A stretch of DNA of 64,000 bases from Lophium mytilinum. Taxonomy: Eukaryota; Ascomycota; Dothideomycetes; Mytilinidiales; Mytilinidiaceae. Position numbers and translations under genes: made by a program. The DNA is taken from NCBI GenBank assembly GCA_010093605.1, contig MU004196.1, positions 212,255 to 276,254 of the forward strand, read 5' to 3'. This document shows positions 1 through 64,000 of the stretch, in pieces. Each line of letters begins with the position of its first letter. Positions within the stretch are counted from its first letter, which is position 1. The notes beneath the pieces were generated by a model. That model was not told the origin of the DNA, did no database searches, and saw only the letters and a program-made list of their open reading frames with translations.

Positions 1-20
1 AAACTGAAGGCGGCTTTAAG

Positions 21-1047
21 ATGCCGCCGGCCCCATCTGCTCTCGGGCCTGACCGGCGCAGTCTCACTTTCGGACAAGTTGCGCGCATGTCACCATCACC
101 CGCTCCCACTCAGCCAACCCTCTCTATTGAAGCATCGAAGATGCCGGATGCGACGAGCGACTCAACCTCTGCCGAGGCGCAGAAGCCACAGCCGTCGGGA
201 AAGCCAGACAAGGACAAGAATGAAGGATGCCCATCCTTCACGTAAGCTATCCAGCCTTGCGCTCGTACGCCACGTGTGGAAATAGTCTAAACAACAATCT
301 AGGACAATGAGCGTGATGTTGGTGCAGGTGAAGGTCGGAGCAAAGGGACAAGGCTCTGGCTCACCGGTCGCCTACGGCGTCCACAGAGATCTCCTTGCGC
401 ACCATTCTGGACAATTTCGAGATCTCTTCATAAAGGGAGCTGAAACGGGTGATGATGTGACGGTACTGTTACCGGACATCAGTACAAATACCTTCAATAT
501 GTTCCTAGACTGGCTTTACTTCAATCGCTTCCCGTGGGACCCGCGCGGAGAGCTGACGACAGCGATCGATAACCCGTCTCTGGAGATCGACCTCGTGGAT
601 CTCTATTACATGGGCGAGAAATACGACATCCCGAAGCTCCGTCGCGACGCTATCAGCCGCTTCTTCCTTCACTTCGCCAAGAACAATCGCAAGTGCGTTG
701 CCCTGCCCACGATCAAGCACGCGTTCCGGACCCGCAACCTTACTGTACTTTCGCCCATGCTTTCGCTCATCATTGACATCTTTTGCGGCCGCATGGGCGC
801 CGCCGTACTCGACGACGCACTCCCGGAACTGTTCATGTTCCGAGTTCTACTCCAGCTCCAGCGGACAATGCCACCACAACGCGACTTCGATGGAGCGGCG
901 AAATTGGGACACCACATCTGCAAGTACCACGAGCACAAGAACCTGTTCGACAAGTGCGAATACGAAGGGACTCAGGCTCGACTTGATCCGTATAGGACTT
1001 TTGTTCGACTTCCAGCTTCTGATTCCGCAACCCGTGAAACTGCCTGA
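21..1047 (+). CDS. BTB/POZ domain protein
   Basis: Two exons, 21..241 and 303..1047, joined by a 61-nt GT-AG intron that keeps frame (ACG codon split). The second exon carries a BTB/POZ fold typical of fungal proteins: a strand pair leading to a VHRDLLAHHSGQFRDLF segment, then VTVLLPDIS and FNMFLDWLYFNRF, followed by a helical region with LVDLYYMGEKYDIPKLRRDA. BTB domains mediate dimerisation and often recruit Cul3 ubiquitin ligases; the substrate here is unknown. The N-terminal 75 residues are low-complexity and rich in Ser, Pro and Lys. The frame is open to the left edge, so the start at 21 is only the first ATG seen and the true start may lie outside the window. Another in-frame ATG is at 87. 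Confidence 0.8.
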
Positions 1048-2050
1048 GCCAGGTAACCTCTTAAGTCTCGCGGTATTTCATTCGATGTTTCGAGAGCACA
1101 GAGAAACTTGGAAGCCTCTACTTGGGAGGACCCTGTGGGCTCGGATTTTGCGAGTGTGGGAGACACATGAGGGTTCTTTTCCTTTCTTAAGGTCATGGCG
1201 TCGATGTTTCTAGGGTTCATGTGCTGCAAAGGCTGCGCGTTTTGGAGGTTTATGTGTCTCAAGACAAAGTGAACGAATTAATGTCTAAATGCCCTACTAT
1301 GAGCTTGTGCAGTGACTCCTCATAGAAATACGTGAACTCATTTACCACTGCTTGAGGAGCCTTATAGTGTTTTCAGCATTCGGAACAAGAGACAAGTACG
1401 GCCTGTTGGACTACTAATAAACTCGCCAGGTTACTCCAGACAGTTACAACATGGTCTATACAGATTAGAAGCGTATTTGCAGTCCCCGAGCCCCAGGAAC
1501 ACGTAAAACCCCTTTGGTCGATGGTAGGGAAGTATAGGGATATCTAAAGCAAAGGACTGTAAAGTTTAAATACTCAGCATGAGCTTGTATCTCCTTTTCC
1601 CTCCTCTATCTTCCCTTCTACTCACCTCCTATACCAATACCCCCTTCACGAGTCTTACCCTCAAGGTAGACATTCTCGCAAGCAACCCAACTGCACTGCT
1701 TCCTCTCACACCCCAGCTTCCATGGCTCAAGACCAATACAAAACCCTCGCGCTCTCCAAACCCTCCAAACTATCGCGAACGCACCTTCCTACTGCGGTCC
1801 GATCTAATCAACAGCTAGCTCCCTCCAGCATAGCACGCTGGACATGAGAATAAGTAGCGCACTCGACCAGCATTCTGCCTTCCGTTACACCTGTCTACCG
1901 CTGTTTGGAGTGCTTCCATGCGCATTTCAGTAATATGAAGGAGATAATAACTCTTAGCTCTTGGCTATATGGAACCTTGTTGAAGCACTCCAAGCAGTGA
2001 CAGACAGGTGCAACCTTTCCTAATCCCAGCATGTCCCAGCCCCAGCCCTC
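1048..2050. other. Intergenic, 3' sides of BTB gene and ALG10
   Basis: Convergent intergenic region of about 1 kb. It holds only short open frames; one of 41 codons starts at 1722 and resembles nothing I know. I see no RNA gene or repeat. It must include both 3' UTRs. Confidence 0.5.
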
Positions 2051-4512
2051 TCACCACATAAACCGCTGCACCCTCCCCGGCTCCTGCTTCCACTCAAACC
2101 CCTTGTACAAAAACATATACGCCGTCCCCACATTCACAACCACATGCCACACCGTCTCCAGACACAGCCGGAGGTCATACCCCCGCCACAACTCAGCAGC
2201 GTCCCCCTTCAACCCGCCTGCCGGCTTCGACGCCCTCCCCTCTCCGCGACGTACACTATTGAGAGACTGCACTGGTTCCCGGCTTGGGCTCGAAGCCTGC
2301 TTACGTGGTTAGCTAAGCTACAGTATCGTTTATATAAAACATTATGTTGCAGTAGAAAGATGTCTGAGCCGGGCGTCCATGGACGGTGTTTCACGACGGT
2401 CTAAATCCCAGATGTCCGCCCGATTCTCCATGGTGGTAATTTGGAGTCGTGGAACGTGCCCGCGCGTCACATCCAACGGATAGGTCAAGAAAAGATATCG
2501 AAACGTCTTCATGGGACTCTCTTGCCATATTCGTGGACACATTTTTCATGTTGGCACCGTCCCCCCGCGGCACGACTATGAGGAAGTCGGCGCGTTTCGG
2601 ATGGCGGTGCCGAAGGTGCAGGAGTTGAGGAGAGGCATGAGATGGCTTACTTTGTATTCCGAAGACAGTTGCAGCTGCGCAGCAGTCGAAAAACCCCCTG
2701 CGGAATTGCTGGGCACATGAAGCCGCCACATAACCCACGGAACGATGAAATACCGCGGCTCGACCAATGGCGCTGTGACGACCGAAAGCGTTGTAGTCGC
2801 TAGCCACACGATGACGAAGCTGGCTGGGCGGGACTGATCGCCCGCGGGCGCGGCGCGGCGGTTCACCTCCTTGCCGCGACGCAGGTTTGAGGCCTGCGCT
2901 TGGGTTGGGGGTTGGGATGGCGGGGAGGTGTCGAGGGCGTGGATGACGAGCCAGCCGCAGGAGTAATAGGCGGGGACGGCGAAGTATTTGAGTGCTGGGT
3001 GGAGGCGGAGGAGGCGGAGAACGTAGAAGACGTAGTGGCGGTTGTCGGCTAGTGTGAAGGGGTGGATGATGGTGTTGTAATTGACGGTCAGGGCTGCGAG
3101 CGCTATGGAGATGATGGCAACAAGGATTCGTGGTGCTTTGATGGAGGTTGGGATAGATAAGTGGGACTCTAGGAATGATCGGATCTTGCCTTGTGGAAGG
3201 CGATCACTCAAGGGGGTAAGGATGAGTGGGATGGTAAGTGGAAAGGAGAAGAAGAAGATGTATGGCCAGATGTAGAGCATCTGTGGGAAGTGCAGAGTTG
3301 CGACGTGGTTCGATTTGTCACCTGGTTATTTAGCAATTGCCCTGAAAGCGTAGTGGTATTAAGCATACCGAGGACCACCCCGCCGTTCCAGGCTACGAAG
3401 CCACCAAAGGCCCCCAATAGGGCTAAGTAGGGTACAATAACCTTCAAGAGGGACGGCAATCTTCCCACAGCTGCTAGGCCCGCAGAAATAATAACGAGGA
3501 GATAGTCTGTGAGAGTTTAGACAATTTGCTTTACTGAAGAATAGCAAGGTCAATTACCTTCTACTCCCGCCTGGCTCACAGGGCAGTCATATAGCGTGGA
3601 ATGTGTCCAGCTATATTTCAAGACATCTAGTGGAGCCTTTTTCATACTCGCGTTACTTTCAGCAGATGCCTTTCCATCTTTGAGCCCCTCCAATACGGCC
3701 AGACCAGCAGGGAACACAGCAACCCAGAAGATGTTGGTCTGTCGAAAGAGTAATGCCGTGAGGCCTATGAGTATAGTTTGGACCGTAGATAGAAGCTGAG
3801 ATGCTCCAGGCCGCCGTGACTGTAGGAGGGTCATGTAGCTCTCCAAGACACACAGCGTAGACACAACGTCTGTGTAATATAACGCAGAAAAGAAAAATAA
3901 AGGAGGAAAAAGGGCAATGTTCAAGGCCGAGTGAGCATCGAATGAAAAGCCCTGCAATCTCCTCCCACTCTGAAAATCGTTTCGGCTCGCTTCTTCCCCT
4001 CTTGCTTCACGAAGAAGCCGCACTATCCTGAAGGATGAGAGCAGTATTCCACAAATCGCGGTAACATTGACAAGTCTTAGGATGTCTATATCGCAACGAC
4101 CCGTGACGAGGTAGACTAGATAGGAAACGAGATATCTGACAGGGACATTAGATGGGGAAATTGCTGTGTGAGAGGACAGATTTACAATCCCGGAGGTGTG
4201 GTGATTTTAGGATCCCATTGACTGAATGCACCAGTGCAGTAGACTTGTGCCTGTCGAACATGAAATACTTCGTCCTGTGAATTCATGTTAGATGTTGAAG
4301 TTGTATATAATGCTCCCCAGGGCACATACTAAATACGGATCAGGGACATTCGCAGACACTTTTCGCTGCCATACTGCGCTGGCCACCGCTATGCAAACCA
4401 AAGCTGTCCGCGACGCCCACAAATCGCTGTTGGAGAAGCTCATTTCATTGCTATGTTCGCGTGAAGTTGGAGATAGTCGAATTGCCGATGTATTAGTGGA
4501 GGTTGAGGTCAA
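2051..4512 (-). CDS. ALG10: Alpha-1,2-glucosyltransferase ALG10 (DIE2)
   Basis: Adds the third and last glucose to the dolichol-linked oligosaccharide in the ER lumen, the step before N-glycan transfer. Six exons (reverse strand): 4330..4512, 4186..4274, 3558..4135, 3369..3506, 2651..3321 and 2051..2296, giving 634 aa. Exon 1 ends [10 protein letters not shown] and exon 2 opens [10 protein letters not shown] then [11 protein letters not shown], the ALG10 signature. Later come [31 protein letters not shown] and the conserved end [15 protein letters not shown]. There are several membrane segments, as in the family. The last intron (2297..2650, 354 nt) is far longer than the other four (about 50 nt), but it has a GTAAGC donor and a CTAAC branch site next to the acceptor. 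The gene is divergent from PSF2 with only 113 bp between the start codons. Confidence 0.92.
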
Positions 4513-4625
4513 GGTTTAGAATATATAGACCTCGAAAGCGCCTCGCTAAACTCGACGCGTCCAAGGGTCCTTCACCACCACCACCGAACTCTCATGCCTC
4601 TCACCCTTCAACACTACTCACCACA
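4513..4625. promoter_or_regulatory. Bidirectional promoter between ALG10 and PSF2
   Basis: Only 113 bp separate the two divergent start codons, so both 5' UTRs and core promoters must share this segment or reach into the neighbour. There is a C-rich tract with CACCACCACC near 4575 and no clear TATA box. The shared promoter role is inferred from spacing. Confidence 0.55.
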
Positions 4626-5611
4626 ATGGCGCTCCCTCTCCCCGCAGGCCTCACGCCTCCCGAAATCGCCTTCCTCTGCGAAATGGAGCTCGTCACCGTG
4701 ATCCCCCGACAACGGCTCGAAGGACTAGACTTGCTAGGCGTGAGTTGAACCCCTCCACCCACAGCGGAGCAAGGCACCGCACGCATTGTACGTCCCAATT
4801 AGCTCTCACAGACAGCCACAATGCCGCCCACACACAGCCACCACACATCCCTACTACCATACAAACTATCTAACGTACCCCTCCAGGGCCGCACACCCCC
4901 CTTAATACCTCCCCAACGCGCCAACCTCCCCCTCTGGCTCGCCCTCCTCCTCAAACGCCAACGCCGCGCCAACATCCTTCCCCCGCCCTGGCTGCACCCC
5001 TCCGCACTCCTCACAATCCTCGAGCTCGAGCACGCCGGGCAATCCGCGCCACCACGACTCCCCCCTGCGCCCCCGGGCTCCCTCCCCATCTCGCCGCCCT
5101 TCCTGCCCTCCAGCACTGCCGCCGCGCCGCGCGACGCGCTGCCGTACCACTGGCTCGAGCTCGGAGAGATACTGTTAGAAGCCGCGAGCGACGACTTTGA
5201 GGACCCGGACGGGGTGCGGCGGCTAATGCGGGATCTACGGGAGGTCAGGATGGCGAGCATGCGGAAGGGGGTGGGGATGTTTGACGCGCAGGGAGGGTTC
5301 AACATGACGGGGTTTGGGGGCATGGAGGTTGGGGAGGGGCGGGCGTTCATTGGCGGGGTCATTGATGGGTTGAGGTTAGTTCTTTGCGCGTGTTTCGTTG
5401 TTGCTGTGAGGAGGCATGGTGCGCGCGGTATGGTGAGGGGTTGTCGGAAGTGGGATGAGAAGCCATGTTAGTTTGTATCAGCGTACTGATTCATGCCTGC
5501 AGGAAGATCGGCGCAGCGCGCGAACGCAGCGGCGATGGCGACCAGGACGATCAGGATAACGGGTTCCCGTCGACGGCTGACGACTACGACGACGACGAGA
5601 TGGATATGTGA
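4626..5611 (+). CDS. PSF2: GINS complex subunit Psf2
   Basis: Subunit of the GINS tetramer, part of the CMG replicative helicase. Three exons, 4626..4739, 4887..5374 and 5503..5611, giving 236 aa. The N-terminus [20 protein letters not shown] and the [12 protein letters not shown] junction across intron 1, followed by [17 protein letters not shown] and PPPWLHP, match the highly conserved Psf2 start. The C-terminal tail is acidic ([10 protein letters not shown]), a fungal extension. Intron 1 (147 nt) and intron 2 (128 nt) are somewhat long for this window; intron 1 has a CTAAC branch site. It is divergent from ALG10. Confidence 0.95.
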
Positions 5612-8600
5612 GAGCGGGCGGGTGTCACATGATGGCCATCGCTCGCGCGTGTGATCTGATATTGGGCTTTGAGGCTATCGACTAGAGCAGGGAGCACGAT
5701 TCGTGGAAGAACCGTGAGTCGCGACAGAACTCCCGTGCTCGAGAGAGATCGTGGGGATTTACGACTCAGAGATCCGCGCTGCGTTGCGACATACCTCTGT
5801 GCTCATAGCGTAGGGCGATCTCGTGCTAGCCACGGCTTACGGTTTGTCTGAGGAGGTTGGTACTCGGCGACGAACAATGTCTGGCGCAGAGATTCGTGGG
5901 AGGAACCTCGCAACGGTGTATACGCGGCACGCTTTCAGAAGCTCGTCGGCATCGCCGGCGAGACGCGGCTGTGAGACACGGCGATGAGACATGGCGGAGA
6001 GACTGTGGCATAATTTTGTATAGCGGCATCTCACGGGCCGCCCTCATCAACCACGACTCAGTCACAACGGCAACAGCCCACGGCAAAGAATGAAGAGATA
6101 GATAGATACCAAACAAAACCAGCGCTGTGCTTGTCGCCCGCCTTACCTGCTACCCAACCCCTCCGAATCAAAACCTCGTGAGCGGATGCCATGCAGCCGA
6201 CGTCCCCCATCGCAAATCCCAAAACCACACCACAAGCGTCGTGCATTACCTATTCCAGCGCCCAAGCAAATAGTCCGCAAACGATTTTAGACCCTTGTTG
6301 AGACCCTGCAGCCCGCCCCGCTACTAACATACATACTGTACATACCATATCCCAGCAACACCATCTACTGTTCGAGAAGGCCACTACGGTATCCTAGACA
6401 ATATTAGTGTGGGCGGCGCGACTATCTATCTTACTACAATCGATCGCAAGGTCGATAATCGATAATCGTGACCATGAGTCGAGTTTTGCAACCACGACTC
6501 AGGTCGCGCCGTCGCCGGTTTGCGATTGCCCACACACCCCGCAATTGCGAGGTCCTCGGCTCGATGATGCTGCAATGTTCTGAGGTACGGAGCACCTGAG
6601 GCGGGCGCATGTGAAACCACTCCCGTCATGCGAGAACTCTCAAACAGCTCACTTTCTCTGCGATCGCCTACATAACGTCTCGACTGCGATGAGGCGGGAT
6701 GGGTCGTGACTCGCAAGCCGCCTCATCTGCTGCTTTCGCGTGCGGGCTGGCGCACGAGGGGATCGCGGTGAGGGTAGGTAGTGGTTTGCGCGTGGGATGG
6801 GAACGATGGGATATCGTGACCGAGGAGAAGTGAGGACTTCAACACCAAAGACGGCCAAGCACGACCTCCGGCCATCCCATCCTATCCCCTTGCAACGGCC
6901 GTCTGGCTCAAGCAGGTCGCGTTGCGGGCCGCCCAGGATACCGGCCTGGCCCCTGTCCTGTTAAAACGGCAACGGCTTTCTGCTGTTCTCTTGGGTTAGT
7001 GGTTATCGATTGCGGTGCGGGTTCGCTGCAGTTGGATATTTTGCGGCTGGTCGCAGCGAACTCCGGGCCCGGATAGGATGGGTAGGGTAGGGGTAATTGG
7101 TATCCTGGTGTGTAGAGACCTGGGTGTGGGAGAGCAGCCCCCCTACAGTACCTGGTTGCCCGGAAAGATTGGGATCAGCGTGCAGTTAACCGCAACATGG
7201 TTGCTTTCCCGTGACGAGGGGCGCATTGAAGAAAAGGGAGCTGGCGCGCTGGTAAGGGTTCTGCTCGGATTTTGATGAGTTTGAGGAAGCTGCGGGAGCT
7301 GGTGGCAACCGATGTCATCGCAGAATGCTTGAAGGATTCAAGACACGGCTGCAGGGTCCAGGAGTTGGGTTGCTGACACGAACGGAGGATCGTGCCCCCG
7401 GCCCGTGTTGGACCGATGGTTTGGAGCGGTGTCGGATGAAGAGAAGATGAAGCCGGTGAATGTTTTTTTGAGGGAGTTAAGATAGATGAGGTAGGAGAAG
7501 TGAAGATCTTACATCAGCCGATTGTGTGATTGCACGATAGATCAACAAGAAGACGCAATGTGCTTTAGGCTAGCTTCATGGAACTGGTCAAACGGGTCGA
7601 ACGCATTGTGATCGAAGAGTAGTCAGAGATATCATACATACGCTTTTGATAAAAAGAGGGGACGAACCTTTGAAAGAGGGGACAGACCTCGGGGGTCCAC
7701 ATGGTGGTGTTTGAGAAACCTGAGGATCTGGAGACATGAGGAACTTACCGGCATATATGGGGTCAAGATCGTCGTTCCGAAACCAAGAATCGGCCCGCGG
7801 TCTATGCGGTCAAGGGGATTTTTCCAGGTCAGCTCGAATTTGGTGGTTGTTGATGTCCCGAACCCCAAACGTTCGGGCTCGAATCGCTGTTAGCATGCGC
7901 AAACCTTGATAACTTTGTTTTGTACCTGACAGGATTTTCTGCTGAAAATAGTGGATCATGTAGCCATCCCTTTAGTGAATCCCAAGTTTGGTCGACCTCG
8001 GCAGAACTGAGAGCGGTAAAGGGCGCTATCGTAGCCGTCTGCCTTTAGCACCAAAGCTTGAGGTTTGGTGCCCTTCCAGTCGATGAAACTGCGACGTTTA
8101 CTGAGCTAGAAAGTAGTTGAGTATAGCGGATCTACAAAGGATACGGCACGCTGTGGGCCGCGGGAACGTCTTCCAGTTGTGTCCGGTAGAACTACTGCTT
8201 CGCGCTACGGGGTATCCCCGAGAAGATCACGAACTGAAGTAGGGTAAGCTTCTGGAGTAGTCCTAGGCTAACATGCCCGCATCAGGACATTGACGCTAGA
8301 GATCAGGCCAGAACAGTGATGCACAACAGGGCCGAATCGTGATTCTGACGGTTCCTGACGACAGGTTGTGAGGTGAACATGGATGCTGTTTGGCACTTGG
8401 TGTGTTGTGATGGGGTAGTGGGGCTGTCTTGGGATCGACAAGAGCAAAACAACGTCACTTCTCAGAGTCCTGCCGCCCTTATTTCGACTTGTCGTATGGC
8501 AGAGCGAATCCGGTGCAGCCGGAAACTGGAATGCGCATGAATTCAGCCATAGAAAGAGGCGGAGAGGGCTGGACTCGACTTGGAGCTCGCTGAATGTCAG

Positions 8601-11600
8601 TGGCTGCAGACGGATCTTGAGGTGGCGGATGCTAGAGAAGCAAGCGGCGATGGCGATGCTGGAGGAAATTGCACTGACGTCCTTTCAGCCCTGAATAGAT
8701 CCTGGAACAAGACGCCGAGTCGCGCAGTTATCGTAGAAGAATGTTCTGCGTGACCACTCGGCTGGTCAATACTGGTGCTTTATCGAATGAAAGAGGAAGG
8801 TAACGTGAGGTTGAGAAACAGCCAGAAGGAGTTGTGCACGATAATTGTGAGGTATTGGGCAATAATTGGCTGCGTTCTTCGTCACGCGCACGAGAGGAAG
8901 CGCTGGAGAGCTGGATGATGTCGCAGGCCACAGCCCCTGCCGATTCACATTCGATAGATCTGATCTGCACCCCACAGCCGCAGATGAGAGACGTTGCCAA
9001 TGATAATCGAGAGGCGATGAGGCAATGCGGCAGATGGGCAGCTGGCCGGCGGCGATGTTCACAGCTGTTCCTACAGCCGTCCAACTGAAGATGCACATCC
9101 TCGGCAAAGGCAACGATGCCCGAAACACGCGCTTTATGTGGCATAGAGGGGCTTGGCTGGCGTGGAAGCGGACTCGGAGATTATGGTAGCGTGGGGTTGG
9201 GGAGGGCTGAGACACGGGCGCTGAGAAATGAGGCCTTTCGATAAGTTTGTGCAACGTCGTGGTTGGCTGGATTAACAAATCGCTAGAGTCATTACCGGCG
9301 TGCTGGGAGCGTTGGTGGCAGCAGTGCAGTCAGCACAGCACAGAGGGCGGCCGCATTCGGGAGCGTGCAGCACGCAGCTCTCCTAGACGCAGGACAGGCG
9401 GGAACAGCTGCACAGTCCTTGGACTGGCATTGCTAGCGTGTCTGGCGCCGTCGCACCGCATCGTTGACAGCATTGACAGCGTGGTCAACGTGCCCGTGCA
9501 ACTATCGCGAGACGTCTCTCCAAGTACTCGTATCTGGGCCCTTTGGAAGATTCGAAAAAGAGGCGCACAGGACTCGAGGCACGGGAAATGCGACAGCCAC
9601 GGCCGCGAGATCTGAGACCGGTCGGCTATCGCTAGCAGTTCCAATTGGCCGGGTGGACGAGTGCTCGGCAGGGGTTTCATGCTGCTCTGGTCTGATTTGG
9701 CTGGCCGACTGCCAGCCTCCACCGCGGTGCAGCGATGGCAGCGATCGCGACAACGGTTTCCTTGGCCGCATTGCTTTTGCGCGCTTATTCAACGCACTGC
9801 TGTCGGCGAGTTTGTCGCTACGCCGTATCTCTGCTACTTCATTTCTGCTCACGAGAAGGATGCTCCTGCTGCACTTCGCGATGGACCGACACTGAAAACT
9901 CTGGCCCTATGAAACGTTGGCGTGTCCATCTGAGGAGCTAGGAAACAGCAAAGAGTAGCGGACTTCGGCGCTGGACGGCCGCTACAGATGTGGGGGGCCT
10001 GGCCGTGGATCTGGTGCCTGAGGATTGAAGGTGGCTTTAATCTAGAGGCAACTGAGGTCGCCGGCCTGCGTTATTCGCGGCTGTGTTGTTGGATCCGCGG
10101 CCATATTCCCTGAGGTAGTAGTGCCACAATTGCAGGATAGTGTTGTGAATTGCAACGACGTGTGCATTAGCAGAGCCATGGCGACGAGTGGGCGTCCGGG
10201 TCTGCATCCCCGTCACATCACATCGCAGGGCCGCGGGCGGGCCGGCTGGGATCGCGGTGCGGGCTGGAGAGGTTCACGACGCCACGAGAGAGAAAGAGTT
10301 GACCACTGGCCGAAATCCTCCGGCTGAGGAGCTGTTTTCGCTCACGCGTTGGATGGGGCGGCCGTTGGGCGTCGACGAGCCGCTGCTGTTTACTCGATAT
10401 CTCCCGAACACGCCGTCCAAAAAACAACTGCTTTCGACGCTTCCGGGCCGCGCTGATTGGCAGAGTTCGTGACGGTTCGACTCCAGATATCGCGGGGAGC
10501 TCGAGATCGCCCACGAAGCCTCAAAGCGGCCGACGCGTGCAAACCGAGCCCTGCCCCCGGCCTCGCGTTCGAGCTTCCGCCCGCAAGCCTCTATGCAGCC
10601 CGACCCTCTCTTGGTTCAGACCGTGCGCCCTAGCTCTGGGAGCGGAGCTGGACGCGTTGCTGTGGAGGAGCAGAGTTTTCCAGCGTAATGTGGGCGGAAA
10701 GGGGAGTGGACATGTCGTCCTGTCCCCATCGTCGGCACTCCCCCAAATGCCTCGCCGCAGTTGGTGGCAGTTGGTGCTGCCCGCTGCAATATCGTCGCCC
10801 CCGCGGATTGGCCGGCGAGGTCTTGGGGATTGAGGCCTCGTGTGATTGCGGTTCGACGTTGCGGCCCGTGAGGTGCAAGGTTGGGTGCAAGGTGTGCCGG
10901 GGCATAGGGGAGGCGGCCAGTGTGCAGTCAGCACCGCATCTCTGCATGCTCCCCCTGGCGCTCAAAGTTCCCCACGCCACTTGCACGCTTGGGCGGCGTT
11001 CACTGACCTGGTGGCGCGCTGCTGGACCGGGCCAAGGCCCCAGGCGCAATTCACTGCCGGAGAGTGGTCGGGGTCGCTGCGAGCCCGCCCGTGCAGCTGC
11101 TGGGGTCTCCCTGGACCACAGCCGATACCACCTTAAACTGCTTCCGTCGCCCGCCGAGTACTCGAGGCAGATATTCCCCGAGTCGTGAAGACGTCGACTC
11201 CTTGCCCTCAAGTCTGCATCATTGTGTCTCTATACGCATCCTTGCGCTTTCACTCTTTCCACTGCCTTCACGACCTCGTTGTCGGGTCTGCTTCTGTCTT
11301 TATATCTGCCCTTGACCACGTCCCGCGTTCTGGCAGCCACACCCTTGCTTGGCTCCTGCTCCCTCGATATATCGCGCCCTCCAGCTTCCGCTATCCGTGA
11401 TCGTGAAAGAACAGAACCTGAGAAGAAACAGAGTGCGTCTTGAGTCCGCCGACAGCCATCGCACGCATCGGCCCTGTCCTGCGGCACTCCTGCGGCACAG
11501 AAACCCAGTCCGTCTGACGCAAATCGCCCAACTCGGCAAACCGTTTCAACAGACGCAGCATCGCGGTCCATGGTGCTCGTCATATTGCAACAACATTCCG

Positions 11601-12110
11601 GGGTCGCAGTATAAGCATCCCCTCTCGGCGGACGATCCGACAGTCCCGCGCGCGGAACTTTTCTCAGCTTTGAATTGTGCATCTTGAGACAGCTTAATTG
11701 GTCTTCTGAGACACCTCCCGCCCTCTTGTGGAAATACGCAGGGTCAAGGAAACGGGTAGGTGCCTTTCCGTTGAGACCACATCGTCGACGCATTCCAATT
11801 CGCGCACCCCGCCTCTTGGCCCATTCCTCGCCCAAAGGACTCACATAACACGAACGAGATCCACACACTAACAGCTACGCCACAGTAAACACCACCATTC
11901 TAACGTCCTGTGCTCGATAAATACCGCCCCGCCATTCAGGAATCTAACTGCTTCTCCATTTCGCCACCGCCGAGGACCCGCATGTATCCATGAGTTGGTC
12001 CCGCAAAACTGCCGCTGCGTTGCAAGATTAGAGATTTCCAGTTCGAGTTTAAGTTTTGTGTGCAAGAGAAGTCTGCTTGGTGATAGGACAGGCAGCAAAG
12101 CCTCGACAAA
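5612..12110. other. Gene-poor 6.5 kb region upstream of the RasGEF gene
   Basis: No convincing protein or RNA gene on either strand. Open frames of 100-210 codons exist (for example 11230..11868 and 10630..11211 on the reverse strand), but they look like GC-driven chance frames, with no recognisable domain and with overlapping frames of similar length on both strands. The 9-mer ACGACTCAG occurs at 5761, 6053 and 6494. On the reverse strand 7868 to about 7745 reads as a short protein-like stretch ending at a GTAAGT, a possible gene relic. The 3' part may be promoter and long 5' leader of the RasGEF gene. Confidence 0.5.
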
Positions 12111-15100
12111 ATGGCCGACTTCCAGGATCTGAATCTCGACGAACCGCAATTCCATGCAAGTGCATTTGTAGCACCGCTAGTCATCAACAAGTCGCCCCAG
12201 AGGTCGCGCAGCGCATCGCGACACACTCGGCAATCGTCCTCGAAGAGCGTGTGTAGGAGGACGACGTCGATACGATCCCAGTCTCAATCGCAAATATCGC
12301 CTCCTCTCACGCCCCGGACATCCCGAGAAGAACTCCCCTCCGCTGAGCCCCAGGCCGAGTTCCACAACTACCTGCGCGCGTTCTACCACTTCCATCCCAC
12401 GTCTACCGTGTCCTCCTCCACGGACGAATCATCAATCACCGTCCCGATCAACCAGGGCGATGTTATTCTGGTCCATTCGGTGCATCCCAACGGCTGGGCA
12501 GACGGCACCCTCCTCGCGTCAGGCGCGCGAGGCTGGCTCCCCACGAACTACTGCGAGGCCTATGACCACCAGTCCATCCGCAGTCTGCTGAGCGCCCTCA
12601 CCCATCTCTGGGACCTGGTGCGAGATGGCGAGAGTGGAGACCTAGACGTTTTCACAAAGCAAGATTATGTGAGGGGGATGATTGCAGGAGTCCGATTCTT
12701 CTTGGTAAGTCACAGCGTCATTCACCGTCGTAAGGGCGCTTGTGGCCGTCTCTAACGTTGAACAAACAGGAGAAAACGCAGTGCTTGACAAGGGAGTCTG
12801 CGCTTATTGTTGCCCACGTTGGCCTGCGACGCATGAGGAAAGGCCTGCTCGGAGACTTGTCCACGCTCGTCAAGACGGCGAAGAAGCTGCAAGAGCTCCT
12901 TCAAAGCGCCGGCTCGACGCTGGCCGTGTTCGAAGCACTGGACGAGCTCGTGCTGAAGGCCTTCAAGCTTGTGACACGCGCCGTACGGTTCCTCGACATC
13001 TGGGCGCAAGATGCCGTATCTGTGCCTGTGCCATTCGACCTCAGCGAGTCCACCAATAGGCCTCTGACCCCACCAGTTGACTCCGCTGACGCTCAGATCG
13101 CGCCCGCAACACTGCCCTTAGACCTGGGGCTGAACGAGGATGCGACTGCTGACCATGCGGCTATGGTGCCACAAGCGAGCTCATCGACACGGGACGAGCG
13201 GGAAGATCCGCGAAGCCAGCAGCATCATCCACGAACACGTAGCCGCGCATCGTTCACCTTTGCCCTTCCCCCCACAGAGTCCAGCGCACCACAGTCATCG
13301 TCGCTGCTAAGCGCCCAGCCTCAGTCGAAGCGCCTCTCCGTAACGCACCGACTGTCGTACACAGGCAAGTCGCAGGGCCTCCGCAGACAGAACCTTGCTT
13401 CGGAGAGGCTTTGCGCTGCACACGACTCCTTCCTCGGTTTCATCGGCTCATTTATTGGGCTGCACTTGCAGTCACGATCATCCTCAGAACTTCTTATGAC
13501 AACCCGCGACTCTGTCATTGCCTGTCGTCAACTACTCACCGTCGTGGAAGGAGTATGGGAACGCGACTCGCAACGATCCGACCCACTGGAGCACGCAAGG
13601 GCTACGATGTACGTCAAACTCTCGGAGCTCGTGCAGGCGACGAAGGAGATGTTCTCCAACTCCGAATCTGTGAATGGCGAGGATGTCTTCATGCCGGACT
13701 CTGGTAAGCAGCTGGTTACCGCTGCCACGAGCTGCGTTCGAGCCGCCGGCGAATGCGTCACCAAAGCTCGTGTCGTCATTGAGCGTATTGGCGACTTTGA
13801 GTTCGAGCAAGCTGGCCCGGGCATCTCGGAGACTATTCTCGAAGGTATCAACGCGAACTTGGAGAAAGAGACGGAGACCTGCAATCAAGAGCCGCAAGAC
13901 ACGGACAAGCCATTGCCTGCACCGCCACCAGAACCAGTTGCCCGCCCTCCTCCACCGCCGCTACTGATATCGGAATCCAAACCCCTCCCGGAACCACCCG
14001 CGCCGTCACCAATACTAAACCCCGAAACCCTACACCCAGTTATCGTCGAGAGCCCGACTGCAGTGTCTTTCAGATCGTCAAGGTCCTCGCTACCACCACT
14101 CAGTCAGCTTCCCATCCCCACGCTTCCGCAACCAAGCCCTTCAGACGCATCTCAGAGTCCCGCGAGTGCTACTCATCGGTTCTTCGGCCAAGCCGGGAGA
14201 GCAGATAGCGTCAATGTGTCTGTGGCAGGCTCAACTAGCACCTACCCAAACAGTGTGAGAGGCGACAGTGCAAGCATCATCTCTGAGGTCTCAACAAGAG
14301 CAACGACCCCGGATCATTCGCCCACAACCCGCCATGGTGAACAAGCCTTCATAAGCAGCTTCGGTAGCACTTCCGAGCTTCACTCTATCGCGAGCGAAGA
14401 GACAACCGGACTCGAAGCCCAACTGCTTGAGAAAACCTTCGTACATGAACTTATATACAACAAGGAAGGCCAAATTTCGGGAGGTTCGTTGCCGGCCCTC
14501 GTGGAGCAGCTTACAACGCACGAGTCGACGCCGGATTCTATGTTTGTCACGACGTTCTACTTGACTTTTAGGCTCTTCACTACTCCCGTCGATTTCGCGA
14601 ACTGTCTCATCGACCGTTTCGACTACGTCGGCGATAGCCAAGAGGTTGGCGTGCCTGTCCGCCTACGCGTGTATAACGTCTTCAAGGGCTGGTTGGAAAC
14701 CCATTGGCAAGCCGACTGCGACCCTTCAGCTCTTGGTGTCATTCTCAGCTTCGCAACCGGAAAACTGAGGACTGCCCTGCCCGCAGCTGCGAAGCGACTT
14801 GCCGAGTTGACCACGAAGGTCACTGAAGTGCGCGCTGGTGCCTTGGTACCTCGTCTTGTATCCTCAATGGGCAAGACTGGAATATCAAGCACTATCTATT
14901 CTGCTGTGGACAGTGCAGCACCTAACCCGGTCATCTCAAAAAGCCAACTAAACGCCTTGAAGAATAAGACTTCACAGTGCAATATTCTCGACTTCGATCC
15001 CTTGGAGCTTGCAAGGCAGATCACCATCATCGAGTCGAAGCTCTTCTGCTCCATCCAGCCCTCTGAGCTTCTTGCCTCAGAGTGGACGAAGAAGAACACT

Positions 15101-15862
15101 AAGAAGGCCGTCAACGTCCGTGCCATGTCCACGCTGTCCACGGATCTCGCAAACCTAGTTGCGGACACCATCCTCAGCCTAGAAGATCCTAAGAAACGAG
15201 CTATTGTCATCAAGCATTGGGTCAAGATTTCGATGAAATGCCTGGAGCTGAACAACTACGACTCCCTGATGGCGATTATCTGCTCGCTGAACTCGTCAAT
15301 GGTGCTTCGCTTAAAACGAACATGGGAGTGTGTCTCTATGAAGACCAAAGCGCGCCTTGAGGAGTTGAAGACTATTGTGGACGTCGGCCGGAACTATGCC
15401 GTCCTTCGCCAACGCCTACTAAATCACGTCGCTCCTTGCATCCCATTCGTAGGTATCTACCTCACAGATCTTACCTTCGTCGATGTCGGCAACCAGACTA
15501 CCCGTCAGCTTCCCGGAGATGATGGCCACGAGGGTGTATCTGTCATCAATTTCGATAAGCACATGCGGACCGCGAAAATCGTTGGTCAGCTCCAAAGCTT
15601 CCAGGTGCCATACCGCCTGGTTCCTATCCCAGAGATGCAAGATTGGATGGAGGCTCAGATCAAGCGAGTACGAGCCAGCGACCAATCCAATGTTCAGAGC
15701 TACTACCGTCGCTCGCTCTTGCTAGAGCCACGCGAGCCTGCACAAGCCGTCAAGGCAGCGGCACCATTGGAGAGCAGTGCGCAGAGCATCACCTCCAAGG
15801 ATCGCTTCGATTTCCTAAGCACCTTCACGTTCTCTTCGGCATCAAACATTAAAGACCGATAG
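12111..15862 (+). CDS. Ras guanine nucleotide exchange factor (Cdc25-like, SH3-RasGEFN-RasGEF)
   Basis: Activates Ras by GDP release at the plasma membrane, upstream of cAMP/PKA and MAPK signalling in fungi. Two exons, 12111..12704 and 12770..15862, with a 65-nt intron (GTAAGT, CTCTAAC branch), giving 1228 aa. Order of domains: SH3-like segment at about residues 88-150 (YLRAFYHFHP ... GWLPTNYCE); a Ser/Pro-rich linker with polyproline runs around 400-470; RasGEF N-domain about 745-880 (YLTFRLFTTPVDF); catalytic RasGEF about 938-1168, with FDPLELARQ, LNNYDSLMAIICSL and the helical-hairpin region after FVGIYLTDLTF. All expected blocks are present, so it should be active. Length is typical for Cdc25-type fungal GEFs. 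Upstream lies an unusually long gene-free stretch. Confidence 0.93.
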
Positions 15863-17468
15863 ACTTACTCGACGCGCCTCGCGGCGCGCACTTACCTTGC
15901 ATAATTCTCCCACCACCTCTTCCAGCTCTTGTATCATGTTTGGATTGGATATCATGACCGTGCACGGCAAAATTTGCGCGTGGCTCATACCATGATATCC
16001 CTCGGTCGTTTTTCTTCTTCTCTGGATGTTTTCATACCGGGTCTATGGCACCCGATTTCTTTCCTTTGCATGTCACTATTACGATTGCCACGGCCCCCTT
16101 CCGATTGCACTTTCTTTTCCTTCTAGATACCACTGTGAGCGTTTAACATGGGATTTTCGGGGATCGGTGTTTAAAGGGGTCTTTTGCTGCGACAAGAGTC
16201 GCCGACACTCGTTCCTCGCAGGACTACTTACTGCTTGGGGAACCTCACATTTCGATTCACTTTGTCCGCGGGGTGTATCACGGCAAAAAGTTGGGGACTG
16301 CGGCATTGCGGACACACCCGGGACGGGTATGGGAGCTCGGGCTGGGAAAAATGCTTTGTATCATATCTGAATTGCTGCTGAGGACAAAGTAATTACGGAT
16401 ATCAGAATTTAGGACGAGGATGCATAATTCAATGTGTAAAGTCACTACTACTACGCTGTGTTTGAGCCGTGAGTGATGAGTGATGAGTTAAAGGGTACTC
16501 CGCCGGCGGATTGCTTTTTGATGTCTAATTGCTGCTCTAGTGTCCTAAGAATCGCTAAGCCCGACAGGCGAATGATACTGATCTTGAAAAGTAGTGGTAG
16601 CGGCTCGATTGTTAGGCTACGAAGGCTTTCGTGGTTGCGAGCACCCATGCCATCTTGACATAGAACGACAACGGGAGCTTCTGTCGGGACGTCTCCACAT
16701 CTCCTCGTTGTGCTTGACCCTGAGCAGATGGCTTGACCATTTCGATGACCGTTGGCCGAGGACGAGCAGGCATTATTGAGAAAAAGAGTAGATCTGTAGA
16801 AGAGACAAACAGGACGGTGAGGTAGGACGTGAGAGTGATATGGACGGAAGCATTGGGGTGCTGGCTAGAGACTTCGAAGGGTCGTAACGAGGCTTTAAAG
16901 GTGAGGAGGGCAATAGCGAACGAGTCCTTGTGCGGTCCGACCACATTCGAACAAAAAAATAATGCAATTATTAGAGTCGTGAAAGGGACTGGCCTTTGTG
17001 ATGGCCGACGCCTTTGAGGACACTCATCGGATGCCACCTCGAGCCCTTGCCAATTGACGCAGAAAGCAGACAAAGGGTCCAGTGGACGGGAATTAGGAAG
17101 ACTACATAGGACTATAAACAGCACTTCGATAAATTATGTCAGTATAAGTGAATGGCATAAGAATAGACTGGACCTTGGCGTTTCATCGGCTCTCCACTGC
17201 TCATCTTCGGAGGCTCTACAAACTGGTGATTTGTGAACATCTGAATATCACCAACCTGAATACTTACTCAGGCCACCATTGGTCGACGGCATTCACTTTC
17301 GGACATGCTTGCGAAAAGCCCTGACCGTCGGCGAGGAGGCTAAATCGAGAGGAGAGCCGTCACCAAAAGGTGGCGCATCCCGCCAGCTGTCTGTCCAACG
17401 TCCTTGGTCCACCACGGCGCAACTCGACTCCTTTCCTCAAGTCGAGCAATCCCCTATACATCTACTCA
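15863..17468. other. Intergenic region, RasGEF to RING gene
   Basis: About 1.6 kb without a gene I can support. A 170-codon reverse-strand frame at 16612..17124 begins with GTG, lacks domain similarity and is probably chance. A few GAGTGAT copies occur near 16470. It presumably holds the RasGEF 3' UTR and the promoter of the next gene. Confidence 0.5.
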
Positions 17469-19649
17469 ATGAGCAATTTGATATCCTCCTTCATCATCGA
17501 TCCTGTAGTACGACAAGCCCGCCGGTTCTCAACCGCATACTCTTCTGACGAGGCGCATAGCGATCGCGATCTTTCACATGCCACTCCACGTCAAGGTACG
17601 GCGGATCACCGCCACGATGAGCACCACGAGGCCGACACTGCGGTAGAGATAGAGGACGACCAGCATGCGGATCTGCTCGGCACATTTCGCCGATACTCGA
17701 CGTTTATTCGTCGGGGGCGGCCAGCGTCACGACCACGGGAGCGTGCAGCTGTGGAGAACCCCGACCTCGAGGCGTTATCTATCATCTCTACCGCGGAAGA
17801 AACTCCGTTGGGCGTGACTACGAGTGGCCGCCGCAGCACGACATCGCTCCCAATACATGGACCTGCAGACAGAGGCATGTCCCAGAACCCGACGCACGGC
17901 ATACCCCAGGGCTTCCGCCCGCTGAATCGGGCTGCCTCGACGCCCGTATATCCCGTGGCCGCCCACACTGAGCAGGAGAGGAGGGACAGAGCTGGCTCTG
18001 GGGGAGGAGGGAACAATGCGCCCGTCATGTCTGAGCTGCTGCCCGCAGACGATGGCATGCGCCATCTTAGGAGGAGGATACATGAGATACGGGACTTGAC
18101 AATATCAAACGACGAGAAGGCACGCATGATGCACTATCTCATGACGGAGCGGTACCATCTTCTCAGACCACAGTCGCCGGTCAGCCTTGCGTCTCACGAC
18201 CGGCCGTTCACCCCTAGCTCTACGCACTCGCTCCTCGACTCGGATATGCACGCCTCGTCCCCGATCTCGATGACCTCGGACATCGACCCTGAGAACCCTT
18301 ACAATCTCCGCCTTGGGGACACCCAGCCTAGCTACAGGACAAGAGCGGTACGAGCGGACGGCACGGGCGACGATGACGATTTTGATACAGCGGAGGACGG
18401 AAGCTCATATGGCTGCCAGCACTACAAGCGCAATGTCAAGGTCCAGTGCCACAGCTGTCACCGGTGGTATACATGCAGACACTGCCATGACACGGTAGAA
18501 GACCACAGCCTGAACCGCAAGATGACCAAGAACATGCTGTGCATGGCGTGCGGTACACCCCAGCCCGCAGGACAGCATTGCCGACAATGTGGACGGGAGG
18601 CTGCGTGGTACTATTGCGCCATCTGCAAGCTTTGGGACGACAACAGCAGCAGGAAAATATATCATTGTGAGGAATGTGGGATCTGCCGAATGGGAGAGGG
18701 CCTAGGGAAAGACTACGTCCACTGCAAGGTATGTCTAGTGTCTCTGTAAGGGGTTGATGATGCTAACCATGCCAAGAGGTGCAACGTGTGCATTTCAATA
18801 GCATTCGCGCAGTCGCATCGCTGCGTTGAGCGGGCTACCGAGTGCGACTGTCCTATTTGCGGCGATTATCTCTTCAGCTCATCAATACCCGTGGTATCGA
18901 TGCCTTGCGGGCACTATCTCCACAAAGAGTGTTACAATTCCTACATGCAGACAGCATATAAATGCCCGATGTGTAAGAAGAGCGCGGTAAACATGGAGCT
19001 ACAATGGCGGAAACTCACTCACGCGATCGAAAGCCAGCCAATGCCCGAGGAATTCGCAGACACAAGAGCCGTCATCCAGTGTAATGACTGCTCTTGCAAG
19101 TCTTCCGCAAAGTATCACTGGCTGGGAAACAAATGCACCAATTGCGACTCGTATAATACTAACGAGCTCCGTATTCTATCAGGAGAAGAGAGCGATCAGG
19201 CGGCAGAAGCCATGCTGTCTACGGAAATGGATACCGCGCCTAACTCGCCGCTTGCTAGACCCTCGGTCGAGATCAGAGCCGCACGCCCCTATTTCCTCAG
19301 CGTTCATTCAGGGCAGGATGACCGGTCCCGTGCCTCAACAGCCGAGCAACCCGCTTCTCTGCCTTACCAGTTGATGGAGCGTATGAGCCGGTCGCTGTCT
19401 CCTCTCAGGAACTATCTTAGCCGCTCACAAGAGGACATTAGTCATCCGACTGAAGACGAAGATGACGATATCCGAGACCGCTGGGGTACCGATGGACGTT
19501 TCCTCTCTGGTGCAGAAGACTCGAGCGGCTCTGATTCGGATTCCGACAGCGACGAGAGTTTAAACGACGCCGATGGGGCGCTTGACGACGATGAAGCCGA
19601 TGATGCTAATGAAGACTTGAACGACTTTGATCTTGTTGGACACCCTTGA
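17469..19649 (+). CDS. CHY zinc finger / RING E3 ubiquitin ligase (PIRH2/RCHY1 type)
   Basis: Two exons, 17469..18728 and 18777..19649, with a 48-nt intron (GCTAAC branch), giving 710 aa. The N-terminal 310 residues are low-complexity and probably disordered. Then a CHY finger (from YGCQHY, about residue 314, through CHSCHRWYTCRHCHD), a CTCHY zinc region (CEECGICRMGEG, HCKRCNVC), a RING at about 445-490 (CPICGDYLF, CGHYLHKECY, CPMC) and a zinc ribbon (CNDCSC ... CTNCDSYNT). The tail is strongly acidic (Asp/Glu/Ser). This order defines the PIRH2/RCHY1 family, which ubiquitinates regulatory proteins. The intron falls inside the cysteine cluster, and correct splicing restores HCKRCNVC. The first ATG in frame after an upstream stop-free stretch was chosen as start. 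Confidence 0.92.
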
Positions 19650-20240
19650 TTTCAACTTGCGCGGGCATTTGGCAGGACTGCCGTGGGCGTTTGGGTAGCA
19701 TGGCAATAGGAATGGGTTGCGGCGTGAATGACTGAAGCATGGCCTTATGACGGGCGACGGGGTTGGTTGGGATCACTTTCGCTCATGCAGCTGGGTTTTC
19801 CCTCGGAAAAGTGTGCATTTGCATCCTACATATATAATTATTCGCATAAACGATTCCAGTTCTGAAGTGATTGCGGGCAGAATTGCCCAAGACAGCCGAA
19901 GGATTGCGCTGAACATGAGGATATATATTGATGAGACAACGCGAGCTTATATAGGTTATGCCAAGGGAGCTATATAGGCTACATAGACAGGACGGTACGG
20001 CTACGTGGGCGCACCGTATATAGATCAAAGCTATATATAGAGGGCCTAGCCCGCAGTCATGAAGAGACTCAACATATTACCGGCTCTTAGCGCGATACTT
20101 CAGCACGTGATGAAAGCAATTTCGCCAAGCCGTTAGCCGAGATCTCAAAATTGATCGTGTGCGAAAACCACCAACCTCACTCCTTCGCAACGCCAAACGT
20201 CCGACCAACCCGGCCTCTCGACACCAATCTCCGACGACAA
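19650..20240. other. Intergenic region with repeated TATATA motifs
   Basis: The 3' side of the RING gene and the upstream region of the eL31 gene. Between 19830 and 20045 there are several spaced variants of AGCTATATA, TTATATAGG and CTATATATAG. They could be promoter elements or simple AT-rich drift. No gene is seen. Confidence 0.4.
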
Positions 20241-20320
20241 GTAAGGCCCGATCCTCGTCACGCCCTCCTCTCCCCACCTCTGTATCAACCTCGCTAACCT
20301 CTATCTCCCGCTACCCGCAG
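20241..20320 (+). other. Probable 5' UTR intron of eL31
   Basis: An 80-nt segment starting GTAAGG, with CGCTAAC near the end and CCCGCAG just 8 nt before the start codon. Leader introns are common in fungal ribosomal protein genes. The leader is inferred and not proven by transcript data. Confidence 0.65.
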
Positions 20321-20328
20321 ACAACACA

Positions 20329-21017
20329 ATGGCCCCACCGACCGGCAAAGCCGCAGGCAAGAAGCCCGCGGGCACCAAGCCGCAGCGCAGCGCCATCCAG
20401 GACGTTGTCGCGCGCGAGTACACGATCCATCTCCACAAGCGGGTGCGTTTCCTATTACCCATAATACACTCGGTTTTGTGAAGTCCAGATCATGGCCACA
20501 AGAACTTAGTTTTTTGTGTGCATTGGACGGAAGACTGATTCTATGGGTTTCGTTTGGCAGGTTCATGGCGTGAGCTTCAAGAAGAGGGCGCCGCGCGCGA
20601 TTAAGGAGATCAAGGCGTTTGCTGAGAGCTCGATGGTATGTTGGGATCTCTTCTTTTTCTTCTTTGACAGTCATCGGCCTGAGATGGGGTCTTTGGGGGT
20701 GGGGGGTGCGGGAGCGCGCTGCGACGACTCCGCGTAACATCCTTTCCTTCTTTCTGTCCTTTTTTTGATGGAAAGACGCAGCATATGCTAATCTCGAATT
20801 TGTGACCCAGGGCACCAAAGACGTCCGCCTCGACCCCCAGCTCAATAAGAAGGTGTGGGAGGCCGGCATCAAGGGCGTGCCATACCGCCTGCGCGTCCGC
20901 ATCTCGCGCAAGCGCAACGACGAGGAGGGCGCCAAGGAGAAGCTGTACAGCTACGTGCAGGCCGTCAATGTCAAGAGCGCCAAGCATATGCAGACGACTG
21001 TTGTTGAGGATGCTTAG
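20329..21017 (+). CDS. RPL31: 60S ribosomal protein eL31
   Basis: Component of the large cytosolic ribosomal subunit near the exit tunnel. Three exons, 20329..20442, 20561..20635 and 20811..21017, giving 131 aa, close to the family length. Characteristic segments: [20 protein letters not shown] across the first junction, [31 protein letters not shown], and [15 protein letters not shown]. The N-terminus is Lys/Ala-rich. The introns (118 and 175 nt) are longer than most in the window, as is common in ribosomal protein genes. A probable leader intron sits immediately upstream. Confidence 0.96.
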
Positions 21018-22289
21018 ATGGGATCTGGCCGTCGAGATGAGATGAGATGAGATGGCTGGCATTGGGGATGAAAATGGGTGGGCGTTGGTGGGCGGATACA
21101 TATGACGCTCATATGAGCGTCTGGCGGGCGCGGCTTTGTTGCTGCGGATGCTATGCTAAGCTACTGCCCGGGCTTTGGCATGGAACGATAAATCACAAAC
21201 GTGTTTGTTCTTGTCATGTTTGGAACTGAGATGTTGAGGTAGTGCGGTGCGTGAAGGAAGCGGTGATATGACAAGACGATACCAGATGGAGCTCCGAGCT
21301 AATCAACACATCCTCCCAGAGCTCTAGATGCTCTATAGCACCGCGGAAATGGCGCAAAACCTAGCAGATCCACTCCATCGCATTCTTCCACTATCCCCGT
21401 CCCGTCCATTCATCATCGCCCCCAGATCCCCTATCTAACCCACCCCACAAACACTGCATACTCTCCTCCTCAAACCCCCTCCCAGCACCCCTTTAGCAGC
21501 ACACACCCACCTCTCCTCAAGCATCCTCAAGTTTGATCATGCAACCGGGTGGGACCGTCCCAACCCCCGCCTACTCAACCAGCTTCAAATCCAACCAACG
21601 TTTGAATATGTAGCCAGCATGCCAGCGGCTATAGCGATCGCACGCAAGCGTCACTTCCCGGCTCTTTGGAAATCCGATGGGGAAAGAGCAGGGAGAGTGA
21701 GAGAATGGGGATTGGAGAGAACGGTAGCACGAGCGGCTGGGACGAAGGGGGTTAGAGCGAACATTTAGGGATGGAAAGGGGTAGAGAGGTGGTGAGGTGA
21801 GGTGAGGTGGGCTGAGAAGCCTGAAGGCGTGGGGTATGCGCGATTGGCTGGCTCACGCGGAGGGGGGGATCGTGGTGTGGGCGAATGAAGGCGGTGAAGC
21901 GACCGCATTGCAGACGTGTGATGCGTCGGGGTGGATATTATTTTAGCTTCGGTTGGTCTTTGGTGAGATGAGAGCACATAAACCAGGCCTCGGGAAGCAA
22001 GGTCGATTGCTAGCATCCGGACGTGAGATGCAACGAGGAGTCTGATACTGATATCGCTGCAGCTGGTAGGTAGAGGGAATAGGTTCCCAGCGTCCCAAAA
22101 TCGCCAGCGCCCCAAAACCGACCCAAAGCGCCTCAATTCACCTGATAACCCCAACCCCTATCCCATCCCATCCCAATCCAACCCTAGCCCAGTCCAATAT
22201 ACCATACAAACCCCCAATTTCATGCCGATTCCTTTCCATCCCATTAACCCAACCCAAACGCCATCCCACCCTCCCCCCCAAAAAACACC
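21018..22289. other. Intergenic region between convergent eL31 and Zn2Cys6 genes
   Basis: Pyrimidine- and purine-rich tracts (for example 21780-21860 and 22140-22290), with CCCATCCCATCCCA-type simple repeats near 22160. A 129-codon reverse frame at 21765..22154 is not supported by any motif. No RNA gene is seen. Confidence 0.5.
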
Positions 22290-24999
22290 CTAAACCCCCC
22301 CACTCAGAAAGAAATCCAGCTCGCTCGGCCCGCCCCGACTGACCTCATTCTCCGCCAACTGCTCCAGCAAGCTCAAGAACGGATCCTTCTCCGGATCCGT
22401 GTGCGCGCTACCGCTCGCGCTCGCTGCGCCAGGTGTCGGCTGCTGCTGCTGCTCATACGCCCCGGTCGGGGTAGGCATGCTAAACATAGGATCGAAGCTG
22501 CCGTTGCCTCCCCCCGGCTGCTGCTGGATGGTGGAATCATGGTTGGCGAGGCTGGGGTCGTCGACGGCGGCGAAGTTGAACGAGGGGCTGAAGGGGGCCG
22601 GGGGCGTGAAGGGGGTGAAGTGGGCGGGGTCGTGGGCGGGCTTGGCGAGGGAGGTCAGGGGGCTTGTGGTGGAGGTGAGGAGAGGTGGGAAATGGGGATG
22701 TTCGGCGGAGGTGGAGGGGGCGTCGCGAGTGGCGGATTTAGAGCTGTGGAGGACGGGGCGGGGGCCGTTGGCGGTGGAGCGGCGTTTCTTGCGGCTTTCT
22801 GGGGGTGCGGCGGGTTGGTGGGAGAGCGAGAAGGTGGGTTGGGGCATGGGTTGGAGGTTGATGAGGTTGGGGCCGTTGTAGAGGATGTTGCGGTTTTCTA
22901 GGTTGTAGGAGGAGAGGCTAAGACCTTGAGTTAGTGTTGGTATGGTGGGAGGGATGGTTTGGAGCTTACACTTCGTGTACAGACTCAACCTGAATGTCAC
23001 TAAAGGTGAGATGTGCACCGTCGAAAGCCTGTCCTGGATAGCGGTCGAAGAAGTCTTCCAATTGGAAAACGGGGGAGAACCGCATTGGGTTGCTGGCGAG
23101 AGATTTTACCAGCTCGGTGTGGCAGCCGTATATGGTCTGCAAAGTTTCACGTTGGTGCTGCACGCCAGCCCATATGAACCGAAGCTCGGAGAGTTGGTGC
23201 ATTTCTCTTGACAAGAATTCTGAGCTCGAGGAGAATACTTCGCCTTCTCTCCCTCGATAGTGTGCCCCGTGAACGTGGATAGTGCCTGCTGTGCAGACGC
23301 AGTATCCAACAAAAGCAGGCCAGTCGATGATGGACGAAGCCCGGCCAATCTCAACGAGTTCCGCAATGGCATTGGCATGGAGAAAACAAAGATTTGTGGC
23401 TTCGATCTGCCATGATTGATGCTGTGAAGTACCAGATAGTTCCGCGAGGTCGACCGGAAGAAACGGCCGGTAGATGAGACAATGTATGAGGTGGTATATG
23501 AGTTTGCTGAGAACATAAATCGTACTATCTGGTTGTCCAAAAAGTGCTTCAATCGACGTGAACGTGTCTTGTGTTTCGGACGCCCAGATGTCTAGTTCTT
23601 GGCGTATCTTCGAAAGATTCGACAGTGAGTGCCAAGGAAAGTGCGAATCTCCTTTGACACCACCTGCAGCAAGGTAACGGTTCGTGGTACCTAGTATCTT
23701 GACTATACCAATCAGCATACCCATACTGCCCTGACCTTGCTTGCCGGAGCCGCCCATGTACTGGAGATTCGAGCCATTGGGGAAATAATCTCCTTCGAGA
23801 AGCATAGCTCCAGGATGGAGTTGCCATGAGGGCAATCGGAGTACGATGGATTCATCCGCGATTAATGATGGACGTTTTGATCCACACGCAGAAAATCGGT
23901 CTAGGAGGTAGCAGGACCAGAACAGTCGTCGGCGTCCTTCTCGCTCAGCGGGAGTAATTTTCATGGCGAGCGGGAGTTCCCGATGTAAGTCTAACGCGAA
24001 GGCCATGCTCACTCCGGACGCTAGAAACGTGTAAGGACCAAGAGCTTGAAGCCTGAGAATTGTGATACATACTCAGCAGCATATACGCCTTCTTTCCTCT
24101 CCCTGCCTGGTAGCTGGCTTGGGCTAGGAGGAGGAGCGTCTGCAGAGCCTCGATGGATGGCTCGTCAATGTCCAGCTCCAGCCGAGAACGTCTCGCATAC
24201 TCCTGACTGACTCTGACTGCGCCGTTGTAGCCGCCGAAATGCGGTGTGTGCCTAAAGGATTTAGTAAGAGGAGTAAGATCACAGTGCCAAACATACCTCG
24301 CGCTCACTGCATATATGGCGTATGCCAGATAGGGCGGGAGCAAGCCAAGCTGCATACGCTGCCTCGTCGTTGCTTCATCCAGGATATTGTACGGCTTGCT
24401 GTGTATCCTGGTAAAATAAATGTCTAGGAGGACGTCCGGGACAACGGTTGAGGTTTGCAAGCTGCTGATTGGTCAATGCCGGTTTTGGACATCATAACTC
24501 AGACAAGAGATAGTCACCTCGATTCAGTAGGCGATATCAGCGCCGGGGTATGATTCGGAAGAGGAGCAATGTCGACCAGGGGCCGCGGTGGCACGGTGCC
24601 GTTGTTGTTGGTGGTGTCGCTGCCGGTGTCCTGGCTCGTGGAGTCGTGATCCGGTGATGAGTCGGATTTTTTCTCACTGTGCAGCCGCTTCTCCAGCCCA
24701 TCCACTCGCTTTAGCAAAGCTTCGAGAACATCTGTCTTGGGACCTCGTTTCTTCGGTACCGCATCTGTGCTCAACTGTCAGCTCCCTTGGACCAATCGAA
24801 GATCAGAATGCATGGAGCAGATGTCATACCATAGATACACGGACACGCAAATACCTGGCAGGCTTCACAGGTTGGCCGCAGACGGTTGCATTTGATCTTC
24901 CTACTCGTCAATAAGAGGCATTGCTGCTTGGCAGAGCTCGAGTACCTTTCTCTTGCGACAGCTCTTGCAGTTCATCGACTCGCGCGGCTCGCTCGTCAT
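22290..24999 (-). CDS. Zn2Cys6 fungal-specific transcription factor
   Basis: Seven exons (reverse): 24946..24999, 24830..24896, 24518..24764, 24297..24461, 24073..24251, 22970..24020 and 22290..22917, giving 796 aa. All phases agree. The binuclear zinc cluster is at residues 11-38 (NCKSCRKRK then [14 protein letters not shown], with Cys36 and Cys38) and is interrupted by introns. It is followed by a basic linker (PKKRGPK) and a short coiled coil ([16 protein letters not shown]). The middle homology region runs through [60 protein letters not shown] and GDYFPNG. The C-terminus is Pro/Ser/Gln-rich, a likely activation region. The target pathway is unknown; the nearest gene is the QutR-like gene 1.9 kb away. 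Confidence 0.9.
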
Positions 25000-26282
25000 T
25001 CGCCGAGGCGGGAGGCGGTCAATGCCGATCTGTGGTCGAGACATTCAGACTCCAGACGGCAGTGCAAGTCGGACGGAGGGCTGCAGACGGGCAGAGGGCA
25101 GAGAGACGCATTGCTCTTGGGTGCAGGAGCGTGAGTTGGTGGGCGCGAGGGAGCCAGCAGCCGGCGCAACGAGTTTTGGACGAGGTGTTGCAGCACGCAG
25201 CAAATTAAGGTGCCTAAGGTGCCCTGCTGCCACCCAGACCCGCCACGAGTGGCATGGTGGGGAGATGGAGAGAGTCAGGGCTTTGGGCTACGGAGCACCT
25301 CAACCGCCTCAGAAGCGCGGTCGAGCCCGGCCAAGTGCCCGTCTTTTTGCCTGGGGAAGGGTTGCCGTGTAGGGTTCGCGTGACGATCGTGTCGGCAGTC
25401 AGCATCGTCGTCCCGCTCACGCTGACTGACACCGCGGAGTGTGAACGAATCTTGCCTTTGCCCCGTGTTTATAGCCTCGGTTGCACACCCCCCCGTCAGT
25501 TCCTCCGCAGTAGGTGCAAATAGACGGATTTCAATGGAATGACGCTAGTATCTGCATGGCGTTTAGCTAGGCTCAGAGGGGTAAGAAGTATGTCGATTTT
25601 GGTGGTGACACTAACAAATTGGCACAGGGGGCTACCCTGGCGCCACCAAGTCACAAAAATTGGATACCTGCCAGAGGCTCTACGTCAGCAGCCCGTGACC
25701 TTCGGCTTCTTTATCTTTAACACTATACCAAGCGCCCCTATAGCCCTAAGCAGATAGATATAATAATAAACTGCTTCTACTAAGCTGCCTCTATAGCCCT
25801 AGTTCCTTTTTAGGCGCTTTTAGGGTTAGACTTTGCCAGCATAGTCACGAGGTAAGCTACCAAAAGATGAGGAAGTTCGGGAGATCTACCGTGATAGAGC
25901 CCGCAGCCTCATCTTATCGGCGCGTTGCCGTATACGGCCTGCACAAGCTGCCTCAAGCAGAGACCTTAGATAAGGTCTCCGGGCGTGCAGAGGTATTCCG
26001 CTAGCTAGGGGCCCCCCTACTAGCTGGCATTTTATGAACATTTGTGAATACGAGGCTAGCCAGGGGCCTGCAGTAGCTCAAGCCTCATCACACTGATTTG
26101 CGTGGCGAATTCCCTTCTACGGCCGTGCAATTCGTCTCTGAAATCCGTCTAATTGCTCAGTTGCGGGGCGGCAGAACCCATATGGACTGGCCCATTGATT
26201 GGGCCCTTGTTGGGCCTCACGCGGGCAGAGGTGCTGGGGAAATCTTCTGGAAATTGAGAATCCGGGGTAATAGCGTCCTCTA
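25000..26282. other. Intergenic region with AT-rich degenerate DNA
   Basis: The first 500 bp are promoter-like DNA upstream of the Zn2Cys6 gene. From about 25690 to 25860 the sequence turns AT-rich with repeated CTATAGCCCTA motifs, a texture typical of decayed transposon DNA. A following stretch to about 26050 has GCTAGCTAGGGGCC and GCTAGCCAGGGGCC as imperfect copies 70 bp apart. No intact gene was found. Confidence 0.45.
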
Positions 26283-26619
26283 CAGTAAAACCTCGGTATA
26301 GTGTTTCCGGTGGATAGTGATATACTCTATAGAGTGATAAATTTCGGCTGACCGTGGAAATTTGTATGGGCATAGTAATATTGTTGGTTACTATGGTATC
26401 ACTAGTACCCTCTCACCAAAATCATACTAACCAGGGGGGTTTTTGTATGGGCGTGTGGTCCGTGGCACCTCCGACCACCCTCAAAGACCCCTTAATCTCG
26501 CTCTTTTGGGGGCTGATGGCTTACAAATCACCCACACGTGACTTTTGTTACAGTGATACTCTCTGTATAGTGATACGAAACCTTGCAAAAAACCGTATCA
26601 CTATACCGAGGTTTTACTG
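26283..26619. mobile_element. pogo/Tc1-mariner-like MITE
   Basis: A 337-bp element bounded by perfect 21-bp terminal inverted repeats that begin CAGTAAAACCTCGGTATAG and flanked by TA on both sides (26281-26282 and 26620-26621), the target duplication of the Tc1/mariner/pogo superfamily. The termini resemble those of pogo/Fot1-Tigger elements. Subterminal copies of TATCACTATAC occur at both ends. It has no coding capacity, so it is non-autonomous and would need a transposase elsewhere. Perfect terminal repeats suggest a fairly recent insertion. Confidence 0.85.
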
Positions 26620-26873
26620 TATATGCCTGGCATGCACGGCGGCACATCTATCCGCAATTTCGGTCTCTAGCGACGGCGTTTATGCATTGCTGTTGGCTCC
26701 GGGGAGCTGGTCTCGATGAACCGCCACCGTTACGAGTATATATACGACATGGTACATGTAGAGATGACAGGGGCTCTTGTAGATCTATGCAATGTCCTCC
26801 AAGCACAAACAGCCTCCTGCACCTAAACGGCCTCCTGCACCTGCACAGAAAGGAACCTACCTAACCAGGTTTA

Positions 26874-28898
26874 TCAAAACAGCCCTCTCCCGGACGCTAG
26901 CCGCACAAAGTCGTAGGGAACGTTTTGCCCTACCAGCAACCTGAGCGTTTCCACCGTCGTCCAAGCACTCACGTCTGCAATGCCGTACGCTGTCCACCCT
27001 GACGAGGCCGCTATAACAAGTGGGTCGCCTTTCCTTGGCCCGTTGGCGAGGTCTACAAACACCTTGCCCGCAAGACTACCCGGACTCCTTCCGTCGACAC
27101 GGTAGTGCTTCAACAGAGGAACCACCAGCAACGACTTCTCCGCAGGGAGCGCCGAGATGATGACGAATGGCTGCTGCAGTCTCTTGACGTCGTCCACCGA
27201 TCGAACTGGGTCGACCTCGGATGCCAAGGGCCCATGCGTCTTGAAACCGATAGTATATATCGGGCCGATGCCCAGACTCTTCAATGCGAATATTGCTGCC
27301 GCGGCATCGGCCTCTGCACCTGCTAATACCAGTGCTGCCTGTCCGCTGTAGGCCGAGGGAACGAAATCGCGGCTCAGTGTTGCCCGGATACCTTTCCATG
27401 TCGCGTTGTCTCCTATAAAAGTAGGTCGACCTCCCTCCGAGCGCACTGTGACCACGTCGACCTGTCCGATCGTCCTAGCAGCCGTCGAGAGTGTGGGCAG
27501 GTATGGAGCCGAGGCTGCAAGAGGAGGATTGATGTAGGCTCCGCCGAAACATGGTCGCCGGATGATGGCGTCTATTGAGCCCTTAGGCGCCCTCTCCACG
27601 AACCTGAACTGATGCGGTAAGCCCAGCTCATTGAAGCATTTCTCAAAGAACATAGCTTGTGTCATCGACCGATAGCTGCCAATACCGTATATGTCCAGTT
27701 TGGGCATTTGGCCCATGCTATGAAGAGCCACGTTGATTTCTGCAGCGCTGAGCTGGCCCGGCGCAGCAATCATGGGGAGTAAAGGATGGGTGATTGGTGT
27801 AAACACCTTGTTCAATGCCCGGGACAGCTGCCCCATAGGCCCCATGTTGAGTCCAGAGAGGGGCGGATGGGGGTAGGCCGCCTGTATGGTAGAGCGAAAG
27901 TATTCTAATTCGTAGTTTTCCTGGATGGAATTGACCAGAGCAATCATCTTCACTACGTCGCCGTACACAGCACCTCTCCTAAAGAGCTCTTGTGCCTCCG
28001 GCGATGTCCATTTGAAGGTCCCAGAAAAGTCATGGAAAGCCGAGATGATTTTGCTGTTCCCTTTCTGTTCCGCTAAGCGTCGTCTAATATCTTCTGGGAG
28101 CCATAGCTCGACATCAACGTACTCGCACCCCCACTTGATTGCCCTGGAAAGGTATTCGTAGAAAAGGTTCGGATCGTCCATAGGGAATCGGCCATTCTCT
28201 TTGGTGCACCTTGTGGTGTAGATGATAGGCAGCTCTGTACGCTGCCGCAGAAGCATGAGTTGCTCGCCAACGTACTTTAAACTCGGGACTCCACTGAATG
28301 ATCCATCAGGGAGGGGTTCTTTGAGGAGATCAACTCTCAACTCCACTACGTCTGCTCCAACGGAAAGGATGTCTAGGTTCGGTAGGGCAGCATGGACGTC
28401 AGGGAACGTGGTGGATATCTGCGTAGTCCGCGCTTTCTTCGTCAAGTCCTTGTGGTGGCTAATTTGACCAAGAACAAAACCAAGAAACCGAGCTACGTCT
28501 CTTCTAAAGAATGGTGTCCTCGTATAGAGGTACTCGTAAGCACAAAGCGATGTGAGGTCCTCATACAGCGGTTGGCCTCCGTCCACACAGTGTGTATTTA
28601 TAACTAGCCGTGATCCATTCCAGTCCTGCAGCTGGGAGCCAATAGATATGTTCGATATTCCGTAAATGGTTCCTTCGAATCCCGCTTTTATTTCTGACAA
28701 CGATGCGGCCAGCTCCCAAGGTTGGCCTAGAACATCTGCGATGGTATTGACAATGCTCTCCTGTCCCGCCCCGTATATAACGAGCAATGCTGGCTTGGTC
28801 CGATTAGGAGCTCCATTGGGGAGCTCCCGGATGTCGACGAAGCCGTTGTGCTTCAGGGTGGAGGGGGGGATAACGTCGGTCTGTATCATCGTTGCCAT
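26874..28898 (-). CDS. QutR-like (quinate repressor type) protein, AROM C-terminal homologue
   Basis: Single exon, 674 aa, homologous to the last three domains of the pentafunctional AROM enzyme, as in QutR/qa-1S repressors. A shikimate-kinase-like region comes first (about 35-165), but its P-loop reads GAGQES (residues 43-48), lacking the Lys. A type I dehydroquinase domain (about 175-345) keeps ELRVDL (Glu186, Arg188), NGRFPMDD, His289 and the Schiff-base position Lys317 (GDVVKMI). The shikimate dehydrogenase domain (about 395-674) has FGGAYINPPLA in place of the usual motif with a catalytic Lys, and GDNATW in place of NTDW, so both catalytic residues are gone. A regulatory role is therefore inferred, although QutR is longer (about 900 aa). 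No quinate enzymes lie nearby. A divergent enzyme is the alternative. Confidence 0.82.
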   Translation of the reverse strand: MATMIQTDVIPPSTLKHNGFVDIRELPNGAPNRTKPALLVIYGAGQESIVNTIADVLGQPWELAASLSEIKAGFEGTIYGISNISIGSQLQDWNGSRLVINTHCVDGGQPLYEDLTSLCAYEYLYTRTPFFRRDVARFLGFVLGQISHHKDLTKKARTTQISTTFPDVHAALPNLDILSVGADVVELRVDLLKEPLPDGSFSGVPSLKYVGEQLMLLRQRTELPIIYTTRCTKENGRFPMDDPNLFYEYLSRAIKWGCEYVDVELWLPEDIRRRLAEQKGNSKIISAFHDFSGTFKWTSPEAQELFRRGAVYGDVVKMIALVNSIQENYELEYFRSTIQAAYPHPPLSGLNMGPMGQLSRALNKVFTPITHPLLPMIAAPGQLSAAEINVALHSMGQMPKLDIYGIGSYRSMTQAMFFEKCFNELGLPHQFRFVERAPKGSIDAIIRRPCFGGAYINPPLAASAPYLPTLSTAARTIGQVDVVTVRSEGGRPTFIGDNATWKGIRATLSRDFVPSAYSGQAALVLAGAEADAAAAIFALKSLGIGPIYTIGFKTHGPLASEVDPVRSVDDVKRLQQPFVIISALPAEKSLLVVPLLKHYRVDGRSPGSLAGKVFVDLANGPRKGDPLVIAASSGWTAYGIADVSAWTTVETLRLLVGQNVPYDFVRLASGRGLF

Positions 28899-31100
28899 AA
28901 GAGTGTAGTTTGCCTGGTGGGATCGCGCGTAGCTAGCCGTAGGTGTTGAAGCCGTTGATGCGGAGCTGCAGCTCTACAAGAATGCGACGGGACGAGTTCA
29001 GCGGGCAAGATTTGAGGGCCGTCTCTCGCATCTCCGTGGTTTTGGGGGAGAAGATACTCCTGTGGGCACGTATTTGCGACAATTCAGGCGTGTCGGGTAC
29101 TCGGTGCAGGCTGCAATGCAGTTTTGAGGTGGTGATATAGGGAGGAACAGCGAGGATGAGATCGTCGTGGGTCAAGTCAGGTCGCCGATAGCAAGGTAGC
29201 ACCATTGCTTGCGCAGACGGAAACTCGAAAGCTCCGCGAAAGCCGCAGGTCACTTTTGTTCCTCGTATGGGTCGTCGTGGTCTGTTGCCGAGCGGAGGTC
29301 TGGGAGGGGCCTCTCATGGCGCGAGAGGGCTTGGGGTTCGCCGGAACGGATTGCCTCAAGCATCCTTGCCCTGTGTCGGGCACCATTTATCCGCTATGCC
29401 CTCTCCAAGCAGGCCATGGACGACATTTATCCGCCAATCCGCGGGCTGCGCACCAGGCCCAGCTTTCCTCTCCGCCGGTGATATAACCCTGCCCAGCTTA
29501 GCTGCCCGCCTGTAACCTTTGTAGCATCCCAGGGCGAAATTACTGGCCGGCAAATGGGACGACGACCCTCCCAGTGGACGAAATCGGACGCTCGACTATA
29601 TGGTATTATAGGCGAGGATGTAGATTGGCACCGTATGCGTTCCATAGATATGGCGTTCCTGCCTGATGCCATGGCGTACGGCCAAAACAGTCGAGAGGAC
29701 CTCTGTGAGCTCGTTAAAAAGCATGACGTTTGAATCCGAAGGGAAGTCCGCTCGTCTGCTGCATGCACAGCGCGGCCTGGTGGAGGATGTTACGGCCCAC
29801 GCCCGGCACGATGCTATGATCTATCCTAGTCACAGTAGCATCCGTCAGCCTAGACTAGGCGGATTCAAGGCAGAGTCTTCGGTCGGCAGTGCGGATATTT
29901 TCCGTCGGCAGAATGAAGAGCAAGTATACGTGCGTAGTCACCTCCGTCTAATCCGCATGGCGTGTTACATCCCCAAGGAATTTGCAGAGGAAGTACTTGT
30001 ACATTGTTAAGTATCAATCCAGAGGTAAAGGACTTTCCTACCGCATAGTACGCAAGCACTCAGTGCCAAACCCTGAATCCAAAGGCAGGTATCGAGGCAC
30101 CATAAGCACGAGCGAGGCGATATCTGTCTCGACTCTTCAATGCGGGAGCGGCCGCCGCAGGGGGGTCGAACCGTAACAGCAATGGAGATAAGAAAGCCTT
30201 GTGCCTATGAAAGCATTACCCCAAATGATATACCAATTCCCAAACTTAGGGATGTTCCTTTCCTTAGATGTCACTTGTCCATAGCTTCTCTAGCCACCGC
30301 ACTTTCTCTCCCTACTATTTTTCAATCTTCGATCCTACGCCTTCTTCTGAAAAGCACTTTCCTGACACTTCTCTACGATAACTCAGCTGAGGGGTACCGA
30401 CGAATCACCCCTCCGATTATATCTTATACTAATAGGCAAATCGATATACGATAGGGTTACCTTTAAGCGCTCCTTTGATAGAATATCTGATGTCCACATT
30501 AGTACTATGACCCGGAAGCTAGTTTTTCAACGTCATTTCTGTACTTCCTGGACAGTCAGCGAAGTGTACCTCGAAATCAAGCCCTTAGCTACTTCAGTGT
30601 TTATTTTTTGGCCTCTCATACAAAACCGAAGGCATAGCCTCCGTGCCATCCATTATGTGCATCATCGAATATATTCCAGATTGAAATTTCAGACGACGAC
30701 ATGCAAAATAAACTAATGTAAAGGACAAATGAGACTGTTGACGTTCCTAAAGCTAAAATGTATTCTTGGAGCATGTGAATAAGCCACAGTACCGGTATAC
30801 CGACTCTGCATGCACCCATCACGCATCAATTCACAGCAAACACGCGGATACGTTCCCCAATCTGACTAGCTCCCCACACGCACCCAGAACCGCCCATGTC
30901 CCTTCAAACCTGCTAAACCCTGCCTCAAACCCCTCTCTGCCGTGTCTGATTGGCCGCAAACTCATTCCAGTGACTCTTTGTGCGCCTGCCCCCACCAAGC
31001 CCGCTTTCCCCCACCAAGATCGCTTTCCCCCTCCCGTCTGCCACACTATCAGTACAGAATAATTTCCCGCAGTCCCAAAATCCATCGATTTACGGATCCA
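28899..31100. other. Intergenic region with no supported gene
   Basis: About 2.2 kb. Short overlapping frames at 28933..29768 have no recognisable domain. From about 30150 to 30770 the DNA is AT-rich and broken by stops in all frames. Only the tRNA gene at the right edge is clear. Confidence 0.45.
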
Positions 31101-31227
31101 GTTCCGCTGGCGCAATGGTAGCGCGCCAGACTTCTAATCTGGAGGCTGTGGGGTATGTCATTTACCTTGCTGCGAGTAATCATGTCCGCGTACTAATGAT
31201 GTATTAGTTCGAGCCCCACGCGGAATG
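31101..31227 (+). tRNA. tRNA-Arg (anticodon TCT) with an intron-like insert in the T arm
   Basis: Without a 55-nt insert the sequence folds as a perfect 72-nt tRNA: acceptor GTTCCGC/GCGGAAT (first pair G-U), D stem GCGC/GCGC, anticodon stem CCAGA/TCTGG with loop CTTCTAA (anticodon TCT, reading AGA), variable AGGCT, T stem GTGGG/CCCAC, T loop TTCGAGC and discriminator G. The insert (31153..31207) sits exactly between positions 53 and 54. It starts GTATGT, has TACTAAT at 31191 and ends TTAG, as a spliceosomal intron would. The normal tRNA intron site (37/38) is empty. The A box is intact (TGGCGCAATGG). The B box is split after its first base but stays close to consensus (AGTTCGAGCC). T runs follow directly, so Pol III transcription is plausible. 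Confidence 0.85.
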
Positions 31228-31235
31228 CGATTATC

Positions 31236-31253
31236 TTTTTGTCATTTTTTTTT
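31236..31253 (+). terminator. Pol III terminator of the tRNA-Arg gene
   Basis: A run of five T (31236-31240) and then nine T (31245-31253) begins 9 nt after the tRNA 3' end, the standard RNA polymerase III stop signal. Confidence 0.75.
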
Positions 31254-31549
31254 GGGTCTTCTGGCTTGGATTCATGTTGATGGTGAACGACACAGGCTTG
31301 GGTGGTGATGATGGTGCTATTTAGAATTTTGAGGCGACGAGCGCTCCGATGAGGACTTCTAGTTTATGGTGGTCATGGGGTGAGTTCAGTTTACAGTACC
31401 ATAAAGCTGATCACTAAGTTGCTCATGCTGGTTGTATGGAGAGGTGTTTTATTACGCGTTAGAATTATGTAGTTTTACATCCAGTGCGTATACTCTTTGC
31501 ACCGTAATTTTTGAAGCCGTGAGCTACACGACTGACGCAGAATAGTATA

Positions 31550-32546
31550 CTAAAGTAATCCCGGTATAACAGCCTTCCTGTTCCCGACTTTATCCCTCCC
31601 AAATTTAGCCACATACCACCTCCATCCTTGAAGCGCTCGCGGCAGCATAGTCGCAATCTCATTGACCAAGAAGCTCCTCGCAGGATGACAGTTCAGACCC
31701 CCAACCATCCAGAATCCAGCCCACTCAATCCACTCGCAAAAGTAGTGCGCGTACAAGATGTATGCGAACAGGCCATTTTTGGGTAGCATATAGATCTTGT
31801 CCACCGTCTCCGGCGCCTGGCCTGTCTTCTCTGCTTCCGCTCGCTGTCTACGATCGGCCGCACGCCGGATCTCGCGAAGATCGTCATCATGGTATATGTT
31901 GGCCAGCAGGCCCCAGCCCCAGATCACGAGACCGACTTCCATCCAGTATAGACGCCCTGCCCAGTCATACACAGTGGTTGGGCCATACCCTGCGAGCCAG
32001 CCGCCGATCGAGATGGCGTTGCAGAGTTGGAAGCAAGTGGCCGCTGCCCAGACGAAGGGGTGGATGGGAGACATGCTTGGGTTGAGGACGAGGGGCGCGA
32101 GAAGGGCGCGGTATAGGTAGTGAATAGTCTATTGTAATACGTCAGTACCTGCAGGCAGCCGACTGTCGTACGACGTCGATTCTGGAGTTATTTCGACTCA
32201 CGAAGCATCCTGCCATAGTCCAGTTTCCCCAAGGCAGCTCCTCGATTCCCAAATGCTTCGGAAGCGTGAACATTATGTACAGAAGAGTAGTAAATCCAGG
32301 CGCTTCCATAGTTGCCCACGCCAGTTTGCCGGGGATGTTGAAGCGGGAGTCATTGGAGGTTTTGCCTTGCGGGTACCAGTCTGTGATCCATTGCACGGCT
32401 GCAAACTATAATGCGAAAGAGGGTTGAGCTTTTGATCTTCGTGCCAGTTGACGACGGGTTCTTACCAGTGGGAAGAGTTGCCAGATCCAACACAGGGTTT
32501 CCCAGTTCTCCCGGGACGGCGGAAGCCAATTCTCAATGAGTACCAT
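31550..32546 (-). CDS. Steroid 5-alpha-reductase family membrane protein
   Basis: Three exons (reverse): 32466..32546, 32202..32405 and 31550..32128, giving 287 aa, the usual length for 3-oxo-5-alpha-steroid 4-dehydrogenases. The C-terminal domain has the family pattern: LPKNGLFAYILYAHYFCEWIEWAGF, here with a long HYF..W..W helix, then a final LPRALQGWRWYVAKF and KVGNRKAVIPGLL end. An upstream LAGYGPTTVYDW segment and several hydrophobic helices suggest an ER membrane protein using NADPH. The fungal substrate is unknown; sterol, polyprenol or fatty acyl chains are possible. All introns are 60-75 nt with GT-AG ends. Confidence 0.87.
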
Positions 32547-33684
32547 ATCCTAGATGACGAATACGCGTTGCGTACACGTCTAGTAGTTGTATGCGAAGAA
32601 TTGCCTTGCGAAATGGTGAAGACGTATCACGATGTAATGAGATCATCGAAGTGCTCGGCTGTACCTGCATTTTATGTACGACGCCGCTAAGCTGCATTAA
32701 ATCTTCGATATTATCTATCACCGTCCAATGAAATCCTCCAGAAGCTGTCTCATCTATGATGAACACGATAAAGGTATCCAATCAGCCTTCAGTCCGAATG
32801 GCTCTCAAAAACTGGCTCCACTGGCTCTCTACGATACGCCGTAGCAGTTTATCGAGGACTGTAAATCCCTTCAGCACGAACGGCATCTCTTTACCATCCT
32901 CACATTGCAAGACTTTGATTTGATTTTAGTAGAAACTTGCATCATTTTCGACCTCGCTCGATGGTAAAGTCGCTTATTTAGTCTCAGAATAATGCTGAGT
33001 ATCACGTGCTAGTCATGTGAGCGAGACCATGTCAGAGATTCCAAATCTTAAGGACGAAAGAAGAGTTTGGAAAGTCGGAAACCGGAAACGTCGACTGCCA
33101 GGCCCACATGCTAGAAACGCTTTCTCTTACCGGTCGAGCCTTTTATAGTTCCGGGCGAACAGACTTAGTGTTTCAGGCAACGCCCACGCCCTTCGTTTCT
33201 CGCGGCTGCGAAACTCACACCTCAACTCCGCGTCACCATTCGTCCTGACACGAAGAATGAGGCGGTGCCAGGCCCAAAAGGCAGCATTTCAGACTACGCA
33301 TGACAGTTATTAACGTTCACCGGCTGCCAGTTCTGCAGCGTACTAACTTACTTCGCGATGGCGAGGCTCCCCAGGCAGAAATGCCAGCGAAGCCAGCGCG
33401 AGTTGGGCGGAGGGCGTAGACCGGAAGGCTATGGCAGTAGAGCCTCAATTGCAAGGGTAGAAGGCGTACTCTGATGAGCAGAGAAAACGCGAGACCGCGC
33501 CTGCAACCTTCTCAAGTCTTTTGATTTTCTAAATTTTCACCTGCCCTCCGGTCAGTTTCAAGGGCTTCACGCGTCACTTTTTTGTCATTTCCTCAGCCTC
33601 GTCATCAGCCTCTTTCCTTCAGCCTCAGCCTTGTTGACTTTCTCCTGTCTCTTTGCACCTCCCTAAGGGCGCAGAAAGGAGAAT
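32547..33684. other. Divergent intergenic region
   Basis: About 1.1 kb between the divergent reductase and fusion-kinase genes. CT-rich tracts lie just upstream of the start at 33685, as in many fungal promoters. No gene or repeat was recognised. Confidence 0.5.
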
Positions 33685-36600
33685 ATGGCCGACCCTTATA
33701 ATCACAAAAGGGCCCCACCAGGCAACAACGGGGCTGCACAAGGCTGGACCGCACCTCAGCAAGATACAACCAATAATATACCAGATTATCCCCTTTTCCA
33801 CAACAACTACGCCCAAATCGAGGCACCGCCCCCATCGCATAATCTTGGTCTTGTCCAATACGAGTCACCTGTTTTTTCCAATGCTCACTATCTATTCCCT
33901 GAGCCTGGGAATATTACCCGACCTGAGGACCACTGGCAGGTGAGCTTCGCTCCTTCTAGTTCAAAATGTAGGCGGAGGAGGGCCTTGCATGACCTAGTGT
34001 CACCCATCACCGGTCAAGCAGCTGAAAGAGTTGCTTGTGTGTGTACTGTATTTGGCAAGGCAGTGACGATATCCTTTAGCCTCGCCCCTTAGTCTATTCG
34101 AAATTGCAGCAACTAACATTTTAGCTAGACCAGTAGCTCGAATGACACTGGATATGGATCGCAAGCAACAAGCTCCGGCACTTTTGCTATACCAAGACAT
34201 CCAAACCCATACCCGTATCAACAAGACTCGTCCTTGTCCTCGAGCAACTTTTTCATCTTCTCCATGGAGCCGCCCTCAGACATTGACGATGCCAATGTTC
34301 GAGGCCAGCCGTATGTGTTTGGAGAGGACCCGAGCCAATACTACGCTGTTCCGGACCTGGGAGCAGAACTTGACTCCGAACATGCAGGGGGCTCCCAACC
34401 AAGGAAGAGACGGCGAACCAGGAGCTCAGAAGCTCAAAACACCTCTGATCGTCTCCGCCCTCCTGCCAAAATTCCTAGACAAAACAGAAACCAGACCTCC
34501 CAATTAGGACCACAAGCGACGGGACCGACCTTTAACACTACAGGAGCCTTTTTAACTCATCTAGGCCATCCTGTTCAACAAGGTTATGGAACACAGCCCG
34601 TAGTCATCGAGCGTGGAGCTGCCCCTGGAACAACGAGGGAGTTGGGACCACCTCTAGGCTATCGTTTACCAGCGTCGTCTGAAGCTACCCTTCGCAGTGT
34701 CCTCGAGAACCAATTTGCTGACGGCTCATTCCCATCCAGCGAAAAGATTGAAGCACTGTCAACCTTAATGGATTTGCCACCTCAAGCTATAGATTTCTGG
34801 ATCAGAACGCATTTACGAGGCCGAGACGTACTGCACCGCTCTAATTCGCCTTCCGTATCCTTTCCATCAATCAGAGCCGCACGTCCGCTTCCGGCTACAA
34901 TAGAAAATGCAGCTGGTCCGAATCCCAATGATCGCTTGCCCCAAAACGTTCGTCAAGCAATCGAGAAATATGTGGAGGCTTGTAGCAAGAAGCGTGCGAG
35001 AGGAGACGGCCGCCGGAAGGTCAACAATGGTCGATATGCGTGTACAGCTGACTGTGGGTATCTCACTAAACGCCCGTTCGACTGGAGAAGACATGAGGAA
35101 ACACATCAGCCACAGGAGTTTTGGTTGTGCGAGATCTGCAGAACTGCCTTTCCCCCAAAAATGGTACTCGTTAGTAGAGGCGATAAGCTGCGACCACACA
35201 TCAAGAACGACCATCCTGAAGACGACGCGGACGATGTAGTAGAGCAATCGAAGCAAGACTATGTGGCTGACTTCAAACGGAGATGTGGGTTCTGCGGTGA
35301 TCGCTTTGAATCTTGGGATTCTCGCAACACTCATATTCTTGCACACTTCGATGGGAAACTTGAGGGAGGAACCCGACATATGAGTGAATGGAGAGATACT
35401 TGGTCTGAAGAAGAGAGTGAAGATGGAGATGGAGGCGAAGACCCTTCGGATGACTCGGACGACTCAAGCAACGATTCTGACGGGCAAGACTTTCCGCATC
35501 AGGGAGACCACGCTGGTGCATCTGGAGGAAGTGGCAGTAGCCACGAATATGGCCAGCAGCAGCCTCCAGGCAATTCAGGCCAGCAAGGACAACATGGACA
35601 AGGCGCACTCCAAGGGCATCAAGAACAGACCCATGGCGCTAATTTTGACTACGGTTGGCGTTTACATTTGTCTCCAGCTGATCGATCGCTGTCTAACCTG
35701 AAGCGCACTCCATCGGAGATAAAAGGGCCTTCTCTACAAGAAGCTGTGGTTTCCAGGATGAAGTCGGGATATGGATATTGTGGCAGTCATCGTATCATTT
35801 CCCTGTAAGTTTCTCGACCCTCATCTTCAAATGCCATACTCAATCCTCTTGCAAATATAGGCCCACCGATAAAACCCCAAATCGTCAGCTTACTGTACCT
35901 CGAAAATTATACCCTAGCCCCCAACCCGAGAAACAAGAACACTCTTTCCGGGTAACTCGAAACGTCGGAAGGATAATCGGGAAAGGAACCTACGGATCCG
36001 TTGATATTGTCGAGAACCGCGTGACAAAGCAATTGTACGCTAGAAAAAGGTGTCAGCTATCACCTGACAACCTATCCGGGTTAAAGCCATTCCAACGAGA
36101 GGTGAAGATCATGAAAATGGTGGCTCATCGTCATGTTGTGCGCTTGGTATCGGCTTATGTTCAAGACTCCTGCCTGAACATCGTTATGAGTCCACTTGCG
36201 CAAGGCACGCTGCGCCAATACCTAGATCTTCCGACCATGCCGCAGGGAAGTGCCCCTCGCATACGCTCCTGGGTTGGGTGTCTATCATCGGCACTATCTT
36301 ATCTTCACGCCAACCGCATTCGGCATGCAGACATCAAACCACAGAACCTCCTAGTAAAAGAATCCGACGTCTATATTAGCGACTTTGGCATATCGAGGAT
36401 CGTGTCGGAGCCGGACTCAACCTCCTCTAGTATTAGCCCCATGACTCCAATGTATGCCGCACCTGAGATTGCTCAGCACCAGCCTCATGGGAGAAAGGCA
36501 GACGTCTTCTCGCTTGGATGTGTGGTATTCGAGATGCTGACGGTGGCCCAAGGCCATACTGTTGCGGATATTCATCGCCATCTAGGGATTTCAAATCACA

Positions 36601-38429
36601 AGAAACGACCGCGGTCTCGCCAAGCGTACTATCAGCAACAAAATGGACTGGTCTCCTGGATCGAAAACTTGTGTTCACCAACAAGCACGATGGCCCAGCG
36701 TGGCCTTTGGGATGTGTGCAAATGGATGCTGGAGAACAACGCAGAACAGCGACCCTCTTCAAGCCTTCTAGTAAAGTATCTTCGTCAGCTTTGGCTTTCT
36801 CAGAATCTTGGGACCTGCCCAGATTGCATGAGCACCACTGTTCCATCGAAAATGGAGCCCATGCCCCCTACCCTGACCCCAGTATCTGACAGTCAACAAG
36901 TCTGGGCTGGCCCCATCCCAGCACAAACTTCCTTTCGACGTAGTCGTCCTCTGAATCCGAACGTCAACCCTCCGGCTAGTCCGCGGTCTTTCTACTATAC
37001 TCCACCAGCGACCCCGCCGCTGACGCCTTCGAAGGGAAGCTCGTCATACTCTAAATTTGAGTATAGTAAGATGACAGGAGATGCATCAATATTGCTATCA
37101 AAAGCCCACAATATCATAGAGCAGGAGAAAGAGTCTATTGATGCCGCCTCCACAGCAGATGCACAGCCGTACGATGCGCTTAAGCTCTACATGACGGTAC
37201 CTACCGCCTTCATTTCTCTCGTGCCATCGGATAGTGGACGGATACACCTCCAGGTCACCTTCATGGTTCTTCCAATCGTATTGATCTCTCAACCCCAAAA
37301 TGAAGCTAGCGAAGCAAGCGCACACCATCCATCCCGCAACGAAGGCTTCTCAAATTCATATCTTCCTCCACGAAAAGAGAGCTCCAAGATCGAAGCCCGC
37401 AAAGGAGGCGTGGTTCGGTTGATGGACAGGCAGACCTGCCATGTTTGTGGACGACTTTTTACGGCCCCGAGGTTGACGGATTGCCGAGAATGCGGCCATA
37501 TACGCTGCGAAGATTGTCCACGATTACGCCATGAGATTCATGAGAAGAAACTCCCCCTGGATCGAGATCCAGATCTGACTGAGATTGGCAGCCATCTCAG
37601 TCCACCAGCATACTCCATCACGGACTCTACTCCGCTTCTTGAGGACCAGTATGTGTTTGATAAAATTGTAGATCAGAACCAGGCGGTAGAGTACCCCAAA
37701 GAACATTTCCTGCAGGCCTCTCCTTCCACTTTTGATCTCCTTCGACCTCCGGTTCGAGACTGTAGGGACGAATGGTGGCGTCCTAAAACGCCATCGATAG
37801 ACTCTCCGGACCTGGATCCGCCACGTTTGATGTCAGAAGGGTCACTCTATTCTGCGATACAGCCAGCCCATAAGAGGATGAGACTCAACTACCATATACC
37901 TGGATCCGAAGCTAACTCAACATCACCTCTTAATTTCGACGGACGAAGACGTATCTCAGTACGGTCTCAGCAAACCGTCCATATCAGGCAAGCCGGGAGT
38001 CCAGCCGTCTTCTCTAGAATAAGGGCTTTCCGCAAAGCCGTCCCAGCAGTTGAAATTGCAGAACAGCCCTTCGAGCGTCTCCCACCTATGACCAAGTCGG
38101 CCTCCACGTCTACCAACGGCATTGATGCTGTTGCAAGGCTACCCATGCTCAAACATACTCAGTCAATATCTTACAGTCATACAGTGTCGCCGAACAGACG
38201 ACGGAGGCTTTTCGGCCAGCTTTTGCCCTCGACTTCGCATGACGCGGTACATTGTCCGCCCATCCTCCATCCTCAACTTGATGTCGGGCCCTCAATCGCG
38301 GTGTCTGGGGGTGCATTGAGCATCAAATCGACTGGAAGTAAGGAATTTGGGTCTTTCGGCCGGCGCGCGAAGAGGACGATGGTCAAGTTCTGGGCTGGGG
38401 GGAAGGGGTCGAAAGACATATATGAGTGA
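33685..38429 (+). CDS. Homeodomain-like / C2H2 zinc finger / protein kinase fusion
   Basis: Three exons, 33685..33939, 34129..35804 and 35861..38429, sum to exactly 1500 codons (1499 aa). Residues 265-315 resemble a homeodomain (FPSSEKIEALSTLMDLPPQA then IDFWIRTHL). C2H2 fingers at about 388-500 show CTADC...HEETH, CEIC...HIKNDH and CGFC...HILAH. An acidic, Gln/Gly-rich linker follows. A complete kinase domain spans about 675-958: GKGTYGSV, ARK lysine, HADIKPQN, DFG, YAAPE and DVFSLGCVVFEML. A Cys-rich finger at about 1170-1200 (CHVCGRLF, CRECGHIRCEDC) and a Ser-rich tail follow. The HD-C2H2 part and the kinase are joined by a 56-nt intron (GTAAGT...TATAG); the kinase frame has no start of its own upstream, supporting one gene. 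The role is unknown; a DNA-binding kinase is inferred. Confidence 0.8.
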
Positions 38430-39843
38430 TGCTTTCCTGTAATCTTTGATTTTCATCTTCGCTTTTGATTTAGTTTTCTTTTGGCATCTTTTGTATAACG
38501 CCTTTTATTCAAGGAAATTTCTCAGGTCACATACTTAGGCCATCTCGTTTCGATGTTCAGTGTTTGTACTCTGCTGTACGGATAACGTCGGGGGTGGTCT
38601 GAGTAGAGGTGGCGCTAAGTCTACTGGTGGGACTAGCGTCTCAACCCTCGCACTCTATATCGACGACGAGAACGTCTTTCAATATCAGTTCCTTAACGTG
38701 CATCATGGACGGAAGACCTTTACATTGATCTATATGTGAATTTTCCTTTGACTGACTTATTCGCGTCACTACAGTAGAGCTAATAGCTTTTTGAGTATTT
38801 TCTCCGAACCACAATGAGTTCCCGCCAACTTCTACCATATGAAAAGAAATCAAAATGGAAATCAGATTTATCATTACAATCCGTTCACGCTCTAGACCAT
38901 TATAGAGCGTACTTATTTCCTACCACTCTCAACACAGTCGAGCTAGTTATTGTCCGCAAATCCTCCTCATTTGGGTCATTTCCTTCAAATTAGCCTCTAA
39001 CAGTTTGTTGAAAGAGGATGACGAAAGGCTAACGTTCCGGAAACTAGACGTTAGGCGTTTCTATTTGCCCATAAGCTTACAAGAACAATTCACGAAACAT
39101 GTCACATGTTAACGAGCGATTGACGTAACAACGATACGAGCCCGAGAGCTCAACACCTCTGTGAGTGTGTTTCAAAATCCTCCACGACCACATTTGACAC
39201 GATCATATCAAGATTTGATGATATAGTCGCTAGTCTATCTTGAGTGTTCAGTCGAACACTCGAAAGCCTACCACTACTCACGAACCCGTGAACGACAATT
39301 CTTGGCCTACCTAATCCGAACTGGAGATTGTGCTTACACCCGAATCCGGCGGTCCCTGTCTCGAAAGTGCTTGCTGGTACGGTCCGGTGAAACACCTGCG
39401 ATCCTATTTTTCTTTTTGAGATACCAAGGTCTGAGTATCTCGTTCTACACTACTGGCAATCCCAGGATGGATCCTCTCTACAAAATCTGCTTCCTACAAA
39501 TTCTCAATCGCACTTCCAGCTAACAAACAGCATTCCCGTTCATTACAGCTCGAAGTCAATTATCAGATCACACAACCCTCCGTCAGGATATGAATCTCCC
39601 TTATGTCTATCAGTCACAATGAAGGTCTATAACATGGCCCAAAACATCAGTAAAAGTAGATCATATTGTTAAGATTGAGCGAACGCGAGACCTAAGAGAC
39701 GAAGCCAAATGCGCAACAACTATAAACTAGCAAGACAGAACAACGAACAGCAAACAATCAACGCGAGTACGAGAACGAATATAACGATCCATGTTGATAC
39801 AACAATTCAGGCTGCAGGTAATTCGGAGGACGGGAGAACCGAT
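38430..39843. other. Intergenic region between convergent genes
   Basis: About 1.4 kb, moderately AT-rich, with only short frames broken by stops. No repeat or RNA gene was seen. Confidence 0.45.
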
Positions 39844-40649
39844 CTAAGCCACCCCAAGAGTATGCTTGACACGCCTGACCCTGTTCTCTTGGTTGGTCCG
39901 AGCGTATGTAGTGACGAAATGCTGTCGGTGTGCCTGGTTGAGCTGCGCTCTGATGGCATAGATCTGCTCAGCATAACGCAAGATTAGGAAGACAAGATCG
40001 TTGTAATCATTGATTGCTCCTCGCGCGAAGAATGCACCCAGCTTGCTGATCATTGTGTTGAGGATGTCCAGAACAAGATATTGTTTTGGTCCCACGGAAG
40101 TGGTCACTGACACAGTCTCCGAAGCAGTCTGAGGGTTGTCGGGGGCGCCAAGAGAGCCTATGGAGGGACAGAGTTAGCGAGAGTCTTCGCATTCTTGAAG
40201 ACTTGTGTTATTCACCTCGAAGGATCAAGTCCACCATCACCCAGAGTTCAGGTATGCCTGGAGTAAGTTGTCCGCCCACTTTGACAAAGACTCTCATAAC
40301 ACCAGACGTGGGGCCAGCCGGGCGACGGATTCTATCACTCCAATTAGAGATTGGCCAGCTGCAAATGTGTATGTATTTCTCTCACCGGGGCTGGGCCGAG
40401 AGGACTTCGATAAGGCGTTGCATGGTGCATCCAAGGGCGATATCGACGTCTCGCGTATCACGAGTACTTCCTCGAAGTTTTAGTGCGAAACCACCCATGA
40501 TGGCAAATGCAATGTTGTTCGCCTGGAACACCCGGGTCATAGTCTGCTGCCGCGATCAAGTGACCGGCTTGAGCACCATGAGCTGCTTGTACCAAAGCAG
40601 GCATGTGCTCGTAGGTATACGTCCCCGGTTGCAAATTTGGCTGAGCCAT
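39844..40649 (-). CDS. Nucleotidyltransferase-fold protein
   Basis: Four exons (reverse): 40593..40649, 40386..40546, 40216..40331 and 39844..40157, giving 215 aa. The core reads IAFAIMGGFALKLRGS then TRDTRDVDIAL: the GG...RG...R.T.D.D pattern of DNA-polymerase-beta-like (MNT/AbiEii-type) nucleotidyltransferases, in which the two Asp bind metal. A C-terminal helical part follows (LVLDILNTMISKLGAFFAR). Exon 1 is the least certain: its donor GTACAAG is unusual, and translation may instead begin at the ATG at 40540 (MTRVFQANN). The substrate is unknown. A second, more divergent member lies 3 kb away on the same strand. Confidence 0.72.
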
Positions 40650-42074
40650 CTTCGAGGTAAAGTCAACAGATAGTAAGAGTGCGTTGAGCGGTGGGAATTG
40701 CAGTATACAAGAGAATAAAGTGAGAGGTGCTGGGAATGTTGAGGTGCGCTTTGATACAGTCAGAAGAACGACATTTACTTCGATATATATGCATTTTTGC
40801 CATAGGCGAAGACCATATTTAGAACTTCAAAGCGCGCGCGAACTCAGCTCATCGATCATTGCGGCGGAGGCTGTTTCAACTTCAAAACAGGAGATTGCAT
40901 ATGAGGATAGTTTTGATCAGGAAGCGCCGGCCAGGGCCAGAAAGATGGCAAAAGGGGAAAGGTCCCACCGCAGCTTTCCTCCCTTGCGAGTCTGTGTGGG
41001 GCTGGTAAGTTTCGAAAAGTTCTTGGGCTCTAGAGAGAGAGTTTATAACTTATTCTGGCTAATCGGTATCTTTCGATAGATATGGAAGGGGTGGGTAGAG
41101 CTTGGTCGGTACTGGTGGAGTTGGCAGACCGAGTGTAAAATATACGATACACAACGTAATTTGAAAGATCAATACCATGGTATTGCGATGTAAATATCGC
41201 TCCCCGTCATGCCCCCTGTAGACAAAACCTCTGAGACGTAGTTCAGCTCATCAGTGTGGGTTGCGGCGAGATGTGGCGGCAACAGCGGGTGACAGTGTCA
41301 ACAGTAGCACCTGTCGTCATGCTTGTTATGTAACCACGGTGCAACGTAGTCGAATCGTTTGAGACTCAATCACTCTTTCGTTGGTGATAGCTTTGGTCAG
41401 TGGGGGCGTCTGCGCGGCACAGTGGCGGCTACAAGTGCATCTGATTCGAAATCTCTTCGAAGCGCTGGTTCCACAGCCATATTACTTGTTTGGATATAGA
41501 ACTTACTTCAGTAGGCGCACATAACAGGGGGCTAGTCTGATCGGGGCACAGCAACGTCGAATCATATGCCATCCCTGGGCGAAGAGGCGATGTTGACTCC
41601 CAGCGCGGCACAGCAGCGGTTACTGACGCTGCCATGGGCTGACCCACTTCGCGAAAAATGCTTAGCTAGCGAAGCTTGTTCAAGCCTAGCAACAAATATC
41701 GAGTAGGAGATACTGAGATGCATTCTTATTTTTGGGTTAACAGGTGAATCCAGGCGCATAGCAAAACATCGAACCCTCCTCGTCTGCCTTGGGTATGTTT
41801 GAGATCAGAGACGGAACTTGAAAGAAACTATGGTCTAAAAATAAGTGGATTAGGGTCAAACCTACGCTCGTTATATGTTACAGTGGCGAAATCTTCACAT
41901 AAAATCAAGGTCGAATTTGTTGAGGCGTCCTTAAGTCCGCAAAGCTCGAGTACTGTACTCTTCATTTTCGGTACATCAATTGTTTATCGTTTGCTTGTTT
42001 TTGGCCTGTTTCATCTTGAACACCTCGTTACTTCTTACTTCAATTCTGGGTAACCGGCCGTCAACTGGTTCAAC
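40650..42074. other. Intergenic region between divergent genes
   Basis: About 1.4 kb with no supported gene. Two similar segments, GCGCGGCACAG at 41413 and again at 41598, are followed by related sequence, suggesting a small decayed duplication. Otherwise nothing was seen. Confidence 0.4.
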
Positions 42075-42952
42075 ATGGTCAATATTCCCGGAATAGGGGT
42101 GACGATTCTGACGTATCTCCTGACCATCCCACTCCTTCTCTTTTACAGTAAGCTCCCTTCTCTTTATTGTGTAGCAGAAAACTGATATGGCCGGCTGTAG
42201 GTCTTCTCCTTGCTGGATGTGTCTCCACTTCCCCAGGGATTCCAAACCTCCATCTAGTCGAGCTCCGAATAAACGAGCAGTTCCGAGTTCGTGAGGGATA
42301 CTATGGTGAGCGCAGGAGTCCTCGTCGCAAGATCAATCAGCTGACGTTCTTAGGACTATGCGTGTTCGGTTCGGGGGGACCGATCTGCGTCTCGACAGGA
42401 TTCTCTTCGAAAGCTGCCATCATCGATAAGCTCAGAAAGGCCTCTCAAACGCAAATATCCGAGGCAGCTGTTGATGAGTCTATAAAGCTCCAAACCGGTG
42501 CTTTCATCAATGTTCTCTCAATTGGCACCGTCTTATTCTTATTCAGCCTTCTACTCGATTTGCTCCGCATCCACAGTACCAAACGAGTTCGCAAAGGAGC
42601 TGTTACCTCATCTACGACGCGCCGCCAAAACTTCTATAGACAGGTATCCTTGACCCTTGCCTGGGGAGCGTCAGCCTTCACCCTAGCTGCGGCGGTTGCC
42701 AATACTCAAACTGGGCATGCGGCGGAGATAATTTCGAACGGCAAAATAACTTTAGGGCAGGCTTCCGTCGCACTGCACTGGGTTACTTGGGCAATATCAT
42801 TGATCTTCTGCTACGGGTGGACAATGTTGCTTCGAACACGTAGCGGGGCAGCTAAAGATCCTTCGGCGTCCGGTTCCGGTTCCGGCACCGGCTCTGATGA
42901 CTTCACTCCGATGGGTTCGGGCCAGGCTGCTGGAGGGGTTGTTACCCTATAA
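42075..42952 (+). CDS. Four-pass membrane protein, SUR7/PalI/Fig1-like
   Basis: Three exons, 42075..42147, 42201..42305 and 42354..42952, giving 258 aa. Layout: an N-terminal hydrophobic helix (TYLLTIPLLLFYSLLLAGC), an extracellular loop with LHLVELRINEQF, YYGLCVF and further Cys, then three more hydrophobic helices (INVLSIGTVLFLFSLLLDLL; LAWGASAFTLAAAVA; LHWVTWAISLIFCYGW) and a Ser/Gly-rich cytosolic tail. The first-loop G-C pattern and topology match the SUR7/PalI and Fig1 families of fungal plasma-membrane proteins. Intron 2 (48 nt) would also read through without a stop, but splicing restores GYYGLCVF, the expected family motif. Function cannot be narrowed further. Confidence 0.7.
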
Positions 42953-43317
42953 TCCGATGCTATGGGTCCCTCGAAGAGAAGACGGTAGAAGTGAAAAGGG
43001 TGGATTCGTGCACTATGTTCTGGGATGGGTGTGCTATATTTGATGCGCCCAGTATGTTTTTGCGTTGAGCTGTCATGTATTTCTTTGAACTTTCTTGTTG
43101 GGAGTAATTAGGTTCTGTATCGCTTGCCATGAATATCATCGTTTATCCGCAATCAGTCATGTCACATGGGTTTGGAGAGGCTTATGTATAGGCCCGGGTT
43201 ACAGCAAATCTGCTATGTTAGCATGGAAGAGATCGTTTGGGACTAGACGTGATGCAGTACGCACCCCTAGAGAATCGTTATATTCTTGGTATCAACGAAT
43301 AACCTACTTTGTCCAAT
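42953..43317. other. Intergenic, convergent 3' ends
   Basis: A 365-bp segment holding the two facing 3' UTRs. No other feature was seen. Confidence 0.5.
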
Positions 43318-44236
43318 TCATGCCTCATCTCTGTCTCTCAGTCTTGGGTCACCGTCACCTCGGACGCGGAACCGAGTAGCAAAAACCTCCTTTGGGCATT
43401 CCATACCAATGCGACTGTCTTTCCCTTGAACAACATTGTGCCAGGTGTCCTTCAGACTCATAGGAGTCGTACTAAGCTCAAGGAGGCACGAGTCTTGGGT
43501 CGCTGGAACAGAAGATCGAATCTTTTCATTCTTCTGCTCGGCCCATACTACATCATTCTCGCTGTCGAGCTTAAGATGCTGCAAGCCCCATTCATACGTC
43601 AAATCCATTCCATCGACGAGGTCAGTGAGCGTAACTATGTCGTTCCTATCAAGAAGACTCTGCGTAAACGTTTCGAGCGTCGGGTACGGAAGGCCCATGC
43701 GACTTCGTTCGATATTAGAGGCGCTGCAATCGAGGTGGGAATCTTCCGAGGGAGTTATGATGATATAGAGTGATTTGCCCTTGACTTTGAATCGCGGAAA
43801 CGTATGAAGTAGCGACCAGGGCTGGACAGGGCCAGGCTGGTAGGTTACATAGATGTCCTCGGAGTTCAAAAGTGCGGCGGCTTCATTGACCATATCTGTA
43901 GGCACACATATTTCCCAGTCCTAGTAAAGAAAGTCAGTAATGTGTCAACAAGAAAAATAGCATACTCGGTAAGCGTATCGATTTTTGGCTTACATTCCGG
44001 ACTCTCCAGGCGCCAAAGTATATGAGGGCTGAGATCCCTACCATACAGCAGGGAAGACCAGCTTTTTCAAACAACCGGGTTACTTCCAAGATCTCCAATG
44101 TCCCAGCGCCTCCGCAACTTGCCACTTCATCATCAGGGTTTGCTCCAAAGAAAACAGGATCATCGAGCTGGATGGACTGTTGTGCAACGGACGCAGCTGC
44201 ATGAACTTCCTGTTCGTTTACCGTGCTATGGTCCAT
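43318..44236 (-). CDS. Divergent nucleotidyltransferase-like protein
   Basis: Two exons (reverse): 43994..44236 and 43318..43920, giving 281 aa. After an acidic N-terminus, a helix-strand unit LEILEVTRLFEKAGLPCCMV is followed by GISALIYFGAWRVRNDWEIC. This aligns by pattern with the G(G)xxLxxxG..R.T.D.D block of nucleotidyltransferases, but the second Gly is Ile and the metal site reads DWE. It may be weakly active or a pseudoenzyme. Similar proteins are abundant and uncharacterised in Pezizomycotina. It lies between a membrane protein gene and SKI8; its better-conserved relative is 3 kb away. Confidence 0.65.
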
Positions 44237-44508
44237 GGCGTATTTAATGTGCTATCTACAGGCTGGAAGTATTCAAGACGTGAAGAGGGAAGAAGAGGGT
44301 CAAGGAAGGACTGTGCCGCAACTGGACAGGATCTACCGACCAAGTACCATCCCACCCCCAGCTACTAACCGCAGCGCTATCATCAAAGCCCAAGGGCTTA
44401 CCTCGTATCTCATTCTCATCGTCATTGAAATCACCCCTTCTCATCCCGGACACATCGCCGTTTGGATCGTCCATTTCATCTCGCATCATCTGCACACTGG
44501 ACCGCTTT

Positions 44509-45994
44509 TCATCCACCAGCCGCCTCCCGATAGAACGCCACACTCCCATCTCCCCCCGCCAACGCAAACAGCTCGCTCCGCCCAGTCTTGGGCAGCCACT
44601 TCACCGCCCACAGCGCCTGGTCGCCGTGCGAGTGCGTGGCGACGCAGGTGCGGGATTCGAGGGACCAGACTTTGGCTTTGCTGTCGTGGGAGCTGTCGCA
44701 ACCCATCAGCATCAATTGAATACATAAATATCAAAGATCGTTAACCGCTCCACAAAAGTACTTGAGGAGGATAACGTTGATGTGAACGAGGGAGGGAAAA
44801 GGGAGGAAGGACAGTCAACATACCCACTAAGCAACCACTCCCCCGTCGCGCTCCAATCTAGGTTCAGCACCCACCCGGCGTGGCCGGATAGATTGGCAAC
44901 TTGCTCGCCGGAGCTCACGTCGTAGAGGGCGATGATGCGGGTGTCGCCAGCGGCGGCGAGGAGCTTGCTTGCGGGCGAGAAGGAGAGGGTGCGGATTGGT
45001 TTTGTGAGGCCTGTGGATGTTAGAATGGTTGGAGGGTGTAATTGAGAAGGAGGAGGGGTGGATTTACCGGCTAGCGAATGCAGCATACGTCCCGTGTCAT
45101 TGTTGAAGACGTAGACGCTGCCGTTCTCGTGGCCGGAGGCTGTGAAATGGCCGTCTGCAGACTGTGGCGAAGTGTCGATTAGCACACTTTTCTGGGAACA
45201 CGAAATTGGTGTGCAATTTGATAGGGAAGATGATGGGGATCATGGGCTTGCGACGTACTAGATCTACACACATCCCGAAGCTGCCCTTGGTCTCGTACTC
45301 GCGGATCTTAGGCATGGAAGCCTGGCCTAGATCCCACACATTGATGCGGCCGTCATAGGTGGTGCTGGCGAGGTAGGAGCCGTCGGCTGAGAGAGCAATA
45401 GCCCATATCTCACCGGCTTTGTTTGAGTCTGACTTCTGTTAGCAATCCGAAAGGGGTATGATATCGGTCCTTGAGATTGAGAGAAAACAGACGAATATGA
45501 ATCGACAAGAAAATAGATAGAGATAGATTTAATGAGAGCTTGAGGATTGCAGAGAAAAGAAGCGGTGATTCAAAGCCTTTTTCGTTACCTTTTATAAGCC
45601 CAACCTCTCCCCACACCCCCGCCTCATCCTCCCTCCACACCTTGACTGTTCCCTCAAATCCTGCACTCGCCGCTACCTTCCCATCTTTACTTGTGACTAG
45701 GTGGTGCACACCCAATTTATGCGCATTTTCTATGCTCTGCGTGAGGGGGAAATCGGGAGCTGTGGTGTCGAATATGCGGATTGTGGAGGAGCCGGAGGCG
45801 GAGAGGAGCGTCGTGGGTGTAGCTGCCAGGGCGAAGATGTCGGTTGGATGTGCTAAAAATAAATTAATCGTTGATCGTAGGGTAGAGGGACGGAAGAGGT
45901 ACCCTTGTCGGCCGTGTGCAGGGTGAGGAATTGTTTCGACTACGGCGCTGTTAGAAGAGTGTGGGGTATTTCGAGAGTGTACAAAGCTTGCCAT
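44509..45994 (-). CDS. SKI8: Ski complex WD40 subunit Ski8
   Basis: WD40 propeller subunit of the Ski complex, which feeds mRNA to the cytoplasmic exosome and also acts in meiotic recombination in fungi. Seven exons (reverse): 45992..45994, 45903..45939, 45589..45852, 45259..45428, 45068..45161, 44824..45010 and 44509..44692, giving 312 aa, the usual size. The first coding exon is only the ATG, followed by a GC-AG intron (GCAAGC, branch TCTAAC). Splicing yields MSKQFLTLHTADKAHPTDIF, which matches the yeast start MSK...KAH..DIF. The repeats have WD-like ends: IRIFDT, VKVWRED, INVWDLG, VYVFNN, IALYDV and AKVWSLE. Without that splice an alternative N-terminus lacking the match would be read. Confidence 0.9.
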
Positions 45995-46371
45995 TGTCGC
46001 AGCAGAGTCAATCGAGTACTTAGATTACCGGTGTACCTCTTGCATGGTACCTCAGACTCAGGACTGCGGTTGTGGCGTTATAGATGGTGGTATGGGGGGA
46101 GCTGGTGGGGTTTGAGTACGAGGTCGAGCTTCGAGGTGCAAAGCCCTATGACGCGTCTCATAATAATTTATAGATCACTGCAACACTCGGGACGGCACAT
46201 TGAATGATGTCACATGGATCGACTGTATCGGTGAATTTCATACATAGTGGCTTCACGCGTATCCCTCCGTTTCGACTCTAATGTCACAAGTTTGTGCAAT
46301 ATGGTGTCAAAAAAAGTACCCAAACTCCCGCAATGCGCTTGCAATATGCTTGAACCCTCCAATCCCAGTGC
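45995..46371. other. Intergenic, SKI8 promoter side
   Basis: A 377-bp segment between the SKI8 start and the stop of the mitochondrial L32 gene, which are in tandem on the reverse strand. No feature was recognised. Confidence 0.45.
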
Positions 46372-46866
46372 TTATGATGGCTGACCCCCGTCCGTAGGTT
46401 TATCACTCTTCATTGCCGCAGCTGTATCCGTGTCTCCGCGCAGTTTCCTCTTGAAATATTGCTTGATCGCTGTACAACATTAGCAAGACCGCACCGTATT
46501 GCTTGCTAAATCGCAGAACGTACATTCCACGCAGTATGGACATAGATGGTTCGCCATCTTGATATTTCCACACCCCGAACACCTATTCAATGCTGTGACA
46601 TCCTTCAATCCTTTGCCTGCCATGAACCGATGCCTCTTCTTCATATGTGATGTCTTCTTCTTCGGCACAGCGCGGAGGACTGATTCCCATATATCGCCGA
46701 GTAATGATGGGATAGATGCGATCGATGACAGAGAAATCGGTATGCGGAGTGATTCGAAGAGTGGCTGTTGTAGTCGGCGGAGAAGCGGCATAGCGATTGG
46801 GTGTATGGGGGCATTGGCGGCGGGAAAGAGGGCGTTGAGCAGCGGCGGGAGCTGGCGGAGCGCCAT
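46372..46866 (-). CDS. MRPL32: Mitochondrial ribosomal protein bL32m
   Basis: Two exons (reverse): 46524..46866 and 46372..46469, giving 146 aa. The N-terminal 65-70 residues are a processed presequence type (hydrophobic/basic). The mature part begins AVPKKKTSHMKKRHR, then LKDVTALNRCSGCGNIKMANHLCPYC: the L32 zinc site with two CxxC pairs, followed by a basic tail (IKQYFKRKL). This is the family signature. The mature part acts in the large mitochondrial ribosomal subunit; in yeast, processing of L32 by the m-AAA protease controls ribosome assembly. It is divergent from the septin gene. Confidence 0.93.
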
Positions 46867-47179
46867 TATGGGTGTCAGAGTATGGACGGCGATGGAGATG
46901 CAGCAGCGGAGTGAATTGACGGAGGTTTGATGTCTGGTGGTTGCTGTATGGAAAGAATTAAGAAACGGCGCTTTCCGTGTTGGGCCTAGAGGTGCATCGC
47001 TTCCTTCTCCCCCTTTCCGCAGGACATGGGCCACATCTGTGCTCAGAAAGACCCTTAGACCACCACGACAACTTTCTCAACACCGCACTCCGACCCAGCA
47101 ACCCGTCCCCGTATCTCGAAACTCCCCCTTCTACACCTTCTCGTCGTCTCTCGCTGCCTAGAGGCATTAGTCGCCCGCA
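46867..47179. promoter_or_regulatory. Divergent promoter, bL32m and CDC10
   Basis: A 313-bp segment shared by two divergent housekeeping genes. CT-rich stretches run just upstream of the septin start. The promoter role is inferred from the arrangement. Confidence 0.5.
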
Positions 47180-48349
47180 ATGGCCGCCACCGCCAACTCC
47201 GTCTACCCCAAGAGCTATGTCGGCTTCGACAGCATCACCTCGCAGATCGAGAAGAAGCTCGTCAAGCGCGGCTTCCAATTCAACATCATCTGCGTCGGTA
47301 CGTGTCATGAGGATAGCACTACTACAATCTCGCGTCTAACACCTCGCAGGCCAGACCGGACTCGGCAAATCCACCCTCATCAACACCATCTTCGCCTCAC
47401 ACCTGATGGACAGCAAGGGCCGCCTGTCACCCGAGGAACCCATCCGCAGCACCACCGAGATCCAAGCTGTGTCGCACATTATCGAGGAGAACGGCGTGCG
47501 ACTACGCCTCAACATTGTCGACACCCCCGGCTACGGTGACCTGATCAACAATGAGCGCTGCTGGGACCCCATTGTCAAGTACATCAAGGACCAGCACAGC
47601 GCGTACCTGCGCAAGGAGCTGACTGCCCAGCGTGAGCGCTACCTCCAAGACACCCGCATTCACTGCTGCTTGTTCTTCATCCAGCCCTCCGGCCACGCCC
47701 TGAAGCCCATTGACATTGTTGTCCTGAAAAAGCTATCTGAGTTTGTCAATGTGGTCCCTGTGATTGCGAAGAGTGATTCTTTGACTCTAGAGGAGCGTGC
47801 CGCATTCAAGGAGAGGATAAAGGAGGAGTTTGCTTTCCACAACCTGAGGATGTACCCGTATGACAACGAGGAGCACGACCAGGAGGAGGTCGCGTTGAAC
47901 GCGTCCATCAAGGTAGCTCTAGCTATTAAGGCGGCCAAGTGGAACAATTGCTAATAAGAGTATAGAACATTCTCCCATTCGCCGTCGTTGGCTCCGAGAA
48001 GACCATTGTCGTTGCAGGCAAGCAGGTTCGCGGCCGCCAGAACCGTTGGGGCGTGATAAATGGTACACTTTGGATATACTTGACCGTTCGAACATGCAGC
48101 TAATACTTCCTAGTTGAGGACGAGAACCACTGTGAATTCGTCTACCTTCGCAACTTCCTCACCCGTACCCATCTGCAAGATCTCATCGAAACTACCTCGC
48201 AGATCCACTACGAGTCCTTCCGCGCCAAGCAGCTGCTTGCTCTCAAGGAAAGCTCCGCTGTCGGTGGCCACGGCTCGCGACCCATCTCCCCCAGCGCCGA
48301 CCGGGAACTCAGCCGGAACAGCCAGCGTATGACGATGAATGGATACTAA
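47180..48349 (+). CDS. CDC10: Septin Cdc10 (AspD type)
   Basis: GTP-binding septin that forms filaments at septa and necks. Four exons, 47180..47297, 47350..47912, 47966..48062 and 48114..48349, giving 337 aa. Motifs: YVGFDSITSQIEKKLVKRGF, the P-loop GQTGLGKST (joined across intron 1), DTPGYGD (G3), AKSD (G4), septin-unique YIKDQHSAYLRKELTAQRER, GSEKTIVVAGKQVRGRQNRW and FVYLRNFLTRTHLQDLIETT. The C-terminus is short with no long coiled coil, as in Cdc10 and unlike Cdc3/11/12. All phases agree. A ready GTP-binding site is present, so it should be functional. Confidence 0.96.
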
Positions 48350-49550
48350 GCCAATACAACATCTCCCGGCGCATTGGTTAAGGTAGATGCAATGGCGGAG
48401 CTTATTACGGAGTCGGTAGGAGTGATAGTAGCAGTAGTAGTGTGATACCCGTGCATGTATTTACCAGTTTGCATGCACGACATTCAGACCGAGACAGCAG
48501 GAACACGGCTAGCGCAGGTGCTGGGGAAATTTTTGTTCTTATTCCAATTGAAGGGGGTTAAGCTTCTTTTGCTACTGGCTGCACCTTTTAGTCTCCCTTT
48601 TGTTCGTACGATTAGTGTTAGGATGGCTCATCGAGGCAGGCTGGTTTGCTGAGATGGGCTGTAGAGAGTCTTAATATCTAAAATAGGATTATTGGTTCTT
48701 TTGATGCGTATTCATATTTGAAAGTGACTGAGGATTGGTAGAAACTCCCTGGTGTCGTGTCACATCGTGATACGATATGCACGACATATGGTATGTCAAG
48801 TGATAACTCGCGACTCCATTATTTGCTGAGTAACTGACTGACTCCTGGATACACCTTACAGGAGCTGCCGTTTATTTAGTATAAATGCATATTCATGTGC
48901 CCTGACTGGCTCGGAAGCTACTCCCCGAGGCCCGAATGTTTTCGGAGGACTTTTAATACCCCCGGAATCCGAAACAAACCTGAACTTCACCACGCACCTT
49001 TCATGAAGAACTGAGTAGCTGAGAACAAAAGTGCCTTGAAAGACTTGCATCTCATCTGAGGTTTGAGATATGTTCGGTCTACGTACTAAACGAGCCTGCG
49101 ATCTTGAACACACTTTCAGAACTACCTGGGTATCAAAGGGGCCATAGGTGGTTTCCGAGTGACTCACGCTAGAGCTCGGATAAACCGACGACGACTCATC
49201 CCGATACGGCCACAACACCCCTTACAGGAGGTCAATTCACGGGGAAATCAACGTTGATTTGCTCCGGAGAGCATATGCTAATCCAATTAACTATTTCCAA
49301 AGCCTCTCCGACCATCGGCCACTGTCTTACATCTGTTTAGTTGTAGCTACATCGAGGGCCTTGTGTTGTTAATCAGGGCCATGATTTCTTGCCCTGCTAA
49401 TTCTGAATCAGTACTGTATAGCTTCATGAAGCTTAGCCGCCGAATACCGGAAGGAGGGTGGCAAGTGGGTCGTGCTATCAGTGTTCTAAAGTTAATTGTG
49501 AATGAGTCGTCTGCTCCAGCCCACTGACATTCCCTTTTCCCACCATCACC
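48350..49550. other. Intergenic region
   Basis: About 1.2 kb. A 120-codon reverse frame at 48856..49218 has no recognisable domain. No RNA gene or repeat was found. Confidence 0.45.
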
Positions 49551-51735
49551 ATGAAACGATTGATTCCTTCGAGCAGAATCTCAAGGTCGATTTCGACCAG
49601 TCTTCCGGCTAGGGCTTCGTTAGCAACTGCTCAAGCAACTACACCCAATGCTCCGCCAGCTATCCCTACATACATCGGCGGAGCGCAAACCAAAGAGTCA
49701 GTGTATCCTAAAAAGACTCATGAGACAGGTACTGACCGGCTTTCAGAGGCAGACCGGTCAATGCCAAGTCCAACGAGCTTTCGAATCTCCCCCAATGGCA
49801 AGATCATGCCGCGACACGGCTTTCTCAAGCATCACCGCCCCTGCGGCTAGAAACAAGATTCGTCGGCTGCAATACTGCTCAAATATTACACGACGTGATG
49901 ATCGAGAATGGCGTCGAACAGATATGTAAGCTATCTATCTAGTCTTCATTACAGCCTACCTACTAACATGTACTCAAGTTGGCTTCCCTGGGGACCTTGT
50001 ATATCCCCGAGGCCACGATGCATTCGAAGCTCTTAATGACTCCACCCATATCGAAGCCGTCTCCCCCAAGCACGAGCAAGGCGCCGGGCATATGGCCGAA
50101 GGTTACGCACGCGCTTCAGGGAAAGCTGGCGTCGTTATAATCACCTCTGGGCCAGGCGTCACTAACATGATTACGCCCATGCAAGATGCTGCATGCGATG
50201 GCACACCCATGGTCGTGTTCTGCCGACAAGCACCCTCTGGAACGTATGCGTCCGAGCAAACCGACGTCTTGGGTATCACGAAGTCTTGCACGAAATGGAA
50301 CATACGCGTCAACTCGATCTGGGAGCTCCCACAAACCATCAACGAAGCCTTTCAGGTCGCTGTCAGTGGCCGCCCCGGGCCCGTCCTCGTCGAGATCCCG
50401 AACTCAGTATCTGCGGACGTACTCACACATGCAGTACCGAATGCTATCAGCAAGCCCTTCTCGAGACGCTTGCACGCTGCAACATTCAATGCGCTCACGG
50501 CTTCCAACTTTTCCCTCACTAAAGCCCTAGACCGCGTCGCGCACCTCGTCAACATCTCAAAGAAGCCCATTCTCTACGTAGGCCAAGGCATGCTTGCTCA
50601 CCCCTTCGGCTTCGACATCCTCAAGGAATTCGCCGACAAAGCCTCGATCCCCGTAACGACCTCCCTCCAAGGGCTCGGTGCCTTCGACGAGCTCGACCCC
50701 AAAGCCCTCCACATGCTCGGCCTCCACGGCTCCGGCTACGCCAACATGGCCATGCAAGAAGCCGACCTAATAATCGCCCTCGGCGCACGCTTCGACGACC
50801 GCGTGACAGGGAACATCCCCAAATTCGCGCCTACCGCCCTCACCGCCGCGAAAAGGGGGCTCGGTGGCATCGTGCACTTCGACATCGCGCCCAAGAACAT
50901 CAACAAAGTCGTCCAAGCCACCGAAGCCGTGCTCGGCGACTGCGCCGCGAACCTCGCCGCCCTGATCCCGCGCATCAAAAGCGTCCCAGACCGCCCAGCC
51001 TGGCTCTCCCAGATCCAATCTTGGAAGAAGCGCTTCCCCTTCAACGCCTACAGCCGCACCCGCACCCCCGGCGTCATCCAAGCCCAAGCCGTCATCGAGA
51101 AACTCTCCGACCTAACCGCCCACATGAAAGACAAAACCGTAATCACCACGGGCGTCGGCCAGCACCAAATGTTCGCCGCCCAGCACTTCCGCTGGCGCCA
51201 CCCACGCACCCTCATCACCTCCGGCGGCCTAGGCACGATGGGCTACGGCCTCCCTGCCGCCATCGGCGCCAAACTCGCGCGACCCGACGCCCTCGTCGTC
51301 GACATCGACGGCGACGCGAGCTTCAACATGTCAGTCACCGAGCTCTCAACCGCAGCGCGCAACGGCATCGCCGTGAAAGTGCTGCTCTGCAACAACGACG
51401 AGATGGGCATGGTGATGGATCTGCAGCGGCTGTACTACAACGGCCGGTTTGGGCATACGAAGCAGCGGAATCCGGATTACGTGAAGGCGAGCGAGGCGTT
51501 TGGCGTGCAGGCGGATAGGTGTAGGAGGCCGGAGGAGGTGGAGGAGAAGCTGCGGTGGCTGATTGAGTGTGAGGGCCCGGCGGTGCTGGAGGTGGTGGTG
51601 GAGAAGAATAGTCCGGTGTGGCCGGTTGTGCCGGCGGGGAAGGGGTTGCATGAGTTTGTGACGTATCCGGAGGTTGTGGAGGAGGGGGGTGGGGATGGGA
51701 AGGCGAAGGATGCTTATGATGTCTTGGAGGGATGA
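49551..51735 (+). CDS. Acetolactate synthase-like catalytic subunit (divergent ILV2 paralogue)
   Basis: ThDP enzyme of branched-chain amino acid synthesis type, expected in mitochondria. Three exons, 49551..49696, 49747..49925 and 49979..51735, giving 693 aa. A Ser/Arg-rich presequence comes first, then QILHDVMIENGVEQIFGFPG, the ThDP glutamate block SPKHEQGAGHMAEGYARASG, SGPGVTNMITPMQDA, SGRPGPVLVEIP, and the ThDP motif GDGDASFN. It departs from standard Ilv2: PGDLVYPRG replaces PGGAILPV, the VPTSAIGSDAF loop is shortened (RQAPSGTYAS), and the region around residue 590 reads VMDLQRLYY where Ilv2 has VTQWQSLFY, so the herbicide-binding Trp is Leu and the nearby Phe is Tyr. I infer a paralogue, since another, canonical copy would normally exist. 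The last 400 bases show codon use shifted toward GG-rich codons. Confidence 0.85.
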
Positions 51736-53020
51736 GGTGGGTTGGGTTGGGGGCGTCTAGGTTGTAAAAGTTTACGGTATATCATGAGTCTTGGTAGGTG
51801 GTAGGATTGTTTCGTGGAACAGTTGAGTGATATCAATATTGAAGGGAAAGGCCATAGTACTGCTGGTACTCACACAATTGACCCTGTCTATTGGTTCAGA
51901 GTGAAAAGTCTCCTGAGCCCCTGTCTACACCGTCACGGGATTTATTACTAATCACGAGACCACTCCCATCCCTCGGCCCCTCGCTGGTATAAAACCTCAC
52001 CTCGCCCACTGCTCCAGCCTTCTTTCTCACAGGACCTCGTGTATGGGGATTTTGGGACACCTTGGCTGTTCAACTCTTGCAGACGAACGTATTATGAGCG
52101 CTGGGAGGGTGGTGGATCAAAATGTGCTCTGATGAAATGTGATGTTGGCTCAGTGGGAGGAGGAGAGTGGTGTGGTGGACTAAATCGATGAAGTGATGAT
52201 GGAGTTTATCTTTCTGGTATTGAGCTGGTAGAACGTAGAATGAGGCCTTATCGTTGAGCTCTATCAGCGTGGTCTGGCAGGGCGGGATAGCGACTCATAT
52301 AGATAGTGGTGGGCAGTATCGAACAGGGTCGCTTTAGCCACCACTCCATGAGATCCAGGACTCGAAGTTGTCGAAACCCACAATGCCATACTTGTCGAAG
52401 TCGGCGTTGTTTACACAGCCCCGGGCAGTCTCTCTCCATATCATCTTTGATGACCGCCTGTTGATCACCTCGCCGCATTGTACCGCTGCTCCATGGTCCA
52501 GTGTTGAGGACGCGGAGGATGGTTTATACTTAGTTCGCAAGACGAAGGCACGTGCTTAGCAAGCTGATCACGCGCTGCTGCTTATTAAGATTGGGCACGA
52601 GTATTTACAGAGGCAGGTCCCGCAGGAAAATGAGGTATACATATTTCCAGGAGGTTGGAAAAGTGATCTGAATCCCCTCGCTTACTACCGTGTGGGGTGC
52701 TACAGTGAGCTGTGAAGTCACTGAAGGACATGTAAGATCTTCAATCGTGTCATTTAGAGCAGTTTTAATTTGATATGGGATGACTGAGCTCGCTGCTGTC
52801 CCGGCTGCCGAGTGATTAAGAAAAAGGGGAAATATGGTGGAAACAACGGTGAAAAGGTGTATACGAATTCATGTGCGAGCACTATGCGCAGGTTTGATTA
52901 TGGCTTGAAGTGTCGACATGAAAGCGAAATCTTAAAACTCATCTACTTTTCGAACCGTGGTATATGCGAGTGCTCCGAGCAGACTCAGCTCTTTATTATA
53001 CGCCTCGCCGGGTGCAGCCT
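51736..53020. other. Intergenic region, convergent
   Basis: About 1.3 kb. A reverse-strand frame at 52334..52540 ends in ADFDKYGIVGFDNFESWISW, which looks slightly protein-like but is unrecognised and lacks any partner exon I can find. Otherwise nothing was seen. Confidence 0.4.
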
Positions 53021-53944
53021 CTAGTCCTTCTTCGCCTCCTCCTTGGTATCCCATTCCCCATCCACTATAGCGCTCCTGACCTTCTCATATGCCTTATCCA
53101 GATCATCGTTGACCACCACCTTGTCATGCGGCGCCTCTTCACTCACCGCAAACGCCATCTCTACCTTCGCCTGTTTCAACCTCTTCAAAACCGCCTCCTC
53201 CTTATCTGTTCCCCGCCCCCTCAATCGCGTCTCCAGTACCTCCAGGCTTGGCGGTTGCAGAAACAAAAACTTCGGCTTCGGGAAAAATGGATGGCTGGCC
53301 ACCTGCTTCACGCCCTCCATCTCGATATCCAGTATACACACCTTCCCTTCCTCCGCGATCTTCTGCACCGCCGCAATCGACGTGCCGTAGCTGTTCCCGC
53401 CGAACGTCGCGCTCTCCACAAAGCCACCTTTCTTAACCAGGTCGTCGAAGAACTCACGCGTTACGAAGTGGTAGTGTTCACCATCTTTTTCGCCCGCTCG
53501 CGGTGAACGTGTGGTGTGGGAAACGCTGAAGCCGAACTTGCCGTCGTACTCGGCGAAGAGACGCTTGAGGATTGTGGATTTGCCGGAGCCTGAGGGGCCG
53601 GATATGACGATGGGTTGGTGGGCGGCGAGGGCGGCGCGGTCGATCTGGGGAGGGGTGGTGGCATCCTTGGGATCGATGGGGGCCATGGCGAGAGGTATAG
53701 AAGAGCTGAAGGGCTTATGGAGGATGGAGGAGCTGATAGACACGCTGGAGCGGTGGAATGGCAAGGAAGTGGGAAGGGTGGTTGTAATAAGGATGTGGTC
53801 GAAGGCCCGCTTTAGCGGTGAGGGGTGGGTGAGGTAGCTCTGGGTTCGTACCGCGTATGGGGTATTTCGAGCTCTGAAAGAGGTTGAAATAGACGGGGAG
53901 AGACGCTTTTCGACTGCTTGGGCTTTGCGTAAACTCAATGGCAT
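53021..53944 (-). CDS. GUK1: Guanylate kinase
   Basis: Converts GMP to GDP with ATP; essential for nucleotide metabolism. Single exon of 307 aa from the ATG at 53944. The conserved enzyme starts around residue 100: VISGPSGSGKSTILKRL (P-loop), FSVSHTTRSPRAGEKDG (GMP binding), YHFVTREFF, GNSYGTS, CILDIEMEGVKQV and the lid region RLRGRGTDKEEAVLKRL. An internal ATG at 53686 (MAPIDPKDATTP) gives 221 aa, near the normal cytosolic size of about 190-200. The extra 86 residues are rich in Ser, Arg and hydrophobics, like a mitochondrial presequence. Either the internal start is the main one or both forms are made. It is divergent from the MIT-kinase gene. Confidence 0.93.
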   Translation of the reverse strand: MPLSLRKAQAVEKRLSPSISTSFRARNTPYAVRTQSYLTHPSPLKRAFDHILITTTLPTSLPFHRSSVSISSSILHKPFSSSIPLAMAPIDPKDATTPPQIDRAALAAHQPIVISGPSGSGKSTILKRLFAEYDGKFGFSVSHTTRSPRAGEKDGEHYHFVTREFFDDLVKKGGFVESATFGGNSYGTSIAAVQKIAEEGKVCILDIEMEGVKQVASHPFFPKPKFLFLQPPSLEVLETRLRGRGTDKEEAVLKRLKQAKVEMAFAVSEEAPHDKVVVNDDLDKAYEKVRSAIVDGEWDTKEEAKKD

Positions 53945-54562
53945 CGGTTGATTGCGTGGAAGTAGTCACAGTGTTTGGTTGTGAGTGGTACCGAGACTAT
54001 TTGGTGGGATGAGGTGCGGGCGCGGCCACGTGACCTTGACACCTCCGACGTCTATTCCTTCTTCCGCAGCTCTCATCTATATTTCTCCCTATCTATCTCC
54101 TTTGGCACAATCGAACTCATCTCACATCGACGTCATTCAAGGGATACAATACTTGAAAACTATTCTCAACGCCGACAACAGTCACATGGTTCATGGGAAT
54201 CTACTGCGTCTCGATGACCCATATGTATCGCAAGTTACAGAAAACATTTTTAATCATATACCCGCATTTAAGCTCTTTAAATTGCGAAATGGCCTCTATC
54301 ACACTTGCGATATAACAACGCTTATGATTTACACATGCCATATGTTTCGCGCTAGTTTGCTCAACCTTGCCATTGGTTTAGCAACATGCAGCTCAGCCTC
54401 AGCCTTGTCTTTGGCATTCCTCTTCACATCTTGCGTTTTTTCCTTCAAGCTGCCCTGGACTGAGTCTCCATTTAGTCTCTACCACAAAGACGGCCTTGAC
54501 GCACACACGAAAGAAAGCCAATGCTGCATCCCCCGCTCCCCCCTATTCCCTCCTCGGCCACA
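53945..54562. other. Divergent intergenic region
   Basis: About 620 bp between guanylate kinase and the MIT-kinase gene. A 193-codon forward frame (53985..54566) overlaps the next start codon and shows no domain, so I treat it as chance. It should contain both promoters. Confidence 0.45.
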
Positions 54563-56317
54563 ATGAGCGGGAACGAACCCTTGAAGCCGCAACTTTCGAG
54601 AGCACTCGCGTTGGCGAGTACTGCAGTCTTACAAGATAATGCACAGAATTTCGAAGGGGCCCTGGCGGCGTATGAGGAGTCGTGCAAGCTGTTGCAGGAC
54701 GTTATAAGGAGGAGTGCGGCCGCGGAGGATCGACGGAAGCTAGAACTAATTGTAAGGAGGTCGCGACGATTATATTGCATCACTGATCATAACTTGATAT
54801 AGCGCAAGACTTATACTACCCGCATAGAGGAATTACAACAGCATTTGGAAATCACCGAGGCAGTCACAATAACGTCTTCTAGAGATGACTGGCCTTTTAG
54901 TGGTACTGAGCCCAGCCCACCTTTGACTGGCACGAGCGTCGGAAGCGCGAAGACTCAAAGCATGGACCAATATATCAGCAGTCTAAAGGAAGCTAATCTC
55001 CATGCTCGACAACATGCCGAGGGAGGACGCGATGATAATCGCACTCCGAATGATAATCGCACTCCGAAACTAGAGGCTCCACGCCCTCTGACTTCGAAAT
55101 TTATTCCCGTCATAGAAGACCGATATGCAGGGCACAACACCTACGCCAACAGGGCGGAAGTACCATATAAACACCTGGAGGTTCTAGGCCGTGGGAACTA
55201 TGGCCTCGTCGACAAGGTCGAAAGAACATTACCACTCTCAGACTGGGACACGCCTGGAATATACGCAAGAAAAGTTATTCGCACTGGCTACTCCCGTGCC
55301 GCTAGACAGCAAGAGCGGATAATGTCAGAAATTAACATAGTTCGAAAACTAAGACACAGCCACGTCGTAGAATTGGTCGAGACCTATCAAGCTGGCCTTG
55401 AATTTGGCATTATCATGAGCCCAGCCGCTGAAATGGATCTGAAAGAGTTCCTCGCTCACGCTCACGAAGACGAGGCTATCGTGCACAGGACCGACAGTTG
55501 TCTGCTATCCTGGATAGACTGTATTGTTAGTGCGGTCTCTTACATCCATTACCAACGCGTACGCCACAAGGATCTCAAACCGGCCAACATCCTGGTGCGT
55601 GGGAAGGGAATCTTCATTACAGACTTTGGCATATCAAAAGATCTCATCGGCGAAACGACAGGGTCGGTGGGTGACCCTAGCGAACGATCACCGATGTACT
55701 GTGCACCGGAGAGCAACGTCGAAGGCGAGCGCCGAGGCCGCTCTGCGGACATGTTTTCTCTGGGATGCATTATCCTTGAGATGCTAACCGTCCTCATGGG
55801 AGAATCTTTGGGGAACTTCGAGGACTACCGCATCACCGACCATTCACGTGCTTACGCTGCCAACCACAAGAAGAACTATCTTTGGATGATCGAGCTCAAA
55901 AACAAATACCATATCAAGAACCCTAAGACATATCCATATATGTCTCATAGCGCCCGCATAAGCACGAAACTCGCGATAGTAGCAGCACTCCTTGACTTAG
56001 ACCCGGATGATCGACCCAGGGCGTCTGAACTGGACGGATACAACGGAGCCGGAGCGTGCGACGGAATTGCGTCGTGTTTCCCGTACCAGGATCGCGATGG
56101 CCTCGTGTCGTTTGAGAGCCTGAAGTGGCCATATTCCGCCTCCTTGGAGGACGACGAACTACCACAGACGGTCCGCGATAAGAGATGGCTTGACAGGCGT
56201 TATCTTACCCAACGACACGTAGTACTCAAGCATGTGGATCTAGATCCGCCCGTCACCATTAAAGAATTTTCGCCAGAAGAATGGTTGGAAAATTATAAAC
56301 ACCTTGACCCATCCTGA
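54563..56317 (+). CDS. MIT domain-containing protein kinase
   Basis: Two exons, 54563..54751 and 54803..56317, with a 51-nt intron, giving 567 aa. Residues 8-80 form a MIT (microtubule-interacting and trafficking) three-helix domain: LSRALALASTAVLQDNAQNF, then ALAAYEESCKLLQDVI and RKLELIRKTYTTRIEELQ. MIT domains bind ESCRT-III tails. A kinase domain at about 175-455 has GRGNYGLV, YARKVI, RHKDLKPANIL, TDFGIS, CAPE and DMFSLGCIILEML, so all catalytic residues are present. A short tandem duplication, DNRTPNDNRTP, lies near residue 145. The kinase closely resembles that of the fusion gene at 33.7-38.4 kb. A role linking kinase signalling to endosomal sorting is inferred. Confidence 0.85.
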
Positions 56318-56910
56318 ATGCTGCCATAAGATCGGCCCGCAACTCGTGCCTACGAGCTGCTGGTTTTACCACTAGATTAAGTCGTCTCGACCAGACGTCA
56401 GCTCTGGATTCCATCCCAGGACGGCACTTATATTCAAGGTTCCTGGTCTTATCTACACTTGCCCACAACCTTTTGAGGTCTTCTAGGCCATTATGCGAAG
56501 CTCCAAAGCGACCGTTTTGGGAAGCGTCACAGCGGGCCGGGCCAACCCCAACGACGTTGGACTGTTGTCGAGGAAGGACGAGTGAGATGGCTAGCCCGAG
56601 CCTTCGTGCCAAACCCACATACCACAACGGTACCGCAACTCACTTGACACTCACACCAGCTCATATCAGATCAGACCACGAAACTTCATGCCATTTACGA
56701 GCGATCCACAAATATGGCCAGCCCTTTCCTAACCACCCGCCCAACCAAAGCCGCTCTTAAACATGACTTCATGAAAGGCAGTGTATGAACCCATCCCAGT
56801 ATCCCTATCCTGGTTCCAATCCCAAATGCGCGCAGAAAACGACTGATGCTATGATACATTCCGATCTCGATGAAGCACCTTCAACGCGCTTCATAGACAA
56901 GATACTACTT
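56318..56910. other. Convergent intergenic region
   Basis: About 590 bp containing the facing 3' UTRs of the MIT-kinase and golgin genes. No other feature was seen. Confidence 0.45.
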
Positions 56911-59102
56911 CTACCCAAGCCCCAACCCTTTCGCGCCCCCATCCGGCGTTATGGGCGTCTTCAAATCTGCAGCTTTACTTCCTCTCCGTGAGCTAGCGCC
57001 AGGTACGCTTTCCTGCGCTGCTTCTTGCTCGAGGTAGCTCGACCACAGCTCGGCGAGCGTTTCTTTGCTGGTGGAGCTGTTGGCGGAAAGAAGGGTGTCG
57101 GTGGTAAGAGATGGGGTGGAGGGGGTGCGGCGGAAGGGCGAGAGGGGAATGCGGAGGGAGCCTGTCAATGAGGAAGCGCCGGGTCGGGCGAGACCGGCTT
57201 GTTCGCGTTGTTCTGAGGAGACTTGTTAGCCTACTTTGGGGTGCACGCGAGAAGCTGGGGAAAGGTACCATCTGTCCACTTCAAGAGAGCGGAGATGAGG
57301 TTTAGCGCCTCGAATTTCTTGGGGTCGGAGCGGTCTATAGCAAGGAAGTGTAGGAGGTAGTTTGTCACGATTTGCCTAGTCTGATGTGAGTGGGGAATTC
57401 TTGATAACGCATGGCCTGAGAGGTGTACCTATCGACGTTGTCCTCGGGTTTCCCCTTTTTCAACATCCGCAACGCTTTCGTGAGGTGATCGTTCAATGTG
57501 ACAGCTTCATGCCGAAGTTTTCCAATGAGGAGGTTCTTCTCCTTGACCTCCTTCTCAAAGGGCAATGCGCGCTCGAGCTCCTTTTGCGTGGTCTCAAGAG
57601 CTGTTCGTGACAGATCAGCGGCTGTTTCTGCGGCTTGTAGTTGCTTCCGGAGTTCGTCGAGTTGAGTTTGCGCTTGCTCAACCAGTTCTCTCCGTTCTGT
57701 TTTCCGGGCTGCGTATTTGAATTAGCCAAGACTTCGTGACATAAGGCCAAAAATAATATCCCACCATTTTGAACCTCCTGAAGCGCCCTCTGCAGCCCAT
57801 CCACGGTCAAACTCTGCGTATCCCGCTCACTAGACGCTTTCTCATAGGCCTCTCTTTGCGAGTTTAACTGCTCCTCTAGCTCTGTAACTCGATCACTAAG
57901 ACTCTCTCTTAATGATCTCTCATCCATAGCTAAGACTTCCCAATCCTGCATCGCCTGCTTAGCATTCTCAAACTCCTCTCGTGCGAAGGCTTCCCGCCCA
58001 ATCAGCTCGTCTCTCTCTTTGATCCAATTCTGCTGTGATAGACTCGCTCGGCTGCGTAAATTCGCAATCTCTGATGCTTGTGTTTCGGCCTCTGTGCGGA
58101 GGTCGTTGATATCTGAATTTAGCGTCAAATTCGCCTCTTGCATGGCTCTGTTCTCTGATTCCAGCTCCTCGATTTGGCCGCGGGCCTGTTCCAGCGATTC
58201 CTACGTCATGTCAGCAGTGCCAGCACTGTACCACCTCATATACGCCGAGACTCCGCACCACCCCCTTTCAACACCATCCTACGAATAAATGTGACCCACC
58301 TTATCCGACTGTAACCGTCCCTCCAGACTCCTCTTGATCCCATTGATCTTCCCTAACAGGTTCCGATATTGCTCTTCTGCATTTTCCCGTCCCTCATTAC
58401 TTTCATCCAACTGCTCCTTCAGCCCTCCAATCTCTTCCTCATGCTTTTCCTGTATACTCTCCAAACCTCGCCGTAGCTCGGCCACCTCCGCGCGTAAAGA
58501 ATCACGCTCTTGCGCCAGCGCCTCTAGCCTTGATTCCGTGTCCGCTGTCGGGGGAGATGAGGAGGATTGCTGCCGGCTGCGCGCCATAGCAGCGGCAACG
58601 GCATTGGAGATACCACTGGGAGGGGGACTTGTAGTGCCATTTGTGAGGGTGTGCGAGGGGGTGTCTGGTTCGGAGTCGGGGTCATGGTCGTGGTTATTTG
58701 GGGTCGGTTTCTACAAGGCCTTTAGCTGCTTCTTCTTTCCCATAGACTAGAGAGTATAGGGAAGGGTTTGTAGATAGAGCAAACACGCACACTTATTGTT
58801 TCCGCCTCTTCATCCTCCTCCTGTATCTCCGGCTCTGGTGTCTCGGGCACGCTGTTCCCATTCACGCTCTCCTCCACCTTCGCGCCCGCTCCACCACCTC
58901 CACCGCCGGCGCCCTTCTTCTTCTTGCTCTTCTTCTTGGATTTGGAACTCGGCACTGTCCACTCTTATCAGCATTGGTCTTTCAAGATCTCGATATAAGC
59001 TTCCGAGCCTTCCCCAGCCCTCCCTTGCCCGGTCTTAGAGTAAGAAGTGGCATACGTACCATGAGCATTCTCCACCAGATCCGCTGAGCCGGGGGCGGAC
59101 AT
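56911..59102 (-). CDS. RUD3: Golgin with GRIP/GRAB domain (Rud3-like)
   Basis: Coiled-coil tether of the cis-Golgi, recruited by Arf-family GTPases. Seven exons (reverse): 59060..59102, 58791..58954, 58300..58710, 57765..58200, 57429..57708, 57269..57375 and 56911..57212, giving 580 aa with all phases correct. After a Lys-rich patch (SSKSKKKSKKKKG) and a poly-Gly run, residues about 120-430 are heptad-patterned coiled coil (for example SLRAEVAELRRGLESIQEKH). The GRIP/GRAB-like domain follows: LTKALRMLKKGKPEDNVDRQ, then IVTNYLLHFLAI and FEALNLISALLKWTDEQR. The C-terminus is Ser/Pro-rich. Length is near that of fungal Rud3. The gene symbol rests on domain layout. Confidence 0.85.
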
Positions 59103-59788
59103 TGTGACTAGACTGATTCCAGACCGCGGGAGTTGATCGAGGGGTAAAGCTGTGGAACGCGTGGGGTAAGGTATGGGAAGCGTGGTGTTTAGTTAATTCA
59201 TTGGTACCCTCGACTTGGCGTCGTGGCCGTTAATCTCAGACGGGGATCATGACGGAAGCTACGCAGCGGTACCAAATGTACCCAGGCTCAAAATCAACCA
59301 CTCAGGAGCATGCATATATTTGCAAAGCCCAAAGGGTTAAGAGCTGTTCTGGACCGATCTGATTATTTAGAGATAGCGGAGTTGTACCCCACCAATGGCG
59401 GTTGATTTGGAATACTTCGAGTACTGGAACTGAAACCCCTCATCCTTCGACCCGATGCGGGAACTAATGCACTTGAGCACCATCATCTGGCTCCCGCTGA
59501 AGCTATTTGCGGGGTAGTTTGTAGCCAATACTGTCAACCGATTATACTCCTAGGCGTTTCATAGGTTGCGGAGTGTCTTTGTTCATGTCTACGGCCAGAT
59601 GGAGGGTCCAAATAAAGTTATGAAGCTCTATAGTAGCCAGACCCCTCATGGTGTAGACGTCATCATGGATAGATATATAATTTACAATTGGCGATTCCAC
59701 TCATTTAATTGCAATATCGATGTCTTCATTCTTGACAGTAAACTCTGAATTCTCCCTCTCATCCAACCCTCCTGCACCATACACCGCC
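59103..59788. other. Divergent intergenic region
   Basis: About 690 bp between the golgin and catalase-fold genes, containing both promoters. An AT-rich stretch lies at 59640-59720. No gene was found. Confidence 0.45.
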
Positions 59789-61086
59789 ATGGCTGACCTC
59801 TCCAACCGCCCCTACATCCATTGGAACGACCCCAATGTCGAAAAGATTCCGCCAAATGAAGCCGAGGACATTCAAGCTGTGGCAGACATGATCAATCTGA
59901 TCCAGAAAACCCACTATAACAAGACGAGACACGCGTATGGAGGAACACACGCTCGCACCCAAGGCGTCGTCAAAGGGACCTTCGTGGTCCCTGATGACCT
60001 CCCGAAACATCTCAAGCAGACCGAGCTATTCGAGAAGGGTGGAGAGTATCAATGTATTTGCAGGTACAGCAGTGAGCCCGGTGATCCAGGCCTTGACGTA
60101 AGTCAACCGGGCGTTTGAGATTTAGGAAAGGGGTAATCTTGGGGATGAGACTCATGATACTGAGGAAGAAGAATTGGTAATTACCATGAAACAGCTAACA
60201 AACCTCCCAGGATCGCATTCCTCAACCACGCGGCTTCGCCATGAAACTATTTGACGTCCACGGCAAGATGTTCTCCGGTTTTGATTGGCCAACGCAAGAC
60301 ATCGAGTTCAACTCCACCCCGGCTCTCGACCTTGCCGACGCAAAGACAACAAAGGAAATTATAGATCTCCGCATAAATTACGGCAACGACAAGCCCGAGC
60401 TATACAAACATCTTGAGAAACGTGAAGATACTACACTGCAAAAGGGACGCGACGGAGTCCGTAACACGCATCTTGAATCTACGCGCCAGTACTCGCAAAC
60501 TGCGTATCGCTTCGGGGACTACGTGATCAAGTATTGCCTCGTGCCGAGCTCCGAGACGCAGAAGAAAATGTACGATGAGACGGTTAAGCCGGAAGATGGT
60601 GACGATATCCTGTCGCGCTGGCTGAAGAGCTTCCACGAAGACCATGACGCAGAATACCTGTTCCAGGTGCAACTTTGTGAGAATTTGGAGGACCAGCCCG
60701 TGGAGTATGCGGGCAAAGTGTGGGATCCGGAAAAGTACCCGTGGCAGACGGTTGCGACTTTGAAGATTCCGAAACAAGATAGTTTTAATTACGAAAGGAA
60801 AATGTTCTGGGAGGATCATATGCGCGTTGACCCGTGGCACGGGCTCATAAGCCTGCAGCCGCTCGGGGGCCCGAATCGGTTGAGGAGAGTTGGTAAGTTG
60901 TGCATTTCTACGTGAGTCTGATGAATTTGAAGTAGTATCGGATGCGTCTTGGTTGGTTTGGGTTGCAAATTCGCACAATGCTAACTTTGTGTGTTTGATG
61001 TAGTATACCCAGCTAGCAGCGCCATGCGGAGGAAGCTGAACGGCAGGAAGGAGTTCAACGTTACATCCATAAACGATATACCGTAA
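59789..61086 (+). CDS. Catalase-fold heme protein (distant, small)
   Basis: Three exons, 59789..60097, 60211..60892 and 61004..61086, giving 357 aa. The N-terminal part has YGGTHARTQGVVKGTF, corresponding in position to the catalase block with the distal His. Then FEKGGEYQCICRYSSEPGDP, PRGFAMKLFDVHGKMF (the catalase rGfAvKf.d motif) and a late DPWHGLISLQPLGGPNRLRR segment, typical of the srpA-related catalase-like proteins. It is shorter than true catalases (about 480-700 aa) and ends before the flavodoxin-like region. The family binds heme; whether it degrades peroxide is open. No signal peptide is seen. The last exon is just 83 nt. Confidence 0.78.
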
Positions 61087-61774
61087 GGTGGTTGGGAGTA
61101 TCGTGAGCGGGAAACTGAGCAGGATCATACTGTACATACATACCATCTGTTAGCTAGAATAATGACGACTTCCTGTTTGGCTGATTCCGAGACTGGTGCT
61201 CTGAAACACTAGGGGCACTGTAAAGCTACATTTTTTAATCAGAAGATAGTGACACCGTTCATCTGATAAAGCTCCTTTTGTGGCTGGCGCTCTCCCCGTC
61301 GTTGTAATTGATGCCTCAGCGATGCTGTATAAATCTCCACGCAGTTACGTGCGAAAAGATGGCAATGTGGAGCGGCTGGAGCACTGCTTCGCCTTCAAGC
61401 CGTATGCGCTGCCCATCGGCAATCTCGAGTCTATGTTGCAGCTGTCAGATGCGCCTGAGGCCATGTTCAAGCCGCAAAATACTTCGGGGTGTTGCAGGAG
61501 GTGGCCATCCCGTGAGGCATCTGAGGCCCCGTGGCTGGCTATGGTAGCGTTGGAGGATAGCTGATCATACAGTACTTCTCGCCGCCCGCATTGGCAGTGT
61601 CCTCACCCTTCAGGCCATGAAGTGAGGTTGCTTCTCTCACGCGAGCGCGCGCCTTCGTCGTCGCTGCTCCCGCGAATCGGATCGTCCTTCCAAAGTTCCA
61701 TGGGTCGCGCCAGAAGCTTGGGGCTTCGACGTCAACACCAAGCTCTATATCAACGTCCCCATTCTTCAGTAACG
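61087..61774. other. Intergenic region, tandem genes
   Basis: About 690 bp between catalase-fold and lipoate ligase genes. A 94-codon frame at 61280..61564 starts with ATG and GC-rich codons but has no known domain. The first possible ATG of the ligase (61700) lies at its right end. Confidence 0.4.
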
Positions 61775-63226
61775 ATGATGGCTCCATCTAGGGGCATGCG
61801 CCAGCTGCAGCAAGCTTCGCACAAGCTGCTGGCAAGCGGTGGGAGGCGTGGCGGCCACAGGGGCATTACGTCGCTTGCGCAAACGATTTCCAACCCCATC
61901 CAGAGCTACATTTCCGAAAGCAACGACCCTTACCTCAACCTCTCCATTGAACACTACCTCCTTCAGAAGTCGCCGCCCGACTCCACGATACTCTTCCTCT
62001 ACACAAACCGGCCATGCGTAGTCATCGGGCGCAACCAGAACCCCTGGCTGGAGGTCAACCTGGGCATACTGAAGGCGGGGAGCTCAACGCCAGCGAGAGA
62101 GGATGGACAACCAGTCATCGGCAACGTGGACCTAGTGCGCCGTCGCTCAGGAGGTGGCACCGTCTTCCATGATGAGGGCAACGTCAATTGGAGCGTTATA
62201 TGCCCACCGGCAGACTTCACGCGCGATAAGCATGCTGAGATGGTCGTGCGGGCGCTCCGCAAGCTGGGCATCGACCGGGCCAGAGTTAACGAGCGACACG
62301 ACATCGTCCTAGACCAAGGCAATCGAAGTGGCAGAAGCGACCCCCAAGATACCCATAGGACGCCATATACGGTCGACGACGGAGCTGGCCCACGGCCGCT
62401 GAAGGTATCGGGATCGGCATACAAGCTCACCCGGAACAGAGCTCTCCACCATGGAACCTGTCTCTTGCGATCGCCAAACCTCGTGACTATACCGCAATAC
62501 CTCCACTCGCCGGCAAAACCGTACCTCAAAGCACGGGGCGTCGAGAGCGTAAGCTCGCCGGTCGCGAATATCGGGTTGAGCAACCAGGCGTTTCAGAAGC
62601 AAGTTCAAGAAGAATTTGCGCGAATGTATTCCGGTGTACCAGCGGCGAACGGGGTCGACCAGTCGCTTCTCAGCACTCCTGAAATCAGCAAGGGATACGA
62701 TGAGCTCAGAGTATGTCATCTCATGAACCCTCCCGTGGTCTTCAACAGGATTGCTGACTTGATTTAGACTTTGGATTGGACGTATTCTCAAACCCCTCAA
62801 TTTACTCTGTCGAGCCACCCCGAACTCGACGAAGATCCGCAAGTTTTGGTGCATGGTCGTTCAGATACATCCCCAGTACCATGGTTTCATCCAAAGGTGA
62901 GCATTCGACTTTCTAGTCTTTCGGCGGACCTAAGATCGACATAAGGTCGAGAGAGCCCTTGTGAAGACATAGCTGACCCTGTTGAGCAGATTCCAGTCAT
63001 TTTTAAGGTTCAGCATGGTGCCATTGTTGACGTCGAATCATCTACAATGTCAGCTCAGAACCTCGAGGTTTTATCGACCCTGAAAGACCAAAAGATACAA
63101 GAGCTGGAGAAATTGACATACGAGCTTGAAAGAGAAGGAGACGAAAATTCCACGATGATTCGACCTGTCGCCAACTGGCTTGAGGCGATGCTGCCAATAG
63201 TGGATGTGGCACTTTCGAAGGACTGA
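61775..63226 (+). CDS. AIM22: Mitochondrial lipoate-protein ligase (LplA/Aim22 type)
   Basis: Attaches lipoate to E2 and GcvH proteins in mitochondria. Three exons, 61775..62710, 62768..62896 and 62990..63226, giving 433 aa from the ATG at 61775; 61700 is an alternative giving 25 more residues. The presequence is rich in Arg, Ser and Gln (MMAPSRGMRQLQQASHKLL). Catalytic domain: NDPYLNLSIEHYLLQ, LYTNRPCVVIGRNQNPW, RRRSGGGTVFHDEGN (the lipoate-AMP loop), NERHDIVLD and the key KVSGSAYK lysine motif. The C-terminal part is variable and ends LEAMLPIVDVALSKD. All motifs are present, so it should be active. The symbol follows the yeast name for this family. Confidence 0.9.
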
Positions 63227-64000
63227 ACACAGCTCTCGAAAACGCGATGTTCAACTTACTGTCGATTGCTTTGCAACCGTCTACTACCACACTTGCCCTG
63301 GACTAGTCTAGCCTTGACTGGATTTAAAAGGCAGTTTGCAAGGGATGCTAATTCCTACCTGTTACATCCAGCATATTATAGTATAGGATGAGACGTCGTG
63401 ACACCGACTAATTCGAGGACGGACAGGAAGAAGGCGAGACCTCTCGTTGAAGACTTAGCAATTCTTGTTTTCAAGTCCGACAACCTCTCTGACTAATGAT
63501 AATTAACGTCGATGGCCGTAGGAGCTAGCAAATACAGTGCTGAACTCTCTGAGAAAGGATGAGTGCTGGAAACTATTCATGCTATCTGAGCAGAGAACCT
63601 GTTGCCAGTCAACACGAGTCTTTGTCTTATCCACGTTAGCTTGCTTATAAACAGTCTTCCTTTGGCATCGTATGCTATTTCGTAACCAATATGCCTTCTT
63701 TTTCCTTCCTTGTTGTCAACCTCTTTCTTTGAGAGGACAACTCTCCTCTGTCTCTTTGATGTCCATTGAACGAGTAAGACATCTCATGAGCAACTGGAAT
63801 TCGTCATAACATCCAGTCTTTCGTCTTCCTTTCCATTATGCTTTTTTTCTTGCTCCCGATCATTTCCTGCTGTCAACTTTCAATTCTATGGCATCGATGC
63901 CGTCTGTGATCTTGGCTTTCAGCGTTCGTTTGATTCCAAGATACCGAAGCTCAGTCCGGAGGCCAGAACCCTATCGCGTTAGCCTAGGACCAATGATCCA
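63227..64000. other. Right-edge region
   Basis: Pyrimidine-rich DNA with CTTTCTT and TTTCCTTCC tracts from 63650 onward. No gene is seen; it may be promoter or UTR of a gene outside the window. Confidence 0.4.

Follow-up and report, generated by a model that had tools for sequence, protein, structure and literature searches.

The tRNA-Arg(TCT) gene at positions 31101-31227 on the forward strand of the window analyzed here, a 64,000-nt stretch (C16:212255-276254) of the 43.2-Mb, 24-contig genome assembly of Lophium mytilinum (Mytilinidiales, Dothideomycetes), raises the question of how a tRNA interrupted in its T arm by what resembles an mRNA intron could be matured, and whether the gene works at all. 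An Rfam cmscan of the window returned a single tRNA, at 31101-31227 (48 bits against a gathering score of 29; E = 3.5e-07), in which 62 nt occupy the place where the tRNA model expects a 7-nt T loop; ARAGORN, run on the window in its bacterial setting, reported no tRNA. This match and a structure search bear out the initial annotation of a real tRNA-Arg(TCT) split at 53/54. The 5′ exon (31101-31152, 52 nt, conventional nucleotides 1-53) ends with GTGGG, which forms the 5′ side of the T stem, and the 3′ exon (31208-31227) resumes with the T loop TTCGAGC, followed by CCCAC, the acceptor strand GCGGAAT, and G73. Removal of the intervening 55 nt (31153-31207) leaves a 72-nt cloverleaf in which all stems are paired, as had been claimed, with a G-T at pair 1:72, and raises the structure score from 52 to 82, a value that ties the highest among the 56 tRNA genes accepted in this genome. 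No other G(T/C/A)..AG removal in the gene scores as well. The spliced RNA has a cloverleaf-like predicted fold (RNAfold, −30.7 kcal/mol, z = −2.10), and for the unspliced RNA folding predicts that nucleotides around the 5′ splice site pair with a stretch past the branch site, a pairing that could conceal the 5′ splice site.

The insert begins with the 5′ splice site GTATGT (31153-31158), carries the branch site TACTAAT (31191-31197) with its branch A at 31196, and ends with the 3′ splice site TTAG (31204-31207). Its length and all three motifs are as initially described, although the stretch between the branch A and the intron end is 11 nt rather than the 15 or so first given. The proposed likeness to mRNA introns of the host holds: three introns in the window, positioned by exact match to L. 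mytilinum proteins, are 50, 53, and 65 nt long, with donors GTCAGT, GTAAGC, and GTAAGT and 11 to 14 nt after the branch A. Two proteins encoded in the window are identical to the acetolactate synthase and the RasGEF of L. mytilinum, and the RasGEF of Mytilinidion resinicola is 93% identical. Shuffling the Arg-TCT insert 20,000 times produced the combination of donor, branch, and acceptor, with 4 registers allowed, in 0.015% of cases. The A box TGGCGCAATGG (31108-31118) has no mismatches to TRGYNNARNGG, and a T5 run resembling a Pol III terminator (31236-31240) starts 9 nt past the gene end, so that these two elements are intact, as reported. The B box AGTTCGAGCCC (31206-31216) is rebuilt over the 3′ intron border with one mismatch to GGTTCRANNCC, because the intron's own AG replaces G52-G53. 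Those features that we took as marks of a functional tRNA gene (a cloverleaf after removal, an A box, a B box, and a T-run) are present together at this locus, as are those of a U2-type intron, namely a GT donor and an AG acceptor at borders set by structure and a branch motif near the 3′ end. From this evidence and that presented below, we consider it very probable that the gene is functional and apparently single copy, that its insert is a U2-type spliceosomal intron, and that this intron belongs to a set of such introns in Pol III genes.

The Arg-TCT gene is one member of a genome-wide pattern. Among 56 accepted tRNA genes, 12 carry a 48- to 57-nt insert outside position 37/38, a count that is a lower bound for this one assembly. 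The inserts are distributed over the D loop, 26/27, the anticodon stem, the variable region, and the T arm. Besides Arg-TCT at 53/54, the T arm is interrupted in Ser-AGA (L038, C5:1138891-1139021); the insert lies in the variable arm of Ser-GCT, in the variable loop of three Asp-GTC copies (L151, L152, and L153), in the anticodon stem of Leu-AAG and of the Ile-AAT gene on C10, at 26/27 in Ala-CGC on C3, and in the D loop of Ile-TAT, Leu-CAA, and the Ile-AAT gene on C3. The structure search places the interruptions of the two Ile-AAT copies at different sites. Nine of these genes additionally contain a canonical 37/38 intron. With the inserts removed, all 12 score 72 to 82, within the range of the remaining accepted genes; their B boxes have no mismatches, apart from the single one in Arg-TCT, and their A boxes have zero to two, with two mismatches left by two of the D-loop introns. 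T-runs start 3 to 21 nt downstream of all 12. On sequence grounds, the split tRNA genes, of which there are at least 12, are real, surprising, and well supported.

The tRNA inventory was assembled from a genome profile search with the Rfam tRNA model, in which 63 of 1346 first candidates were scored (45 matches, 42 above the cut-off), supplemented by searches for B boxes with a T-run downstream (one of them among the first 100 places listed) and searches with joined exons; many B-box places were judged by eye not to be tRNAs and were left out. Of the 62 loci retained, the 56 scoring at least 70 were accepted. We devised the acceptance score, chose 70 as its cut-off, and admitted a GA donor after having seen the genes. 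One accepted gene, at exactly 70 (L039), is doubtful; five loci with tRNA-like features score below 70 and stay outside the accepted set (L095, L096, L105, L041, and L042), and an Ala-TGC-like locus scoring 60 (L040) is a weak candidate. No gene for iMet, eMet, Glu-TTC, Gly-TCC, Ser-TGA, Pro-AGG, or Pro-TGG was found in these searches of one assembly, whose yield is a lower bound. Split tRNA genes of this kind are readily overlooked: the Rfam-model search, with 63 of 1346 candidates scored, recovered four of the 12 and two of those in part, and cmscan on 15 fetched loci reported six tRNAs and missed all three of the D-loop genes supplied. Two observations lie outside the set. On C21 (L037, 184738-186245; contig of 614,441 bases), three clustered AT-rich tRNAs look mitochondrial and were left out, and on C14 (L097, 1601266-1601766) a tRNA-Leu(CAA)-like 3′ end is joined to a stretch that looks protein coding, which looks like a tRNA fragment at an insertion border.

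The 12 inserts comprise 11 distinct sequences, one being common to two Asp copies. When the signals were defined as a donor G[T/C]RNG, a YTRAY branch lying 8 to 16 nt before the end, and an AG terminus, all three were present in 10 of the 11, compared with a mean rate of 0.014% in shuffled sequence (20,000 shuffles per insert), and 10 to 13 nt follow the branch A. The canonical introns at 37/38 differ: none of the 27 tested, which were 9 to 45 nt long and exclude near-duplicates, very short introns, and later finds, contained the three signals, even when slid by up to 6 nt. The donor GTATGT of Arg-TCT recurs in Ile-AAT on C10 and in one U6 intron. Of the three mRNA introns in the window, the one with GTCAGT falls outside the donor motif used. 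The sole exception among the 11 is the Ser-AGA insert, which has a branch and an acceptor and starts with GAAAGC, one base off GTAAGC, a donor common in the set; the insert could be a GA-AG intron, its donor could be damaged, or the base could be an error. We also considered group I and group II ribozymes as candidates. A length of 48 to 57 nt is below the minimum size of either, and the Rfam scan of the window gave the tRNA alone.

Structure and splice signals agree on the insert borders in most of the genes. With the canonical intron held at 37/38, the top-scoring G(T/C/A)..AG removal in 11 of the 12 was the insert that carries the signals, including a three-way tie in Leu-CAA and a two-way tie in Ile-TAT; GA was accepted as a donor in this test because of Ser-AGA. 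The exception, Ser-GCT, arises because the score ignores variable-arm pairs, and after the proposed removal its variable arm matches the Ser-AGA one exactly. In a less constrained blind test, in which the canonical intron was not fixed, the proposed borders were among the best in 8 of 12 genes. As a control, six genes with canonical introns were treated in the same way; only L133 was long enough to inform, and removal gave no rise in its score.

Such introns extend to another class of Pol III gene. The Rfam cut-off was exceeded by 21 U6 genes (L085-L089 and L110-L125, on C1, C4, C7, C16, C19, C23, and C24). Seven of them carry a 48- to 51-nt mRNA-type intron at a single site, AGAGAAG|ATTAGCATGG, and the remaining 14 have none; the U6 introns contain a CTAAY motif with 10 nt after the branch A. 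One U6 gene lies ~1.6 kb past the right end of the window (C16:277826-277925). The presence of such inserts in 12 of the 56 tRNA genes accepted and in 7 of the 21 U6 genes supports one of the three explanations first offered for the Arg-TCT gene, that the spliceosome can act on a Pol III transcript. The other two, an introner-like element and a freshly dead copy, are not supported by the results described below. The single 5S rRNA match obtained in the genome is without an insert. Several U6 genes have a B box ~30 nt downstream of the terminator.

Were the split genes pseudogenes, or only recently inactivated, intact copies elsewhere would be expected to do the work, and Leu-AAG, Leu-CAA, and Ser-GCT each do have a second copy free of such an insert. 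Together with the GA donor of Ser-AGA and the incompleteness of the tRNA inventory, this lends the idea some weight. However, all copies found of Asp (three), Ile-AAT (two), Arg-TCT (one), and Ser-AGA (one) are split; joined-exon searches of this assembly revealed no insert-free copy of Asp, Ile-AAT, or Ser-AGA, and a search of it with the Arg locus matched that locus only, with no insert-free or other TCT gene found. At ten other places with GACTTCTAATC, the anticodon-loop string of Arg-TCT, there was an A or B box in none. Ile-TAT and Ala-CGC are represented by one copy each, from general searches. The scores after removal, within the range of the other genes, and the intact cloverleaf of Arg-TCT are also at odds with decay, as is covariation between split paralogues: the Asp copies covary at acceptor pairs 5 (T-A, C-G) and 6 (G-C, A-T), and the Ile-AAT copies at acceptor pair 6 (A-T, G-C), so that pairing is kept between strands that flank the introns on opposite sides. 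Loss of function is in our judgment very unlikely. The Asp genes also bear on the history of the inserts. L152 has exons identical to those of L153 and a spliceosomal intron identical to that of L151, with unrelated upstream flanks, a mosaic that suggests gene conversion between split copies. Alignment of the L151 and L153 introns shows divergence in their bodies but retention of the donor and, save for one base, of 19 nt surrounding the branch site.

The inserts could instead be copies of an introner-like mobile element that landed by chance in tRNA genes, which is a question of origin and is compatible with removal by the spliceosome. Such an element would fit the presence in a single genome of 12 inserts that are similar in length. 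It would also fit the identical first 15 nt of the Ile-AAT and Ala-CGC inserts, both on C3 (L100 and L101), which may reflect the transfer of an intron from one tRNA gene to another. Against this, a 161-nt query containing the Arg insert matched its own locus only, which yields no further copy of the 55-nt sequence, and among 66 pairs of intron cores, in which the other inserts were compared with each other and with one U6 intron, four reached the floor of 300 shuffles and the Asp pair alone was clearly higher (44 versus at most 21). We judge mobile-element copies to be a very improbable source. A third view assigns the inserts to the tRNA endonuclease acting at a bulge-helix-bulge (BHB). In Archaea, nucleomorphs, and the red alga Cyanidioschyzon merolae, tRNA introns are found in the D arm, anticodon stem, and T arm, even at 53/54, with several introns per gene (PMC4090602, PMC9602550), and these introns are removed by, or tied to, that enzyme. 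In contrast, the L. mytilinum inserts carry mRNA-type signals, and a strict BHB was found in none of the 11 distinct inserts in any equivalent register, judged by a general BHB geometry whose outer helix a test example left unconfirmed. The insert of Ile-AAT on C10 shows a 4-bp central helix but no helices flanking it, and the central helix of Arg-TCT has only two of four pairs. Since a BHB reading also leaves the GT..branch..AG pattern unexplained, we regard this alternative as most improbable.

Spliceosomal removal remains the favored reading, and because introns of the mRNA kind occupy sites outside the usual 37/38 position of the tRNA endonuclease, the spliceosome probably helps make essential tRNAs in L. 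mytilinum. Pol III transcription of each split gene would be directed by its A and B boxes, seen outside the introns or rebuilt at their borders, and would stop at the T-run. U1 would then recognize GTATGT or GTAAGC, U2 would recognize the CTAAC/T branch site, and the spliceosome would join the exons and release the very short intron as a lariat. The 9 of 12 genes with a 37/38 intron would additionally require the tRNA endonuclease and ligase. Insertion sites differ among paralogues and among tRNAs, which argues for repeated intron gain, with reverse splicing into abundant RNAs of the nucleus as one possible route. We think it likely, judging by the gene sequences, that the spliceosome is obligatory for Asp, Ile-AAT, Arg-TCT, and Ser-AGA, that many precursors need two unrelated splicing machines for a single transcript, and that Pol III genes have received introns repeatedly.

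Several known systems share part of this arrangement. U6 of Schizosaccharomyces pombe and other fungi has an mRNA-type intron thought to come from reverse splicing (PMC10484740); the introns proposed here are likewise spliceosomal introns in a Pol III transcript, but their hosts are tRNAs, their sites are many, and several of the isoacceptors yielded no insert-free copy. According to a 2017 paper (PMC5832005), frequent interruption was known in only two small structured RNAs, U3 and U6. U3 snoRNA resembles the present case in having mRNA-type introns in a small structured fungal RNA; tRNA genes do not appear in that list. Spliceosomal introns outside Pol II genes are also described in the nuclear rDNA of lichen fungi and other ascomycetes, and yeast spliced two kinds of lichen-type introns out of Pol I transcripts (PMC8527467); those reside in rRNA made by Pol I, and the L. 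mytilinum introns in putative Pol III transcripts of tRNA genes. A 2021 tRNAscan-SE paper describes eukaryotic tRNA genes as restricted to one intron (PMC8450103). We found no report of spliceosomal introns in tRNA genes in the literature searched, to which subscription papers and preprints were mostly external. If the interpretation is true, essential tRNAs split by mRNA-type introns would break a rule and would offer natural substrates for spliceosome work on uncapped, fast-folding Pol III transcripts, and the independent insertion sites, even among gene copies, would provide material for studying intron gain.

The genome searches also brought up units that combine A-box-like and B-box-like motifs with a T-run and are neither tRNA nor U6 genes (L098, L102, L103, and L135-L139, and likewise L142, L143, L145, L146, L148, and L149). 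By their sequence, these are possibly unknown Pol III RNAs. Some of the units between L098 and L149 have an upstream TATATA, and L098 and L102 resemble copies of each other.
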